From: Phycisphaerales bacterium
GTDB taxonomy: Bacteria > Planctomycetota > Phycisphaerae > Phycisphaerales > UBA1924
Assembly: GCA_023382935.1 (NCBI GenBank)
Contig: JAHDXL010000004.1
Location: forward strand, 1 to 64,000
Direction: 5' to 3'
DNA: 64,000 nucleotides
In this document: piece after piece, positions 1 through 64,000 of the stretch
Layout: each line of letters begins with the position of its first letter
Position numbering within the stretch: position 1 is the stretch's first letter
The notes under the pieces: generated by a model
Database searches by the model: none
The model's input: only the letters and a program-made list of their open reading frames with translations
Told to the model about the DNA's origin: nothing
Made by a program: the position numbers and the translations under genes

Positions 1-49
1 GACCTTCTCGTCCCGAACGAGACGCGCTACCAAGCTGCGCTACACCCCG
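1..49 (-). tRNA. tRNA-Pro (CGG), 3' part cut off by window edge
   Basis: Read on the minus strand, the sequence begins CGGGGTG (acceptor 5' arm), then TA, a GCGC D-stem with AGCTTGGTA loop, and the anticodon stem TCTCG/CGAGA around the loop TTCGGGA, which gives anticodon CGG. This is the normal 5' half of a bacterial tRNA-Pro. The variable loop, T-arm and acceptor 3' strand lie outside the window, so the fold cannot be completed here. Confidence 0.88.
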
Positions 50-61
50 TGGTCAGGGTCG

Positions 62-90
62 ATGATACGCCGGGCCGCCGGTCGGCTCCA
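62..90 (-). promoter_or_regulatory. possible promoter of tRNA-Pro
   Basis: On the minus strand a TATCAT -10-like hexamer (62-67) lies 12 bases before the tRNA 5' end. A weak -35 candidate TGGAGC lies 17 bases further upstream. The -10 is good and the -35 is poor. The rest of 91-258 shows no gene or structure I can support. Confidence 0.25.
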
Positions 91-258
91 CCGGTCTGGC
101 TGTGCCCCGAAACCGGGCTTCTCTCGGCATCCGTCCCCAAGTCTGATGGTGCCCGGCCCGTCGCCCGGGCGGGCAGACGCGAAGGCACCGACGCGCCTCC
201 GGGCGTCTCATCCGGCCGTCACCGTTTTGCATCGAAGGAGCGGTTCTCGGACGCCTAC

Positions 259-1029
259 CTACTCAGCGGTGGTGCGCGGCTTGGTCGTGTAGATGTTGTC
301 CGTCAACGTGGACGGGTCGCCATCGTCGCCGGCCGAATAGAAGTAGGGCTTGGGAGAGGGGCACACGCCGCCGTCGGAATCACCCACCAGGCTTGAGTTG
401 GCCGTACGGTCCGCATCGGTCAGGAAATTCCGTCGCACCTGCGTGATGGCCAGGTCGTTTCGCAGAGTCTGGTCCTTGACTGGGCTCGCGGCCGGGTTGC
501 GCAGGTCGATCGCGCTGCCCAGCGTGCCCACCGCGCGGGGCGCGCCGGTCCATGTGCCGTCGAACGTCGGATGCACGAAGCGAACGGGACGGTCGAAGGC
601 GTCGAAGACCGTGGTCAGTTCGGGCTGGGGGCCGTTGCCATCGGGGTCGTAGCGGCGGACGTACTTGTCGTTGATCTGGGCGATGGCGGCGCCGACGCCG
701 CCGGTGCCCTCGGCCTGCTGGATGAACAGCCCGACCGAGTTGATGGACTTGTCGGTGCTGGTGTCCTTGCCGTCGATGAGCGGGAAGACGTTGACGTTGG
801 ACCCATTGACCAGCGGCACGCGGGTCACCGGGTCTGGGTTCCTGCCCACGCGGTTGATCAGTTCTCCCAGGGCCGCGTCGAGAACGCGGATGGTGTCGGC
901 GGTGGTCGAGCCCTTACCGCTGCTGGCTACCTTGGCCCCCACCACCACGGAAACCGCGATGAGAATGGCGATGATGCCGATGACGACGAGCAGTTCGATG
1001 AGTGTGAATCCCGGTCGGGCGCGTGACAT
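259..1029 (-). CDS. prepilin-type protein, GspG-like pseudopilin
   Basis: A 256-residue protein that starts with a short basic leader (MSRARPG) followed by the classic type IV prepilin cleavage site G^FTLIELL and a hydrophobic helix of about 20 residues. The C-terminus carries SAGDDGDPST then DNIYT, which resembles the calcium-binding end of GspG major pseudopilins. A prepilin peptidase would remove the leader and the protein would join a type II secretion pseudopilus; gspD and gspE are about 16 kb away. Of the two adjacent ATGs (1032, 1029) the second is better placed, 5 bases after GGGGAG. It lies downstream of secA on the same strand. The family is clear; the exact role as major or minor pseudopilin is an inference. 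Confidence 0.8.
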   Translation of the reverse strand: MSRARPGFTLIELLVVIGIIAILIAVSVVVGAKVASSGKGSTTADTIRVLDAALGELINRVGRNPDPVTRVPLVNGSNVNVFPLIDGKDTSTDKSINSVGLFIQQAEGTGGVGAAIAQINDKYVRRYDPDGNGPQPELTTVFDAFDRPVRFVHPTFDGTWTGAPRAVGTLGSAIDLRNPAASPVKDQTLRNDLAITQVRRNFLTDADRTANSSLVGDSDGGVCPSPKPYFYSAGDDGDPSTLTDNIYTTKPRTTAE

Positions 1030-1178
1030 CATGACTCCCCAGTGAGCACGAGAAGCGACAGAACGCGGCTCGACCCGACAAGCCGACGGCGGGGCGGCCA
1101 CCCGCCCGCTGCAAGCGTATACGTCCCAAACACCCGGGATGATCCGCCAACCTGGTCCCACCCGCCCTCGAAGGGCTT

Positions 1179-4100
1179 TCAGGCGTTCCGCTGACCCGGG
1201 TTGTCAAAACCCGGTCCGGTGATCCCGCCTCCGAACATTCCCCCGCCCAGCGACGGTGCGGCCGCCGGTTTCGGGGCCGTCGGCCTGATCTGGGGCGGCG
1301 GAGCCGGGCGGCGCATCATTCCCTCGGGCATGCTCGGGCGGATGCGGGCCTTGAACACGTAGTCAGTCACCCGGTCGCGCACATTCTCCATCATGTTGTT
1401 GAACAGGCGGGCGCCCTCTCGCTTGTAGGCGATGCGCGGATCCTGCTGGCTGAACGCACGGAAGGAGATGCCGTCTCGCAACTGGTCCATCGCGTACAGG
1501 TGCTCGCGCCAGGCGTTGTCGAGCATCTCGAGCAGGATGGTTCGCTCGAAATGCAACTGCTCGGTGCGCAGCAGGTTCTCGACCCGGGCCTGGATCGCGT
1601 CGTTTCGCTCCTCCGGTTCGAGGTAGCGCATGCGCTCGGTCACGCCCACGCCGAAGCGGGCGGTCAGGTGGGCGTCCAGTTCTTCCTCGGTCTGGCACGC
1701 CAGCGCCGCGGTGATTTCCTTGCCCAGTCGGTCCTCGGCCGCGAACTTTCTGCTCTCTTCGAGCAGACGGTCGCGCATCTTGGCCGGCGGGGTTGAGCGG
1801 ATCTCCTGCTCGGTCAACTCGATGCCGAAGCGGCGCCGGGCCCAGATGCTCAGTTCGCCGAGCGCCATGCTCGGGTTCTCGCGCGCCAGCATCATGGTCA
1901 ACTCCATCATGAAATCGACGGGGTAGAAAATCTCGCGCTCGCGGTACAACTCGCGCGCCTTCTCGAGGATCAGGTCGCGCACCTCGCGGCTCTCGTCCTG
2001 CTGGGCCGCCACAATTTCCTCCTGCGACACCTCGAAGGTGAACTTGTTCTTGACCCACTCGGCCAGGCGACCGGCCCCGTAGTTCTTCTGCACGTATTCG
2101 GACAGGCCGGACAGATCGGCCTGGTTGATTTTCTCGAAGGCGGCCTGCTCGAGCATGTTGGCCACCCGCCGGCGCTCCTCGGCCCCGCCCTGGCGCAGCT
2201 CGGCGGCGTCGAGGTCCACGCCAAACCGGCTCTTGGCCCAGCGGATCAGCCCCGCCGAATCGAAGTCCACAGAAATCTCCGAACCTTCCACCGGGATGTA
2301 CTCTCCCAGCGTCACGTCGATCATCGATGCCGCGTCTTCCCGCGCCTGCTTGCGGATCAGCATGTCCATCTCGTCGACGGTCTTGCCGCGCAACTTGTCG
2401 GCCATCACCGAAAAGTCCAGCTTCTGCCGCGCATATTCGGCCGCGCACTGCGAGGCGTAATCAGGGTCGAGGAACTCGGCGATCGCGTCGTCGATCGCCT
2501 CCTCGATGTACTCGAAAATCAACCCCTTGACGTCGCGCCCCTCGAGCACGCGCTGCCGCAGCCCGTAGAAATTCTGACGCTGCACCTCGGCGATCTCGTC
2601 ATACTCGAGAATATTCTTGCGGATCTGGAAGTTGCGCTCCTCGACCTTGCGCTGCGCCCGCTCGACGTTCTTGGAAAGCCATGGATGCTCGATCGCGTCG
2701 CCCTCCTTCATGCCCAGGCGGCTGAGCACCTTCATCGTCGTCTCGCCGGCGAACATCTTCATCAGGTCGTCTTCAAGACTGACGAAGAACCGGCTCGATC
2801 CCTTGTCACCCTGCCGCCCCGAACGCCCGCGCAACTGGTTGTCGATGCGCCGGCTCTCGTGCCGCTCGGTGCCGATCACGTGCAGCCCGCCCAGGTCCTC
2901 GATGTCGTCGAACCAGCGGATCCGGTGCAGGTTGAAGCGCCCGCCCGAATCGAGAGCCTCCATCAGTTCGCCCGCGCTCATCCCCGCGATGCGATTGGGA
3001 CTCACCCAGGTGTATTGTTCGGCCCAGCGGCGCAGCAGCATCAGTTCCAACTCGGCAAAGGGGATTTCATCGAGTTCACGCTTCCTGTGCCCCTGCTCCT
3101 TCAACTCGGTCTGGGCCACCTTGCGGAACACGTTCTCTCTCAGTTCTTCCTCGCTCGCCTCGACCGTCAGTGTCCGCGAGGCGATACCGCGCCGCAGCCA
3201 GTGTTCGAGCAACTGCTCGCGCGTGCACGAGCCCAGTTTGATGTCGGTGCCGCGGCCGGCCATGTTGGTCGCGATCATCACCGCGCCCAACTGGCCCGCA
3301 TCCTCGATGATGTGCGCCTCGCGCTCATGCTGCTTGGCGTTGAGAATCTCGTGCTTGATCCCGTGCTTGCGCGCCAGCATCTGCCCGAGCATCTCGCTCT
3401 TCTCCACGCTGGTGGTGCCCACGAGGATCGGGCGCCCCACGTCGTGGAAGTGCTTGATCTCGTCGACAATCGCGTCCCACTTGTCCTTCTGCCGCAGGAA
3501 CAGCAGATCGTCGTAATCGCGCCGGATCACCGGCTTGTTGGTCGGAATCGAAACCACGTCCAGGTGGTAGATGTCGTGAAACTCCTGCGCCTCGGTGTCG
3601 GCCGTGCCCGTCATGCCTGACAAGCGCTTGTACATCTTGTAGAAGTTCTGGATCGTCACCGACGCAACAGTCTGCGTTTCCTGCTTGATCGGCACCCCCT
3701 CCTTGGCCTCCACCGCCTGGTGCAGCCCGTCGGACCACTGCCGCCCGATCATCGGGCGACCCGTGTTCACGTCCACGATGACCACGCTGGCCTCGGTCTT
3801 CCCAGTGAACCGGTCGGGCACGTCCATCACAATGTAGTCGCGATCGCGCTGATACACCGCGTGCGCCCGCAGTGCCTGCTCGAGCAGGTGCGGCACATCC
3901 ATGTTCTCGCCCACGTAGAACGACCCGATGTTGGCTACACGCTGCGCCTCGGCGATGCCCTCGTGCGTCAGGTGGCTCTGCCGACGATCCAGTTCCAGTT
4001 CGTAATACTGCACGTGCTCGTCGCGCTTGCGCTCCAGTTCGGGCAGTTCCTTCCTGGCCGCCTCGAGTTGCTGCTGCAACTGGGGAATCTTCGCCTTGTC

Positions 4101-5198
4101 GCGCACCTGCCGGATGTCGCCCTCGAGCCCCTTGATCCGCTCCTTGCACGCACGCACCCGATCCTCCACCTGTTGCCAGGGGCGCTGCTTCTCCACCAGG
4201 TGCCGCGCCAGGCGGTCGGCCAGGTCGTAGCGAGGCTGATCGTCGTGCGCCGGACCCGAAATGATCAGCGGCGTCCGCGCCTCGTCAATCAGGATCGAGT
4301 CCACCTCGTCCACGATCGCAAACTGACGCTTGCGCTGCACCTGCTGATCGACCGTGCGCTTCATGTTGTCGCGGAGGTAGTCAAACCCGAACTCGCTGGT
4401 GGTCCCATAGACGATGTCGCACCGGTACATCCGTCGCTTGATGTCCTCACTCTGCATGTGCATCGGGTGGATCGCTCCCACCGTCAGCCCAAGAGCCGCG
4501 AAAAACGGGAACGTCCAGTCGCGGTCTCGCTGCACCAAGTAGTCATTGACCGTCACAACATGCACCTGCTGGTGCTGGCACGCGGCCATGTACGCCGCCA
4601 GCGGCGCCACGATCGTCTTGCCCTCGCCCGTCTTCATCTCGGCAATCTTGCTCTGCCCCAGCACCATCCCGCCGATCAACTGCACGTCAAACGGCCGGGC
4701 CCGGAAGGGCGGACGGCTTTCTGGGTACAACTCGCGGATCGCCTCGTACAACTCCACGGGAAACTCGACCAGCAGCCACGTCGGCACCGGCTCGGCGCAC
4801 CCGAGGAAACGCCCCTCCGGCTCGGCCGGCTGCATCGACGCCGCCTCGGCCCGAGCCTTGTCGAACAACTCGCGCGCCCGACCGCTCAGACGCGACGGAT
4901 CGAAATGGTGCATCGGATTGAGCACGTTGCGGATGCCCACCGCCCGGTCCATCGCCTCGCGCGCCACCGCGTACACCTCGACCAGCAGGTCATCGGGGCG
5001 CGCCCCTTCTTCGATGCGCCGCCGGAACTCGACGGTCTTGTTCCGCAACTCCTCGTCCGTCAGCACGCGGATCTGCGGCTCCAAGGCGTTGATCGCCTCC
5101 ACACGCTGCGTGTACCGCCTGACGAATCGCTCGTTCCGCGTGCCGAAAATCTTGTTGAGCACCGGACCGACAAATGGAATGTCCTGGTTCTTGGCCAT
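1179..5198 (-). CDS. secA: preprotein translocase ATPase SecA (extra long)
   Basis: SecA is the ATP-driven motor that pushes preproteins through SecYEG. The protein has 1339 residues against roughly 850-950 in most bacteria. Visible landmarks are Walker A GEGKT (191-195), DEVD (297-300) followed by SILIDEARTPL, TNMAGRGTDIKLG (644-656), and the GTERHESRRIDNQLRGRSGRQG block (776-797). Extra length comes from a charged coiled-coil-like insert (about 340-410), an insert of about 110 residues between GRGTDIKLG and GGLHVIGTERH (657-769), and an expanded helical region (about 970-1190) with four degenerate repeats. The C-terminus is Pro/Gly-rich and lacks the usual SEC-C zinc motif. The start is the only ATG near a normal SecA N-terminus; the ribosome site is weak. 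Confidence 0.96.
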   Translation of the reverse strand: MAKNQDIPFVGPVLNKIFGTRNERFVRRYTQRVEAINALEPQIRVLTDEELRNKTVEFRRRIEEGARPDDLLVEVYAVAREAMDRAVGIRNVLNPMHHFDPSRLSGRARELFDKARAEAASMQPAEPEGRFLGCAEPVPTWLLVEFPVELYEAIRELYPESRPPFRARPFDVQLIGGMVLGQSKIAEMKTGEGKTIVAPLAAYMAACQHQQVHVVTVNDYLVQRDRDWTFPFFAALGLTVGAIHPMHMQSEDIKRRMYRCDIVYGTTSEFGFDYLRDNMKRTVDQQVQRKRQFAIVDEVDSILIDEARTPLIISGPAHDDQPRYDLADRLARHLVEKQRPWQQVEDRVRACKERIKGLEGDIRQVRDKAKIPQLQQQLEAARKELPELERKRDEHVQYYELELDRRQSHLTHEGIAEAQRVANIGSFYVGENMDVPHLLEQALRAHAVYQRDRDYIVMDVPDRFTGKTEASVVIVDVNTGRPMIGRQWSDGLHQAVEAKEGVPIKQETQTVASVTIQNFYKMYKRLSGMTGTADTEAQEFHDIYHLDVVSIPTNKPVIRRDYDDLLFLRQKDKWDAIVDEIKHFHDVGRPILVGTTSVEKSEMLGQMLARKHGIKHEILNAKQHEREAHIIEDAGQLGAVMIATNMAGRGTDIKLGSCTREQLLEHWLRRGIASRTLTVEASEEELRENVFRKVAQTELKEQGHRKRELDEIPFAELELMLLRRWAEQYTWVSPNRIAGMSAGELMEALDSGGRFNLHRIRWFDDIEDLGGLHVIGTERHESRRIDNQLRGRSGRQGDKGSSRFFVSLEDDLMKMFAGETTMKVLSRLGMKEGDAIEHPWLSKNVERAQRKVEERNFQIRKNILEYDEIAEVQRQNFYGLRQRVLEGRDVKGLIFEYIEEAIDDAIAEFLDPDYASQCAAEYARQKLDFSVMADKLRGKTVDEMDMLIRKQAREDAASMIDVTLGEYIPVEGSEISVDFDSAGLIRWAKSRFGVDLDAAELRQGGAEERRRVANMLEQAAFEKINQADLSGLSEYVQKNYGAGRLAEWVKNKFTFEVSQEEIVAAQQDESREVRDLILEKARELYREREIFYPVDFMMELTMMLARENPSMALGELSIWARRRFGIELTEQEIRSTPPAKMRDRLLEESRKFAAEDRLGKEITAALACQTEEELDAHLTARFGVGVTERMRYLEPEERNDAIQARVENLLRTEQLHFERTILLEMLDNAWREHLYAMDQLRDGISFRAFSQQDPRIAYKREGARLFNNMMENVRDRVTDYVFKARIRPSMPEGMMRRPAPPPQIRPTAPKPAAAPSLGGGMFGGGITGPGFDNPGQRNA
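1629..2249 (-). repeat. four degenerate repeats inside SecA
   Basis: SecA residues 984-1190 contain the same pattern four times: LIRWAKSRFGVDLD (984-997), LAEWVKNKFTFEVSQEEI (1045-1062), LSIWARRRFGIELTEQEI (1116-1133) and LDAHLTARFGVGVTERM (1174-1190). Spacing is 58-71 residues. Each is followed by a charged helix that ends in an L-x-E or similar face. Three of four units keep Trp, all keep the basic-Phe pair, and most have a hydrophobic-acidic end. The repeat is protein-level and is too diverged to see easily in the DNA. Confidence 0.65.
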
Positions 5199-5333
5199 GG
5201 AATCTGCTTCTTTCGAGGGACGCGCATCGGCGCGTTCAGAAATCGGAGGGGCGCAAGCCCGGGCGGGAGATCCCGGCCGCGGGCTATGTTCATGCGGGGT
5301 CAGACGCGCCCGGGAACCGGGGCGCCAGACGAC

Positions 5334-5672
5334 TCAGGCACGCCCATGCGCTGGCGGCGGCAGGTTCAGCAGTTCGCACCGCAGCGGCGCCAGTGCCCCG
5401 CCCGGCAGCCATTCGCACCGCTCGCCCGGCTCGCGGGGCGCCGCCACAGGATGGAATCGTCCAGTTCGCTCGCACTCCGCCGGCGTGTGGGCTTCCAGTT
5501 CGCCCGCCGAAGCCAGCAGCCTCACCGCGGCATGGGCAACCATCGGCCGAAACGCCGGCACCACGTACGCCGCGTCCAGCACGCGCACCGACAGCGTCAG
5601 CGCGATCAGCAAGGTGATCCCGCCCAGCAACGCCCGCGGCCGGGCAGATGTCTCCGGGCCGGAAAGGTCCAT
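5334..5672 (-). CDS. small single-pass membrane protein, unknown
   Basis: A 112-residue hypothetical protein. It has one clear hydrophobic segment (about residues 15-34, from ALLGG to LDAAYV) followed by a soluble tail with two cysteines. The frame is supported by strongly G/C-biased third codon positions all the way to the stop. I chose the ATG at 5672 because codon bias fades upstream of it; a longer start at 5717 or 5765 is possible. It precedes secA on the same strand by 135 bases. I do not recognise the family. Confidence 0.5.
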   Translation of the reverse strand: MDLSGPETSARPRALLGGITLLIALTLSVRVLDAAYVVPAFRPMVAHAAVRLLASAGELEAHTPAECERTGRFHPVAAPREPGERCEWLPGGALAPLRCELLNLPPPAHGRA

Positions 5673-5893
5673 CCCGCCAGAAGTATCGACCAGAACGACC
5701 CGCCGGGCAAGTGTCATCCACATCGACTGGCCGAAACAGGGGACGTCTGCGATTGTTGAGCGCAAGACGAGGGCAAGCCCGATATTCTCGGTGCCCGGCT
5801 TCGGCGGCTCCGCCTGGGTCGGCTCGGGCTACAGTGCCCGCGATGGACCCGATCGGCCAAACCAAGCCCCGCGTCAAGGAGGATGCTGAGCCC

Positions 5894-6262
5894 ATGATCG
5901 CGACCCGCCGCAGTCTGCCCTCCACACGTCATTCTGTCACGCACAAGTTCAGCGTGAGCAACTACGAGGGCTACTTGACCGTGGGTCTCTACGAGGACGG
6001 CACTCCCGGCGAAATCTTCATCAAGGTCGCCAAAGAGGGCTCGGCTCTCTCCGGGATGTGCCAGGCCTTCTGCCGAGCCTTCAGCATTGCCCTCCAGTAC
6101 GGCCTGTCGGTCGAAGACGCCGTCGTCCGCTTCAAGGGCATGCGCTTCGAGCCCATGGGACGCACCAACAACCCCGAAATCCCCGACTGCCAGTCCATCG
6201 TCGACTACGTTGCCCGCTACCTCGAACTGCACTACGGCAGCCGACTCAAACTCCAGCGTTGA
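5894..6262 (+). CDS. stand-alone C-terminal domain of B12-dependent ribonucleotide reductase (NrdJ-like)
   Basis: A 122-residue protein that matches the extreme C-terminal domain of class II, adenosylcobalamin-dependent ribonucleotide reductases: HKFSVSNYEGYLTVGLYEDG, then GEIFIKVAKEGS, ALQYGLSVED and RFEPMGRTNNPEIP followed by a DYVARYLE helix. The large catalytic domain is absent from both sides of the gene, so this is a free copy of the domain, not a truncated full-length gene at a visible break. The start at 5894 follows AAGGAGG (5876-5882); an upstream in-frame ATG at 5843 has no good ribosome site. It may act with a separate catalytic subunit, like split NrdJa/NrdJb systems, but no partner is in the window. 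Confidence 0.82.
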   Translation: MIATRRSLPSTRHSVTHKFSVSNYEGYLTVGLYEDGTPGEIFIKVAKEGSALSGMCQAFCRAFSIALQYGLSVEDAVVRFKGMRFEPMGRTNNPEIPDCQSIVDYVARYLELHYGSRLKLQR

Positions 6263-6326
6263 GCGCACCCTCGCCTCGATTTCCGCCAGACTCGACAGTC
6301 AACAGTCGACTTCTCTGCTCACATCT

Positions 6327-6845
6327 TCAACGAGCCGCGACCGTGATGGAGCAGCCAGATCCGTCGGCGTGCCTGTCGGCTCTTCGCTTCGACCAGATCG
6401 CCAGCATCGCGCCCGCACCCAGTGCCGCAGACGTAATCGCGTTGCGCGTCAGGGTGTCCGCCCAGTCGGCCATCGGTGCCGACCACATCCCGCACCCGCA
6501 CGAGGTCGGCTCGGGCGGAGGCTGCACGACCAGGCCGGCCGCGTAGGCCGCGAACCCGGCGAACAGGGCCGAATCCAGCACCGGAACCAGCGCAGTGACC
6601 CCCGGGCCTCTCATCAGGATCAGGCCGAGCCCGAACACGCCGACGCCGACCTCGACGCTGGCCATTGCGACGGCGGCCGCTTCCGCGGCCGCACCGCTCA
6701 GCAGGCGGTGAGACACGATGGTCGCCCGGAAATGCTCGATGTCCGACCACTTTTCCAGTCCGGCATACAGGGAAATCAGCGACACGGCAAGTGCGATCAA
6801 GACGAGCCCGCGCTCCAGCACAACCAACTTCACCGGGTGCTTCAT
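6327..6845 (-). CDS. MauE/DoxX-like four-helix membrane protein
   Basis: A 172-residue membrane protein with four predicted helices: LVLIALAVSLISLYAGLEKW near the start, AAAVAMASVEVGVGVFGLGL, VLDSALFAGFAAYAAGLVV and AITSAALGAGAMLAIW. The Cys pair in SCGCGMW after helix 3 is typical of MauE-like proteins, which are associated with disulfide or redox handling in the envelope. It begins 14 bases after the stop of the membrane-anchored gene at 6860-7840, so the two probably form one operon. The redox role is an inference from the family. Confidence 0.65.
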   Translation of the reverse strand: MKHPVKLVVLERGLVLIALAVSLISLYAGLEKWSDIEHFRATIVSHRLLSGAAAEAAAVAMASVEVGVGVFGLGLILMRGPGVTALVPVLDSALFAGFAAYAAGLVVQPPPEPTSCGCGMWSAPMADWADTLTRNAITSAALGAGAMLAIWSKRRADRHADGSGCSITVAAR

Positions 6846-6859
6846 CGCCGCCGAGCCGT

Positions 6860-7840
6860 TCACCTGCCGGCCCTCGATCGCCAGAGAGCGATAATCCCCA
6901 GCCCCACGACAATGACTCCGATGACGATCAGCGGCCAGCCGGCGCGACCCAGGCGCGTCCGCACATAGGGCGCACGCTCCGAAGAACCGTCCGAAGTCGC
7001 GTTGGAGTCCGCGATCTGGGCAAGGCGATACTGCATGCGAATGCGGGCGTCGGTGGCCAGTGCCTCGACCGCCTCGATGCTGAACAGTTCCGGGCGACTC
7101 TGTGGATAACACTGAACATCAATGAGTTTGGCCGGCAGCACATTCGGGCTGATCTGCCTCTGCCGGACAACAGGCAGCCCCGGCGGCGATTGCGGCTCGA
7201 TCTCGAACTCGTAGGACTCCTCCCCGCGCTTGGTCGTGGGATCCGCCTCGGCGTATGAGCGGAGCGGATTGCCCTCGGAATCAAAGGTCACACTGAAAGC
7301 CCGCTTCAGGTTCGGGTCCGCTGTTCGGCCCTCGTACCTGATCACCCGGTTCCCGTCTGGATCCCGCTCGATCGCGCGGAGGCCCGTGGACGTGATTCTC
7401 AAATTCACAATCAGCGCCAACGGGATGTATCGGCACGGCCCACTGGACACATGGACAGGCTCCTGATCAGGCGATGCTTGACCGGCCAACGGAGCGGAAA
7501 ATTCTCCGATGGAAATGGGACGGCCGCTCCCCGGTCCACAGGTCACGCCGTCTGGCGTTCGCCCTGAGGCGCCCAGCACGTGATCGGCGACGAACGACGC
7601 GCCAGGCGCAGCATCAAAGCCAATCGTGCGCCTTCCCGCACATCTTCCGTCGCGAGTCTCCCACTCGTACGTCAGGAGGACAGATCCCAGGCCCGCAGAC
7701 CAGGACTCGGCAATCGCAAGGAATTCCTCACGGGTGACTTCCTGCGCCCAGGCCCAGGAGCCTGAAAACCACAAGGTCACCATCCACACCGCCGCCCTGA
7801 TCAACACTTGAACCCTTCCTCTTGATGTGTCAGAAATCAT
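6860..7840 (-). CDS. secreted, C-terminally membrane-anchored protein, unknown
   Basis: A 326-residue protein with an N-terminal signal sequence (hydrophobic core AAVWMVTLWFSG, likely cleavage after AWA-Q), a soluble extracytoplasmic body of about 250 residues, and a C-terminal transmembrane helix (WPLIVIGVIVVGLGIIAL) followed by a short basic RSRAGR tail. This topology places the body outside the cytoplasm. The gene sits directly upstream of the MauE-like gene. I chose the ATG at 7840 as the one that leaves a normal signal peptide; an internal ATG nearer the hydrophobic core is also possible. No known domain recognised. Confidence 0.6.
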   Translation of the reverse strand: MISDTSRGRVQVLIRAAVWMVTLWFSGSWAWAQEVTREEFLAIAESWSAGLGSVLLTYEWETRDGRCAGRRTIGFDAAPGASFVADHVLGASGRTPDGVTCGPGSGRPISIGEFSAPLAGQASPDQEPVHVSSGPCRYIPLALIVNLRITSTGLRAIERDPDGNRVIRYEGRTADPNLKRAFSVTFDSEGNPLRSYAEADPTTKRGEESYEFEIEPQSPPGLPVVRQRQISPNVLPAKLIDVQCYPQSRPELFSIEAVEALATDARIRMQYRLAQIADSNATSDGSSERAPYVRTRLGRAGWPLIVIGVIVVGLGIIALWRSRAGR

Positions 7841-7856
7841 ATTCGAGGCTCGCTTG

Positions 7857-8306
7857 TTACCCGGGGATGATCGACACACAGTTCCCGGAACAGCGCGGAA
7901 TTTGGAACGGCTGCGGCGTCGACAAGACTTCCATTTCGTCTGGATCTCCCACGATGTAACAGCATTGTCCATCGGGCAACGGCACGCCCACGAGTCCGAT
8001 CCATCCGGCGGGCGGCGGCAATGCGCAATCCTGATGAACAAAAGTTGCGTCTCCCGTCAGCGTGATTTCCCAGCAGTGGGGCGTGAACACATCGCCCCAC
8101 CTGCGGGCCATGGGATCGCTGAGTTCCGCTCCGATCGAACCGGTCGTGCAGAAACTGGCGTGCGTGCCCGCGCAGGCGCCGTCCGGGTTGCCTTCCTCCG
8201 GCCAGATGCCGATGAAGTTGCAGCAGGTCGGCGCCACCTGTGCAACTGCCCCGCACGCGATCAATGAACCCGCCGCCGCCATCAAGGGCCGCTGCTGCCT
8301 GCTCAT
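7857..8306 (-). CDS. small Cys-rich secreted protein, unknown
   Basis: A 149-residue protein with a signal peptide (MSRQQRPLMAAAGSLIACGAVAQ) and a mature part carrying eleven cysteines, including the pairs TCCNF and QCCYI, so it is probably disulfide-bonded outside the cytoplasm. The start is supported by AAAGGAA nine bases upstream. It lies 16 bases before the gene at 6860-7840 and may be co-transcribed with it. The reading frame is open without a stop back into the frameshifted prepilin gene upstream, which is unusual. Function unknown. Confidence 0.6.
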   Translation of the reverse strand: MSRQQRPLMAAAGSLIACGAVAQVAPTCCNFIGIWPEEGNPDGACAGTHASFCTTGSIGAELSDPMARRWGDVFTPHCWEITLTGDATFVHQDCALPPPAGWIGLVGVPLPDGQCCYIVGDPDEMEVLSTPQPFQIPRCSGNCVSIIPG

Positions 8307-9069
8307 CGTGTCGGTTCCTTTCGAGTCGAGATTCCCGCGCTCACCTGTCCCTTCCCCGCACGCCGAACCAGGTCGAAAAAACCGGGCCCCCGATACTGTG
8401 CTCCATGCACAGCGATCGCCGCCGAGGAAGTCGGCCGTGGTCCCGCTGCACGCCGACCCATCTGAAAACGAAACCGGCGCCTCCCACAGGGGACGCGCCT
8501 CCCCGCAACAGAATCCGTCGACTCCGTATTCAACCCCCACGGTCACACCATCGTGCTGGCGAAACGTGAGCCCTTTCCCGCTGGGGTAAAGCACTTGATG
8601 CGTCCGCGTCGGCCTCGATCGCTGAAAGTCCATCGGAGGCACCTGCCCCGGACGCATCTTGTCGGCGTCGTACACCATCGCGAGTGAGATCATGTAAGAG
8701 AATTCCAGGCCCCCGGGCGTAATCGGGATCCATGTCGGCGAAAGCGTCCACATGCCCGCTTGCAACCATCGGACGCACCCAGTCTCCTGCAACCCTGTAG
8801 AGGTGACCCGTGAGCCCGTACAGATAGGGATGGGTCTCCTGAAAGTCGGCCGCGTACATGGAGATCACCATCGCTTGGTGGCGCACCAGCGCCTTGTCTC
8901 GCATCAGTCTGGCGCGTGAAATGGCGTTGCCCAAGGCCGGGGCGACCAGCCCGACCAGGATCATGATGGTCCCGATGCAGATGACCAGTTCGATGAGGGC
9001 GAACCCTCCCCCGCAGGCGCGATGCGAGCGGCGACCGGCACAGACCCTCCGGCCCATGCCCATGCTCAT
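8307..9069 (-). pseudogene. prepilin-type protein gene with a single-base frameshift
   Basis: The N-terminal frame (intact from 9069 down to 8530) gives a Cys-containing leader, the cleavage site G^FALIELV and a pilin helix, then a soluble part through MDPDYARGPG. At the five-base G run on the minus strand (plus-strand C run 8710-8714) the prepilin-like reading jumps to another frame. There LEFSYMISLAMVYDADKMRP continues with good codon bias, a CCGEARPLWEAPVSFSDGSA segment and no stop before the next gene. Removing one G joins the two halves into a sensible prepilin-type protein. It is either a real disruption or a sequencing error in the homopolymer. The true C-terminus cannot be placed, so 8307 is only the outer limit. 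Confidence 0.6.
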
Positions 9070-9227
9070 GCCCAGGAAGATTCAAGACGCAAGTCTCGCC
9101 GTCAATCCAACTTTTTGGGTTCCGTCAGAGATTGGTTCCAACCCCGAGGGCCGACGGGCGTGACGCCCTTTCTTCCCCCCACCCCCCACGCGACCGCGGC
9201 TGCCCCCTTCGTCCCTTGTGCGCGCAC

Positions 9228-9252
9228 AAAAAACCCGGGCATTGGGCCCGGG
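9228..9252 (-). terminator. rho-independent terminator of the HU gene
   Basis: On the minus strand CCCGGGC, a five-base loop and GCCCGGG form a perfect 7-bp stem followed at once by TTTTTT. It starts 27 bases after the HU stop codon. Confidence 0.88.
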
Positions 9253-9278
9253 TATTGAAGCGTCGCTCGACCATCAGA

Positions 9279-9668
9279 TCAGGACACCATGTCCTTGAGG
9301 CCCTTCATCGGGCGAACCTTGACGACGTTGCGGGCCGGCTTGGCCTTGAAAATCGTTTTCTCCTTCGTGAACGGGTTGATCCCCTCGCGGGCCTTGGTCG
9401 CCGGCTTGCGCACCACGGTGATCTTCATCATTCCCGGCACGGTGAACTGCTCGGCCTTGCCCTTCTTCAGGTCCGCGGCGATCATGGCGCCCATGGTGTC
9501 AAACACCGCCGCCACGTCCTTCTTGCTGATCCCCACCGAATCGGCCAGCGTCGCGTAAATCTCGCTCTTCGTGCGAGGCTTGTCGGCCGAGACGATCTTG
9601 GTCGGCTTCTTGGCAGTGGCTTTCGGGGTGGTGGTCTTGGCGGTCCGTTTTGCTGTTCTCTTGGCCAT
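9279..9668 (-). CDS. HU-family DNA-binding protein with Lys/Ala-rich N-terminal tail
   Basis: A 129-residue histone-like protein that bends and packages DNA. The C-terminal two thirds is a standard HU/IHF fold: TKSEIYATLADSVGISKKDV (helical dimer core), FTVPGMMKI, then the DNA-binding arm EGINPFTKEKTIFKAKPARN and the closing VVKVRPMKGLKD. About 30 N-terminal residues (MAKRTAKRTAKTTTPKATAKK) are a flexible basic tail not found in classical HU. GGAG seven bases before the ATG supports the start, and a strong terminator follows the gene, so it is probably a single transcription unit. Confidence 0.92.
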   Translation of the reverse strand: MAKRTAKRTAKTTTPKATAKKPTKIVSADKPRTKSEIYATLADSVGISKKDVAAVFDTMGAMIAADLKKGKAEQFTVPGMMKITVVRKPATKAREGINPFTKEKTIFKAKPARNVVKVRPMKGLKDMVS

Positions 9669-9766
9669 CTCTAGACTCCGGTTCTGGTGCTCCGTCCATC
9701 GATCGAAGCAGGTTTGTACCGCAACATTATCGGATCAGCAAGCCGAATTCCCCTGCTTTTTCCGCT

Positions 9767-10510
9767 TCACCCGCGATTTCCTTCATTTTTCCCGCCAATT
9801 TCCAGTTCCACCACCAGCGCCGCGTGGTCCGACAGCCTCTCTCGACGCTCGCGATGCGAGTATTCCACACGCCTCACGCTCTCCGCCAATGCCCGCGAAA
9901 CGAACGCGTGATCCAGCCGAAATCGCCCGCCCGTGTGGCTCTGCCACGACCACGCACGCCCCTGCGGCTCCCCGGCCCGGTACGCATCCACGTACCCCAT
10001 CGTCGCCAGCCGACCCAGCAGCGCCGTGCCCGTGAACGTCGACTCGGCCTCATCCAGCCGGTGCCGCCCGGTGTTGAAATCCCCGATGATCAGGTGCCTC
10101 TTCTCCCGTCGCTCCGCGGCGTGCTCGAGCAAGCCGACCCACGACGCCGCCTTGCGCCCCACCGCCTCATGGTCTCCCGCCCGTGCGTCGGGGATGTGCA
10201 CCGCCGTCACGATCAGCCCACCCTCCACCTCGACGCACAGCCCGCGCCGAGGCTCGGGCACCGGGCAAGGCCCCGGCTCCATCGCCACCCGCGACAGTAT
10301 GATCATCCCGTTTCGCCCCTCCTCCGCCGGTGTGGCGTGCTGGTGTCGCCACCCGTGGTCGGCCAACACCCCAGCCATCTGCCCGCCCATCATGGTGCGA
10401 AACTCGCTCAGCACGATCACGTCGGCCTGATGCTCCAGGATTGACAGCACGATCCCCGGCGTTCGTCGCGCGCCGCCCCCGTGCAGGATGTTCCAGGCCA
10501 GCAGCCGCAC
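9767..10510 (-). CDS. endonuclease/exonuclease/phosphatase (EEP) family protein
   Basis: A 247-residue metal-dependent phosphoesterase of the EEP superfamily. The family signatures appear in order: WNILHGGG at the N-terminus (metal/Asn motif), LSEFR (metal Glu), GDFNTGRH (catalytic Asp/Asn), LDHAFVS and the closing SDHAALVVELE (catalytic His). No signal peptide or membrane helix is visible, so it is probably cytoplasmic. Its substrate (DNA, sugar phosphate or phospholipid) cannot be told from the sequence. The start is GTG at 10510 with GGGAG upstream. It is divergent from the dehydrogenase gene, with 44 bases between them. Confidence 0.82.
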   Translation of the reverse strand: MRLLAWNILHGGGARRTPGIVLSILEHQADVIVLSEFRTMMGGQMAGVLADHGWRHQHATPAEEGRNGMIILSRVAMEPGPCPVPEPRRGLCVEVEGGLIVTAVHIPDARAGDHEAVGRKAASWVGLLEHAAERREKRHLIIGDFNTGRHRLDEAESTFTGTALLGRLATMGYVDAYRAGEPQGRAWSWQSHTGGRFRLDHAFVSRALAESVRRVEYSHRERRERLSDHAALVVELEIGGKNEGNRG

Positions 10511-10554
10511 GCTTCTCCCGCCCTCCCAGACGCCTTCCAGTCTACGGTTTGCGC

Positions 10555-11526
10555 ATGACTCTACCCGCTCTGCCCCGCGTGGCCGTCACCCGCAAAGTCC
10601 CCGGAGAACTCGTGGTCCCCGGTGCCCGGGTAGACATCCTGGGCGACAGTTTGCCGCAGAGGGACGCGCTGCTCCGCTTTGTCCGCGGCGCCCGCGTGCT
10701 CGTCCCCATGTTCACCGAGCGCGTCGACGCCCAACTGCTCGACGCCGCCGGGCCCGCCCTGCGGGGCGTCTGCAACTTCGCCGTCGGGGTCAACAATATC
10801 GACCTGGCCGCCTGCCAACAGCGTGGGCTGATTGTCACAAACACGCCCAACGTGGTGACCGAGGGCACCGCCGATCTGGCTTGGCTGCTCATCCTCGCCG
10901 CCGCCCGGCGCCTGATCGAAGCCGACCGCTACGCCCGCAGCGCCGAATACCCCGCGAAGGGTCCGCTCGGCATGGCTGAGTGGCTCGGACGCGACCTGAC
11001 CGGGCGCACGCTGCTGATCGTCGGCGCCGGGCGCATCGGACTGGCCACGGCATTGCGCGCCCACGCCTGGGGGATGAAAGCCCTCTACGTCGCCCGCTCG
11101 AAACACTGGGAGTTTGAACTCGCCCCGCTCGCGGCAGAGCGCGTCGAACTCGACGAAGGACTCCGGCGCGCCGACGTGGTCTCCATCCACACCCCCCTCA
11201 CTCCCGAGACGACTCACCTGATCGACGAGCGCCGCCTGCGCCTCATGCAGCCGCACGCCATCCTCGTCAACACCTCGCGCGGCCCAACCGTGGACGAAGC
11301 CGCCCTGGCCCGTGCCCTGCGCGAAGGACGCATCTGGGGCGCCGGGCTCGACGTTTACGAAAATGAGCCGGTCATTCACCCCGAACTGCTCACCGCTCCC
11401 AACACCGTGCTCACCCCGCACATCGGCAGCGCCGAGGTCCGTTTCCGCGAGATGATGACCCAGATGGTGGCCGACAACGCCCAAGCCGTCATCGAAGGAC
11501 GGGAGCCGCCCAATCGAGTGATATGA
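10555..11526 (+). CDS. D-2-hydroxyacid dehydrogenase (glyoxylate reductase type)
   Basis: A 323-residue NAD(P)-dependent oxidoreductase that interconverts 2-keto and D-2-hydroxy acids in the cytoplasm. It shows the Rossmann motif GAGRIG (157-162), the catalytic Arg242 in NTSRGPTVDE, Glu271 in DVYENEP and His289 in TPHIGS, plus NFAVGVNNID in the substrate domain. Length and motif order match glyoxylate/hydroxypyruvate reductases; the true substrate is not decided by sequence alone. I chose ATG 10555, which gives the normal family N-terminus; longer upstream readings are not coding-like. It is convergent with the small gene downstream of fabH. Confidence 0.87.
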   Translation: MTLPALPRVAVTRKVPGELVVPGARVDILGDSLPQRDALLRFVRGARVLVPMFTERVDAQLLDAAGPALRGVCNFAVGVNNIDLAACQQRGLIVTNTPNVVTEGTADLAWLLILAAARRLIEADRYARSAEYPAKGPLGMAEWLGRDLTGRTLLIVGAGRIGLATALRAHAWGMKALYVARSKHWEFELAPLAAERVELDEGLRRADVVSIHTPLTPETTHLIDERRLRLMQPHAILVNTSRGPTVDEAALARALREGRIWGAGLDVYENEPVIHPELLTAPNTVLTPHIGSAEVRFREMMTQMVADNAQAVIEGREPPNRVI

Positions 11527-11531
11527 GCCTG

Positions 11532-11717
11532 CTACCGAGGACAGTCTTCCGGCGGGGGGATGAGTTTGCCGTCAGGGCCAAAGATTGACATGTGCCGGCG
11601 CTCCGATGCATAGTCGGGGAAGAACCGCTGGCGCCGAGCCTCCCAACCAGGGTCTTGTACCTCGCCAGGTTGCGGCTTCGAGTCACCTTCTTGGGGTTCT
11701 TGGGGTTCTTCCTGCAT
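11532..11717 (-). CDS. 61-residue protein translationally coupled to fabH
   Basis: A small acidic, Pro-rich protein (starts MQEEPQEPQEGD, ends IPPPEDCPR) with an aromatic/basic middle (RRQRFFPDYASERRHMSIFG). Its ATG lies eight bases after the fabH stop, and an AAGG ribosome site overlaps that stop, which suggests translational coupling. It starts with a short CCCCAAGAA tandem repeat in the DNA. I do not recognise the family. It could be a short conserved phycisphaeral protein. Confidence 0.5.
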   Translation of the reverse strand: MQEEPQEPQEGDSKPQPGEVQDPGWEARRQRFFPDYASERRHMSIFGPDGKLIPPPEDCPR

Positions 11718-11725
11718 GAGCGCCT

Positions 11726-12748
11726 TCACAGTTGCCAGAGGCTGCTCGCCCAAGTCAGCCCGCCGCCGAACGCAACGAACATCACCTTCTGCCCGTCGCG
11801 GACGCGGCCGGCCTTGCGCAACTCGTCCAGGCAGATCGGCACCGACGCCGCCGAAGTGTTTCCGTACCGCTCGATGTTCACGTACAACTTCTCGGCAGGA
11901 ATCCCGAACCGCTCGCGCGCCGCGTCGAGAATCCGCACGTTGGACTGGTGGCACACGAACATGTCCACGTCGTCGGCCGGTATCGACGCCTTTTTCAACG
12001 TGTCATCGATCAAGTCGCAGAAGGTCTTGACGGCAAACTTGAATACCGCACGCCCGTTCATGTGCAGCACCCCGATCATGTCGCGGTCTTCGGCGTCCTC
12101 CGGGAAGTCGCGTTCCTGATACGGCAGGTACAGATCCTTCCACCCCGAACCGTCCGAGTGCATCGCCTGCGCCAGGATGCCGCGCGACGGATCGGAGCAG
12201 GCCTCGAACACCGCCCCGGCCGCCGCATCGCCGAACAGGATCGCCGTCCCGCGTCCGCGCGTCGTGTATTCACAGAACTGCGTCAGGTGCTCGGCTCCGA
12301 TCACCAGCACACGCTTCATCGATCCGCACCGGATCATGTTGTGCGCCAGGTTCATGCTGTATACGAACCCGGAGCACGCCGCCACCAGGTCCAGCGCGCC
12401 CGCGTTCCCGCCGCCCAGGTCATCCACCACGCGGCAGGCTGTGGCCGGACAGGTCGTCTCCGCCCCCACCGTCGCCAGAATGAGCAGATCCACGTCCTGG
12501 ATACTCAGACCCGCGTCCCCCAGCGCCGCACGCCCGGCCTCCACCGCCAGGTGCCGCAACGACTGTCCCGGCAGTGCCCGGTGCCGCTTCGAGATGCCCG
12601 TCCGCTGGACAATCCACTCATCCGACGTGTCCATCAACGCCTCAAGATCGCCGTTGGTGATCACGCCCGGCGGAACGTACATCCCCGTCCCTGCGATCTT
12701 CACGCCGATGCCCGACAATGCCCTCGCCTGCGGGGAAGTCGTGTTCAT
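11726..12748 (-). CDS. fabH: 3-oxoacyl-ACP synthase III (FabH)
   Basis: FabH starts fatty acid synthesis by condensing an acyl-CoA (usually acetyl-CoA) with malonyl-ACP. The 340-residue protein carries the full catalytic set: Cys125 in LVAACSGF, His267 in VCHQSN and Asn297 in RYGNTSAAS. It also has the family blocks TSDEWIVQRTGI and FGDAAAGAV and the C-terminal FGGGLTWAS. The ATG at 12748 (GGGAGAG upstream) gives the normal N-terminus; upstream residues are not coding-like. It normally sits directly after plsX; here the two are separated by a PEP-CTERM gene on the other strand. Confidence 0.95.
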   Translation of the reverse strand: MNTTSPQARALSGIGVKIAGTGMYVPPGVITNGDLEALMDTSDEWIVQRTGISKRHRALPGQSLRHLAVEAGRAALGDAGLSIQDVDLLILATVGAETTCPATACRVVDDLGGGNAGALDLVAACSGFVYSMNLAHNMIRCGSMKRVLVIGAEHLTQFCEYTTRGRGTAILFGDAAAGAVFEACSDPSRGILAQAMHSDGSGWKDLYLPYQERDFPEDAEDRDMIGVLHMNGRAVFKFAVKTFCDLIDDTLKKASIPADDVDMFVCHQSNVRILDAARERFGIPAEKLYVNIERYGNTSAASVPICLDELRKAGRVRDGQKVMFVAFGGGLTWASSLWQL

Positions 12749-13085
12749 GGCTCTCCCGTCGGACACGGCCCGTCCGCGCTCGTGTCGTTCGCTTGATCGG
12801 CTCGCCTGTGCAGCCTGGGGTCCAGATTCGACCCCAATAGTAGCGGTGCCGCTCCCGCCGCCGAGGGCCTCCACGCGACCGTCCCCACGTCCGAGAACCT
12901 GAATCTGGGTGCTCCGGTTGCAACTGTGGGGCCCGCGCGTGAGAAAACTCTCACTCCCGGCGCTTCGAGGGTTGTCGGCTACCCACGAATCGGGTAACAC
13001 CTATCGGTACTCCGTGTAGTGTGATGTGGCCAAGTGGGAACCAAGCCCCGCCTGGTCAGAGAACCCTTTTTCCGGGAGAGAAGTG
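12749..13085. other. intergenic region between divergent fabH and PEP-CTERM gene
   Basis: 337 bases without a supported gene. It should hold the fabH promoter on the minus strand and the PEP-CTERM promoter on the plus strand. The only good candidate I see is the pair at 12972-13000, listed separately. No hairpin or repeat stands out. Confidence 0.5.
12972..13000 (+). promoter_or_regulatory. sigma-70-like promoter candidate for the PEP-CTERM gene
   Basis: TTGTCG (12972-12977), a 17-base spacer and TAACAC (12995-13000), 86 bases before the ATG. The -35 matches four of six consensus bases; the -10 matches three of six. Confidence 0.3.
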
Positions 13086-13628
13086 ATGAAGAGGATTGCT
13101 GTTCTTGTCGCCGTGGGTCTGTCTGCTTCCGCTGCGATGGCGACCGATTTCAACTTTGAGGACGTGCCGGACGGGCCGATCTTCGGCGACACCCTCGTGC
13201 TCACCTCGCAGGGCGTGAACGTGACCTTTTCGGCCACTGGGCTTCAGATTCGCGACTTCGGCGGCGCCTTCGGCAACGCCGGGCACGTCCTGTCCAGCGC
13301 GTCCGACGCCGGCCCGATCACCGCAGTGTTCAGCCAGGCGGTCCTGTCGGTTACCTTCGAGAACCTCATCAACGGCCGATACAGCGGCGAAGTCGACTTC
13401 ATCGACGGCTGGGCCTACGACGCAAACAACGATCTCGTTGACAGCGTCTCGGGCAGCGCCGCCGACTTCCTCACCCTCTCCGGCCCCGGCATCGTCCGCG
13501 TCGTCTGGCAGGAGGCCAACCAGTTCGAAGGCTTCGTGGTTGACAACGTGTCGTTCACGGTCCCCGCTCCGGCGTCGCTCGCGCTGGTCGGCTTGGGCGG
13601 ACTGGTCGCCCGTCGCCGCCGCGCCTGA
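13086..13628 (+). CDS. PEP-CTERM-type secreted protein
   Basis: A 180-residue exported protein. It has a signal peptide (MKRIAVLVAVGLSASAAMA), a beta-rich body resembling jelly-roll PEP-CTERM proteins, and a C-terminal sorting tail: VPAPAS, a hydrophobic helix (LALVGLGGLVA) and RRRRA. Such proteins are exported, processed at the tail and retained at the outer surface or sent out by an exosortase system. No exosortase is in the window. GGGAGAGAAG precedes the ATG, and a perfect terminator follows. It interrupts the usual plsX-fabH order on the opposite strand. Confidence 0.85.
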   Translation: MKRIAVLVAVGLSASAAMATDFNFEDVPDGPIFGDTLVLTSQGVNVTFSATGLQIRDFGGAFGNAGHVLSSASDAGPITAVFSQAVLSVTFENLINGRYSGEVDFIDGWAYDANNDLVDSVSGSAADFLTLSGPGIVRVVWQEANQFEGFVVDNVSFTVPAPASLALVGLGGLVARRRRA

Positions 13629-13647
13629 TCGCGCCTCGTCCAATCGC

Positions 13648-13682
13648 GAGGAGCGTTCCGCTTGGAACGCTCCTCTTTCGTT
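13648..13682 (+). terminator. rho-independent terminator of the PEP-CTERM gene
   Basis: GAGGAGCGTTCC and GGAACGCTCCTC form a perfect 12-bp stem with a GCTT loop, followed by TTTCGTTTTG. It lies between convergent genes and fits best for the plus strand, since the minus strand lacks a T run. Confidence 0.9.
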
Positions 13683-13702
13683 TTGTGCTTGTTGCGCTTC
13701 GT

Positions 13703-14737
13703 TCAGGCCCGCTCGACCACCGGACCCATGCGGCTCTCGATCTCGGCGAGGCGAGCCACAATCGCCTCGTTGGTCGCGGTGCGCACGAACGCCTTGCTGT
13801 TGCGGATCGCGGCCGTGATCGTCCGCGGCTGGCTCGATCCGTGCGCAATCATCATCGCCCCGTTCACGCCCAGCAGCGGCGCCCCGCCGTACTCGTGGTA
13901 GTCGTTCTTGGCGTAAATCTGCTTGACGATCGGCTCAAACTGCAACGCCAGGTTCGCATCTAGTTCGAAGATCTCCTGCGCGATCGCTTCGAACAGGCTC
14001 TTGGCCATGCCCTCGGCCATCTTCAGGATCGTGTTGCCCACGAACCCATCGGTCACGATCACATCGGCGACCCCGGCGAAAAAGTCGCGCCCCTCGACGT
14101 ACCCGATGTAGTTGATGTCCGGCGTCTCGCGCAACAAGTCGCGGGCTTCCTTCACCAGGTCCGAGCCCTTGCCCTCCTCCGACCCGATGTTCATCAGCGC
14201 CACGCGCGGATGGCGCGTCCCCAGCACATGCTTGGAGTACGTGTCGGCCATGATCGCGTATTGCCACAGGTGCGTCGCCCGCGGCTCGGGGTTGGCCCCC
14301 GCGTCGCACAACACGATCGGCCCGTGAAAGGCCGGAATCGTCACGGCAATGCCCGGACGATGCACGCCTGGCAGACGCCTCATGTGCATGATCGCCGCCG
14401 CCACGCACGCGCCCGTGTTCCCCGCGCTGAGAACCACGTCGCACGAGCGATCGACCTTCTTCGAGCCCAGCAATGCCATCCGAACGATCGAAGAGTCGGG
14501 CTTGCTCCGCACCGCCTTGGCCGGCGACTCGTGCATCTCGATCATGTCCGGAGCATGATCAATCGTGATGCGAGAGTCTGACACCCCCCACTCACGCATC
14601 ATCTCGGTGATCAGGTCGGTCGGTCCGACCAGAACGAGTTCGTCATCGGCCGCCAGTTGACCCAGCGCCCCGATGCACCCCTTGAGCACCGCTTCCGGGG
14701 CGTGATCGCCACCCATCACGTCGACAGCCAGACGCAT
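13703..14737 (-). CDS. plsX: phosphate acyltransferase PlsX
   Basis: PlsX makes acyl-phosphate from acyl-ACP for phospholipid synthesis at the membrane surface. The 344-residue protein has the family N-terminus MRLAVDVMGGDHAPE, the block DVVLSAGNTGACVAAA, NIGSEEGKG, VIVTDGFVGNTILK and the terminal GGAPLLGVNG. Length matches the family. It follows rpmF by 40 bases in the well-known rpmF-plsX order, but fabH is not immediately next to it. Confidence 0.95.
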   Translation of the reverse strand: MRLAVDVMGGDHAPEAVLKGCIGALGQLAADDELVLVGPTDLITEMMREWGVSDSRITIDHAPDMIEMHESPAKAVRSKPDSSIVRMALLGSKKVDRSCDVVLSAGNTGACVAAAIMHMRRLPGVHRPGIAVTIPAFHGPIVLCDAGANPEPRATHLWQYAIMADTYSKHVLGTRHPRVALMNIGSEEGKGSDLVKEARDLLRETPDINYIGYVEGRDFFAGVADVIVTDGFVGNTILKMAEGMAKSLFEAIAQEIFELDANLALQFEPIVKQIYAKNDYHEYGGAPLLGVNGAMMIAHGSSQPRTITAAIRNSKAFVRTATNEAIVARLAEIESRMGPVVERA

Positions 14738-14777
14738 CGACGGCTACCCCCGCCCTTGTGAACCGCACTTGACGTGC

Positions 14778-14978
14778 TTAGTCCTTGGCAACTCCGATTC
14801 CGAGTTTCTTCACACGAATGACCAGCCCGGGACGCACATACCCGCTCTGCGCACAGGCGCGATGATGCATCTTCGGCGTGCCGCTCAGAGGACAGATGGT
14901 CGGGCTCTTGGGCGTCAGCGCGTGATGCGAACGACGCCGGCGCGAACGCCCGTGAGATTGACGATGGGTGGGTTGCAT
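14778..14978 (-). CDS. rpmF: 50S ribosomal protein L32 with degenerate cysteine motif
   Basis: A 66-residue protein with the typical L32 start MQPTHRQSHGRSRRRRSHHAL and a C-terminal part corresponding to the zinc ribbon. The position directly upstream of plsX supports the call. Unusually, each CxxC has become CxxS: C29-P-L-S32 and C42-A-Q-S45. Zinc binding by four cysteines is therefore not possible. AAGGAG nine bases before the ATG supports the start. Confidence 0.88.
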   Translation of the reverse strand: MQPTHRQSHGRSRRRRSHHALTPKSPTICPLSGTPKMHHRACAQSGYVRPGLVIRVKKLGIGVAKD

Positions 14979-15279
14979 TCCGAACCACTCCTTCGAATCA
15001 CCGATCGGCTCACAGGCCACGCGGTCCGGATCGCCCGAACCGTCTCAACCGGCGCATACCAAACCTACATGCCCGGATTTACCCGTTCCGGAGCAGCGGG
15101 ACGGTAGAACCGCCCTCCCCCGTTGTCAATCCACCGCCCAGCGGCAGGCCGGAGCGGGAGCCACCCCACTTCGAGTCGTTCCAGCACACGCCTCGGTGTT
15201 GTTTCCCCGCCCCCCGACCTTTGCCACGCCCCTTGCCGTGCGCTAAACTTGCCTTTGTCGGCCTCTGACCGAGGCCTGC
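14979..15279. other. intergenic region between divergent rpmF and tRNA-Lys
   Basis: About 300 bases without a supported gene. It holds the strong tRNA-Lys promoter listed separately and, presumably, the rpmF-plsX promoter on the minus strand, which I cannot place with confidence. Confidence 0.5.
15221..15249 (+). promoter_or_regulatory. sigma-70-type promoter of tRNA-Lys
   Basis: TTGCCA (15221-15226), a 17-base spacer and TAAACT (15244-15249), 30 bases upstream of the tRNA. Spacing is ideal and both hexamers are close to consensus. Confidence 0.6.
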
Positions 15280-15352
<73 letters not shown>

Positions 15353-15431
15353 CTTTTTCTCTCGCCGCCAGCCCGGACTCTGTCAATCGCCCGATCCCTC
15401 GCCCGATGAATCCCCCTGAAAGCGAGGCGCG

Positions 15432-16157
15432 GTGCCGAGAGTCGTTTGTCTCTCCTGTTCCAAGGAAATCCCCGAAACCGACGTCAACGTCGGGGAAGGG
15501 ATCGCCTTCTGCCGCGCGTGCGGGCATCTGAGCAGGCTGGTCGAAATCCTCGACACAATCCCAGAATCGGGGGTTCTTGCCCACCCGTCCGAGCCTCCGA
15601 CCGGGTGCCGAATCCTCGACGACGGAGTCGAAACCCGGATCATCGCGAGCGCCCGCTCCAGCAAGGCGGCAGTGGGTGTCTTGTTCGCAACCCTGTTCTG
15701 GAATGGCATCGTTTCGGTGTTCGTCCTGATCGCCCTGGGTGGCACCGTTCAGGCGATTGCGGGATCGCTGCCTGCCTGGTTCCCATCCCCCGGGAACATG
15801 GGAATGCCGGTTGGGATGGTGATTTTCCTGTGGATCTTCCTGCTCCCATTCATAGGGATCGGGCTGCTGCTGTTTGGAAACCTGCTGACAACTGTGGGCG
15901 GCCGATGTGAGGTTCGATTGCGCGGCGGCGAAGGGTTCATCTTCACCGGCGTGGGCCCGTTCGGGTGGAAACGACGCTTTGACGCCGGGCAGGTCAAGTC
16001 GGTGCGCCTCAGCAAGACCACCTGGTCAAAGAATGAGGAGCACCAGCCCTGCATCCTGATCGAGGCTGACAAGACCCACCGGTTTGGGTCGTTGCTGGCG
16101 TCGGAGCGACGCGTTTGGATGACGTCGGCACTCCGGCAGTTGATCGCAAACTCGTAG
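15432..16157 (+). CDS. zinc-ribbon membrane protein, unknown
   Basis: A 241-residue protein. The N-terminus is a zinc ribbon (CLSCSKEI and CRACGHL), followed by two transmembrane helices (AAVGVLFATLFWNGIVSVFVL and MPVGMVIFLWIFLLPFIGIG) and a beta-rich cytoplasmic tail that looks like a PH-type or similar sandwich domain. The start is GTG at 15432, which places the zinc ribbon at the very N-terminus. It ends two bases from the convergent BtuF-like gene. No function can be assigned. Confidence 0.65.
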   Translation: MPRVVCLSCSKEIPETDVNVGEGIAFCRACGHLSRLVEILDTIPESGVLAHPSEPPTGCRILDDGVETRIIASARSSKAAVGVLFATLFWNGIVSVFVLIALGGTVQAIAGSLPAWFPSPGNMGMPVGMVIFLWIFLLPFIGIGLLLFGNLLTTVGGRCEVRLRGGEGFIFTGVGPFGWKRRFDAGQVKSVRLSKTTWSKNEEHQPCILIEADKTHRFGSLLASERRVWMTSALRQLIANS

Positions 16158-16159
16158 AC

Positions 16160-17110
16160 TCAGCACAGGGGCGTCCAAGGGATGGCGTCGAGCAGGTGGG
16201 GTCGGTCTTGAATCCATCCCACCAGCCAGCGGAAGGCGTCGACGAGACCGGGTCCGGGCTCGTGAAATTCCCGGCCATCGACAAGGGCGACCCGTCCGGT
16301 GCGTGCAGCCGGGAGATCCAAGAACCACGGCTCGGCGAGCAGGGGCTGGACCAACTCGCCAGCCCGTTCCAGAGTGACGCCGGGAAGGGCGAGGATCACC
16401 GAGTCTGGATGGGCGTCGGAAATGGATGGGGTAGAAGTGGAAATGGGTGGTCCGGCGCGGCGTTGGGCCTGCTGCGGCCCGGCAGCCGCTCCGGCGCCAT
16501 GCGACGGCACGGTCGGGTTCCACGGATGTTCCCCCCCGGCTCGTTCGATCATCTGCACCCGCCAATGACCAGCCAAGACCAGCGGCGAGCACCATTCGAG
16601 GAAAGCGACCACCGGCCGACGCGGCTCGAACGAGGCCACGTATTCCTGGGATGCGTACATGCGGGCTTGGAGAAGGACGGCGAGGTTTTCGGCCTCCGGC
16701 GTTCGTCCGCAGGCTTGTCCGATGCGGAGCACGTTGTCGAAGGTGTCCTCGATGGTGCGGGCACGCAGGCGCAATACGACGGGCAAGCCAGGGGTGCGGC
16801 TGGGGGCTTGATCCATCGCGTGCCGCATCGCGTCAGGGTCGATCAGGTCGTCGGAGAAGATGACCAGATCAGGTTCGAGTGCGGCCAGTTGGTCTGTATC
16901 GAGTGTGTAAAGCGACTGGCGAGGCGGGCGAATGTCGCGTACAAGCCATTCGTGGATGAGCAGATGGGACTCCGGGCCGGTAGGCTGGGCGGTCAGACGG
17001 GGAAGGTGGCCGTCGGCCCGGCAGAGGTGAGAGCAGGCGACCAGGTCATCATGGGCACCGAGCAGCGTGAGGGTTCGGGTGGCCGATGGCATGAGCGAGG
17101 CGATTCGCAT
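16160..17110 (-). CDS. BtuF-like cobalamin/siderophore-type substrate-binding protein
   Basis: A 316-residue member of the helical-backbone periplasmic binding family (BtuF/TroA-like). It shows the family start MRIASLMPSATRTLTLLGA, then ACSHLCRA, DTDQLAALEPDLVIF (typical of BtuF-like proteins), a long central helix, and PGVTLERAGELVQPLLAEPWF near the end. There is no signal peptide, so it may be cytoplasmic, like the unsecreted cobalamin-binding proteins seen in several phyla. No ABC transporter genes are next to it. Ligand assignment is by family only. Confidence 0.7.
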   Translation of the reverse strand: MRIASLMPSATRTLTLLGAHDDLVACSHLCRADGHLPRLTAQPTGPESHLLIHEWLVRDIRPPRQSLYTLDTDQLAALEPDLVIFSDDLIDPDAMRHAMDQAPSRTPGLPVVLRLRARTIEDTFDNVLRIGQACGRTPEAENLAVLLQARMYASQEYVASFEPRRPVVAFLEWCSPLVLAGHWRVQMIERAGGEHPWNPTVPSHGAGAAAGPQQAQRRAGPPISTSTPSISDAHPDSVILALPGVTLERAGELVQPLLAEPWFLDLPAARTGRVALVDGREFHEPGPGLVDAFRWLVGWIQDRPHLLDAIPWTPLC

Positions 17111-17170
17111 TGAATCTGTTTCCGGAAGTGGGCGCAGGGGCTACGGTAGCCGACCTTGGAGGGCACAGCG

Positions 17171-19657
17171 GTGGTCGAGATGAACAGGCATGGGCGGGTG
17201 GGGCGTCTGCTGGCGCTGTGCGGGGCGGCTCTGGTGGCGGGCGGGCCAGCACTGGGCCAGGAGTTTGACGAACAGGGCGAGCCGATTGCTCCGGTGCTGA
17301 TCAGCGGACCTCGCCCGGTGACAACGCCACAGACGGGCCGGGGCGAGCAGCCGGTAGACCACGGGGAGTCGGTATCGTTCGAGGCGTTTTCCGAGCCGGT
17401 GGAGTTGTCGACGCTGGTGGATTACGTCGGCTCGACGCTGGGCATCAACATCGTGGTGAAAGGAACGTTGACGGGCACGGTGATGTTCAACGCTCCGGTG
17501 GACGTGCCGAAGAGCGAGTTGCTCAACCTGCTCGACGCGCTGCTGGAGCAGTATGACTACACAATCTCGCAGGACCGGAGCGGGATCTACACAGTGCAAC
17601 CCAAGGCCAACGTGCCGGTGTCGTTCGGGGGCGAACGCCCGACGAGCAAGATCATTGACACGGCCGGACTTCGCCCGTCGGGGCTGCAGAATGCGATCCA
17701 GACGGTGCTGGGTCAGCAGGCGACGGGTCCGGGGCAGAGTCTGCAGAACATCGCGTACATTGACGAACTCGGCGTGATCGTGATGACGGGGCCGGCGCGG
17801 AACATCGCGCGGGTGGAGGAACTGATCGCCAACCTGCGTGACCGGTACCAGGAGTCGCGGTTCAGCCGGATCGAACTGGAGCACGTGGCCGCGCCGGTGG
17901 CGCGCGAGCGACTGGTGCAACTGGTGGGATCGGGGACGACGACGGGGACGTTCGGGCAGGTCAGCCCGCGTGCCCAGCAGCAGGGGCAGGTGCCCGGACA
18001 ACCGGTGACGGGCACGTCGGGCAGCGCGCTGGACAACATCGCCGACCGCCTGACGGTGGACGCGCAGTCGAACGCGCTGATCTTTCGGGGCAACGACTCG
18101 GAATTGGCGCAGGTGCTCGACGTGATGCGTGTGATCGACGTGCCTAATTCGATGCAGCACCGGCAGTACTTTGCTGGGTCGGCGGTGCTTCAGATCGCTG
18201 ACCTGGCGCGGCAGCGCGGGCTGGGCGAGGTGATCACGCTAGAGGACACCACCAACCAGAACAACCAGTTCAGCAACGTGATCCGCTTTCAGCAGCAGCA
18301 GCAGCAGGGCCAGTTCGGGCAGACCAATCAGCAGATTGTCGGCGGTCCGATCATGGTGGTGGACGCGCGGAGGCAGTCGATCATTTACTACGGCACCGAG
18401 TCACAGCAGGAGGAACTGGCGCGTTGGATCGACCTGCTGGACGTGGGCGAAGACATCATCACGCTCGAGTATTACAAGTTGAGCAACGCCCGGGCCGAAG
18501 ACGTGGCGTCGATCATCCAGGGTCTGATCACAGGGCAGTCGCAGACGGGCGAGTCGCCGCTGCTTCCGGGTGGCGGGCAGCAGTTTCTCCCGCAGTTTCA
18601 GCAGCAGCAGCAATTCACGGCGCAGGGAGAGGAAGCGGGCTTTGCGCCCGATCCCAACCGGGTATTCGTGATCGCCGACGCAGCCAACAACCAGGTGATC
18701 GTCAAGGCGCCCAAGAAGCAGCAGAACGAGTTTTCCAAACTGGTGGGCCGGCTCGATCTTCGGCGGCCTCAGGTTTACCTGCAGGTGCAGATCGTGGCGG
18801 TGAGCGACCAGCGCGACTTCCGCTTGGCGGTCGAGTCGCAGTTGGCGGCCGGGCAGTTCCAGGCACAGAACCTGTTCGGATTGAGCACGGCGGGAACCGG
18901 AGGTTTCCAGGCTCCCAGAACGGTGTCGCCCAACTTGGACGGCTTCACGTCAGCGCTGATTCGCTCGGACATGATTCCGTTCATCATCAACGCGGTGAGG
19001 ACGGACACGGACTCGCGAATTCTGTCATCGCCCCAGTTGCTGGTGAACGACAACGAAGAGGCGAGCATCGCGGCCATCGATCAGGAACCGACAACAAGCA
19101 CCAGCCAGGGTGACAACACGACGATCACGAGTTTCCAGGGTTACGAGTCGGCGGGCACGGAGTTGACGGTGACGCCGACGATCAGCGAAGCCGGGTACAT
19201 CAGGCTCGAGTACGAAGTGAAGTTGTCGAGTTTCACGGGTCAGGGGGCCAACGGCATTCCGCCGCCGAAGGCGGAGAACACGGTGACGGGTATCGCAACG
19301 ATTCCATCGGACGCGTCGATCGTGGTGGGCGGGATCGAGGTGGACAACACGCTGAACACGGTGGTGCGCGTGCCGCTGCTGGGTGACATCCCCATCGTGG
19401 GGCACCTGTTCCGCGACACGAACAAGGGTCGGACGAAGAGTCTGCTGTACATCTTCATCACGCCGCGAATTCTGACGGATCCGAACTTTCAGGATCTGCG
19501 TCTGCTGACCAGGGGTCCGCAGGCCAAGTCCGAACTCGATCCGCTGACGCCGCGGCTGTCGCCTTCTCGCATCGAGACCGTTTCGCCGCCAGCGCGGCGG
19601 GCGGTCGAACAAGGCAAGCCGGAGGAGTCCGAGCCGGTCATCGACGGAGATTCGTAA
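17171..19657 (+). CDS. gspD: type II secretion system secretin GspD
   Basis: GspD forms the outer-membrane channel of the type II secretion system. The protein of about 828 residues has a signal peptide (LLALCGAALVAGGPALG), an N0 domain (LVDYVGSTLGINIVV), N1-N3 ring domains containing Gln-rich loops (runs of Q), and the secretin core with ILSSPQLLVNDNEEASI, LTVTPTISEAGYIRLEYEV and the closing LLGDIPIVGHLFRDTNKG and YIFITPRI. The start is GTG at 17171, seven bases after GGAGGG; ATG 17180 and TTG 17156 are alternatives. gspE begins directly after its stop codon. Confidence 0.92.
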   Translation: MVEMNRHGRVGRLLALCGAALVAGGPALGQEFDEQGEPIAPVLISGPRPVTTPQTGRGEQPVDHGESVSFEAFSEPVELSTLVDYVGSTLGINIVVKGTLTGTVMFNAPVDVPKSELLNLLDALLEQYDYTISQDRSGIYTVQPKANVPVSFGGERPTSKIIDTAGLRPSGLQNAIQTVLGQQATGPGQSLQNIAYIDELGVIVMTGPARNIARVEELIANLRDRYQESRFSRIELEHVAAPVARERLVQLVGSGTTTGTFGQVSPRAQQQGQVPGQPVTGTSGSALDNIADRLTVDAQSNALIFRGNDSELAQVLDVMRVIDVPNSMQHRQYFAGSAVLQIADLARQRGLGEVITLEDTTNQNNQFSNVIRFQQQQQQGQFGQTNQQIVGGPIMVVDARRQSIIYYGTESQQEELARWIDLLDVGEDIITLEYYKLSNARAEDVASIIQGLITGQSQTGESPLLPGGGQQFLPQFQQQQQFTAQGEEAGFAPDPNRVFVIADAANNQVIVKAPKKQQNEFSKLVGRLDLRRPQVYLQVQIVAVSDQRDFRLAVESQLAAGQFQAQNLFGLSTAGTGGFQAPRTVSPNLDGFTSALIRSDMIPFIINAVRTDTDSRILSSPQLLVNDNEEASIAAIDQEPTTSTSQGDNTTITSFQGYESAGTELTVTPTISEAGYIRLEYEVKLSSFTGQGANGIPPPKAENTVTGIATIPSDASIVVGGIEVDNTLNTVVRVPLLGDIPIVGHLFRDTNKGRTKSLLYIFITPRILTDPNFQDLRLLTRGPQAKSELDPLTPRLSPSRIETVSPPARRAVEQGKPEESEPVIDGDS

Positions 19658-21355
19658 ATGGCACGTCGGAACGGACAGAGCCAGGCGATTGTGCCGGCCG
19701 GGACGCCTGCGGGCGGACTGGTGGAAGACTGGTCGCGCGTGGCGTCGGTGATGGGCGCGGGGCTGAAGGTTCCGGCCGAGCAGTTGGCGCAGTTTCCCCG
19801 CGCGCAGGGATCGGACTCTGAGCCGTGGGACGTGCTGCTGCAACTGCTGGCGCTGGATGAACAGACGGGCCTTCAGAAACTGGCCGAGCGGACGGGGCTG
19901 AAGTACGTTCCCGAGCCGCGGCTGGAGGAGTCGGCCAGTCGTTTCTATGAACTAGTGCCGCCGGACCTGGCGCGTTCGCACTCGGTGGCGGGGCTGGAAT
20001 CAGACGGGCACGTGCTGACCATCGCAACTTCGCAGCCAATGGTACCCAGCGTTTTCAGCCTGCTGGAAGACCGGGTGGACATGCCGATCCGGCTGGTGCT
20101 CAGCCCGCGCGGGGCGGTGGCGAGCATCATCAACCGCGGGTATGAGCAGCGTGGCGACCTGGTGACCGAGATCGTCGAGGAGATCCCGCTCGACGAGTCG
20201 GCGCTGCAGGCGGCCGCAGGCTCGATCGGCGCCGGCAACGACCTGCTGGCGCTGGCGCGGCAGACGCCCGTGATCCGGCTGGTGAACATGATCCTGTTCG
20301 AGGCGCTTCGGCGTCGGGCCAGCGACATCCACGTACACCCGCAGGAGAACCGGCTGGTGATCCGCTTCCGCGTGGACGGAATGCTGTACGACGCGTTCAC
20401 GCCGCCGATGACGCTGGCACCGGCCATTTCCAGCCGTCTGAAGGTGATGACCGAACTGGACATCGCCAATCGTCACAGCCCGCAGGACGGACAAACGACG
20501 GTGCGGATCGGGTCGAAAAAGGTCGATATCCGCCTGTCGGTGATTCCGACCATCTACGGCGAGCGGGTGGTACTGCGCCTGCTGGACCAGAGCCAGACGC
20601 AGTTGAGCCTCGACGCGGTGGGTATGTCGAAGAAGATGCAGACGCATCTGATGGACATCATCGACCGCCCCAACGGCATGCTGCTGGTAACCGGGCCGAC
20701 CGGCTCGGGCAAAACGACCACGCTGTACGCGGCGCTGGGGCGGATTGACCGCATGAGCCGCAACGTGATGACCATCGAAGACCCGGTGGAGTATCGGCTC
20801 GACGGCATCAGCCAGATGCAGGTAAACCCCAAGCGCAACGTGACGTTCGCCACGGGCCTGCGTTCGCTGTTGCGACAGGATCCCGACGTGATCCTGATCG
20901 GCGAAATCCGCGACATGGAGACGGCCCAGTTGGCCGTACAGGCTTCGCTGACCGGGCACCTGGTGCTCGGGACGCTGCACACCAATGACGCACCGAGCGC
21001 GATCCCGCGCCTGGTCGACATCGGCGTCGAGCCGTATCTCATCACATCGAGTTTGCTGGGCGTCATGGCCCAGCGCCTGCTGCGGCGCACATGCCCGACC
21101 TGTCGCGGCTCGGGTCTGAGCGAGGGTCGCCAATGCGAGACCTGCTTCGGCACGGGCTACAAGGGGCGTCTGGCGGTGTACGAGATCATGCAGATGACCG
21201 ACACGCTGCGCCGGATGACGGCCGAGAACCGCGACGCGGTCACGCTCATGGAGGCGGCCGTGGAGGGCGGGTTCGAGCCGATGCGGGTGGACGCGGGCGA
21301 AAAGGTGGCCATGGGGCTGACCGACGAGGCCGAAGTGTTCCGCGTGCTGCACTAA
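19658..21355 (+). CDS. gspE: type II secretion/type IV pilus assembly ATPase GspE
   Basis: This 565-residue cytoplasmic ATPase powers pseudopilus assembly. An N-terminal MshEN-like region is followed by the ATPase core: Walker A GPTGSGKT (346-353), the Asp box IEDPVEY, Walker B and the conserved RDMETAQLAVQASLTGH and GTLHTNDAPSAI blocks. A four-cysteine zinc module (C479, C482, C493, C496) sits near the end, as in GspE. Its ATG overlaps nothing but abuts the gspD stop (TAA then ATG), so the two are translationally coupled. GspF and the pseudopilins are not adjacent. Confidence 0.93.
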   Translation: MARRNGQSQAIVPAGTPAGGLVEDWSRVASVMGAGLKVPAEQLAQFPRAQGSDSEPWDVLLQLLALDEQTGLQKLAERTGLKYVPEPRLEESASRFYELVPPDLARSHSVAGLESDGHVLTIATSQPMVPSVFSLLEDRVDMPIRLVLSPRGAVASIINRGYEQRGDLVTEIVEEIPLDESALQAAAGSIGAGNDLLALARQTPVIRLVNMILFEALRRRASDIHVHPQENRLVIRFRVDGMLYDAFTPPMTLAPAISSRLKVMTELDIANRHSPQDGQTTVRIGSKKVDIRLSVIPTIYGERVVLRLLDQSQTQLSLDAVGMSKKMQTHLMDIIDRPNGMLLVTGPTGSGKTTTLYAALGRIDRMSRNVMTIEDPVEYRLDGISQMQVNPKRNVTFATGLRSLLRQDPDVILIGEIRDMETAQLAVQASLTGHLVLGTLHTNDAPSAIPRLVDIGVEPYLITSSLLGVMAQRLLRRTCPTCRGSGLSEGRQCETCFGTGYKGRLAVYEIMQMTDTLRRMTAENRDAVTLMEAAVEGGFEPMRVDAGEKVAMGLTDEAEVFRVLH

Positions 21356-21450
21356 TGAAAGCAGACCTTCATATTAAGCTGGTCGCTTGTGACTTCTTTT
21401 CCATAGAATGGCAAAGGGGTTTTTAGTTCCCCGGGGGAGGGAGGTTCTCT

Positions 21451-22140
21451 ATGCAGCGATCGCTAACGACCGTGGCCCTCGCGGCCATGGCGGCGGTGTT
21501 TTTGTCTCAAGGCGTCTCGGCGGGACCTGTTTCGGTGTCGGTGGACGGAATTCCCGACGCGTTCATGCAATGGGACGTGCCGTTGCTCAACCCGGGGGAG
21601 TCCTGGACGCGGGATTTCCAGTTTCACGGACCCGACGGCTCATCGCGGGCTTGGGGGACCATCGAAGCACGGTGCTGGAATACCGGCGGCTGGCTGATCC
21701 TCACGGATTTCGGCCTCGAGTCTGAGGGTCACGCCCGGACACTCGATTTCGAATTCAACGCGCGGATCGAGTACGGCTTCTCCGCTGGCTGGAAGAACGC
21801 ATCCCAGACGTTCGACGCCGACCAGAACATCAACTCTGCCAACGCGAGCATTGTCTGGACGAAGGGAGCGTCGTGGAACGGTCACGTGCTTCCTCCGCTG
21901 GACGGGCTCTATCGGCCTTGGGATCCGCTCAACAGCAGGCTATACGGGAACAGCGGACGCTTCATGTACGTCGCTTCGCCGGCCACGCTCGTCAGCGCGT
22001 CCTTCATCCAACTCAACGCCGGTACGCAGTTTGATGGCGTCTACCTGCCTGATAGCGCGTTCGACATCGTACCCGCACCTTCGTCGCTGGGGGTCGTTCT
22101 CGGAGTGGGCTTTGTGGCGGGGTGGAGACGACGCCGGTAG
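21451..22140 (+). CDS. PEP-CTERM-type secreted protein
   Basis: A 229-residue exported protein with a signal peptide (MQRSLTTVALAAMAAVFLSQGVSA cleaved before GPV), a beta-rich body of about 180 residues, and a C-terminal sorting tail: VPAPSS, a hydrophobic helix (LGVVLGVGFVAGW) and RRRR. GGGAGGGAGG lies just before the ATG. It follows gspE but is separated by 95 bases, so it may have its own promoter. No catalytic motif is visible. Confidence 0.78.
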   Translation: MQRSLTTVALAAMAAVFLSQGVSAGPVSVSVDGIPDAFMQWDVPLLNPGESWTRDFQFHGPDGSSRAWGTIEARCWNTGGWLILTDFGLESEGHARTLDFEFNARIEYGFSAGWKNASQTFDADQNINSANASIVWTKGASWNGHVLPPLDGLYRPWDPLNSRLYGNSGRFMYVASPATLVSASFIQLNAGTQFDGVYLPDSAFDIVPAPSSLGVVLGVGFVAGWRRRR

Positions 22141-22268
22141 GCGGTAACGTGTTCCGGTGGCCGGTTCGTTCTCGAATGGCGGGCGGTCCCGCGGAAGCCC
22201 CCAGAATCTGCAACTCCGCCTGAGTTTGGCGGTACCACTCACTGGGTTATCGTGTCGGCGGGGTTTCC

Positions 22269-22841
22269 ATGGACCGGGTACAGGAAAACGAACTGATCCG
22301 CCGGGCGGCCGCGGGAGACCGCGAGGCGGCGGCGATCTGCATTCGGGCTCATCAGGGCTCGGTGTACTCGTACATTCTGCGAATGTCAGGCAGGCCTGAC
22401 GTGGCCGAGGACGTGGTGCAGGAGGCGTTTGTCCGGGTTCTGAGCAATCTGGACCGGTTTGATCCCCGATATCGCTTCTCGACGTGGGTGTTCACGATCG
22501 CGCGGCGGGTGTACCTGAACATGGCCCAGAAGCGCCGCCCCACGCCGGACACCGAGGCGGTGGACCGGGCGATGGACTTGGGAGCATCGCCCGAGGCGGG
22601 CGAACAGCGAAGCGACCTGTCCAACGCGCTCGACCAGGCCCTTCGGCAGTTGAACGAGACGCAACGGGAAGTGGTGATTCTGTTTCACCAGTTTGACTGG
22701 ACCATTGCGCTGATCGCCCGGCACCTCGATCTGCCGGAGGGCACGGTGAAGAGTCACCTGCATCGCGGGCGGCGGCGGTTGCGCGAACTGCTGGCCGAAA
22801 GCGAATGGCTGGACCAGCGCAGGGGGGACCTGCACCCATGA
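22269..22841 (+). CDS. ECF-type RNA polymerase sigma factor
   Basis: A 190-residue extracytoplasmic-function sigma factor. Region 2 shows DVAEDVVQEAFVRVLSNLDRFDP and FSTWVFTIARRVYLN, and region 4 shows LRQLNETQREVVILFHQFDW with the HTH LDLPEGTVKSHLHRGRRRLRELL. Length and domain order are standard. Its last codons overlap the next gene by four bases (ATGA), and that gene is a membrane-bound protein that fits an anti-sigma factor. It is near PEP-CTERM and secretion genes; whether it controls them is not shown by the sequence. Confidence 0.92.
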   Translation: MDRVQENELIRRAAAGDREAAAICIRAHQGSVYSYILRMSGRPDVAEDVVQEAFVRVLSNLDRFDPRYRFSTWVFTIARRVYLNMAQKRRPTPDTEAVDRAMDLGASPEAGEQRSDLSNALDQALRQLNETQREVVILFHQFDWTIALIARHLDLPEGTVKSHLHRGRRRLRELLAESEWLDQRRGDLHP

Positions 22842-23707
22842 ACATGAATGAGCCGAATCGGGATGCTGTGAACTTGGATGAAACCATGGATCGTCTCTTC
22901 GACCGGGAGATGTCGAAGGAGGAGCAGGACCGTCTGGCCCTCGATCTGGAGCGCGCGCCGGAGGCGCTGGCGATGTTCCGCGACACCACCAACATTCTGC
23001 TGGCGCTGCGCAAACCGGTGTCGACGCCCGATCTGACGGACGCGGTGCTCAGCCGCCTGCCGGTGCGCCAGCGCATGGCGCGCGGGCGGCGGCGGCTCAG
23101 CCCGGGGCGGGTGGCCGTCGCGGCGGCGGTGCTGCTGGCGGGCGTCGGACTGGCGCTGCTGCAGCATCCGGGCAGGCCGCGGACAACACCGATGAGCGTG
23201 CGCAGCATCGAACTCGATCCGGTGCTGGCGCGCCTGTTCGACCGGCAACTGGCCGAACTCGAAGTGGCCAGCCTGGGAATGGAGAAGGGCGAGGCGACGC
23301 CGCGGGTCGCGCTGATCCACCAGCGCGCCACATTGAATGCGCCGCCCATCGTCTTTGAACTCTCGCCGGTACAGTCGCGCGCGGGCGCGGGCGACACGGC
23401 GACGACGTATGCGCCGCATCTCCAGGCGCTCGAGGATGACTTCAAGAACTGGCTGGCGAGCAACGGGCTGACTCTTCCGGGTCTGGAGGGGTCCATCGGC
23501 AACGAAGCGCCCCGGGTGCTCGGCCCGCGGATGCGGGAGCCGAACCTTCCGCCGATTCTCATCGGGATGCAGAATCCGGAGCATTGGCTCCTGGCCCCTC
23601 AATCGCCGCCCAGGACTCCCGACCGCATGCTCCTGTGGCCGGAAGCGCTCGAACTGAGGCTGGATCTGTCCGAGGCGAGGCGGTCGACGACGAACTTGAA
23701 TCAGTGA
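22838..23707 (+). CDS. putative transmembrane anti-sigma factor
   Basis: A 289-residue protein whose ATG overlaps the stop of the sigma gene (ATGA) after a GGGGGGA ribosome site, so expression is coupled. The N-terminal cytoplasmic part (about 1-60, MDRLFDREMSKEEQDRLALD) resembles the start of anti-sigma domains with a helical zinc-free fold. A single transmembrane helix follows (91-108). The rest is extracytoplasmic and could sense an envelope signal. Role inferred from position and topology; the anti-sigma domain itself is only weakly recognisable. Confidence 0.72.
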   Translation: MNMNEPNRDAVNLDETMDRLFDREMSKEEQDRLALDLERAPEALAMFRDTTNILLALRKPVSTPDLTDAVLSRLPVRQRMARGRRRLSPGRVAVAAAVLLAGVGLALLQHPGRPRTTPMSVRSIELDPVLARLFDRQLAELEVASLGMEKGEATPRVALIHQRATLNAPPIVFELSPVQSRAGAGDTATTYAPHLQALEDDFKNWLASNGLTLPGLEGSIGNEAPRVLGPRMREPNLPPILIGMQNPEHWLLAPQSPPRTPDRMLLWPEALELRLDLSEARRSTTNLNQ

Positions 23708-23716
23708 AACGGGCGT

Positions 23717-24622
23717 TCAGGGGCGTCGGCGCGAACTGATGAGAGCCAGACCAAGCCCCGCCAGACTCACCGATCCTGGGGCCGGCACGGCCACAGCGAA
23801 GAGTCGCACGTTGTCGATTCCCCACGATTCGTCATCGACGTTGTTGCTGCTGGGCAGCCCGATGAAGTCGATGCGGACGGTGTCGACGTCAAGCGCGAGT
23901 GAAAACTCGATGGTGATGTCGCGGTAGATGGAGTCGACATATCGGGAGTTGAAGCCGAGGTGAACAGGCCCGACGGTGGGCGCCTGGAAGTTCTGCTCGA
24001 TTTTGACTGAGTGCATCGCTTCGTGGAGGAGATTCTGTCCGTTGACGGAGACGGCGAAGTAGTCAGGCCCATACTGCCCGGGGAAGCCGCCATCCCAGGA
24101 ATCGAGAAGGTACAGGTCGAAGACGAGGGTGTAGTTCACGGAGTTTCGGTCCGTGCTGGGCGAGTCGAGCCCGTCGCCGGCGTTGCCGCCAGAGCCACCG
24201 GGGTTGGTGCCGCCGCCGGTGTCATCTCCACCGCCTCCGCCACCGCCTCCGCCACCGCCACCACCACTCCCTCCCCCGCCGCCGGAGCCACCGCCGCCCT
24301 GGTCGTCGTCACCGCCCCCCGAGCCGCCGCCCCCGCCGCCCCCGCTGCCCCCGCTGCCCCCGCTGCCTCCGCCAGATCCGCCGCCGTTCCCGCCGCCACC
24401 GGGTTCCGGTCGATAGGCGCCGAGGACGAGGGTGTGTCGTTCCTGTGCGAAGCGTCCGAGGAAGCCGCCGAAGTTGGAGGCTGTGTTCCACTGAGGAGCC
24501 GTGATCCACTCCGGGCCAACCTGTGTGCGTGAGGCGAAGTCGTTCTCATACACCTTGACCACGTCGGCGATGGCGGGCGTCGCAATCGCAGCGGCCGCGA
24601 ACACAAGAAGCGGGCGTTTCAT
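23717..24622 (-). CDS. PEP-CTERM protein with long glycine-rich linker
   Basis: A 301-residue exported protein. It has a signal peptide (MKRPLLVFAAAAIATPAIA), an N-terminal part VVKVYENDFAS through about residue 72 and a glycine/serine-rich linker of about 75 residues with a run of 13 Gly. A beta-rich domain (YTLVFDLYLLDSWDG, SIYRDITIEFSLALDVDTVRIDFIG) ends in IDNVRLFAVAVPAPGS and the sorting tail of a hydrophobic helix plus SSRRRP. The linker splits what looks like one domain. GGAG six bases before the ATG supports the start. It is convergent with the anti-sigma candidate. Confidence 0.78.
   Translation of the reverse strand: MKRPLLVFAAAAIATPAIADVVKVYENDFASRTQVGPEWITAPQWNTASNFGGFLGRFAQERHTLVLGAYRPEPGGGGNGGGSGGGSGGSGGSGGGGGGGSGGGDDDQGGGGSGGGGGSGGGGGGGGGGGGGDDTGGGTNPGGSGGNAGDGLDSPSTDRNSVNYTLVFDLYLLDSWDGGFPGQYGPDYFAVSVNGQNLLHEAMHSVKIEQNFQAPTVGPVHLGFNSRYVDSIYRDITIEFSLALDVDTVRIDFIGLPSSNNVDDESWGIDNVRLFAVAVPAPGSVSLAGLGLALISSRRRP
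24182..24404 (-). repeat. low-complexity GGN/GGS coding tract
   Basis: About 220 bases of nearly pure (GGN)n triplets on the minus strand encode the Gly/Ser linker of the gene above, with interruptions by Asp/Gln clusters (GGDDDQ, GGDDTGG). Short tandem units GGC/GGT and AGC mark it as slippage-prone. Confidence 0.8.
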
Positions 24623-24836
24623 GCTCTTCTCCTGGGCGAGTGGTCCGGATGCTTCCCCGGAGTCGCTGCTGTGAATACACCACATGACCGCGGGTGCGGC
24701 CACCCGCGCCAGGTGTGCGGGCGCTGGTGAGCGTCGGGCGTGCGATGCGGGCAACATGGGAAAGAGCCGGGGCGGTGCCGTGGCGTCCTATAGTTGACGC
24801 TGTTCCACGAACGCTCACACCCACCTGGTTGAACCC

Positions 24837-26735
24837 ATGCCCGACGCATCGGACAGTGTGTCATCTCTGCGAAACGTGGCGATCATCGCCCACGTCGACC
24901 ACGGCAAGACGTCGTTGGTCGACCAGTTGCTTAAGCAGTCCGGTAACTTCCGGGCTGGCGAACTGGAGAAACTCGCGGGCGGTCAGCACGACCTGATCAT
25001 GGACTCCAACCCGCTGGAGCGCGAGCGCGGGATCACGATTCTGGCCAAGAACTGCGCAGTGACCTACGCGGCCTCGGACGGTCGCGCGTACCGCATCAAC
25101 ATCATCGACACGCCCGGACACGCCGACTTTGGGGGCGAGGTCGAGCGCGTGGTGCGCATGGCCGACGGGTGTCTGCTGGTGGTCGACGCCTACGAAGGCC
25201 CGATGCCGCAGACGCGGTTCGTGCTCGGCAAGGCACTGGCCGAGCACTTGCGACCGGTGGTGGTGGTCAACAAGTGCGACCGACCCGACGCCGATCCCGA
25301 CCGCGTGGTCAGCGAAGTGCTGGACCTGTTCATCGCGCTGGGGGCCGAGGACGACGCCATTCTCGACTTCCCGGTGCTGTACGCCTCGGCGAAGGAAGGA
25401 TGGGCGTCGACGGTGTGGCCGCCTCAGGGCGCCAAGGACATGCGTCCGGTGTTCGAGGCGATCGTGCATCATGTGCCCCATCCCGACGTGTACATCGAGA
25501 AGCCGCTGCGGATGCAGGTGACGACGCTCGACTATTCGGACTACGTGGGGCGCATCGGCATCGGGCGTGTGTTCCAGGGGACGATCTGCCAGGGCCAGCC
25601 GGTGGCGGTGGTCAAGCACGAAGCAGGCGGCTCGACGTCGGTGCGCAAGGCGAGAATCGTGACGCTCAACGGGTTTTCCGGGCTGGGGCGTGTGCCGCGC
25701 GATCGCATTGAAGCCGGGGACCTGTGCGCGATCTCGGGGGTGGATGAAATCGACATCGGCGACACGATCTGCGATCCGGACCATCCCGACGCGATGGACG
25801 CGGTCACGATCGACGAGCCGACGATTTCGATGACCTTCCGCGTCAATGACTCGCCGTTTGCGGGCAGGGAAGGCGAGTATGTCACCAGCCGACAGATCAA
25901 GGCGCGTCTGGAGCGCGAACTGGAGCACAACGTGGCGCTGCGCGTCGAGCCGGGGCGCGGGGCTGACGAGTTTGTCGTCTCCGGGCGCGGCGTGCTGCAC
26001 CTGGGCATCCTGCTCGAGACGATGCGGCGCGAGGGCTATGAACTGGCCGTGGGTCGCCCGATCGTGATCGAGCGCATGATCAACGGGGAGCGCTGCGAAC
26101 CGGTGGAAGAGGTGGTGATCGACTGCCCGGAGGCAACGGTGGGCGCGGTGATGCAACTGGTGGGCGAGCGCAAGGGCATTGTGCGCAAAATGGAGTCACG
26201 CTCCGACGGCATGGCCCACTCGGTGTTCGAGATGACCAGCCGCGCCCTGATCGGGCTGCGCGGGCGCGTGCTGACGGCCACGCAGGGACAGGCCGTCATG
26301 CACCACACCTTCGAGCGCTTCGCCCCGGTGAGCACCGAGCAGATCCGGCGCATCAACGGTGTGATGATCTCGACTGAATCTGGCCAAGTGACGACCTACG
26401 CCTGCGAGCAGTTGCACGATCGCGGCGTGCTGTTCGTCCGCCCGGGCGACCAGGTCTACTCCGGGCAGATCGTCGGTGAGCATAACCGCGACAACGACAT
26501 TCTGGCCAACATCTGCCGGCTCAAGCACCTGACCAACATCCGCAGCGCCAACAAGGAGGCCACGGTGACACTCAAGGCACCGCGCCTCATGAGCCTGGAG
26601 CAGGCCCTGGAATACATCGAGGATGACGAACTGGTCGAGTTGACCCCCAAGTCGATTCGGCTTCGCAAGTGGATCCTCGACGAAGGGGCGCGGCGACGGG
26701 CAGAACGGTCGGCCCGCGATCGGTTATCGCAGTAA
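24837..26735 (+). CDS. typA: ribosome-associated GTPase TypA/BipA
   Basis: TypA/BipA is a translational GTPase that binds the 70S ribosome and helps assembly and stress growth. The 632-residue protein shows G1 AHVDHGKTS, the switch region [11 protein letters not shown]3 [10 protein letters not shown]4 NKCDRPDA, the EF-G-like domain II and the BipA C-terminal domain, with the closing block [20 protein letters not shown] and [17 protein letters not shown]. Length is normal. It stands alone on the plus strand; a TATAGT -10-like hexamer occurs at 24789-24794 but no matching -35 is clear. Confidence 0.95.
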
Positions 26736-26972
26736 TTCGGGCGATTTCCCCAAGCCGTGGTTGGTCTGAAGGCAGGTCCGGTTCTCGGATGGGCAGTCCA
26801 TCCAAGCGCATGTCGTCGGGTGCCAGGCACTTTCGTGAATCCGGACCTGCCCGCCCTGCGGATGGTCCGGAGAAGTCTCGATCACCGGGGTCGGGGTATG
26901 CGTTCGAGCCTCGACCTGCTATTCTGCGCTGAGCCGGTGTCTTTGCATGTTCTGGGATTCTGGAGAGAAGCC

Positions 26973-28226
26973 ATGTCGCTCTGGTCGTGCGTTCCCGTGG
27001 TTCTGTGTGGTTCTCTGGCGCTGGGCGCGGTGGGGCCTCAGCCATCAAAGGCGCAGCCCAGGCCGGTGGAACTCGATTCGTTCCAGACGCTCCGCGTGAG
27101 CACGGCCGGGCAGATCATCCACGATGTCGATTTCCGCGGCTTCGGGCCGCGCAGTTGTCTGAATGACGCCTCGCACACCGATCCGACCTTCAGTTCCACG
27201 CAGTGGACGGCGCAGGCGGGCTTTGTGCAGAACGAGGTGGCCGCGGCCACGTACACGCTGCCGGCGTCGGCCTTCCCGATCAAGATCGAGACGCTCAAGT
27301 GCCTGTTCGTCACGTCCAACACAATCGTTCAGACCACGACGGAGTGGAGCGTGCTGGTATGGGACGGCACGCCCGCCAGCGGCACGCTGGTGGCCGAGTT
27401 CTCCTCCGACGGACTGATCCTGCCGCACCTGGTGATGCCTCCGGGCACGAACGGCACGCTCATCGAGTTGTCGGTTGACCCGGGCGACCCCGAGCAGATC
27501 TACATCACCAACGCACATGGAACCAACAAGTTCAGCATCGGTTTCCGGATTGACAAGCACAACTCGCAGTCGGGGGCCTGCTCCACCCCGCCCTCCAACC
27601 GCAATGCGTTCCCGGCCACCGACCGCGACGGGCTGGCCGCCAGCGGCGCCAACTGGCTGTATGCGATCACCTGTCCGTTTGCGTGCCCGGGCGGATGGCA
27701 CACCTTTGCCGGGCTGGACCTGGCGTGCCGTCCGACGGGTGACTGGGCCATGGCCGCCACATGGTCGAGGGTCGGGTGCGTTGAGGGCTTTGGCGCCTGC
27801 TGCCTGCCCAACGGCACGTGCGAGATGATGTTCATCGACAACTGCATCGCCGCGGGCGGAACCTACCAGGGTGACGGGGTGACCTGTGCAGCGACCAACT
27901 GCCCGACGCCGACGGGGGCTTGTTGCTTCCCGACGGGTTTCTGTCTCGTGCTGCCGCAAGCCGACTGCGCCGGCGCGGGCGGCACCTACGCCGGTCACGG
28001 CACGACCTGCGCCGACAACAACGGCAACAGCCAGCCCGACGCCTGCGAGAGCGCCCCTTGCATCGCCGACCGCAACGGCGATGGACAACTCAACTTCTTC
28101 GACGTGCAACACTTCCTCAACAACTACTCGGCGCTGAACGCGTCGGCCGATATGAACAACGACGGGCAACTCAACTTCTTCGACGTGCAGATTTATCTGA
28201 ACCTGTTCGCAGCCGGCTGCCCATAG
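26973..28226 (+). CDS. secreted protein with GACC Cys-rich repeats and dockerin-like C-terminus
   Basis: A 417-residue exported protein. It has a signal peptide (MSLWSCVPVVLCGSLALGAVG), a large N-terminal beta-rich domain of about 260 residues, and two tandem Cys-rich repeats (GACCLPNGTCEMMF with GGTYQGDGVTC, then GACCFPTGFCLVL with GGTYAGHGTTC). The last 52 residues form two EF-hand-like dockerin-type halves (DRNGDGQLNFFDVQ and DMNNDGQLNFFDVQ, 366-417). The GACC repeats and this ending recur in phycisphaeral secreted proteins. Binding partner unknown. The start follows GGAGAG and a strong terminator lies downstream. Confidence 0.78.
   Translation: MSLWSCVPVVLCGSLALGAVGPQPSKAQPRPVELDSFQTLRVSTAGQIIHDVDFRGFGPRSCLNDASHTDPTFSSTQWTAQAGFVQNEVAAATYTLPASAFPIKIETLKCLFVTSNTIVQTTTEWSVLVWDGTPASGTLVAEFSSDGLILPHLVMPPGTNGTLIELSVDPGDPEQIYITNAHGTNKFSIGFRIDKHNSQSGACSTPPSNRNAFPATDRDGLAASGANWLYAITCPFACPGGWHTFAGLDLACRPTGDWAMAATWSRVGCVEGFGACCLPNGTCEMMFIDNCIAAGGTYQGDGVTCAATNCPTPTGACCFPTGFCLVLPQADCAGAGGTYAGHGTTCADNNGNSQPDACESAPCIADRNGDGQLNFFDVQHFLNNYSALNASADMNNDGQLNFFDVQIYLNLFAAGCP
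28086..28189 (+). repeat. two exact 23-base copies coding the dockerin-like halves
   Basis: The same 23 bases (starting CAACTCAACTTCTTC) occur at 28086-28108 and 28167-28189 and encode QLNFFDVQ in both halves of the dockerin-like end. Identity at DNA level suggests recent duplication or gene conversion. Confidence 0.75.
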
Positions 28227-28254
28227 CCCGATGGGCGGCGGCCGGTGGCATTCA

Positions 28255-28281
28255 AGGCCGGGTCGATCACCCGGCCTTTTT
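28255..28281 (+). terminator. rho-independent terminator
   Basis: AGGCCGGGT and ACCCGGCCT form a 9-bp stem with a five-base loop (CGATC), followed by TTTT. It is 29 bases after the dockerin-like gene and 40 bases before the threonine aldolase start. Confidence 0.88.
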
Positions 28282-28321
28282 CGTGCGCCGACGCGGGGGC
28301 TCGCGACCCTACCGTTCAGCC

Positions 28322-29356
28322 ATGAGCACCGTCATCGATCTCCGTTCCGACACCGTCACCCAGCCCACCGAGGGCATGCGCCGCGCCATGATGAACGCCC
28401 CGCTCGGCGACGACACGCTGGGCGACGAGCCGACCGTGCGCCGTCTTGAAGAGCACGTGGCCGATCTGCTCGGCAAGGAGGCCGCCGTCTTCGTCCCATC
28501 GGGCACGATGGCCAACCTGCTGGCCATCCGCTCGCAGACCGAGCCGGGAGACGAGATCATCTGCCATCCCGATTCCCACATTCATCACTACGAGGGCGGC
28601 GGCTACGCGGCTGTCGCGGGCTGCTCCATTCGATTTGCGCCGGGCAGGCGCGGCATCTTTTCCCCCGATGAGGCACGCCCGCTCGTGCGCCACGGCGATC
28701 ATCACTTTCCGCGCACGCGACTGGTGTCGATCGAAAACACGATGAATCGTGGGGGCGGGGCGATCTGGCCGCTCGAATCGCTGCGGGCGATCGACGAGTT
28801 TGCCCACAGTCTCGGACTGCGCGTGCACATGGACGGGGCGCGGCTGTGGAACGCGGCCGTGGCGATGGGCGTCGCGCCTTCTCAACTCGCGGCCCATGCC
28901 GACACGGTCAGTTGCTGCTTCAGCAAGGGGCTTGGTTGCCCGGCCGGGAGCGCACTGGTCGGAGATGCGAGCGCGATCGCGCGGGCGCGGCGATTCCGCA
29001 AGATGCTGGGCGGGTCGATGCGCCAGTCGGGCGTCTTGGCGGGCGCCGCGATCTATGCCCTCGAACACCAGTACGAGCGTCTGGCCGATGACCATGCGCA
29101 CGCGCGCTTGCTGGCCCATCACATCGCCCACACGCCGGGGCTTCGCTGTGACCTGGAGACCATCGACACCAACATGGTGTACTTTGACGTCGAGCCGAAG
29201 ATCGGCACGGCCCCGGCGCTGTGCGAAACGTTGGAAGCCCTCGGCGTGCGCGTGCTGGCGGAAGGACCGACTCGCATCCGGGCCGTGTGCCATCTGGGAG
29301 TGTCACGAGAAGATGTTGAAGAGGCGGGTAGGCGGATCGCCAGCGCCGTGCGCTGA
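28322..29356 (+). CDS. ltaE: low-specificity L-threonine aldolase
   Basis: A 344-residue PLP enzyme that cleaves threonine (or allo-threonine) to glycine and acetaldehyde. It has the family N-terminus [23 protein letters not shown], the substrate-side His pair in HIHHYE, the PLP-binding Asp171 in [11 protein letters not shown] and the Schiff-base Lys202 in [12 protein letters not shown], with [12 protein letters not shown] following. Length is typical. It follows a strong terminator and so probably has its own promoter, which I cannot place. The substrate preference is by family. Confidence 0.92.
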
Positions 29357-29413
29357 CACTACTGTGCAGCAGGTCCGGGGAAACCCGGGTGAATCTGGGG
29401 CGGAGGGCTGGTC

Positions 29414-30205
29414 ATGTTCATGTCAATGCTCGCCTGCGCCGCGATGTTGCGAGAACCGCAGCCTGAACTCAGGCCACCGATCCCCGGGTACACGCTCGCA
29501 TGGCACGATGAGTTTGAGTGTTTGACGATCGACGCGACGAAGTGGAAGCCTTGGGCGCTCGGGCCTCGGCGCGACGCGCTCAACGTCGCCGACGCGGCCA
29601 CGCTTGATGGTGACGGCTTCCTGCACATCAATACTCGCCGCGTCGAAGAGAACGGCGCGACGCGCTACGAGACCGGCGGCCTGTGGACCAAAGACCTCTA
29701 CGAGCCCACCTTCGGCTACATCGAGGCACGCATCAAACTGCACACGCAGATCGGGCACTGGGCCGCCCTGTGGCTGAACTGCTCGCCCATGGGCGACCCG
29801 GTCGGCGACCCGGCCACGGGGGGCGTCGAGTTGGACGTCATGGAGTTCCATCACCGCATGCGCGGTGGAAACACCATCCAGCACAACATCCACTGGGACG
29901 GCTACGCCGAGCACCACAAGTCGCGCGGGCGCGAAGTCACCGTGCACCATCTGGCCGACGGATTCCACACCTTCGGCCTGGTCTGGACCAGCGCGGAATA
30001 TGTCTTCTTCATCGATGGCGTGGAGACATTCCGCGTGACAAGCAGGGACGGTGGGCCCATCAGCCATCGCCCCGAATACATCATCCTCAGCCTCGAAGTC
30101 GGCGACTGGGCGGGCGAGATCAGGAACGCGGAGTTACCCGACGGCATGGTGGTCGACTGGGTGCGCGTGTGGCAGAAGGCCACGGACGAGTCACACGCAG
30201 ACTGA
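29414..30205 (+). CDS. glycoside hydrolase family 16 protein
   Basis: A 263-residue beta-glucanase-type hydrolase. The catalytic ExDxxE motif is present as VELDVMEFH (Glu139, Asp141, Glu144), with WHDEFE at the start of the fold, and GYIEARIKL and VDWVRVWQ flanking, as in GH16 enzymes. The N-terminus (MFMSMLACAAMLREPQ) may be a short signal or lipoprotein-like leader. The substrate (laminarin, agar, carrageenan or other) cannot be told. GGAGGG six bases before the ATG supports the start. Only 58 bases separate it from the aldolase gene, so they may share a transcript. Confidence 0.85.
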   Translation: MFMSMLACAAMLREPQPELRPPIPGYTLAWHDEFECLTIDATKWKPWALGPRRDALNVADAATLDGDGFLHINTRRVEENGATRYETGGLWTKDLYEPTFGYIEARIKLHTQIGHWAALWLNCSPMGDPVGDPATGGVELDVMEFHHRMRGGNTIQHNIHWDGYAEHHKSRGREVTVHHLADGFHTFGLVWTSAEYVFFIDGVETFRVTSRDGGPISHRPEYIILSLEVGDWAGEIRNAELPDGMVVDWVRVWQKATDESHAD

Positions 30206-30239
30206 GAGACGCGCGCGAACCCCGGGACAAGAGGGACAC

Positions 30240-30278
30240 CTGAACAACCATCCCACGCGGCGGGGGACGGTTGTTCAG
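30240..30278. repeat. 10-bp perfect inverted repeat
   Basis: CTGAACAACC (30240-30249) and GGTTGTTCAG (30269-30278) are exact inverses with a 19-base loop. A T-rich run follows 8-15 bases after the right arm. It could be a weak terminator for the GH16 gene or an operator-like site. Confidence 0.5.
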
Positions 30279-30454
30279 ATGTCCTTACTCTTTTTTCATT
30301 GCGAAGTACCGCTACCGTCCACCCATACAGGTCCAGGTGAACCCATTGCCGCGCCAAACGAGGGCGTTGACTTCATGCTCGCATGGTGGGACGACGACGA
30401 CGCAGGGAGCCATGTCGCGGATGGCGATGGCGCGATCACCGATCTTCTTGCATG

Positions 30455-30480
30455 AAAAACCCCCGGCCTGCGCCGGGGGC
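30455..30480 (-). terminator. rho-independent terminator of ppdK
   Basis: On the minus strand GCCCCCGGC, GCAG and GCCGGGGG form a GC-rich 8-bp stem, followed by TTTTT. It lies 50 bases after the ppdK stop codon. Confidence 0.85.
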
Positions 30481-30529
30481 TCCGATTCTCACACAAGTTC
30501 TCTACGATTCCCTGGCTTCGTACAACCGC

Positions 30530-33346
30530 TCAATCCTTCAGCGCCGCCTGCGCCGCCGCGAGGCGGGCGATCGGCACGCGGAATGGCGAGCAACTGACGT
30601 AGTCAAGCCCGACCTTGTGGCAGAACTCGACCGACTTCGGGTCGCCGCCGTGCTCGCCGCAGATGCCGACCTTGAGTTTGGGGTTACCCCTGCGCCCGCG
30701 CTCGAAGCCCATCTGCACCAGTTCGCCCACGCCGAGCCTGTCGAGGGTCTGGAAGGGGTCGCTCTCCAGCAGTTCGCGCTTGAGGTAGTCGGGCAGGAAG
30801 GTGTTCACATCGTCGCGCGAAAAGCCGAACGTCATCTGCGTCAGGTCGTTGGTGCCGAAACTGAAGAAGTCGGCGATCTGACCGATCTGCTCGGCCCGGA
30901 TGGCCGCACGCGGAATCTCGATCATCGTCCCGATCTTGACGTCGAGTTTGCCGGCGTACTCCATGTCCGTGCGTACTCGCTCGATCTCCACTTCAATTTC
31001 ACCGCGCAAAACCTCGAACTCACGCCGGGCTCCGATGAGCGGCACCATGATCTCGGGCATGGCCCGCACACCGCGCGAGAGGCAGTCGATTGCGGCCTCG
31101 ACGATCGCCCGCACCTGCATGCGCAGAATCTCGGGATAGGTCACCGACAGGCGGCACCCACGGTGTCCGAGCATCGGGTTGGCCTCGTGCAGCGCATGTA
31201 CGCGCGAGCGGATCTTGGAAACCGGCACTCCGAGGCTGTCGGCGATTTCCTGCTGCGCATCCGCTTCGTGCGGCACAAACTCGTGCAGCGGTGGGTCGAG
31301 CAGGCGGATGGTCACCGGCAACCCGTTCATCGCTTCGAAGATGCCTACGAAGTCAGCCCGCTGCAGCGGCAGCAACTTGGCCAGTGCCGCTTCGCGGTCC
31401 TCGACCGTCTCGGCCAGGATCATCTCGCGCATGGGCTGGATGCGCCCTTCCTCGAAAAACATATGCTCGGTGCGGCACAGGCCGATGCCCTGTGCGCCGA
31501 ACTCGCGGGCACGCGCCGCGTCGGCCGGAGTGTCGGCGTTGGTGCGCACGCCCAGGCGACGGTACTTGTCGGCCCACTTCATCACGCGGGCGAAGTCGCC
31601 GGAGATTTCCGGCTCGACCATCGGCAGACTGCCCGCGATCACCTCACCCGTCGAGCCATCGAGAGAGATCATGTCCTGGCGCCCGAAGGTGCGCCCGTTG
31701 ACGACGAACTCTCCGGCGGCCGCGTTGATCTCGATTGCGCCAGCGCCGGCGACGCAGCACTTGCCCCAGCCGCGGGCCACCACGGCCGCATGGCTGGTCA
31801 TGCCGCCCGTGCTGGTGAGAATGCCCACCGCCGAGTGCATGCCGTCGACGTCCTCGGGGCTGGTTTCCTTGCGGACGAGGATGACCTTCTCACCGACTCT
31901 GGCCCTTTCGACGGCTTCCTCGGCCGTGAATGCTGGGCGACCCACGGCCGCGCCGGGCGAAGCAGGCAGACCGCGCGCCAGCACATCGGCGCCGTCACGC
32001 CTGCTGTGGTCGAAGTGCGGCAGCAGCACCTGGGTTAGGTCGTTGGCCGGAATGCGCAGGATGGCCTGCTTCTCGGTGATCAACTTTTCCTTGACCATGT
32101 CGCAGGCGATGCGCAGAGCGGCGGCGCCGGTGCGCTTGCCCGTGCGCGTCTGCAGCATGTACAACTTCCCGCGCTCGATGGTGAACTCGATGTCCTGCAT
32201 CTCGCGATAGTGCTTCTCGAGTTTGTGCTTGATCGCGATGAGTTCCTTGTAGACTTTCGCGTTCCACTTGTTCATCTCTTCCACGGGGCGCGGCGTGCGG
32301 ATGCCCGCCACCACGTCCTCGCCCTGCGCGTTGACGAGGAACTCGCCGTAGAACCTGTTCTCACCCGTCGACGGGTTGCGCGTGAAGGCGACGCCCGTGC
32401 CCGAGTCGTCGCCCATGTTGCCGTAGACCATCGTCTGCACGTTCACCGCCGTGCCCTTGAGCCCGGTGATGCCGCTCAGTCGGCGGTAACTGACCGCGCG
32501 ATCCGCGTGCCAACTCTTGAACACGGCCTCGATCGCCAGTTCCAACTGCTTGAACGGGTTCTGCGGGAACTCGTCGCCCACATGGTCGCGATAGACCTTC
32601 TTATAAGCGCCGCAGAGTTCCCTCAGCCCATCGGCCGGGACATCGGTGTCCAGTGCGGCGCCGTACTTGCGCTTGATCTCTTCAAAAGCCGTCTCGAAGT
32701 GATGATGGTCGACGCCCATCACCACGTCGCCGAACATGTTGATCAGGCGGCGATAGGCGTCATACGCGAAGCGATCATTGCCCGTCGCACGTGCGATGCC
32801 CGCGACGGACTCGTCGTTGAGCCCGAGGTTGAGGATGGTGTCCATCATGCCGGGCATGGACACCGCGGCCCCCGATCGCACCGACACCAGCAGGGGGTTG
32901 TCATTGTCGCCGAACTTCTTGCCGATTTCCTTCTCGAGCACCGCCATGTGCTGGTGCACTTCGTTCATCAACCCGTGGGGAAGGCGCTTTCCCGCGTCGT
33001 AATACCTGGCGCAGGTCTCGGTCGTGATGGTGAAGCCGGGGGGAACCGGCAGCCCGATCGACGTCATGTCGGCCAGGTTGGCACCCTTGCCGCCGAGCAC
33101 CTGCTTCATGGTCGCGTCGCCCTCGGTGCGCGTCTTCCCGAAGTAGTAGACCATCTTGTTGTCGCGGGGGCGGCGATCCGGTGCGCTCTTGCCGGCCTTT
33201 TTGGCCAGGCGTCCACCCGTCTTGACGCGCCCGCCGCCGACATGCCGCTTGGCGCCTGCCGCCGGCTTCCTCGCGCTGGCTGTCGCCGACTTCTTCACTG
33301 ACTTCTTCACGACCTTCTTGCTGACTCTGCGTGTCTTCTTGGCCAT
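30530..33346 (-). CDS. ppdK: pyruvate, phosphate dikinase with basic N-terminal tail
   Basis: PPDK interconverts pyruvate, ATP and Pi with PEP, AMP and PPi in the cytoplasm. The 938-residue protein carries the swivel His motif GGMTSHAAVVARGWG and the PEP-domain Cys in GYSPFRVP-like form (VSCSPFRVP), with GGKGANLADM and FTRNPSTGEN in the ATP-grasp part. The first 64 residues are a Lys/Arg/Ala-rich tail (24 basic, 2 acidic residues) not normal for PPDK, which usually begins near VYYFGKT. The ATG at 33346 has GGAG upstream; an in-frame ATG at 33370 is also possible. It is divergent from pabB, with about 80 bases between. Confidence 0.93.
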   Translation of the reverse strand: MAKKTRRVSKKVVKKSVKKSATASARKPAAGAKRHVGGGRVKTGGRLAKKAGKSAPDRRPRDNKMVYYFGKTRTEGDATMKQVLGGKGANLADMTSIGLPVPPGFTITTETCARYYDAGKRLPHGLMNEVHQHMAVLEKEIGKKFGDNDNPLLVSVRSGAAVSMPGMMDTILNLGLNDESVAGIARATGNDRFAYDAYRRLINMFGDVVMGVDHHHFETAFEEIKRKYGAALDTDVPADGLRELCGAYKKVYRDHVGDEFPQNPFKQLELAIEAVFKSWHADRAVSYRRLSGITGLKGTAVNVQTMVYGNMGDDSGTGVAFTRNPSTGENRFYGEFLVNAQGEDVVAGIRTPRPVEEMNKWNAKVYKELIAIKHKLEKHYREMQDIEFTIERGKLYMLQTRTGKRTGAAALRIACDMVKEKLITEKQAILRIPANDLTQVLLPHFDHSRRDGADVLARGLPASPGAAVGRPAFTAEEAVERARVGEKVILVRKETSPEDVDGMHSAVGILTSTGGMTSHAAVVARGWGKCCVAGAGAIEINAAAGEFVVNGRTFGRQDMISLDGSTGEVIAGSLPMVEPEISGDFARVMKWADKYRRLGVRTNADTPADAARAREFGAQGIGLCRTEHMFFEEGRIQPMREMILAETVEDREAALAKLLPLQRADFVGIFEAMNGLPVTIRLLDPPLHEFVPHEADAQQEIADSLGVPVSKIRSRVHALHEANPMLGHRGCRLSVTYPEILRMQVRAIVEAAIDCLSRGVRAMPEIMVPLIGARREFEVLRGEIEVEIERVRTDMEYAGKLDVKIGTMIEIPRAAIRAEQIGQIADFFSFGTNDLTQMTFGFSRDDVNTFLPDYLKRELLESDPFQTLDRLGVGELVQMGFERGRRGNPKLKVGICGEHGGDPKSVEFCHKVGLDYVSCSPFRVPIARLAAAQAALKD

Positions 33347-33427
33347 GACGCCCAGATCTCCGGCACTCATGCGATTGTCCCTGTTGGTAGATCCCCCGCC
33401 GTGCGCACGAGGGAAGGAAAGTCTATC

Positions 33428-34756
33428 GTGGATTGGCGCCCTGATCGACCAACGCCCGCGTTTCGCCCGGCTATGCCCGAGGTTTTCACCCATCTCGACC
33501 CCTGGGAACTCGTCCGCCGCTGGCCGCACGAGCACCCCCTTGGTGTGTGGTTCGATCGCCCGCCGGGGCATACGACCCCCATCCTGCGTGTCGGTTTGCC
33601 CCACCCGGCACAGCCGCTGAGGGCGCCCCACAAGGTGTGCCTCGATCTCTGGTGCCGACCCGGCAAACACTGGCGTCTCTTCTATCTGGCCTATGAACTG
33701 GGACGGCAACTCGAACCGAACTGCGGTCTGCCCCAGCACCCGCGGGATGACCGGGGTTGGCCTCTCGGGCGAGCGGCAGATTTCCCCTGGACGATCCGCT
33801 TCGATCTGAGTCGGGGCACCCATGACATCGAGGGAGACTCCGGTCAGGCGACCAGCCTCCTGGCGATGGCGACCGGTCCGGCTCGGGGGTATGACCTCCA
33901 CCTCTCTGATCCTCACTCCCAACGGTCCACGTTTCAGTCGGCGGTGAAACGGGTTCTCTGCTATATCGCGGCTGGGGACGTCTACCAGGTGAATCTCACC
34001 CATCGGCTCTCCGGCACACTTGTCGGGTGCCCCCGGTCGTTTGCCGCCGACCTGTTTGCCTCGGCGATGCCTTGGCACGGGGCCTACCTGGAAGCGCTCG
34101 ACACCGAGGGACGCCAGCGCGTCATCGTCTCGGCCAGTCCGGAGATGTTTCTGCGGTTCAACGCGGCGACGAGTCGGGTCATCACTCGTCCCATGAAAGG
34201 AACCCGACCTCATGGCGGGGACGAGCGCGAACTGGCTTCGAGCCTGAAGGACCGGGCCGAACTCAACATGATCATCGACCTGATGCGCAATGACCTGGGG
34301 CGGGTGTGTCAGCCGGGCAGCATACGGGTGGAGTCGGCCTTTGACCTGGAACGTCATGGACGAAGCGTCATCCAGTCCACCGGCACGGTCTCGGGAACGC
34401 TGCGAACCGGGTGTGGTCCTGGCGACCTGTTTGCGGCCTCCTTTCCGCCCGGATCAGTGACCGGGGCTCCGAAGATCCGGGCCATGCAGATCATCGAGGA
34501 ACTGGAGGTGGTGGCTAGGGGGCCGTATTGCGGGTGCATGGCCAGCGTCGGGCCCGACGGGTCGATGGTCGCCAATGTCGCCATCCGCACCGCCCTGCTC
34601 ACGCAGACGGAGCGTGCGGATGTGTGGACTCTCGACTTTCCGGTGGGCGCGGGCATCGTGGCCGACTCGGACCCCGAGGCGGAGTGGACCGAGACACTGG
34701 CCAAGGCCGACGTACTTCTGCGCCTGGCCCGAGCCGGCGCGGACCGGGGCGCGTGA
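33428..34756 (+). CDS. pabB: aminodeoxychorismate synthase component I (PabB) / chorismate-binding enzyme
   Basis: A 442-residue chorismate-binding enzyme of the PabB/TrpE family, most similar in motif wording to PabB, which with an amidotransferase makes aminodeoxychorismate for folate. It shows VYQVNLTHRL, SASPEMFLRF, RPMKGTRPHGG, DRAELNMIIDLMRNDLGRVC and GSVTGAPKIRAMQIIEELE near the C-terminus. The start is GTG at 33428 after a good AAGGAAA site; GTG 33401 and ATG 33473 are alternatives. No trpG/pabA-type amidotransferase is adjacent. It ends two bases from the convergent end of the cox operon. Confidence 0.87.
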   Translation: MDWRPDRPTPAFRPAMPEVFTHLDPWELVRRWPHEHPLGVWFDRPPGHTTPILRVGLPHPAQPLRAPHKVCLDLWCRPGKHWRLFYLAYELGRQLEPNCGLPQHPRDDRGWPLGRAADFPWTIRFDLSRGTHDIEGDSGQATSLLAMATGPARGYDLHLSDPHSQRSTFQSAVKRVLCYIAAGDVYQVNLTHRLSGTLVGCPRSFAADLFASAMPWHGAYLEALDTEGRQRVIVSASPEMFLRFNAATSRVITRPMKGTRPHGGDERELASSLKDRAELNMIIDLMRNDLGRVCQPGSIRVESAFDLERHGRSVIQSTGTVSGTLRTGCGPGDLFAASFPPGSVTGAPKIRAMQIIEELEVVARGPYCGCMASVGPDGSMVANVAIRTALLTQTERADVWTLDFPVGAGIVADSDPEAEWTETLAKADVLLRLARAGADRGA

Positions 34757-34758
34757 CC

Positions 34759-35622
34759 TCAGGTGGCCGAACGCTCGGCCGAAGCCCAGCGTGCGGAGCG
34801 GCGCGGAGCCAGCGCGAATGCCAAGCACCCGATCGAGCCTATGACACCCACCGACGTGACCGGCAGCGCCCAGCCGGCGCTGGTCAGAGCATCATTGCGG
34901 AAGGACCGGTTGGGCGCCTTACCCGCGGGGATGACCGTCAGTGCGGCGTACCACTCCCACGAGTCTTCGGCCAGTTCATCGGGGCTGCGCTTCGGGGTCG
35001 GCTCGCCGGCGCGGGCGGCGGCCAGCACGCGGCCGTCAAAGGACCGGGCGCTCTCGGGATAATGCCGCGTCCACTGCCGAAACCCGCCCTCGGGCAGCAA
35101 CTCGAGGAAGCCGAAGGTCCATCGTTTGCGCATCACCTCGCCGTACTCGCGACTGGATTCGTCCACCTCGATCCCGAAGCGGCTGTCATCCACGCCCGGA
35201 TTGAGGTGACGCGAGACCAACACGAGACGAGGGGTGATCTCACGAGCCTTCACGGCGGCACGGAACTGCTCGTAGGTGCGTCCGCCGGGCTCACCGACGA
35301 TAAGCACGCGCAGCCAGTCCTCGTGTCGTGCCAGCCCGGGCAGAGGCAGGGGGTTGGGCACGCCCACCTCGATGGCGGCTGAGTCGGACCCGTAGTCCAC
35401 CACAACCTGACCGGTGCCGGCAACATCCAGTTCGTCGCGGATCGCCACCTCGCGCCCGGCAAACTCGAAGTCGGTGACGTTCACCTCGATGAAGTACGGG
35501 TGCTCGCGCGGGTGGTCACGGTTGTAGGCGGCAATGCGCCGGCCCGTGGTCCACGCACCCACCACAAGCATCAGGAAGGAAAGCGCGAATCCGCTCCACG
35601 CGATCAGGCGCGGCTGCTTCAT
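34759..35622 (-). CDS. two-helix membrane protein at the end of the act-cox operon, unknown
   Basis: A 287-residue protein with an N-terminal transmembrane helix (WSGFALSFLMLVVGAW), an extracytoplasmic body of about 210 residues, and a C-terminal helix (PVTSVGVIGSIGCLAFALA). This topology resembles SURF1/Shy1 oxidase assembly factors, but I see none of the SURF1 sequence motifs. It follows the subunit IV-like gene by 29 bases on the same strand, so it is probably the last gene of the operon and may help assemble the oxidase. That role is an inference. Confidence 0.62.
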   Translation of the reverse strand: MKQPRLIAWSGFALSFLMLVVGAWTTGRRIAAYNRDHPREHPYFIEVNVTDFEFAGREVAIRDELDVAGTGQVVVDYGSDSAAIEVGVPNPLPLPGLARHEDWLRVLIVGEPGGRTYEQFRAAVKAREITPRLVLVSRHLNPGVDDSRFGIEVDESSREYGEVMRKRWTFGFLELLPEGGFRQWTRHYPESARSFDGRVLAAARAGEPTPKRSPDELAEDSWEWYAALTVIPAGKAPNRSFRNDALTSAGWALPVTSVGVIGSIGCLAFALAPRRSARWASAERSAT

Positions 35623-35651
35623 GATCTCGGCCCCGGCGCCCGCGCGGCGCT

Positions 35652-36440
35652 TCAGTGCCCGCTCGACGAAGACTCGCCTGCAGGCAATTCCCCGGCCGGC
35701 CCGTGCCCGCCCGAACGCAAATGTTCGAGCGCCCGGACCGCCACCGGGTCATGCTCATCGTAGAGGTGCGGGGTCACGCCGACGCGAGAGAACGACCGGT
35801 TGGCGTCGGGAAGTTCCGCGCCTGCTTGTCCATGCTTGTGCCCCGCGAGGTGGTGGGCCATCTCCGCGGCCCACTTGGCTTCGCCGTCAACTCCCATGGC
35901 GTTGTACCGGTCGATGTACCGCTGGCGGGCAAACTCGACCATGCTTTTGCCCATGGTTGTCTCGTAGCGGGGCCCGATATCGGCCTTGCCACCCGTGAGC
36001 GTCACAGACTGCGCGTCGCCGCCCGGCTTGATGGTGCCCTTCTTGAAGCCGTAGATCGCGTCGCGCTTGCCGAGATCAAGCGACGTCAGGCCCAGGAAAA
36101 TACCGAATGCCAGCAGACAGAACAGGAAGATCATCGTGTTCAGTGGCTTGTCGTAGCGCAACTGCATGAAGAACATGCAGACCAGCGAGGCCTTGATGAC
36201 TGCGATCGACAGGGCGCCCACCACGTTGACCCAGTGAGGAATGTGGATGGCAAACTCGCCCGCCACCCACTGCTCGAGCGTGGCGAAGGTGGTCGTCAGC
36301 GCGGTGAAGAAGAGCAAGGCCAGCAGCACGCCCAGCAGGATGCGCCAGTCGACGATCACATGATCGCCGTGGCTCTTGCCCTGGAAGCCGTGCGGGTCCA
36401 TCTCGTCATACGCAGCCGTCTGTGCGTGTGAATGGCTCAT
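35652..36440 (-). CDS. cytochrome c oxidase subunit IV-like protein with long C-terminal tail
   Basis: A 262-residue protein. Residues about 30-130 carry three transmembrane helices in the pattern of the bacterial oxidase subunit IV (CtaF/CyoD-like): WRILLGVLLALLFFTALTT, VVGALSIAVIKASLVCMFF followed by MQLRYDKPLN, and TMIFLFCLLAFGIFLGLTS. The last 130 residues are a soluble, His/Gly-rich tail (AAEMAHHLAGHKHGQAG, SSSSGH at the end) that is not part of the family. GAGGAAAA precedes the ATG. It sits directly after coxC. Confidence 0.8.
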   Translation of the reverse strand: MSHSHAQTAAYDEMDPHGFQGKSHGDHVIVDWRILLGVLLALLFFTALTTTFATLEQWVAGEFAIHIPHWVNVVGALSIAVIKASLVCMFFMQLRYDKPLNTMIFLFCLLAFGIFLGLTSLDLGKRDAIYGFKKGTIKPGGDAQSVTLTGGKADIGPRYETTMGKSMVEFARQRYIDRYNAMGVDGEAKWAAEMAHHLAGHKHGQAGAELPDANRSFSRVGVTPHLYDEHDPVAVRALEHLRSGGHGPAGELPAGESSSSGH

Positions 36441-36452
36441 GACCGGTTTTCC

Positions 36453-37223
36453 TCAGTGAATCAGGTACAGCAGCGGGAACAGGAAGATCCACACCAGGTC
36501 GACCAGGTGCCAATACAGGCCACTGGTCTCGACCATGGTGTAGTTCTTTGGCCCGTAAATGCCCTTGTATGAACGCACCAGCACCCAGGTGAGCAGCCCG
36601 GCGCCGATGACCACGTGCAGGGCGTGGATGGCCGTGCCCCCGTAATACACCGCCCACCACAGCGGCTCGGCGTAGTGCTGGGCGAAGGGATAGTCGAAGA
36701 AGGCTCCCGGGCGCTTGCCCCCGTAGCCCTCGACGAAGTGGAACATGCCCCACAGCGCCGTCTGTCCGCTCTTCTCGTAGTGCCCCAGCGTCGGATCTAG
36801 GAAGAAGAAGTAGCCCGACCATTTGGGGGTATATTCAAAGAGGAACTTGATGAGCAGGAACAGGCCCGCGCATACCAGCGTGATGTACAGGTTGGTCCGC
36901 AGCCAGAACTGCTGGTTCTTCTGCGCGCATCGCACCGCCATCGCCACCGTGAAACTCGAAATGAGCAGCACGACCGTGTTCAGAAGCCCGAACTTCACGT
37001 CCAGGTAGCCAGAACCGATGGCAAAGGCTTCGGGATAGAGCATGCGGAACATCGCGTACGCACAGAAGATGCCCGCAAACAGCAGCACCTCCGTGGTCAG
37101 GAACAGCCACATGCCCAGTTTGGCCGCGTCAAACTCGTCAGCCGCCGAGCGCCAATGCGCCTCATGCTGGTAGTTCTCCCAGCGCGCCTGCTTCCTGCCC
37201 GACTTGGTCTGGATCGTCGTCAT
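36453..37223 (-). CDS. coxC: cytochrome c oxidase subunit III
   Basis: A 256-residue membrane protein with seven-helix subunit III features: KLGMWLFLTTEVLLFAGIFCAY at the N-terminus, SSFTVAMAVRCAQKN, GLFLLIKFLFEY, FHFVEGYGG, GGTAIHALHVVIGAGLL and the closing GLYWHLVDLVWIFLFPLLYL. The conserved HALHV and WHLVDLVW blocks are diagnostic. I chose ATG 37223, 10 bases after GGAG; a TTG at 37241 is less likely. Part of the coxB-coxA-coxC run. Confidence 0.94.
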   Translation of the reverse strand: MTTIQTKSGRKQARWENYQHEAHWRSAADEFDAAKLGMWLFLTTEVLLFAGIFCAYAMFRMLYPEAFAIGSGYLDVKFGLLNTVVLLISSFTVAMAVRCAQKNQQFWLRTNLYITLVCAGLFLLIKFLFEYTPKWSGYFFFLDPTLGHYEKSGQTALWGMFHFVEGYGGKRPGAFFDYPFAQHYAEPLWWAVYYGGTAIHALHVVIGAGLLTWVLVRSYKGIYGPKNYTMVETSGLYWHLVDLVWIFLFPLLYLIH

Positions 37224-37237
37224 CGAACGAGGTCTCC

Positions 37238-39028
<1,791 letters not shown>

Positions 39029-39081
39029 CGCTCACTACCTCGTTCACCGTGCTCGGTGCCTAAAGCCCCGGACATCCCGCC

Positions 39082-40236
39082 TCAGCCTCCCGTCGAACTC
39101 CCACCCGCAGCGGCCCCTGATTCGGCCGGCGCCGCCTCACCCCCGCCCGCCGGCTGACTGCCCAGGCTCTTGTAGTAGCAGATCACCCCGGCGATCTCTT
39201 CGTCGGAGAGGACACCCAGGAACGGCGTCATGTTCTGCCCCGAGAACCCGGCCGCACGCTTGGCCTGCGGATACAGAATCGACTCGCGGATGTAGTTCTC
39301 GTCAATCAACACCGACCCTCCGCCCTCCAGCGCGCGGGTGGTGCCAAACGCGCCCAGCCAGGTCGGACCGATGCCCGAACCGCCATCCACCGTGTGGCAC
39401 GAGATGCAGTTGTTCTTGTACACCAACTGCCCCAGTTCCTCGCAACTGAGCGAGCCGGCGCTCCAGTCGGTCAGGATCTTGTCGTAGTCGGCCTTGCGCA
39501 CCACACGGAAGATCCCGTACATCTCCGAGTGCTGATCGCCGCAGTATTCGGCGCAGAAGATCCAGTGGTCGCGGTACGTCTCGTCGTCCCTCAATTTCTC
39601 GGTGTGGAACGTATACGTGGTGTACCGGTTCGGGTACAGATCCATCTTCGTGCGATAGTCGGGCACCCAGAACGCGTGGATCACGTCCTTGCTCTGCATC
39701 AGCAACTGGATCGACGTGTCCTCGGGAAGAACGAAGATCTTGACTGCCTTCTTTGTGCCCATCGGCAGCGAATACGCCGACCTTTCGCCGTTGGGATACG
39801 TGATGTTCCAGTCCCACTTGATCCCGGTGACGTTCAACTGGATCGCGTCCGTCGGCGCCACGACCTTGGACATGTACCCCCGGAACCCGGCGATGAAGAT
39901 CACCAGCAGGGCCGACGACGGCACCACCGTCCAGAATATCTCCAGCGGACCGTTGTGCGAGGCGCTGACCGGCGCAGGCACCCCGGGGCGGCGACGGTAC
40001 CTGATGACCCAGTAGACCATCAGCCCCATCAGCAGCACGAAGAAGAACACGCTAAACCAGAAGATGAGCAGGAACAACCCGTCGGTCATGACGGCCTGCA
40101 CGTTCTGCCCCGCCGAGCGGAACAGCAACTGCTCCAGCGCCCCGCCCTCACCAGCAATGAGGTTGAGTTGCTCACTCTTGAACGGCGCCAGTGCGTCGGG
40201 CGCCTGCGATACCGTGTTGGCCGCGTCCTGAATCAT
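39082..40236 (-). CDS. coxB: cytochrome c oxidase subunit II fused to cytochrome c (caa3-type)
   Basis: A 384-residue subunit II. Two transmembrane helices (TDGLFLLIFWFSVFFFVLLM and PLEIFWTVVPSSALLVIFIA) are followed by the CuA cupredoxin domain, with ligands His187, Cys228, Glu230, Cys232, His236 and Met239 (CAEYCGDQHSEM). A C-terminal class I cytochrome c domain has heme motif CISCH (277-281), which makes this a caa3-type oxidase. AGGA eight bases before the ATG at 40236 supports the start. The tail ends in a Gly/Ala/Ser-rich stretch. It abuts the SCO gene. Confidence 0.96.
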   Translation of the reverse strand: MIQDAANTVSQAPDALAPFKSEQLNLIAGEGGALEQLLFRSAGQNVQAVMTDGLFLLIFWFSVFFFVLLMGLMVYWVIRYRRRPGVPAPVSASHNGPLEIFWTVVPSSALLVIFIAGFRGYMSKVVAPTDAIQLNVTGIKWDWNITYPNGERSAYSLPMGTKKAVKIFVLPEDTSIQLLMQSKDVIHAFWVPDYRTKMDLYPNRYTTYTFHTEKLRDDETYRDHWIFCAEYCGDQHSEMYGIFRVVRKADYDKILTDWSAGSLSCEELGQLVYKNNCISCHTVDGGSGIGPTWLGAFGTTRALEGGGSVLIDENYIRESILYPQAKRAAGFSGQNMTPFLGVLSDEEIAGVICYYKSLGSQPAGGGEAAPAESGAAAGGSSTGG

Positions 40237-40238
40237 GG

Positions 40239-41177
40239 TCAGTGTCCTGCCGGCCGGGGATTGCCTTGCTCCCGACCGCTCCAAGAGGAAACCGGCTCGC
40301 GGCTCCCCGGGGTTGTCTCAAACTGCGACTGTCCCGCCATCCGTCGACGGCGCCGGCGCTCGCGGAACAGCAATCCGCCCACCAGCCCCGCCAGAAACAC
40401 CACCGTCACCACGCCGCCCAGTTGCATCACCCGCAGCGCCTGGATCGTGTAGGCCCCGGCCGTCGGATCAAACTGGAAGCAGAAGTGCAGCACCCGGTCG
40501 CCGATCGACTGGGCCACCTTGCCCTCGCTGGCGTCCAGCAGCGCCAGTTTCATCTGCCGCGGCGGATAGTCGTACCCATAGAAGTACCGCGTCACCGTGC
40601 CCTCGGGGCTGAGCACCATGAACGCGATCGGATGGGCAAACTCCCCGTTGGGCAACTTCTTGTACCGGAACCCCACCGCCTGCGCCACCCGGCGCACGCT
40701 CTCGGCGTCGCCGGTCAGGAACGCCCAGTGGTCCGAGACCTCCTGCCCGACCCTGCGGGTGTACTGCGGGATGATCTCGTTCTTCTTGGCCCGCGCGATT
40801 GTCGCGTTCTCCTGCTCGTCGAAACTCAAGCACACGACGTTGAACTCGCTGCCGATCGCGTAGTCCAACTGGTTGAACGACGCGACCATCTGCTCCATCA
40901 CCATCGTGCACACCACCGGACAGCGGTAGTACACCAGCGCCAGCACCACCGGACGCCCGCCCGCGAACGAGGCGGCCAGCGGCACCGTCCGCCCCTGCGA
41001 ATCCTGGAAGGTCAGTTCCAGCGGCACGCGCGCGCCCAGGTGCTCCTCCAGCCCCACCTCGTCCAGAAATGCCGGGCGCTGGTTGACCTGTGCCGGCGCG
41101 AGCGGCGACGCCAGCGCCGGCATCATCGCCAGCACCATCCCCATCCGCCCCGCGTTGACACGCGCCGCCAACGGCAT
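40239..41177 (-). CDS. SCO1/SenC copper chaperone with C-terminal membrane anchor
   Basis: A 312-residue thioredoxin-fold protein that delivers copper to the CuA site of subunit II. The copper ligands are Cys86 and Cys90 (YRCPVVC) and His182 (AHPIAF). It has a signal-like N-terminus (MVLAMMPALASPLAPA) and a C-terminal transmembrane helix (LGGVVTVVFLAGLVGGLLF) with a basic RERRRRRR end, as in planctomycetal SCO proteins. The ATG follows the previous stop by two bases (TGAGCATG), and coxB follows by two bases. Confidence 0.9.
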   Translation of the reverse strand: MPLAARVNAGRMGMVLAMMPALASPLAPAQVNQRPAFLDEVGLEEHLGARVPLELTFQDSQGRTVPLAASFAGGRPVVLALVYYRCPVVCTMVMEQMVASFNQLDYAIGSEFNVVCLSFDEQENATIARAKKNEIIPQYTRRVGQEVSDHWAFLTGDAESVRRVAQAVGFRYKKLPNGEFAHPIAFMVLSPEGTVTRYFYGYDYPPRQMKLALLDASEGKVAQSIGDRVLHFCFQFDPTAGAYTIQALRVMQLGGVVTVVFLAGLVGGLLFRERRRRRRMAGQSQFETTPGSREPVSSWSGREQGNPRPAGH

Positions 41178-41179
41178 GC

Positions 41180-41554
41180 TCAGCCCTGGCCTCCCCCGCG
41201 TTCGGCGACCACCTGCTGCATGGCCCGCTCGATGGGCATGCGCACACGGTCGTGGTCGACCCAGCCCCAACTCTCCAGCGCGCCCAGGGCCGCAGCCTTG
41301 TTGTTTCGCGCTACAGCGCCCATGCTCGTAGTCTCTTCCACCGCGGCCTTGTACTTCGAGGTGTAACTGTTGAAGAACGCCATCAGCACCAGCACCACGA
41401 ACAGGGTGCCGAACACCATCGCGATGAGGGTGACCAGCATGGCCTTGGGACTGGCGTGCGCGCCGTGCTCCTGCTGCCCGTGCCCCTCGCTGGGCAGGTG
41501 ACGGTGCCACGAATCGGGCGTCTCGTGCTGATGCTCCAGTTTCTGATTGCTCAT
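41180..41554 (-). CDS. small membrane protein between actF and SCO, unknown
   Basis: A 124-residue protein with one transmembrane helix (MLVTLIAMVFGTLFVVLVLMAFF, about 39-61), a His-rich cytoplasmic or periplasmic N-terminus (HQHETPDSWHRHLPSEGHGQQEHGAHASP) and a short C-terminal part containing ESWGWVDHDRVRMPIERAMQ. It lies inside the act-cox operon, two bases from the SCO start. The WxxxDxDxxxxxRxPIxxAMxx pattern at its end looks like a partner-binding segment. I do not recognise the family. Copper handling is possible because of the His cluster and position. Confidence 0.72.
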   Translation of the reverse strand: MSNQKLEHQHETPDSWHRHLPSEGHGQQEHGAHASPKAMLVTLIAMVFGTLFVVLVLMAFFNSYTSKYKAAVEETTSMGAVARNNKAAALGALESWGWVDHDRVRMPIERAMQQVVAERGGGQG

Positions 41555-41653
41555 GTCGTCTCGTCCTGTCGTGCTTCGGCACGTTCGTCGTTTCGTCTGC
41601 TCACCCTTCGGCCACGTCCCGCCGGCCAGAAACCCGCAGGGGCATCACCCCGC

Positions 41654-42958
41654 TCACACGTAGTTGCAGTGCTCCAGCGCATGCTCCATCCGAGGATCCT
41701 TCATCGGGACCAGCGCCACCGACGACGCCGCCCGCAGCATGAAGAAGCCCAGCACCCCGAACACCCCGAGCACGGCCGCCACGTCCACCCACCAACTCAT
41801 CGGCGCCAACTCCCCGCTGGCACCGACCGCAGGCTTGATGATCCAAACCATGTCGAGAACGTGCGCAGCGATCAGGATGAACGCCAGCGCCCCCAGCACC
41901 TTGGGGTTGCGCTTGGGCACACGCGAGATGAGCAGGAAGAAGGGCACGAAGAAGTGCACCGCGATCAGCACCTGTCCAAGAATCGCCCACCCGCCGGTCT
42001 TGCGGAAGATGAAGTAGGCCGTCTCCTCAGGGATGTTTCCGTACCAGATCAGGAAGTACTGCCCGAAGGCGATGTACGCCCAGAACACGGTGAAGCCAAA
42101 CATCAGTTTTCCGTGGTCGTGCAGGTGCTCACTCTCGACCAGTTCTCCGAGTTTGCCGCGCGTCTTGAGGAAGGCGAACATCACCGCCAGCGCCGCAAGC
42201 GAGCTGAACGCCGCACCGGCGAAGTAGTACACCCCCCACATCGTGCTGTAGAACCGGAAGTCCATCCCCATCAGGAAGTCGAACGCGAAGAACGCAGTCG
42301 ACAGCGCAAAGGCCAGCAGCCCCCAACCGGAGTTGAAGCGGCAGCGCCGGCTCAGCCAGCGATCCCCGCTGGTGTCCTGCTCGACGCTCCACCCGCGCAG
42401 GCGCAGCGCCAAGAACGACCAGAGGCCCGCGTAGACGGCGAAGCGGATGACCAGGAAGGTCGTGTTGAGGTACCCGCTTTTATGATGCAGCAGGTGGTCG
42501 CTGTGAGGGTCCATGCCGATCCATCGCAGCAACACCCCGCCAGACACGATCTCGATGACCAGCGCCACCGCGACCATCGCCATGCAGATGGGCAGCATCG
42601 AAGCCAGGTTCTCGTACTGCCGGCGCAGTGTCACCGACCAGCCCGCATTGGTCATGTGGAAGACCATGACGAAGAACAGCGCCCCCAGCCCCATCGCTGT
42701 GGCCGCCAGCACGCCGATCTCGTAGGCCGCCAGCGCGTGACGGATGTCATACACGAACCCGCCGACCACGGTCAGCCCCAGCCCGACAGCCCCGACGCCC
42801 AGCAGCAGGTGCTGCATCGAAGCAAACTCGCCGGGACGAACGCGAGTGAACTGTTCACCAAGCGCCGGGTGCCGGGCCAGCCGGTCCAGACGCTCCTGGT
42901 ATGCCTCGTCGCTGATGGCCGGCTGGTGCGGCCCCATGTGTGCGTGCGCCTGGGTCAC
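41654..42958 (-). CDS. alternative complex III subunit ActF
   Basis: A 434-residue membrane protein of the NrfD-like quinol-oxidoreductase subunit type. About ten transmembrane helices are visible, starting QHLLLGVGAVGLGLTVVGGFV. Typical blocks include VFHMTNAGWSVTLRRQYENLA, FYSTMWGVYYFAG and WYGNIPEETAYFI. As in other Act complexes, it closes the act gene set and resembles ActC at a distance. Its ATG overlaps the stop of actE by four bases. Role in quinol oxidation is from the family. Confidence 0.93.
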   Translation of the reverse strand: MTQAHAHMGPHQPAISDEAYQERLDRLARHPALGEQFTRVRPGEFASMQHLLLGVGAVGLGLTVVGGFVYDIRHALAAYEIGVLAATAMGLGALFFVMVFHMTNAGWSVTLRRQYENLASMLPICMAMVAVALVIEIVSGGVLLRWIGMDPHSDHLLHHKSGYLNTTFLVIRFAVYAGLWSFLALRLRGWSVEQDTSGDRWLSRRCRFNSGWGLLAFALSTAFFAFDFLMGMDFRFYSTMWGVYYFAGAAFSSLAALAVMFAFLKTRGKLGELVESEHLHDHGKLMFGFTVFWAYIAFGQYFLIWYGNIPEETAYFIFRKTGGWAILGQVLIAVHFFVPFFLLISRVPKRNPKVLGALAFILIAAHVLDMVWIIKPAVGASGELAPMSWWVDVAAVLGVFGVLGFFMLRAASSVALVPMKDPRMEHALEHCNYV

Positions 42959-43752
42959 TGACCACCTCCCTGGGCCCCGCCTCCCTGGTTTGCTCCCTGA
43001 TCTCCGACAGGCGCCGGGGCCTCAACCGGCAATGGCCGGGTGCGCATCATCGCGTCCAACTGTTCCTGCGGCACACCGTCCAGTGACGCCGCGTGAGACT
43101 TCTGCAGCGCCCGCACGTACATCACGATATTCCATGCGTCCTGCACGCCTACCGAGTGGGCATAGCCCGGCATGTTGCGTACGCCATTGCGGATTACCTC
43201 AAAGATGTACCCATCCCGCGCCGTTCGCTGCACCGGGTCGGTGTAGAGGTCGGCGTGCAGGTTGGCGGGCGGCGCGATGAACTGCACCGCGACCTCGCCC
43301 TTGCCGTCACCCTGATATCCGTGGCAGGCGGAGCAGAAGACGTTGAACTGCTCCTGCCCGCGCCTGATCCTCTCGAGCGTGACCGGCACGGGGATGTAAT
43401 CGAGGTACTCATCACCCACCTTGCCCCGGTACACCGCGTCGTTCTCGCCCAGCAGATCCTGCCGCTGCTGCATGAACGACCTGGCCCACCCCTCGTTTCC
43501 GAACGCCACCGGATCGAAATTGGCGCGCCCGAACGCGACCGCGTTGGGATCGGGAACCCGCGCGCTCGACCCGTTCTCGTAGAACGGCGTGTCGGCCTGC
43601 GGATTCCACCTGGCCTGCTTGTCCATGTCCGGAAAAAACTCGCGCGGCGCCTGGCTTGTTCGATCGCCCCGGCAGCCGCCCAGCAGCACGCAGCCAGCCG
43701 CCGCCAGAGGCATCGCCACCCGCATCGCGCTCGTGCATCTCGACGTCTTCAC
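42955..43752 (-). CDS. alternative complex III subunit ActE, monoheme cytochrome c lipoprotein
   Basis: A 265-residue lipoprotein (lipobox LLGGC with Cys21) carrying one class I cytochrome c domain with heme motif FCSACHGYQGDGKG. It passes electrons out of the Act complex. The C-terminus is a Pro/Gly-rich flexible tail. Stop overlaps the start of actF by four bases and the ATG overlaps the stop of actD by four bases, so all three are coupled. Length and motif are typical of ActE. Confidence 0.93.
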   Translation of the reverse strand: MKTSRCTSAMRVAMPLAAAGCVLLGGCRGDRTSQAPREFFPDMDKQARWNPQADTPFYENGSSARVPDPNAVAFGRANFDPVAFGNEGWARSFMQQRQDLLGENDAVYRGKVGDEYLDYIPVPVTLERIRRGQEQFNVFCSACHGYQGDGKGEVAVQFIAPPANLHADLYTDPVQRTARDGYIFEVIRNGVRNMPGYAHSVGVQDAWNIVMYVRALQKSHAASLDGVPQEQLDAMMRTRPLPVEAPAPVGDQGANQGGGAQGGGQ

Positions 43753-44396
43753 GCGTCGTCCTCCACCAGTTCAATCGAACGAGCCCCCGCGCCCTCCAGC
43801 AGGCTCCTGATCCGATCGGCGTCGAAGCCCGCATCCTCGGCCTCGATGCACAGGAAGAACGTGTCATCGCTCACCGAAAGGAATCGCTCCCTGGCCAGCA
43901 GCGGATGGTGGAACCGTGGAAGCCCGTTGAGCATCAACATGCCGAACAACGCCGCAAACGCCGAAGGCAGCACGCCCAGTTCAAACATGATCGGCACGAA
44001 CGGCTCCCACGCGCCGTAGGGCTTGCCCTGCACCACCAGCGGATAGGCGGCCGCGCTCACCCAGTACTGGAACAACAGCCCCAGCCCCGCCCCGCTGAAA
44101 CCGATGGCGGCCACCAGCAGCGGCAGAAACGTCCGCCGGAAACCCATCGCCTCCTCCATGCCGTGGATCGGGAACGGGCTGTACACGTCCCAGCGTTTGA
44201 ACCCGGCGTCACGCACCTTCTCGGCCGCGTGATACACCGCCGCCGGCGTCGCAAACTCGCCCACGATGCCATGCACCGGCTGGCCGCGCTCCGAAACAAA
44301 CCGCGCCGGAGGACGGGCAAAACCGGGCACATACGTCCCGAGCGCCATTGCGATGTCGCGAGCCCACGTTCCGGGCTTCATCTGTGCATCGCTCAT
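43749..44396 (-). CDS. alternative complex III subunit ActD (DUF3341)
   Basis: A 215-residue membrane protein with the DUF3341 pattern: GIVGEFATPAAVYHAAEKVRDAG near the start, the conserved WDVYSPFPIHGMEEAMG loop, two transmembrane helices (FLPLLVAAIGFSGAGLGLLFQ and FVPIMFELGVLPSAFAALFGML) and the closing RSIELVEDDA. The ATG at 44396 follows GGAGGGGG and lies one base after the actC stop. It completes the membrane core of Act. Confidence 0.93.
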   Translation of the reverse strand: MSDAQMKPGTWARDIAMALGTYVPGFARPPARFVSERGQPVHGIVGEFATPAAVYHAAEKVRDAGFKRWDVYSPFPIHGMEEAMGFRRTFLPLLVAAIGFSGAGLGLLFQYWVSAAAYPLVVQGKPYGAWEPFVPIMFELGVLPSAFAALFGMLMLNGLPRFHHPLLARERFLSVSDDTFFLCIEAEDAGFDADRIRSLLEGAGARSIELVEDDA

Positions 44397-44397
44397 G

Positions 44398-46053
44398 TCA
44401 GTGTCCCCCTCCATATCCGGGATGTGTACCCCCGCCCGGGTGCTCGCCGTGCACCCCGCCCGGGCCGCCCCCCACCGCGTACACCGGATCGTGACCTTCG
44501 TGGTGCACCGACTCTTCGTGCGGATCGGCCTGCGGCAACACCGCCTTCAGTTCGGCCATGGCGAACATCGGCAGGAACTTGGCGAACAGCAGGAACAGCG
44601 TCAGGAAGATGCCGCACGAGCCGGCGAACGTCCCGATGTCCACCCACGTCGGCCAGAACATGTGCCACTCGCCCGGCAGCCATGCCCGGTGCAGCGACGT
44701 GACGATGATCACGAAACGCTCAAACCACATGCCCACCGTCACCGCCAGCGACACGAACCAGATCACCCACGGGTTCTGGCGCATCGCCCGGAACCAGAAC
44801 AACTGCGGGCTGATCACGTTGCAGGTGATCATCGTCCAGTACGCCCACCAGTACGGCGCCCTGGCCGGGTTGGCGCGGTTGTTGATGAACACGCTCCACT
44901 CGTACTCGTTGCCCCCGTACCACGCGATGAAGAACTCCATCCCGTAGGCAAACCCAACCATCATGCCTGTCACCAGCAGGATCTTGGCCATGTTCTCCAG
45001 GTGCCGAAGCGTCAGAAGGTCGCTGAAGTTCGGCAGCACCGCACGCAGCGGGATCAGCAGCAGCAGCACCATCGCGAACCCGCCGAAAATGGCGCCCGCG
45101 ACGAAGTACGGAGGGAAGATCGTCGTGTGCCACCCCGGCACCACCGACGTGGCAAAGTCGAACGACACGATCGAGTGCACGCTGAGCACCAGCGGCGTCG
45201 ATATGCCCGCCAGAATCAGGTACGCCGCCTCGTAGCGATGCCAGTGACGGCTGCTGAACCGCCACCCGATCGCTAGCAGCCCGTACACGACCGCACGGAT
45301 CCTGTCAATGTTGACAAACTTCAACTCGACCGTGTGCCCGGTCGGAAGCATGAACAGGCAGGGCATCTTCCGACCCGTCGCCAGACGCCGCAGCGCCCGG
45401 TCGCGCAGCGTCGCCAAGTCGGGGATCATGCCCATGTACCAGAACAGCAGCGACACCGTCGCATACGTCGACACGGCAAACACGTCCCACAGCAGCGGGC
45501 TGCGGAAGTTCGGCCAGATCGCATTGGAGTTGGGAATCGGGAACAGCATCCACGCGAACCACACGCGACCGACGTGAATGCCCGGGAAGATACCAGCGCA
45601 GATGACCGCAAAGATCGTCATCGCCTCGGCCGACCGGTTCACCGCCGTACGCCACTTCTGCTTGAGAAGGCACAGAATCGCCGAGATCAGCGTTCCCGCG
45701 TGCCCGATACCGATCCAAAACACGAAGTTGGTGATGTCCCACGCCCAGTCGACCTGGTTGTTCAGACCCCACACACCCACGCCGGTGATGATCAGGTACG
45801 GGATCATCACGGCCGCCAGCAACGCCGTCGCGCTGGACACCGTGATCGCCGCGTACCACCACAGCGGCGCCGGCTGCTCGGTGTAGCCGCACACTGTCTC
45901 GGTCACGTCCTTGAAACTGCGGTCGTTGACCACCAGCGGCGCATACACCGCCGGGTCTTCGATCAGCGTCCCGTCGCCGTGCGCCAGGGCGACGGCACTG
46001 ACCTGTCCCGCCAGCCGCTCGGCGCTGATCTGGTCCGGTGACTTTCTCATCAT
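44398..46053 (-). CDS. alternative complex III subunit ActC (NrfD-like)
   Basis: A 551-residue polytopic membrane protein of the NrfD/PsrC type that binds quinol. Conserved blocks are [64 protein letters not shown] and [23 protein letters not shown]. Ten or so helices are visible. The C-terminal 45 residues form a His/Gly-rich tail ending HPGYGGGH. The ATG overlaps the actB stop by four bases. Confidence 0.94.
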
Positions 46054-49000
46054 GCCTGCACTCCCAGCACACGCAGGCTCATCGCATACCCGCGGTCATG
46101 CATGCTCCGCTCCCTGTCCATGAACGTCGAACCGTGTGGCTGCGAGCCGTGGTCGGCTCCGTGCCCGCCGTTGCCTCCGTGCGAACCATTGCCGTGCCCC
46201 CCGCTGTGTGCCAGCGGGTCTTCGTGATCGAACACCCCGATCTTTTCGTTGGGGTTGCGCACCCGCAGGGCATAGGTCGTCCGCGGCCGCGTGTTCAGAT
46301 ACCCCAGCAGCATGTATGACCGGTCCGACGCGCGCGCCTGACTGACTTTGCTCTTTGGGTCGAGGATATCGCCGAACACGATCGACTCGGTCGGGCAGGC
46401 CGCCTGGCAGGCCGCCTTGAAGAACCCGTCCGGAATCGGCGCCACCTGGTCGGCGCTGGTCCAGATGTTCCGCGCCTTGACCTCCTGCTTGGCCCGGTTG
46501 ATCCGCTGGATGCAGTAGGTGCACTTCTCCATCACGCCTCTCGAACGCACCGTCACGTTCGGGTTGTGCTGCATCTTGGTGATCTCGTCCACCTTGGCAC
46601 GCAGTCGCGGAGGGATCAGGTTCTGGTTGAACTCGATCCCGCGGGCCGATCCCCTCGCCAGCGACTTGCCCACGTACTGCGCGTCCAGCCCGCCCTTGAA
46701 CTTGGCCACCGCGTAGTCGAAGAAGTTGAACCGGCGCACCTTGTACGGGCAGTTGTTGGCGCAGTACCGCGTGCCGATGCATCGGTTGTACGCCATGTTG
46801 TTCGTGCCCTCGGGGTCGTGCGTCGTCGCCGTCACCGGACACACCGTCTCGCAGGGCGCATTCTCGCAGTGCACGCACGCCACCGGCTGCATGTACACAT
46901 GCGACGGATTGTTCAAATCCTCGCCCGCAAAGTATCGGTCCACGCGGATCCAGTGCATCTCGCGGCCCTTGGCCACCTCACGCATCCCCACGATCGGAAT
47001 GTTGTTCTCGCTCTGGCACGCGATCGTGCACACTCCGCAGCCCGTGCAACTGGCCAGGTCGATCGACATGCCCCACTGCGGGCCGCGCGAATACGCCGAA
47101 CCGGCCGCAGCGTCCTGCTTCGAGGCATTGAGCGGGTTGTTGTAGATCGATACGTTTTCGGGCGTGTGCGACAACTCACCCAACTGCTCGGCCAAGTTCA
47201 GCCCCTGATCCGATCGCGCCGTCCCGTACACCGTGTCGGGCCGCTTGACCACGCTGCCCGCGTGCTCGGCCCACCACTTGCGATCGATCGCCCGCACGAT
47301 GCTCGTCCGCGACTCCATCGACCAGTGGTTCTGCGTGCTCGCGACCGGGTGCGTTCCGCGCGCCTTCTCCAGCGTCGCCCCCGTGGCCGTGGCCGCTCCG
47401 GCCGCACGCACCGCGTAGGTGTTCCAGCCCACGCCGTCGCCCACCAGACCGGCCGACGTGCGCCCGTAGCCCAGCACCAGACGCACCGTGTGATCCGCCA
47501 TCCCCGGCTGGAGCCACACGGCAATCTCCATCCGCTTGCCGCCGACGTTCAGCGTTGCCATCCGCCCCTGCGGAATCTGCTGCTTGGTGTATGGATCTTC
47601 GCCGCCGATCGGCAGCAGCCCCAGTTCACGGGCCGTCGCAGGGCTGACATACGCCGGGTTGCCCCACACTACCTTCGACGCCGGATCGGGCAGTTCCTGC
47701 AACCACCCGTTGTTGGCCCCCCGTCCGTCACCCACATACCCTGTCGCAAACACCACTTCCATCGACCCGCTGGCCGGAGCGGGGCCGAGTTTGAACGACC
47801 GCACTGCGTCGGCCACCGCGTCCATCCGGACCGACACCGCCTCGGGCCGCCGTGTCGTCGACTCAAGCAGTCCGTTGTGCAGCGCCCGCTTCCAGGTCTT
47901 GTCAAAGGCCGCCGAATCACGCCCCAGCGCCAGCCGGTCGGCCCACACGCCGGTCACCAGCGTGTACCCGTCGGGGTTCTGCTCGCCCATGAGCAGCGCC
48001 AGCAACTCGATGTCGCTCAGCGCCGGCTCATACAGCGGCGCGATCATAGGCTGCACAGGCGAGATCGTTCCATCCCACGCTTCCACGTCGCCCCACGACT
48101 CGAGATAGTGGGCCCCGTTGAGCGCCCACGTCGCGGCCGTCGCGGTTTCCTTCAGCGGAACCGACCAGCAGATGGTCGTCTTCACCTTCGCAAACTTCTC
48201 GGCAAAGCCCATGCCCGCCGGCGCGTCATACACCGGGTTGGTGCCGATGCACACCAGCGTCTGGATCTCGCCGCGGTCCATCTTCGCCGTCAGCGCCGCC
48301 ATGCCGGCCCCGGCATCAGAAGCCAGTTCCGCGTCCAACGGAGTCGTCCACGCGATCGGGTCGCGATCGCGCACCGCGCCCAGCGCCACGTTCATCGCCC
48401 ACACCAGCGCATGGACCTCCGGCGGCTGCGAGCGACCGGCGATCACCACCGCCCGACCCTTGTTGTTGATCAGGTCGTGCGCGATCGCCTCGACATGCGC
48501 CCGCTCCACCCCGGCGACACTCGCTCCCTCCATCGCCGCCAGCGCGCTCTTCAGCCCCGCCCCGCCCGACGGCGGCTGCGACTTCATGATCTCGTGCGCC
48601 ACCGCCAGCGCCAACGCGCTGATCTGCGACGGCGCCAGCCGGAAACGATGGTCGGCCAGCGAACCGGTCGACGTCGGGCTCGACTCGGCCGCATAGAAGC
48701 GACTCATCTGGTCATCGCCGCGCGACACGCGCCGCGTCGCCGCAAACGCCCGGGCGCGAACGATCGACTCAGGCCCCTCGTCGGCAAAGTTCGAGTCCAG
48801 CGACAGCACCGCGCGCACGTCGCCCAGGTTGTAGTGCACCTTCTTCGGACTGCCCAACGCCAGCCGCGTCCCCTCGACTTCGCCGCGGAACTCGGCCGGA
48901 TCCCACGCCAGCCACACCGCGCTTGGCCACATCGCCAGCACGCGATCCCGCATCGCGTTCCGCGTCGGGCTGGACTTCTTGTCCACGATGAACGCCAACC

Positions 49001-49601
49001 CCTCGCCCCGACGCTCGGCATAGTCCTTGAAGTGCCGGTACGCGAACGCCTTGAAGTCGTCCCACGTCGCCGGCAGAGGCCCGCGCGTCGGATTGTTGTA
49101 AATCGGGAACTTCAGGCGATCGGGGTCATACAGATCGAGAATGCTCGCGATGCTGTACACCGACGCCGCCCCGCGGTTGATCGGGTGCAGCGGGTTGCCC
49201 TCGATGTTCGTCGGACGCCCCGAGTGCGTCTCGATCAGCAGCCCCTCGGCCCCGCCGCCCGGCAGCGCGATCGCGGTGGCGTAATACAGCGGACGCCCGG
49301 GGATGATCTCCTCGGGCACATCCTTCGAGTACGGCATCACGGCGCGCTGCGGCCGCCGACAGCCCGGAATCGTCGCCGCGCCCGCCAGTGCCAGGCTGGC
49401 CCCCATCAACTTCACGAACGAACGGCGAGACCCGGTCAGCAGTTCGCTGGCTCCGGGCGGAAACTCCCGCTCGACAAACTCACGGAACTCCGGCGTGTTG
49501 GAGAACTCCTCCACGCTCCGCCAGTGCTTCATCCCGCTCATCCCGCTGGATGCCTCGGACGACAGTCCGCTCTTCGATGGACAATGATCGAGTGTGCTCA
49601 T
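46050..49601 (-). CDS. alternative complex III subunit ActB (Mo-type domain fused to ferredoxin)
   Basis: A 1183-residue periplasmic-side subunit. A Tat signal ([19 protein letters not shown]) is followed by a long molybdopterin-oxidoreductase-like domain (which in Act has no Mo site) and a C-terminal ferredoxin part with four cysteine clusters: [55 protein letters not shown] and [13 protein letters not shown] with CQAACPTES. These bind Fe-S clusters that link quinol oxidation to the hemes. The fusion of both parts is the normal ActB form. Confidence 0.94.
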
Positions 49602-49649
49602 CGCTTCGCTCTTGCTCCAAGCCGCGATCGACCCGCAGCGCGCATTCGT

Positions 49650-50354
49650 CTAGTGGTGGCAGGCCGCACAATGCGTCGGAGGATCACGCAACAACTGGCC
49701 ACGCAACGTCTCCGGCGTCATCCCCTGGTACCGGCGCTGTTCCACAGGCTTGCTCAGCCACTCCTGCTCCACCCACACCAGGTCCGTCACCTTCTCCTTC
49801 GGCACCAGGTTCGGCGTCGGGTTGCGGTGGCAGTCCAGACACCAACTCATCGACAGCGGCTGCACCTGGTGCACCACCGGCATCGCCGTGATCTGCCCGT
49901 GGCAACTGAAGCAACTCACCCCAGCGTTCACGTGCGACAGGTGCGGAAACTGCACGTAGTCCGGCAGAATGTGGATCTCCGTCCACGCAATCGGCTCGTC
50001 GGCCGCATACGCCGCCCGCACGAACCCCACCTTCTCCTCGGTCGGCAGACGCATGCGGTTCTCGGCGTGACATCCGTAGCAGGTCGCCACCGGTGGCACA
50101 TTCGAGTGGCTCGACGTCTCCACGTTGGTGTGGCAGTAACGGCAGTCCATGCCCAACTTGCCCGCGTGAATCTGGTGATTGAACCCACTCACCAACTTCT
50201 GCGACCCGGGCTGGATCGGCGCATACCCGACTTCCCAGTACGCCGGCGTGAAGTAGTACCACACCCCGCCGACCACCGCGGCCGCCAGACCGGCACCCAG
50301 CAGCCCGAGCACCGTCGGCAGCGTGTTCATCCAACGCGGAAAGAGAGAGGGCAC
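49650..50354 (-). CDS. alternative complex III subunit ActA, pentaheme cytochrome c
   Basis: A 234-residue membrane-anchored cytochrome with five CxxCH motifs: CRYCH (71), CYGCH (92), CFSCH (148), CLDCH (172) and CAACH (229). One N-terminal transmembrane helix (TVLGLLGAGLAAAVVGGVWYYF) holds it in the membrane. Five hemes is the usual ActA count. It is the first gene of the minus-strand act-cox run; 49602-49649 is a short gap to actB. Confidence 0.95.
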   Translation of the reverse strand: MPSLFPRWMNTLPTVLGLLGAGLAAAVVGGVWYYFTPAYWEVGYAPIQPGSQKLVSGFNHQIHAGKLGMDCRYCHTNVETSSHSNVPPVATCYGCHAENRMRLPTEEKVGFVRAAYAADEPIAWTEIHILPDYVQFPHLSHVNAGVSCFSCHGQITAMPVVHQVQPLSMSWCLDCHRNPTPNLVPKEKVTDLVWVEQEWLSKPVEQRRYQGMTPETLRGQLLRDPPTHCAACHH

Positions 50355-50566
50355 TCGTGCGACTCCTTCCCAATCTGACCCAAATCACCAGGACTTCCCC
50401 ATACGGCCACCCCGGCGACCAAACCGGCCCGCCGTATGGCCGGGGAGATTAGCACAGTCGATCCGCCTTCGTTGCTGTGTAGCCGAAATTTGTGCCCGTC
50501 AAGCCTACTCTGCACACGTCTCCACACTGTTTGACCGTAACTGAGACTCAGTCTCCGTGGCCGCCG
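50355..50566. other. divergent intergenic region between actA and ctaA
   Basis: About 210 bases that should hold the promoters of the act-cox operon (minus) and ctaA (plus). On the minus strand TTGACG (50498-50503) is a good -35 candidate, but the best -10 (TACACA, 50477-50482) is only 15 bases away. No ctaA promoter is evident. Confidence 0.35.
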
Positions 50567-52099
50567 ATGGCGAACTCCTCAACCGCCCCCTCCACCCGCG
50601 CTGCCGCACCCGCCCTCGTCACCGGCTTCGCCTCCGCAGCCGCAATGTGGACTGCCTGGTATGTATTCCACCTCCCTGGCGTCCACATCCCCTCGCATCT
50701 GTCCACCCCGATCCTGCTCCTAATCCTCTGTTTCGGGTGTGCCTGGGGCGCCCGCGCTGCCTCCGCCGAGCGGCGCGCTGCGGCCTGGGCAGTCGGGCTT
50801 TTCGCCGGTCTGGTTGCCGGCATGGTCAACCTCCTGCTCCTCGGCTCGCGCGTCGTCGAACAACCCCAGTCCACTGGCGAGATGATCGAGCAGGCCAACC
50901 GCCTGAGCCCTCAAGCCCCCACCATCATCCTCGGCTTCCTCGGACTGTGCGCCACCGTCGGACTGGCCGGTGGATCGCTGGCAACCATTGGGTCAGCAAG
51001 GATCTACGCACCGATCCCGTGGCGATCTCTCTTCGCCGTCGTCACCGCCTTCACCCTGGTGCCACTGGTCATCGCCGGCGGGCTGGTCACCAGCACCGAG
51101 TCCGGCATGGCCGTCCCCGACTCGGTCACCACCTACGGCTCCATCCTGGTGCTCTTTCCCCTCAGCCTTATGGCCGAGCCACGCATCTTCTTCGAACACA
51201 CCCACCGCCTCTTCGGCACCTTCGTCGGTCTGACCACCATCGTGCTGGCGTGCTGGTCGATGCTCGGAGATCGTGCCTGGAAAATCGCCGCCCTCGTGGC
51301 CCTGGCCATTGTCGCAGTTGTCTTGCCCTTTGCTCTCGAACTGGTCGGGCTGCTTCCCCTCGCTCCCACCATCGCTTGGCTGGCCATCGCGGCGATGGCG
51401 GCCCTGGGAACCCTGATCTGGAGCGTTCTGGCGGCCCGCCTGCCCCTGGCGGCCGGGCTCCTGCTCCTGCTGGTCATCACCCAGGGACTGCTGGGCGCCC
51501 TGCGCGTGAGCGAGATTAGCACACCCTTGGCCTACGCCCACGGCGTGCTCGCTCAACTGGTCTTCGCCGGAGCCGCCGGACTGGCCGCGGCCAGCATCGG
51601 AGCCGCACCTTCTGGGCCCGAGGCCCTTTCGGAACCCACCCGAGCGGCCCTCCGCCTGGCCCGGGCGCTCGGCCCCTGGGCTGCCGCAGCCGTCATCGTC
51701 CAACTCGTTCTGGGAGCAGGCTTCCGGCATACGTCCAGTTCGATCCTTCTTTACAGCCACGCCTTGTTCGCCGCGGTGGTCGCCGCACTGACGCTCATGC
51801 TGGGCGTCGGGATGTCAAGCGACGAATCCCCTGACGGACGCCGCACTCGCCGCTTGGGACATCTCCTGCTCACCGCCGTGATTCTTCAGGTCGGGCTGGG
51901 CATCACGGCGTTTGTGCTGGTCTCTGGTCGATCCGCCCGCCCGATCCCAACTTATGAGCAACTGTCCACGGCCCATGACCTCCCCTTCTTTGAGGCCGCC
52001 TTCACCACTTCGCACCAGGCGCTGGGTGCGGGCCTGCTTGCGCTGACCGTGGCCATTGCGGTCCTTTCCCGCGCCCGACTGGCCCGAAAGCCGACCTGA
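50567..52099 (+). CDS. ctaA: heme A synthase, COX15/CtaA type, with N-terminal four-helix extension
   Basis: CtaA oxidises heme O to heme A for the oxidase encoded next door. The 510-residue protein is much longer than the usual 300-350. The first 145 residues carry four extra transmembrane helices. The core follows: AGGLVTSTESGMAVPD, FEHTHRLFGTFVG (His211, His213), then YAHGVLAQLVF, YSHALFAAVV and TSHQALGAGLL, which together give the heme-ligand histidines. The Cys pair normally in the first loop (CPDWPxC) is absent. The ATG at 50567 has no strong ribosome site; GTG 50492 is an alternative. Confidence 0.88.
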   Translation: MANSSTAPSTRAAAPALVTGFASAAAMWTAWYVFHLPGVHIPSHLSTPILLLILCFGCAWGARAASAERRAAAWAVGLFAGLVAGMVNLLLLGSRVVEQPQSTGEMIEQANRLSPQAPTIILGFLGLCATVGLAGGSLATIGSARIYAPIPWRSLFAVVTAFTLVPLVIAGGLVTSTESGMAVPDSVTTYGSILVLFPLSLMAEPRIFFEHTHRLFGTFVGLTTIVLACWSMLGDRAWKIAALVALAIVAVVLPFALELVGLLPLAPTIAWLAIAAMAALGTLIWSVLAARLPLAAGLLLLLVITQGLLGALRVSEISTPLAYAHGVLAQLVFAGAAGLAAASIGAAPSGPEALSEPTRAALRLARALGPWAAAAVIVQLVLGAGFRHTSSSILLYSHALFAAVVAALTLMLGVGMSSDESPDGRRTRRLGHLLLTAVILQVGLGITAFVLVSGRSARPIPTYEQLSTAHDLPFFEAAFTTSHQALGAGLLALTVAIAVLSRARLARKPT

Positions 52100-52203
52100 C
52101 CCGGGCAATCCGCGGCCCCACCGGGCGTTGGACCGAATCGGAAGACGCTGGGACGCCAGGCGATCGTGTGGTACCGTGGGCCCAGTTCGGCCGGAGCACC
52201 CCC

Positions 52204-53730
52204 ATGCCCCTCGCACCCGAAGATCGACTGCCCGCCAACCTCAAGCCCCTCAAGCCCGATCGCTTCGGATATCAGCAGGCGCGGCATCTGCTCTGGCGCG
52301 CCGGTTTCGGCGGCACCCCCGAGCAGATCAACACGCTCGCCTCGTGGGGCCCGCAGCGGGCCGTCGACTACATCGTCGACTTCGACCCGATCGACTACCC
52401 CGCCCCCCAGCCAGAACAGTTCGACGCCGACATCATGCGCCCGCTCACGCCCGACGAGCAGCGCGAACTGCGCCTGGCCCGGCAGCGGCAGGATGAAGAA
52501 ACCGTCGCCCGCTTCCGCCTGCGCGAGCAGCAGGCCCAACGCGAAGATCGGCTGCAAATCCGAAAGGTGCAGCAGTGGTGGCTGGCGCGCATGATCGAGT
52601 CGCCGCGCCCGCTCGAAGAGAAACTCACGCTCTTCTGGCACGGGCACTTTGCCACCAGTTACCGCACCATCGAAAATAGTTATCACATGTACCTGCAGAA
52701 CCAGTTGTTCCGCGCCCACGCGGCCGGCAACTTCGGCGAACTGCTCTTCAAGATCATCCGCGACCCGGCCATGCTCGCCTACTTGGACAACAACGACTCG
52801 CGCAAGGACCGGCCCAACGAGAACCTCGCCCGCGAACTCATGGAACTCTTCAGCCTCGGCGTGGGCAACTACGACGAGCACGACATCAAGGAGGGCGCCC
52901 GCGCCCTCACCGGCTACTCCTTCGAGGACGATCAGTTTGTCTTCAACCAGAACAACCACGACGCCGGCGGAAAGACCATCCTCGGCAAGAGCGGCACGCT
53001 CGACGGCGACGGCTTCGTCACCGCTATCCTCGAATCCCGCGCCTGCTCGCGCTTCATCTCCACCAAACTCTACCGCTTCTTCGTCAAAGACGTTCCCCTT
53101 GAATGGCGCAGCATCCCGCGTGAGTCACGCGACGTGATCACCGACATGGCCGACGCCATGCTTCGCGCCCGCTACGACCTCAAGCCCGTGCTCAAGCGCC
53201 TGTTTCTCAGTGAACACTTCTATCACCAGGCCATCGTCAATGAGAAGGTCAAGAGCCCGGTCGATCTCGTCGTCGGCGCGGTGCGCTCGCTGCACACTCC
53301 GGTGCGCGACCTGGGCATCCTGGTCGATGCCCTCGACCTTATGGGCCAGGACATCCTCTTCCCGCCCAGCGTCAAGGGCTGGGACGGCGGACGCTCGTGG
53401 ATCAATACCTCCACCCTCTTCGTCCGGCAGAACATCCTCGCCTTCCTGCTCACCGGCAAGAAACCCGTCGGCTACGACGCGCTGGCCGACAGGCAGGTCT
53501 TCGAGAGCGAAAAACTGCTCACCTGGCTGGCCGAGACCGACCCCGCGGCCGCCCGCGACCCCGGCCGCGTGATTGACTTCCTGCTCCGCCTCACGCTGGG
53601 CGCCTCGCCGCCCGACGTGCGCGAAACCCTCGAAACCTTCGTCCACGAGCACAACGGTTCACTGGGTCGTGACATGCTCACCGCCCTCCTGCTCATCATC
53701 ACCGCGATGCCCGAGTATCAACTCTGCTGA
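52204..53730 (+). CDS. DUF1800 family protein
   Basis: A 508-residue protein of the DUF1800 family, which is common in planctomycetes and almost always paired with a DUF1501 gene. It shows ARHLLWRAGFGGTPEQINTL, LTLFWHGHFATSYRTIENSY, ENLARELMELFSLGVGNY, IKEGARALTGYSF and the closing FPPSVKGWDGGRSWINTSTL. No signal peptide is visible. Its stop overlaps the start of the DUF1501 gene by one base. Function is unknown; export or carbohydrate roles have been suggested for the pair but not shown by the sequence. Confidence 0.9.
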   Translation: MPLAPEDRLPANLKPLKPDRFGYQQARHLLWRAGFGGTPEQINTLASWGPQRAVDYIVDFDPIDYPAPQPEQFDADIMRPLTPDEQRELRLARQRQDEETVARFRLREQQAQREDRLQIRKVQQWWLARMIESPRPLEEKLTLFWHGHFATSYRTIENSYHMYLQNQLFRAHAAGNFGELLFKIIRDPAMLAYLDNNDSRKDRPNENLARELMELFSLGVGNYDEHDIKEGARALTGYSFEDDQFVFNQNNHDAGGKTILGKSGTLDGDGFVTAILESRACSRFISTKLYRFFVKDVPLEWRSIPRESRDVITDMADAMLRARYDLKPVLKRLFLSEHFYHQAIVNEKVKSPVDLVVGAVRSLHTPVRDLGILVDALDLMGQDILFPPSVKGWDGGRSWINTSTLFVRQNILAFLLTGKKPVGYDALADRQVFESEKLLTWLAETDPAAARDPGRVIDFLLRLTLGASPPDVRETLETFVHEHNGSLGRDMLTALLLIITAMPEYQLC

Positions 53731-55097
53731 TGGAGACGACCGCGATGTCGCTGCACCACAATCCATCTGACGCACGCGCCTACACCCGGCGCGACTTCCT
53801 CAACAGTTCGCTCATCTTCGCCTCGGCCGCCTTCACCGTGCCCTCGTTCATCCAGCGCTCGGCCTACGCGCTCCCGCAGCCGTCCGCCGGGCTCTCGTCC
53901 ATCCCCGGCGTGCCCGAAGACCGCATCCTCGTCGTCGTGCAACTCTCAGGCGGCAACGACGGGCTCAACACCGTCATCCCCTATCTCGACGACGCCTACT
54001 ACCGCGCCCGCCCCGGCATCAGCCTGGCACGCGACCAGGTGCTCTCGCTGGCCGGCAACAACGGCGCCGATGTCGGGCTGCACCGCGCCCTCGAACAGGT
54101 CAAAGCCCTCTACGACAACGGACGCTGCGCCGTCCTCCAGGGAGTCGGCTATCCCAACCCAAACCGCTCGCACTTCAAGAGCATGGACATCTGGCACACC
54201 GCCGACATCTCCGGCACCGGCGACGGCTGGCTCGGTCGCTATGTCGACGCCGAGTGCTGCGGCTACGGCAAGGGCGAAAGCGGCACGCCCGACGGCTCAG
54301 CCCCCGTGCAGATCAAGGCCGTCGAGCCCCCCGTCTCGATCGGACGCACCGCGCCGCTGGCGCTGATGGGTCGCACCACCAAACCCGTCTCCTTTGAAAC
54401 GGCCGACCTGTTCCGCTGGACCGGGCAGGACGTGCACAAGGATCTGCTCGATCCCTATCGCACCATCAGCCAGCGCCCCGTGCCGCCCGAGACGGCCGAG
54501 CACTCGACCGCCGCGTTCCTCATGCGCACGTCGATGGATGCACAGATCGCGTCAGACTCGATCCGACGGGCCGTCTCCGCCCGCCCGCTGGTGCAGTACC
54601 CCAACTCCGACCTGTCTCGCCAACTCGAAATGGTCGGCAAGATGATCCGAGCCGGCATGAAGACGCGCGTCTACTACGTCAACCACGGCGGCTTCGACAC
54701 CCACTCGGGCCAGGGCGGGCCCTTCGGACGCCATGCCAATCTCCTCCAGCAGTTCGCCGAGGCCGTCGGCGCCTTCTACCGCGATCTCGAACAGCAGGGC
54801 AACGCCGGCCGCGTCCTGACCATGAGTTTCAGCGAGTTCGGACGCCGAGTGGCGCAAAACGCCTCGCAGGGCACCGACCACGGCACGGCCGCCCCGATGT
54901 TCCTCTTCGGGCCCATGGTCACCCCCGGCGTGATCGGTAGCCACCCGTCGCTGACCGACCTCGACCAGGGCGACCTCAAGTACGGGCTCGACTTCCGCTC
55001 GGTCTACGCGGGCATCCTCGAAGACTGGATGGCGGCCGACAGCAAGGTCGTGCTCGAAGGGACGTTCCGCCCGGCCAAGGTGATCCGCGGCATCTAG
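53730..55097 (+). CDS. DUF1501 family protein with Tat signal
   Basis: A 455-residue protein with a Tat-type signal (TRRDFLNSSLIFASAAFTVP) and the DUF1501 (sulfatase-like fold) features: LVVVQLSGGNDGLNTVIPY, GVGYPNPNRSHFKSMDIWH, HGGFDTHSGQGG and TMSFSEFGRRVAQNASQGTDHGTA. Export in folded form is likely. The ATG overlaps the stop of the DUF1800 gene by one base, so the two are translationally coupled. Substrate unknown. Confidence 0.9.
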   Translation: METTAMSLHHNPSDARAYTRRDFLNSSLIFASAAFTVPSFIQRSAYALPQPSAGLSSIPGVPEDRILVVVQLSGGNDGLNTVIPYLDDAYYRARPGISLARDQVLSLAGNNGADVGLHRALEQVKALYDNGRCAVLQGVGYPNPNRSHFKSMDIWHTADISGTGDGWLGRYVDAECCGYGKGESGTPDGSAPVQIKAVEPPVSIGRTAPLALMGRTTKPVSFETADLFRWTGQDVHKDLLDPYRTISQRPVPPETAEHSTAAFLMRTSMDAQIASDSIRRAVSARPLVQYPNSDLSRQLEMVGKMIRAGMKTRVYYVNHGGFDTHSGQGGPFGRHANLLQQFAEAVGAFYRDLEQQGNAGRVLTMSFSEFGRRVAQNASQGTDHGTAAPMFLFGPMVTPGVIGSHPSLTDLDQGDLKYGLDFRSVYAGILEDWMAADSKVVLEGTFRPAKVIRGI

Positions 55098-55209
55098 ACG
55101 CCCGCCCGGTCTTGCAGGCCCCACACGCCTCGGCCGTCCGAGAACGGTCCGCGCCGCGGCGCCCCCGGAGAACCGCTCCCCCGCGGCCGCGGCTGGTTGA
55201 TGCACAACC

Positions 55210-56538
55210 TCACCTCGGAGGGCCCAGGCCCACCGCCGGCTTCCAATCCTCCCTCGCCACGCCCGGCGCCGTGCGTCCCCAGGTGTTCCCGTGCCGGTCG
55301 GGCCTGCCCGTGAAGTGCCGCACGATCATGCGGTGCAGCATGTCCATGTTGGGCAGGATGCCGTGAAAGCCGGCCAGCCGCGTGAACACCTTGTCGCCCA
55401 CTTCCCAGTAGCCGAAATCATCGGGAACCACGCACACCAGGTTTCGCTCCTCGAGAAATGGCGGGATCGCGCCCGCGAACGGCACCGTGCCGTCGCCGGT
55501 GATCCGCCACTGGTCGGGCGGAACCTGCTTGTCGCCCCAGTAGTTGCGCCGGTCCTCGCCGGTCAGGACAAACTGCGGATCGCCAGTCTTGGGTTTGGAC
55601 CTCTTGACCTGCAGACGCACCCGCGTCGTCGCGTCCACCCCCACCACCGCCAGCCAATCCTCGGGCGCAAGGTTGGCACGCTCGAGTTTGAACCTCTCCA
55701 TGCGTTGCCGGTGCTTTCCCGCGGCCCCGAGCATGGCGCTGAACAGATCGCTCGCCTGCGCCTTCGGGGCCTTCTTGTGGAGCCCGTGGGTCCTGATCCA
55801 CTGGGCGATGGTGTCAACCACGTTCGACTGCCACAGGTCGGCGTTGAAAAGCGAGTCCGGCAGGCCCGCGTCCGGCTCGATATCCAGTCCCTGTTGGAAC
55901 GAGGGGATCAGGTAGTACAGCGCCGGCGTGAGCCGCGCCGCCTCGCGCTCGCGCGAACTCGGGGCCCCGGGCCCCAAGTCCGACGTGCCGGTGATGACCT
56001 TGATCACGGCCTCGAAACTCCCTCGGAACGGCGTGGCCAGCGTGGCCACCTTGCCCACCCGCGCCTTGGCGCCCAGCGTGTCCAGGCACCCCGCGATGAC
56101 CAACCCGCCCATCGAGTGCCCGACGAGATTCACCTTCGGCTCGCTGGTCCATCCGGCCGCGTCGTAGTGACGCAGCAACGACGTGCGGCCGATCACTTCG
56201 TCGATGAAAGCCGCCAACTCGGCCTCGGTCGTCTCCAGCGGTTGGCGCCAGTCGTAGGCGAAGGGAAACACCGGCACCACCTCGTCGGGCTTCTCGGGCA
56301 GATCGTGCCGCAACTCGGCGATCAGTTCCTTGTACGCGACCTCGAAGAGTTCGCCCGGCTCGATCCGCGCCGGCTGCACGGCCTCATACGCGGTGTTGTC
56401 CGGGTGCATCACCACCCGCTCGTAGGCCTTGCTCAACACCCCCCATACCGACTCCGGCGGGAGCCGGTACTCGTCCCGCAAATGCGTGGCCGTGATGCCC
56501 GGAACCACGATCACCGGATTCGTCAGGCGGCGCGGCAT
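55210..56538 (-). CDS. lipase-like alpha/beta hydrolase (LCAT-like)
   Basis: A 442-residue hydrolase of the LCAT/lipase type. The oxyanion segment VVPGITATHL and FAYDWRQPLE (typical of LCAT-like proteins) precede the nucleophile elbow GHSMGG with Ser142. A later acidic/His pair is expected in ITGDGTVPFAGA and GFHGILPN. There is no signal peptide, so it may be cytoplasmic. AAGGAG five bases before the ATG at 56538 supports the start. Substrate is unknown (esters or phospholipids by family). Confidence 0.8.
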   Translation of the reverse strand: MPRRLTNPVIVVPGITATHLRDEYRLPPESVWGVLSKAYERVVMHPDNTAYEAVQPARIEPGELFEVAYKELIAELRHDLPEKPDEVVPVFPFAYDWRQPLETTEAELAAFIDEVIGRTSLLRHYDAAGWTSEPKVNLVGHSMGGLVIAGCLDTLGAKARVGKVATLATPFRGSFEAVIKVITGTSDLGPGAPSSREREAARLTPALYYLIPSFQQGLDIEPDAGLPDSLFNADLWQSNVVDTIAQWIRTHGLHKKAPKAQASDLFSAMLGAAGKHRQRMERFKLERANLAPEDWLAVVGVDATTRVRLQVKRSKPKTGDPQFVLTGEDRRNYWGDKQVPPDQWRITGDGTVPFAGAIPPFLEERNLVCVVPDDFGYWEVGDKVFTRLAGFHGILPNMDMLHRMIVRHFTGRPDRHGNTWGRTAPGVAREDWKPAVGLGPPR

Positions 56539-56609
56539 GTCAACTCCTTCCACACATGCGACGAGGGCGACAGACGCCAGCGAACGAGTCCATCTTACGG
56601 CAAGGGCCG

Positions 56610-57275
56610 TCACTCCTCACGCACATCGCCGCTTTGTGAAACCCAGTAGATCCGGAACGGCAGACTGCGGCGAAGCCACTTGACGCGCTTTGAGAGGTTC
56701 AAGTAGGTCTTGAATCCTTCGGGCAAGGCTATCGCCAGTTCCGCAGTCGGACTTTCATCCCGATACGAAACGACGTCGAATACGGCTCCGGAGAACCAAT
56801 GCCTCGCCTGCGTTGGCGCATTGGTGCGTGCTGTGCTATCTGGGAATCCTTTGACGCTGACCCACAATACTCGGTCGTCAAGTTCGGCGATGACATCCTT
56901 CCCCGACTCCCGCGACGCCGTGTTCGCCGAACTTCGGATCTGCCATCCATGGTGCATGAGCCACGCGATCAGATTCGACTGGACGTTCCCCTCCCATTGC
57001 CAACTACGCCCTTGAGGAGCGGGCATCGGAGCATGTGGCCCCTCAATGACCTCCGCAACGATGGGCCCCGACTTCAGATTGCACACTTTCGGGGAGCGGC
57101 AGCATGAGCAATCTCGCGATGAACCTCGGCGAACTTGCCCAGCGTCAGCCAGCCTCCGACATTCCATGTTGATTGACTGACGAGGCGTGATGCCGGTCCG
57201 AACAGAGAGGCAGTCATCGCAGATGGGGCCTGTCGCCCTCGCAAGAAACGCCAATATCGTGTCCTTATGCGACAT
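56610..57275 (-). CDS. HTH plus Cys cluster plus nuclease-like domain protein, unknown
   Basis: A 221-residue protein. Residues 1-50 look like a winged-helix (ILAFLARATGPICDDCL, ITPRQSINMECRRLADAG), residues 56-65 hold a Cys cluster (CSCCRSPKVC), and 95-150 resemble a PD-(D/E)xK nuclease core: NLIAWLMHHGWQI, then Asp127 in SGKDVIA and Lys142 in LWVSVKG. The usual Glu two residues before the Lys is Ser140. So it could be a weakened or inactive nuclease or a DNA-binding relative. It lies left of the asnS-end copy next to hicAB. Confidence 0.5.
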   Translation of the reverse strand: MSHKDTILAFLARATGPICDDCLSVRTGITPRQSINMECRRLADAGQVRRGSSRDCSCCRSPKVCNLKSGPIVAEVIEGPHAPMPAPQGRSWQWEGNVQSNLIAWLMHHGWQIRSSANTASRESGKDVIAELDDRVLWVSVKGFPDSTARTNAPTQARHWFSGAVFDVVSYRDESPTAELAIALPEGFKTYLNLSKRVKWLRRSLPFRIYWVSQSGDVREE

Positions 57276-57368
57276 TGGAGTCGCTCCAAGCGGGCTCAAC
57301 CGGCAATGGCAATCGATCGATCTTGTCTCCAGTCCTGATGCCTAATCTCCAATCGCCAGTGCCTTCCT

Positions 57369-57416
57369 CTCAAGACTCCGTCTGGCTCGGCGCCCGCGGG
57401 AACGGGATCACGCCGC
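57369..57416. repeat. left copy of the asnS 3' end
   Basis: A 48-base segment matches 57955-58002 at 41 of 48 positions, including an identical run of 22 bases (57387-57408 versus 57973-57994). The right copy is the true 3' end of asnS; the left copy would code [14 protein letters not shown] and a stop if read on the minus strand. It lies at the hicB end of the hicAB cassette. Confidence 0.75.
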
Positions 57417-57620
57417 ATAAATTGTTACCGCCCTGGCCGTCGGCTGGGGCACCGGTTCCTGATGCGAGCGAAGCGACTCGATGTGCAACCGCACGGCCTG
57501 ACCAATCTCGGTGGCGGCCTCCTCCGGTGAATCGCCGCACGCGACGCACCCGGGGAGATCGGGGACATAGGCCGAGTAACTCCCGTCGGGGGCCTTCTCA
57601 ATGACGACGACATACTCCAT
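57408..57620 (-). CDS. hicB: HicB-family antitoxin
   Basis: A 70-residue HicB-type antitoxin that neutralises and represses hicA. It shows the family pattern YVVVIEKAPDGSYSAYVPDLPGC, then GDSPEEAATEIGQAVRLHIESL. A GGAGGA ribosome site lies before the ATG at 57620. The stop codon falls inside the left copy of the asnS 3' end. It follows hicA by 28 bases, in the usual hicA-hicB order. Confidence 0.85.
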   Translation of the reverse strand: MEYVVVIEKAPDGSYSAYVPDLPGCVACGDSPEEAATEIGQAVRLHIESLRSHQEPVPQPTARAVTIYAA

Positions 57621-57648
57621 GCCACGTTCCTCCGGCGACCAAGCCATT

Positions 57649-57840
57649 CTACTTCAGCCCGGCCTGTTTGAGAATGCTATTCAACGTGCCCGGAGGGATG
57701 TCGCGTGAGGCCTTGCCACCGCCGGGGAGGGTAACCGTACCCGGCTTGGTCGGGTGGCGCAGTTGAAGGTGGCTCCCGACGGTGCGCTCGACCTTCCAGC
57801 CGTCGGCTTCGAGGATTTTGAAAACCTCGCGGTACTTCAT
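57649..57840 (-). CDS. hicA: HicA-family toxin
   Basis: A 63-residue HicA mRNA-interferase-type toxin with a dsRBD-like fold: EVFKILEADGWKVERTVGSHLQLRHPTKPGTVTLP, then IPPGTLNSILKQAG. The catalytic His is in GSHLQLRHP. Adjacent hicB provides the antitoxin. The pair sits between two copies of the asnS 3' end. Confidence 0.87.
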   Translation of the reverse strand: MKYREVFKILEADGWKVERTVGSHLQLRHPTKPGTVTLPGGGKASRDIPPGTLNSILKQAGLK

Positions 57841-57955
57841 GGGGACGAGAATACCAAATCAGCAAGCGGTCGTTCGGAGTGCGCCACCCCCCCGGACTCG
57901 ACGGTCACGGTCTGTCTCTCCTGTCGCCTGTTGCCCTCTCCCAAGTCCCCTCCCC

Positions 57956-59386
<1,431 letters not shown>

Positions 59387-59446
59387 GACCACCTCCCCTT
59401 CGGGTGAGCCGGATGGTATGGATGCCGCCGTTCGCCTGCGGAGTGC

Positions 59447-60283
59447 TCAGTTCCGGGGGTTGTTGATCCACCCGAACCGCCCGAGCGAGGCCGAATACAC
59501 GCGCTTGTACCGCTGGGCGTGCACCCAGACGTAGATGTCGTTGGCCACCCAGTCCGTGCCTTCCTGCAGCGGCTCGTCGTTGTTCTTCGCGTGCGGCACG
59601 AAGCGTTCCACCGAGCCGTCCACGAACCCGAAGTACCCCCCGCGATCGTGCCGGTTGGTGATCTGGTCGAGATTGCCCCACCGCCCGTCGAAGATCAGCC
59701 CGTTGTACCAGTATGAACTCTCCTCGGCGAAGATCGGGATCGAACGGAACGGCGTCAGCCACTCGGCCGCCTGCTCTTCGGTCAGCGAGACCGGGCTGGT
59801 CCCGCCGTCGTACTTCTCGACCCGGTCGATGTAGTACACGATGGTCTGGGCGGCCAGCGAGGCGCCCTGCGTGCCCTCCACCATGCAGTAGTCAAAGTCC
59901 AGCGCCACCGTGCCGTCGGCGAAAATCTGCGCCCCGTCGGTGCGCCCGTACGGATTCTGCCTCTTGTTCTTGGGACACTCGGAAATCTCGTCCAACTGCT
60001 CCACGTAATCGTACAGGTGCCCCGGGTACACCCAGTTGGTGCTGTCGACCCGCCGGGCCCACTCCGTGGTCGTCCAGAACTTCGACTGGTTGTCCTGGGC
60101 GTACAGGATGCCCGCCAGCGTGATCTGCTTCATGTGGTGCGAGCACATCACCGACTGGGCCGTCTCCCTGGCTCCCCGCAGCGCGGGGAGCAGAATCGAG
60201 ATGAGCAGCGCGATGATCGCAATGACCACCAGCAACTCGATCAGCGTAAATGCACGCCCAGCGCCCGACGATCGCCTCAGCAT
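59447..60283 (-). CDS. prepilin-type protein with H-X9-DG motif
   Basis: A 278-residue protein of the DUF1559-like planctomycetal family. The prepilin leader [11 protein letters not shown]^FTLIELLVV and a hydrophobic helix are followed by a soluble domain. His212 and Asp222-Gly223 ([12 protein letters not shown]) make an exact H-X9-DG motif. The residue before the cleavage site is Ala instead of the usual Gly. Such proteins are exported, cleaved by prepilin peptidase and probably displayed outside the inner membrane. Function of the soluble domain is unknown. Confidence 0.88.
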
Positions 60284-60322
60284 CGTCCAAACCCCCTTCG
60301 CCCGGAGCCATCACGACCAACC

Positions 60323-60359
60323 GCAACTGTAACAGTTCCCGCCGGGAAATGAAAGTTGC
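60323..60359. promoter_or_regulatory. nested inverted repeats between divergent genes
   Basis: GCAACT (60323-60328) pairs with AGTTGC (60354-60359). Inside, AACTGT-A-ACAGTT (60325-60337) is a perfect palindrome with one spacer base, and TTCCC-GCC-GGGAA (60336-60348) is a second. The cluster lies 40-76 bases upstream of the prepilin start and may be an operator. A TACAGT -10-like hexamer on the minus strand overlaps it. Confidence 0.3.
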
Positions 60360-60429
60360 AGGTCCGGTTCTGGGCCCCGAAATCGCGTTTCCGGGCGGTC
60401 GTTCGCCCTCCGCCTACCATCGCCCCGGC

Positions 60430-61602
60430 ATGAGTCCGCCCGACTGCCCCATCCTCGACCCGCTGGGCATGACCCTCGACCAGTTCCGCCTCGCCGCAGC
60501 CGGCCTCGGCCTTGGTCCTCACCAGGCTCTGCACGCCTACCGCCGCATCTTCCGCGAGAACCGCCCCGCCACCACCGCCGGCCGCCTCTGGGCGCAGGCC
60601 AACCCCGGCCCCATCGTCCACGCCCTCGAGGAACAGACTCCCGAAGGCCCCACCGTCAAGTTCCTCCAGCAGGTCAGCGGCGTGCAATCCGGCACCCTTT
60701 CCACCCGCCCCGGCTTCGACACTCTCACCGTCGAATCGGTGCTCATCCCCATGATCGGACGCTTGGGGAAGCGCTCGTACACCCTCTGCTTGTCCAGCCA
60801 GGTCGGGTGCGCCATGGGCTGCACCTTCTGCGAAACGGCCCAGATGGGGCTGATCCGCAGCCTCACAGCCGCCGAGATCGTCGCCCAGTGGTTCGCCGCC
60901 ACCCACCTGCTCGACCACGCCGAGGCACGCGACATCCGCAACCTCGTCTTCATGGGCATGGGCGAGCCGATGGACAACCTCGACGCCGTGCTCCAAGCCA
61001 TCCGCGTCCTGTGCGATTCCAACGGCCCGGCCCTGGGGGCCAGCAATATCACCATCTCCACCGTCGGGCGCATCGACGGCATTCGTCGCCTGGCCGAGTT
61101 CACCCGCGAACTGGGCTTTCACCGCCTCGGGCTGGCCATCAGCATCAACGCCCCCAACGACCACATCCGCTCGCAGATCATGCCCATCAACCGCTCCAGC
61201 CCGATGGCCGAACTCCGCGACGCGCTGCTCGCCTATCCGATGCGCTCGGGCGGCAAGTTCTGTTTCGAGTACGTCCTCATCCCCGGCGTCAACGACGGGC
61301 CGGAGCACGCGCGCCAACTGGCCGACTACCTGGCCCCCTTCGGCAAGTGGACCCGCGACACGCTGCCGCTGGGCGTGCTCAACCTGATCCCCTACAACCC
61401 GCGCCACCGCTCGCCCTGGCCTGCCCCCACCGAGGAAAGTGTCGAGTCCTTCCTCGCTCACCTGGTCGAACTGGGCGTCTACGCCAAGCGCCGTCGCACC
61501 AAGGGCCGGCAGATGATGGGCGCCTGCGGGCAACTGGGGGCCCGGCACATTCGCTCGCGCCGCGTGGTCGAACCCACCTCGGACGGCGCCCCTATCCGCT
61601 GA
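60430..61602 (+). CDS. rlmN: radical SAM RNA methyltransferase, RlmN family
   Basis: A 390-residue RlmN-type enzyme that methylates C2 of A2503 in 23S rRNA (and A37 of some tRNAs). It shows the radical SAM cluster C127-x3-C131-x2-C134 (GCAMGCTFCE), the mechanistic cysteines Cys120 (LCLSSQ) and Cys366 (GACGQL) at the expected distances, and GMGEPMDN. The closing PGVNDGPEHARQLADYLAPF segment is typical. Length is normal. It is divergent from the prepilin gene and 31 bases from the LysA-like gene, which may be co-transcribed. Confidence 0.93.
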   Translation: MSPPDCPILDPLGMTLDQFRLAAAGLGLGPHQALHAYRRIFRENRPATTAGRLWAQANPGPIVHALEEQTPEGPTVKFLQQVSGVQSGTLSTRPGFDTLTVESVLIPMIGRLGKRSYTLCLSSQVGCAMGCTFCETAQMGLIRSLTAAEIVAQWFAATHLLDHAEARDIRNLVFMGMGEPMDNLDAVLQAIRVLCDSNGPALGASNITISTVGRIDGIRRLAEFTRELGFHRLGLAISINAPNDHIRSQIMPINRSSPMAELRDALLAYPMRSGGKFCFEYVLIPGVNDGPEHARQLADYLAPFGKWTRDTLPLGVLNLIPYNPRHRSPWPAPTEESVESFLAHLVELGVYAKRRRTKGRQMMGACGQLGARHIRSRRVVEPTSDGAPIR

Positions 61603-61633
61603 TTGCGGTACATTGCTTCACGGGAGGCCGACG

Positions 61634-62887
61634 GTGGACCTGGTCGAACGCGACGGATTCCTGCACGTCGGCTCGCTGCGCCTGGCCGATCTGGTCGATC
61701 GCGTCGGCACCCCCTTCGTCCTCTACGATGCCGACGCCATCATCGAGCGCTTCTACCGCTTCGTCGAGGCCTTTGCCTCCCTTCGCGCCATGATCTGCTT
61801 CGGCGTCGATGCCTGCCCCAACGCCCACATCATGCGCCGACTGGTCAAGCGCGGCGCCGCCCTGCGCGTCCGGTCGGCCACCGATCTCGAGCGTGCCTGG
61901 ATCTGCGGGGCTCCCATCAGCCGCGTGATCTACTCCGGGCTGGGCAAGACCGACATGGACATCCGCGCCGCCCTCGACGGGCTCTACAGCCCTCTGTTCC
62001 AGGCTGGACGCCTCGTCGACGGAAAACCCCCCTACTACCGAGGGCCGGTCGGATACTTCAGCATCGAATCCGGCGCCGAACTCGAACAGATCGCCCGCAT
62101 CGCCGGCGGCGTGCGCATCGCCTGCCGGGCCCTCATCCACGTCTGCCTCGACTGCTGCCAGCAGAGCCCCCTTGGCGTCTCACCCGCGGAAGCCATCGAC
62201 CTCTTCGAACGCTTCGGCAATGAGCCCCGCGTGCGTCTGGCCGGGTTGCGCATCCATCTCGGCGCGCTCGGCTTCTCGCCCGACGCCATGCGCGCCGGCG
62301 CCCAGCGCCTCTGCGAAATCGCCCAGGCGCTCCTCGACCGCGGCGTCAGCCTCGAAGCCCTCGACATCGGCGGCGGCTTCGGCTGCGATCTCTTCGATCC
62401 GGCCGCGCCCTCGCCTGAAACCTACGCCCGCGCCGTCGAACCGGTGCTGTCGCCTTGGGTCGAACGCGGGCTGAAGATCATCGCCGAGCCCGGATGGTCC
62501 ATCATCGGCGCGGGAAGTCTGCTGGTCACGCGGGTGCTGTCCAGCCGAGCCTGCGAGCACGGGCGCCTCGCGGCCGCCGAAGCCGTCCCCGGCGAACCCA
62601 CCGCCGCGCTCGCCCCCGCCCGCCTGCTCACCCCCACTCCGCCGCGCCCCGGCGGCATCAGCACCGTCGCCGGCGTCGACCACTCCTCCCGCTGCGTTCA
62701 GGTACCCATCACTTGCCAGCCCAGTGACCTGCTCGCCTTCCCCGGAGGCGGCGCCTATGCGCGGCGCGACAACCCCGCATGCGCCGAGATCCTGCTCGAA
62801 CAATCGCGCGTCTTCGTCATCCGCCCGCGCACCACACCGCTCGAGGCCATCGAGCCTGAACTCGAATCGCACGAGGTTCTCCTGTGA
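61634..62887 (+). CDS. LysA-like PLP-barrel protein lacking the catalytic lysine
   Basis: A 417-residue protein with the diaminopimelate decarboxylase fold. The line-up is visible: the usual YAVKANPN is FGVDACPN here, so the PLP lysine is Asp59 (codon 61808-61810). IHLG (207-210), GGGFG (246-250), EPGWSI (285-290) and GAY with Tyr375 in the C-terminal barrel remain. The CESxD active-site box is lost (VAGVDHSSR instead). So PLP and substrate chemistry are unlikely. The GTG at 61634 follows GGGAGG by six bases. It may be a regulatory or binding pseudoenzyme. No other lysine gene is adjacent. Confidence 0.8.
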   Translation: MDLVERDGFLHVGSLRLADLVDRVGTPFVLYDADAIIERFYRFVEAFASLRAMICFGVDACPNAHIMRRLVKRGAALRVRSATDLERAWICGAPISRVIYSGLGKTDMDIRAALDGLYSPLFQAGRLVDGKPPYYRGPVGYFSIESGAELEQIARIAGGVRIACRALIHVCLDCCQQSPLGVSPAEAIDLFERFGNEPRVRLAGLRIHLGALGFSPDAMRAGAQRLCEIAQALLDRGVSLEALDIGGGFGCDLFDPAAPSPETYARAVEPVLSPWVERGLKIIAEPGWSIIGAGSLLVTRVLSSRACEHGRLAAAEAVPGEPTAALAPARLLTPTPPRPGGISTVAGVDHSSRCVQVPITCQPSDLLAFPGGGAYARRDNPACAEILLEQSRVFVIRPRTTPLEAIEPELESHEVLL

Positions 62888-64000
62888 GCCATCGCCGCCG
62901 GTGGACCCGACTGGTCCTGCCCGCCTACATCCTGCTTCTCCTTGCCTCGCACCTAGTCCAGCGGCTGGGCAGCCCGGCGGAGACACTCCCTTCCGCCCCG
63001 GCCGACGCCACCTTCATCGACATCCCGGTGCCGCACGCCACCGGACCAGATCCCGTTCGCACCATCCGCCTGGCCTTCATCGATCGCGGTCCGGTCTCCA
63101 GCCCGCTTCCGCCCATCATCCTCCTGCACGGCTCGCCCGGACAAGCCTCCGACTTCCTCTTCAGACGCCATCCCGAAACGCCGAGTTTCCTCGACCACCT
63201 CGGCACCCATCAGCGCCGCGTCCTGGCCGTCGACCTGCCCGGCTTCGGCCGCTCGCAGACCTGGATCCCCGATTACTCCTCGCGCGCCGCCGCCCGCGCG
63301 CTCGTCTCGCTGCTCGACGCGCTTGACCTCGATCGCGCCCACTTCGTCTGCTGGTCCAACTCCGGAGCCGTCGGAATCAACCTGGCCGACCTCGCACCCG
63401 ATCGCATGGCTTCGCTCACGCTTCTGGCCGCGATCGGCGCTCAACAGACCGAGGGCTCGGGCAGTTACTGGTTCGAACACGCCAAGTATCTCGTCGGCCT
63501 GCCTCTGGCGGTCGGGCTGCCCGAACTGCTACCCCACTTCGGACTGCTCGGCTCGACCGGGCAGCGCCATGCCTTCATCCGCAGTTTTCTCGACAACGAC
63601 CAGCGCCCGCTCTCGGGCATCATGGCCCACACCCGCGTGCCCACGCTCATCCTGCACGGACGCCACGACTTCCTCATCGCCGACTGGGCTGCCGAGTATC
63701 ACCACCACATCATGCCCAGCAGCCGCCTGGTCATGCTCGATGCCAGCCACTTCCTCCCGTTCTTCCAGCCGCAGGAATCGGCCAGTTTCATCCTCGCCCA
63801 CGCGCAGCGCCACGACACGCCCGGCGTCCAGCCGCTCACCGACTCTGAGAACCTCGCCCCGCGCGTCGAGCGCGCCGGACCGGCACGCTGGATCGACTAC
63901 CTCGGTTCACACCTGCGCCGCTGGGGGCCGATCACCCAGATCCTCCTCATCCTCCTCCTGGCGCGCTGGAAGCCCGAGTCGGCCACCCTGCTGGCCGCCC
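62884..64000 (+). CDS. alpha/beta hydrolase with membrane anchor and C-terminal membrane part (cut at window end)
   Basis: At least 372 residues, running off the right edge. An N-terminal transmembrane helix (LVLPAYILLLLASHLV) is followed by an alpha/beta hydrolase: LLHGSPG (oxyanion), DLPGFGRS, nucleophile Ser158 in a variant elbow CWSNSG instead of GxSxG, LHGRHDFLI (acid) and DASHFLP (His). The last visible residues (WGPITQILLILLLARWKPESATLLAA) are a new hydrophobic segment that may start a DedA/VTT-like domain. Start is GTG at 62884, overlapping the LysA-like stop by three bases (GTGA), so the genes are coupled. Confidence 0.78.
   Translation, partial: MSHRRRWTRLVLPAYILLLLASHLVQRLGSPAETLPSAPADATFIDIPVPHATGPDPVRTIRLAFIDRGPVSSPLPPIILLHGSPGQASDFLFRRHPETPSFLDHLGTHQRRVLAVDLPGFGRSQTWIPDYSSRAAARALVSLLDALDLDRAHFVCWSNSGAVGINLADLAPDRMASLTLLAAIGAQQTEGSGSYWFEHAKYLVGLPLAVGLPELLPHFGLLGSTGQRHAFIRSFLDNDQRPLSGIMAHTRVPTLILHGRHDFLIADWAAEYHHHIMPSSRLVMLDASHFLPFFQPQESASFILAHAQRHDTPGVQPLTDSENLAPRVERAGPARWIDYLGSHLRRWGPITQILLILLLARWKPESATLLAA

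Follow-up and report, generated by a model that had tools for sequence, protein, structure and literature searches.

The gene at 61634..62887 (+) of the window, i.e. the complete stretch of 64,000 nucleotides that was analysed, encodes a protein of 417 aa that we consider with high confidence to be a catalytically dead pseudoenzyme derived from diaminopimelate decarboxylase (LysA). To the further reading, for which we argue by analogy, that it would bind the enzyme encoded directly downstream and serve as its regulator or scaffold, we give an even chance.

Family assignment of the gene product

The coding sequence starts at GTG 61634, which is preceded at a distance of 6 bases by a Shine-Dalgarno-like GGGAGG (61622..61627, +; read from the sequence); an alternative start is found at TTG 61613 (ORF 61613..62887). 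Upstream and on the same strand lies an rlmN-like ORF (60250..61602), which ends 31 bases 5' of the GTG, has its true start within the ORF and scores 238.6 bits against TIGR00048, under the cut-off of 290. The product of the gene under study matches the barrel domain PF02784 (91.9 bits versus a cut-off of 23.4), stays far under the curated cut-off of the LysA model TIGR01048 (122.9 versus 297.9 bits) and reaches 58.1 bits against TIGR03099 (cut-off 478.45). For the C-terminal sheet domain PF00278 the window protein gave no match at E ≤ 1, and the homologs of the relatives G023 and G056 are over the cut-off; the structure model runs nearly end to end with LysA. We place the window protein in the fold type III superfamily and outside LysA. 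The structure model, which was made from six sequences (mean pLDDT 77.5, pTM 0.81), had LysA structures as its best matches: 2p3e by Foldseek, with Z scores of 38.9 to 4xg1 and 38.8 to 2p3e; BtrK was matched with a Z score of 35.3.

Erosion of the active site

The catalytic motifs were compared in 69 aligned rows, of which 8 come from the pseudoenzyme clade and 61 do not. The sequence-only reading had placed an aspartate of the motif FGVDACPN (Asp59; codon GAT at 61808..61810, +) at the position of the Schiff-base lysine and had called the CESxD-type box degenerate, and the alignment bears out both statements. The Lys column holds Asp59 in the window protein and Lys in 59 of the 59 readable rows among the 61 others (G199 is masked there and G192c is without the N-terminal part). 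Within the clade the column is occupied by D in the window's genome (G000), E in G001, D in G002, A in G026, D in G142, K in G023 and Q in both G056 and G192. The Schiff-base Lys is thus absent from seven of the eight members, G023 being the exception, and the Asp is not conserved among the orthologs either; this variation indicates no role for Asp59 as such. A CES-type motif was found in none of the eight clade proteins, the window protein having VDHSSR at its position (62675..62692, +), whereas the 61 other rows have the CES-type motif. In the H-x-G-S motif the Ser has been lost in all eight (Ala211 in the window protein; Ser in 61/61 other rows), and the Arg of the EPGR motif, which is Trp288 in the EPGW of the window protein (residues 285-288; 62486..62497, +) and Arg in 61/61 other rows, is gone in six, while the remaining two are without the Glu of that motif. 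This Ser and this Arg are expected to help hold the cofactor or substrate. In G023, where the Lys is still present, the CESxD box is missing, as are the Arg of EPGR and the Ser of H-x-G-S. Because the Schiff-base Lys is missing, internal-aldimine catalysis at this site is excluded for seven of the eight members, as judged from the alignment.

Two elements are present in 8/8 clade members: Gly246-Gly248 of the glycine-rich loop (62369..62377, +), to which we ascribe the role of a phosphate loop, and His208 (62255..62257, +). Of the motifs listed earlier as retained, EPGWSI falls, since its Arg has become Trp288; Tyr375 is present in the window protein but is substituted in three of the seven clade members that are readable there (in G142 it is perhaps merely displaced by one position).

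Two trivial explanations for the missing lysine were rejected. A correct alignment might have put another lysine, that of the SGLGK segment, at the Schiff-base position; this residue (Lys105) falls in a separate column that is also Lys in 60 of the 61 other rows, and since the intact enzymes have it in addition to their catalytic Lys, it is no stand-in for the missing one. A sequencing or assembly error, or a local mutation in a family that otherwise keeps the Lys, does not fit either: G002, whose protein is 86% identical, has the same Asp, six further homologs are without the box, and the Lys is gone from seven of the eight members.

The retained elements leave room for readings in which the barrel still handles small molecules. 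One of these, which we regard as unlikely, is that the pseudoenzyme serves in small-molecule sensing, its barrel holding PLP non-covalently or another phosphate ligand and signalling to the operon. The conservation of the glycine triplet and His208 in 8/8 speaks for such a sensor, as does the pyridoxamine-phosphate-oxidase-like gene that adjoins the downstream partner gene in the window's genome, but the H-x-G-S Ser and the EPGR Arg are lost and the oxidase gene adjoins the partner also where there is no pseudoenzyme (G053, G057, G151). The LysA-like fold of the model (4xg1 at Z 38.9), the retained loop and His208 would also suit an enzyme whose chemistry has changed so as to need no lysine, or in which another residue has taken over; a newly formed active site would be expected to show conservation, however, whereas the Lys column varies (D/E/A/K/Q) and the CESxD region is unconserved among the members, which makes this reading very improbable.

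Phylogenetic distribution

The search for homologs covered 163 genomes of the window's own family, and all eight members were recovered from it: G000, G001, G002, G026, G142, G023, G056 (contig 145) and G192 (contig 36). In a tree of 66 of the 69 aligned rows, drawn without G199, G178 and G192c, they group as a single clade (support 100/99), which is divided into the subgroups {G023, G056, G192} and {G142, G026, G001, G000, G002}. A search of 397 genomes of the class, drawn evenly and including neither G001, G023, G056 nor G192, recovered G000, G002, G026 and G142 with at least 468 bits; the next matches scored 360 bits or less and no further clade members were found among these 397. The intact LysA proteins fall into two groups (I and II), split on a weak branch (57/94), and with midpoint rooting the dead clade stands on the group II side; the tree contains one very long branch (G168), and the partial LysA of G185 was left out of all analyses.

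Barring a regain in G023, this tree calls for two or more losses of the Lys, which we take as the probable course. Since none of the eight members has the CESxD box or the H-x-G-S Ser, these two elements probably disappeared before the Lys did.

Selection pressure and a newly constrained stretch

Pairwise dN/dS values of the pseudoenzyme, calculated with our own Nei-Gojobori script, were 0.14 (G000/G002), 0.27 (G000/G001), 0.31 (G002/G001), 0.25 (G000/G026) and 0.20 (G056/G192). For comparison, the neighbouring genes gave the following values for G000/G002: 0.18 for the partner, 0.12 for the rlmN-like gene, 0.11 for asnS and 0.06 for both the PNPOx-like gene and dnaB. No in-frame stops were found in the eight homologs (in G192 some bases close to the end are masked). 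The gene could have been a decaying lysA remnant, left behind after the diaminopimelate route was lost, and lysA loss at this locus is indeed common, as 10 of the 20 partner loci examined have the rlmN-like gene followed directly by the partner. Against decay stand the intact frame in eight genomes, the dN/dS range of 0.14-0.31, an invariant stretch within the protein and a deep divergence throughout which the barrel was kept; a dN/dS of 0.14 is not that of a decaying gene, and on this ground we rejected the explanation, to which we give hardly any chance. The sequence-only reading that the fold is selected and not decayed is thereby upheld, now for a clade of eight members.

Conservation among the eight homologs is highest at residues 106-135, within the segment 106-140 (TDMDIRAALDGLYSPLFQAGRLVDGKPPYYRGPVG; 61949..62053, +): the per-column conservation in the clade is 0.91 at 106-120 and 0.85 at 121-135, as compared to 0.40 to 0.75 for the other blocks. 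Nine residues (R23, R111, Y118, F122, Q123, G125, G130, P132 and Y134) do not change within the clade, while the 51 intact rows vary at these positions or lack them; eight of these nine fall within 111-134. By the conservation peak and these clade-specific invariants, the constraint has moved to this stretch from the active site. An insert is also found at this position in some intact relatives, where most of its residues differ. Residues 111-140 were poorly modelled (pLDDT 54-70, with 54-65 for 121-140) and a surface patch could therefore not be shown there.

The position of the stretch invites a comparison with eukaryotic decarboxylases. In several chains of ornithine decarboxylase, residue 130 or 131 (chain numbering) is the counterpart of residue 141 or 142 of the window protein in the alignment, and PMC3170320 puts the putative antizyme-binding site of ornithine decarboxylase at 117-140. 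The newly constrained stretch would then lie in approximately the same chain region as that putative site, which we present as a resemblance.

Lysine synthesis in the host

The window's genome is 95.4% complete, and its relatives are draft genomes, so that the absences reported for them are provisional. Two PF02784 proteins were recovered from the window's genome: the pseudoenzyme and the arginine decarboxylase SpeA (728.3 bits versus a cut-off of 624.1). An intact second lysA, for which the sequence-only reading had advised to look, was not found in this 95.4% complete genome, and neither were DapB and DapF. Present in one cluster (contig C1, about 330.3-334.6 kb; L162:8283-12609) and all over their curated cut-offs are lysW (58.1 versus 53.2 bits), lysX (324.5 versus 275.6) and lysK (402.2 versus 363). 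From the presence of these three genes and the missing DapB and DapF it follows that lysine is probably made via the LysW/alpha-aminoadipate route. Lysine synthesis by the window protein itself was rejected on the same findings. A search for papers on LysW in planctomycetes recovered none that, by its title, deals with lysine synthesis.

Throughout the 163 family genomes DapB was found in 32, DapF in 74 and LysX over its cut-off in 88. The eight clade genomes had DapB in 0/8, DapF in 0/8 and LysX in 6/8 (not in G001 and G023). For the genomes with an intact LysA the counts were 25/29 (DapB), 26/29 (DapF) and 2/29 (LysX) in group I and 0/21, 3/21 and 12/21, respectively, in group II, where the second copy of G192 as well as G178 and G199 were placed by similarity and not by the tree, and where the Fisher tests on the co-occurrence ignore relatedness. 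The group II LysA-like proteins, which occur in genomes where no DapB was found, may decarboxylate another substrate.

Several LysA-like genes were recorded in passing. Those of G019, G046, G109, G134, G202 and others (L074, L075, L131, L129, L076) have kept the catalytic motifs and belong to the genomes without a DapB (0/21) and mostly without a DapF (3/21) among the findings, so that they too may act on another substrate. A scan of viral contigs yielded four LysA relatives, two of which (L154 and L155) were added to the structure alignment; L154 (IMG/VR contig, 1001-2224) encodes a LysA-like protein that shares 38% identity with an intact LysA of a planctomycete and has kept the Lys.

LysA-type enzymes are dimers in which the active sites are shared between the subunits, and the dead protein might accordingly pair with a competent decarboxylase and activate it in the manner of a prozyme. 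The window's genome offers no LysA to pair with, its other PF02784 protein being SpeA only, and among the eight genomes a second LysA-like gene was found only in G056 and G192; in the latter (L073, contig 17) the N-terminal part is missing from the stretch read, with the Lys region in none of the upstream forward frames that were read. Pairing with another LysA of the host was rejected, as none was found. Dead paralogs are known to activate enzymes elsewhere (PMC3663545, PMC10211241), and still a prozyme-like subunit seems to us extremely unlikely here.

Genomic context

The gene that follows the pseudoenzyme on the same strand encodes, in 8/8 genomes, a membrane protein of about 820 aa. In the window this partner gene occupies 62884..64000 (+) and continues beyond it, its 818 aa product ending at about contig position 65340; its start overlaps the stop of the pseudoenzyme by 4 bases, an overlap that recurs in G001, G002 and G142. 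The partner contains an alpha/beta hydrolase domain (68 bits in G000 and 85.9 bits in G056; cut-off 25.8) with S158, D262 and H289 invariant in 7/7, presumably the hydrolase triad, an N-terminal hydrophobic segment in 7/7 and, at about 330 to 470, several others. The profile of its C-terminal domain matches the ATP-grasp part of cyanophycin synthetase (E 1.4e-7), and K575, R581, E760 and N762, which we take to be ATP-grasp residues, are invariant in 7/7; single-domain Pfam scans gave weak matches (best RimK, E 0.0026, in 6/7 members), and a model of this domain from two sequences had a mean pLDDT of 40. The coupling to a membrane hydrolase that the sequence-only reading had proposed is thus supported as far as adjacency goes, but the description of the partner was too narrow, since the protein also has the several hydrophobic segments and the ATP-grasp-like domain.

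The fusion of hydrolase, hydrophobic segments and ATP-grasp-like domain (window 62884-64000; L066:7885-10341) is common across the family and occurs in part of the order, too.

Partner matches were obtained in 153 of the 163 family genomes, weak and partial matches counted, and many of these genomes are without the pseudoenzyme, so the partner is independent of it. The rlmN-like gene directly precedes the pseudoenzyme in 6/8 genomes (not in G023 and G056). Gene calls in the neighbourhoods were made with a crude script of our own, and tblastn served to check where, and on which strand, the rlmN-like, asnS, LysA-like and partner genes lie. The partner gene was found in none of 14 other LysA neighbourhoods. 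Four more were picked because their contig held both a LysA and the partner; in these an intact LysA stands directly 5' of the partner in G121 and directly after the rlmN-like gene in G006, and in G031 it lies two genes before the rlmN-like gene. In 10 of 20 partner neighbourhoods, that of G031 among them, the partner directly follows the rlmN-like gene with no LysA between them. The occurrence of LysA in or near the locus in intact relatives indicates that the linkage of pseudoenzyme and partner is partly inherited synteny. In a partner tree of 28 rows, made by a quick method and with two label changes, the eight genomes fall into the same two subgroups, yet not into one clade; pseudoenzyme and partner were probably inherited as a pair.

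The intact LysA of G121 (L106, contig 188), with its Lys and CESxD-type box, is the sole case among the 18 other LysA neighbourhoods in which such a gene adjoins the partner.

Relation to known systems

The window protein resembles the LysA family (TIGR01048) in fold, overall sequence, glycine loop and His208, and differs from it in its score under the cut-off, in its four missing elements (Schiff-base Lys, CESxD, Arg of EPGR, Ser of H-x-G-S), and in a host where the DapB and DapF of the diaminopimelate pathway were not found. LysA-like proteins that function outside lysine biosynthesis are represented by BtrK and the exosortase-associated decarboxylase (TIGR03099). The genes of this type stand near ligases or hydrolases; unlike the window protein, BtrK and the TIGR03099 proteins keep their catalytic residues.

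An antizyme-like protein reportedly acts on the bacterial lysine decarboxylase of Selenomonas ruminantium. The eukaryotic antizyme inhibitor is, according to PMC3170320, without enzyme activity and acts by protein binding. As befits a pseudoenzyme of this type, the window protein is related to a decarboxylase, has lost catalytic residues and evolves under purifying selection, and a similar chain region is concerned; the antizyme inhibitor binds antizyme beside an active ornithine decarboxylase, whereas the candidate partner here is a membrane enzyme, and it protects an active close homolog, where the window's genome has SpeA only. The prozymes, i.e. a dead deoxyhypusine synthase paralog (PMC3663545) and a dead AdoMet decarboxylase homolog (PMC10211241), are likewise catalytically dead paralogs with a function, but they pair with an active paralog, for which, apart from SpeA, no candidate was found in the window's genome.

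Proposed role and implications

In the preferred reading, the constraint on the active site would have ended when lysine was no longer made from diaminopimelate, while a protein-binding surface around residues 106-140 would have been kept or gained. The pseudoenzyme would then bind a protein partner, most likely the adjoining membrane hydrolase/ATP-grasp enzyme, which it may tether, assemble or regulate; the retained glycine loop and His208 could accommodate a phosphate-bearing ligand, bound non-covalently, as sensor input. A more specific version, which we put forward tentatively and hold to be rather doubtful, is that of a bacterial counterpart of the antizyme inhibitor: following the switch to LysW-type synthesis, the dead barrel might dock via the region of the antizyme site of ornithine decarboxylase and so control its partner.

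Fold type III decarboxylase pseudoenzymes are already known in eukaryotes, as antizyme inhibitors; a bacterial one derived from LysA was not recovered by our searches of an open-access library. The finding also draws attention to the widespread membrane fusion of hydrolase and ATP-grasp-like domains, for which no function was found. In the clade, the absence of the diaminopimelate route provides a metabolic context that could have freed LysA, and its members would illustrate how an enzyme of core metabolism passes into a non-catalytic role, some having gone further than others: G023 has kept the Lys, which the rest have lost.
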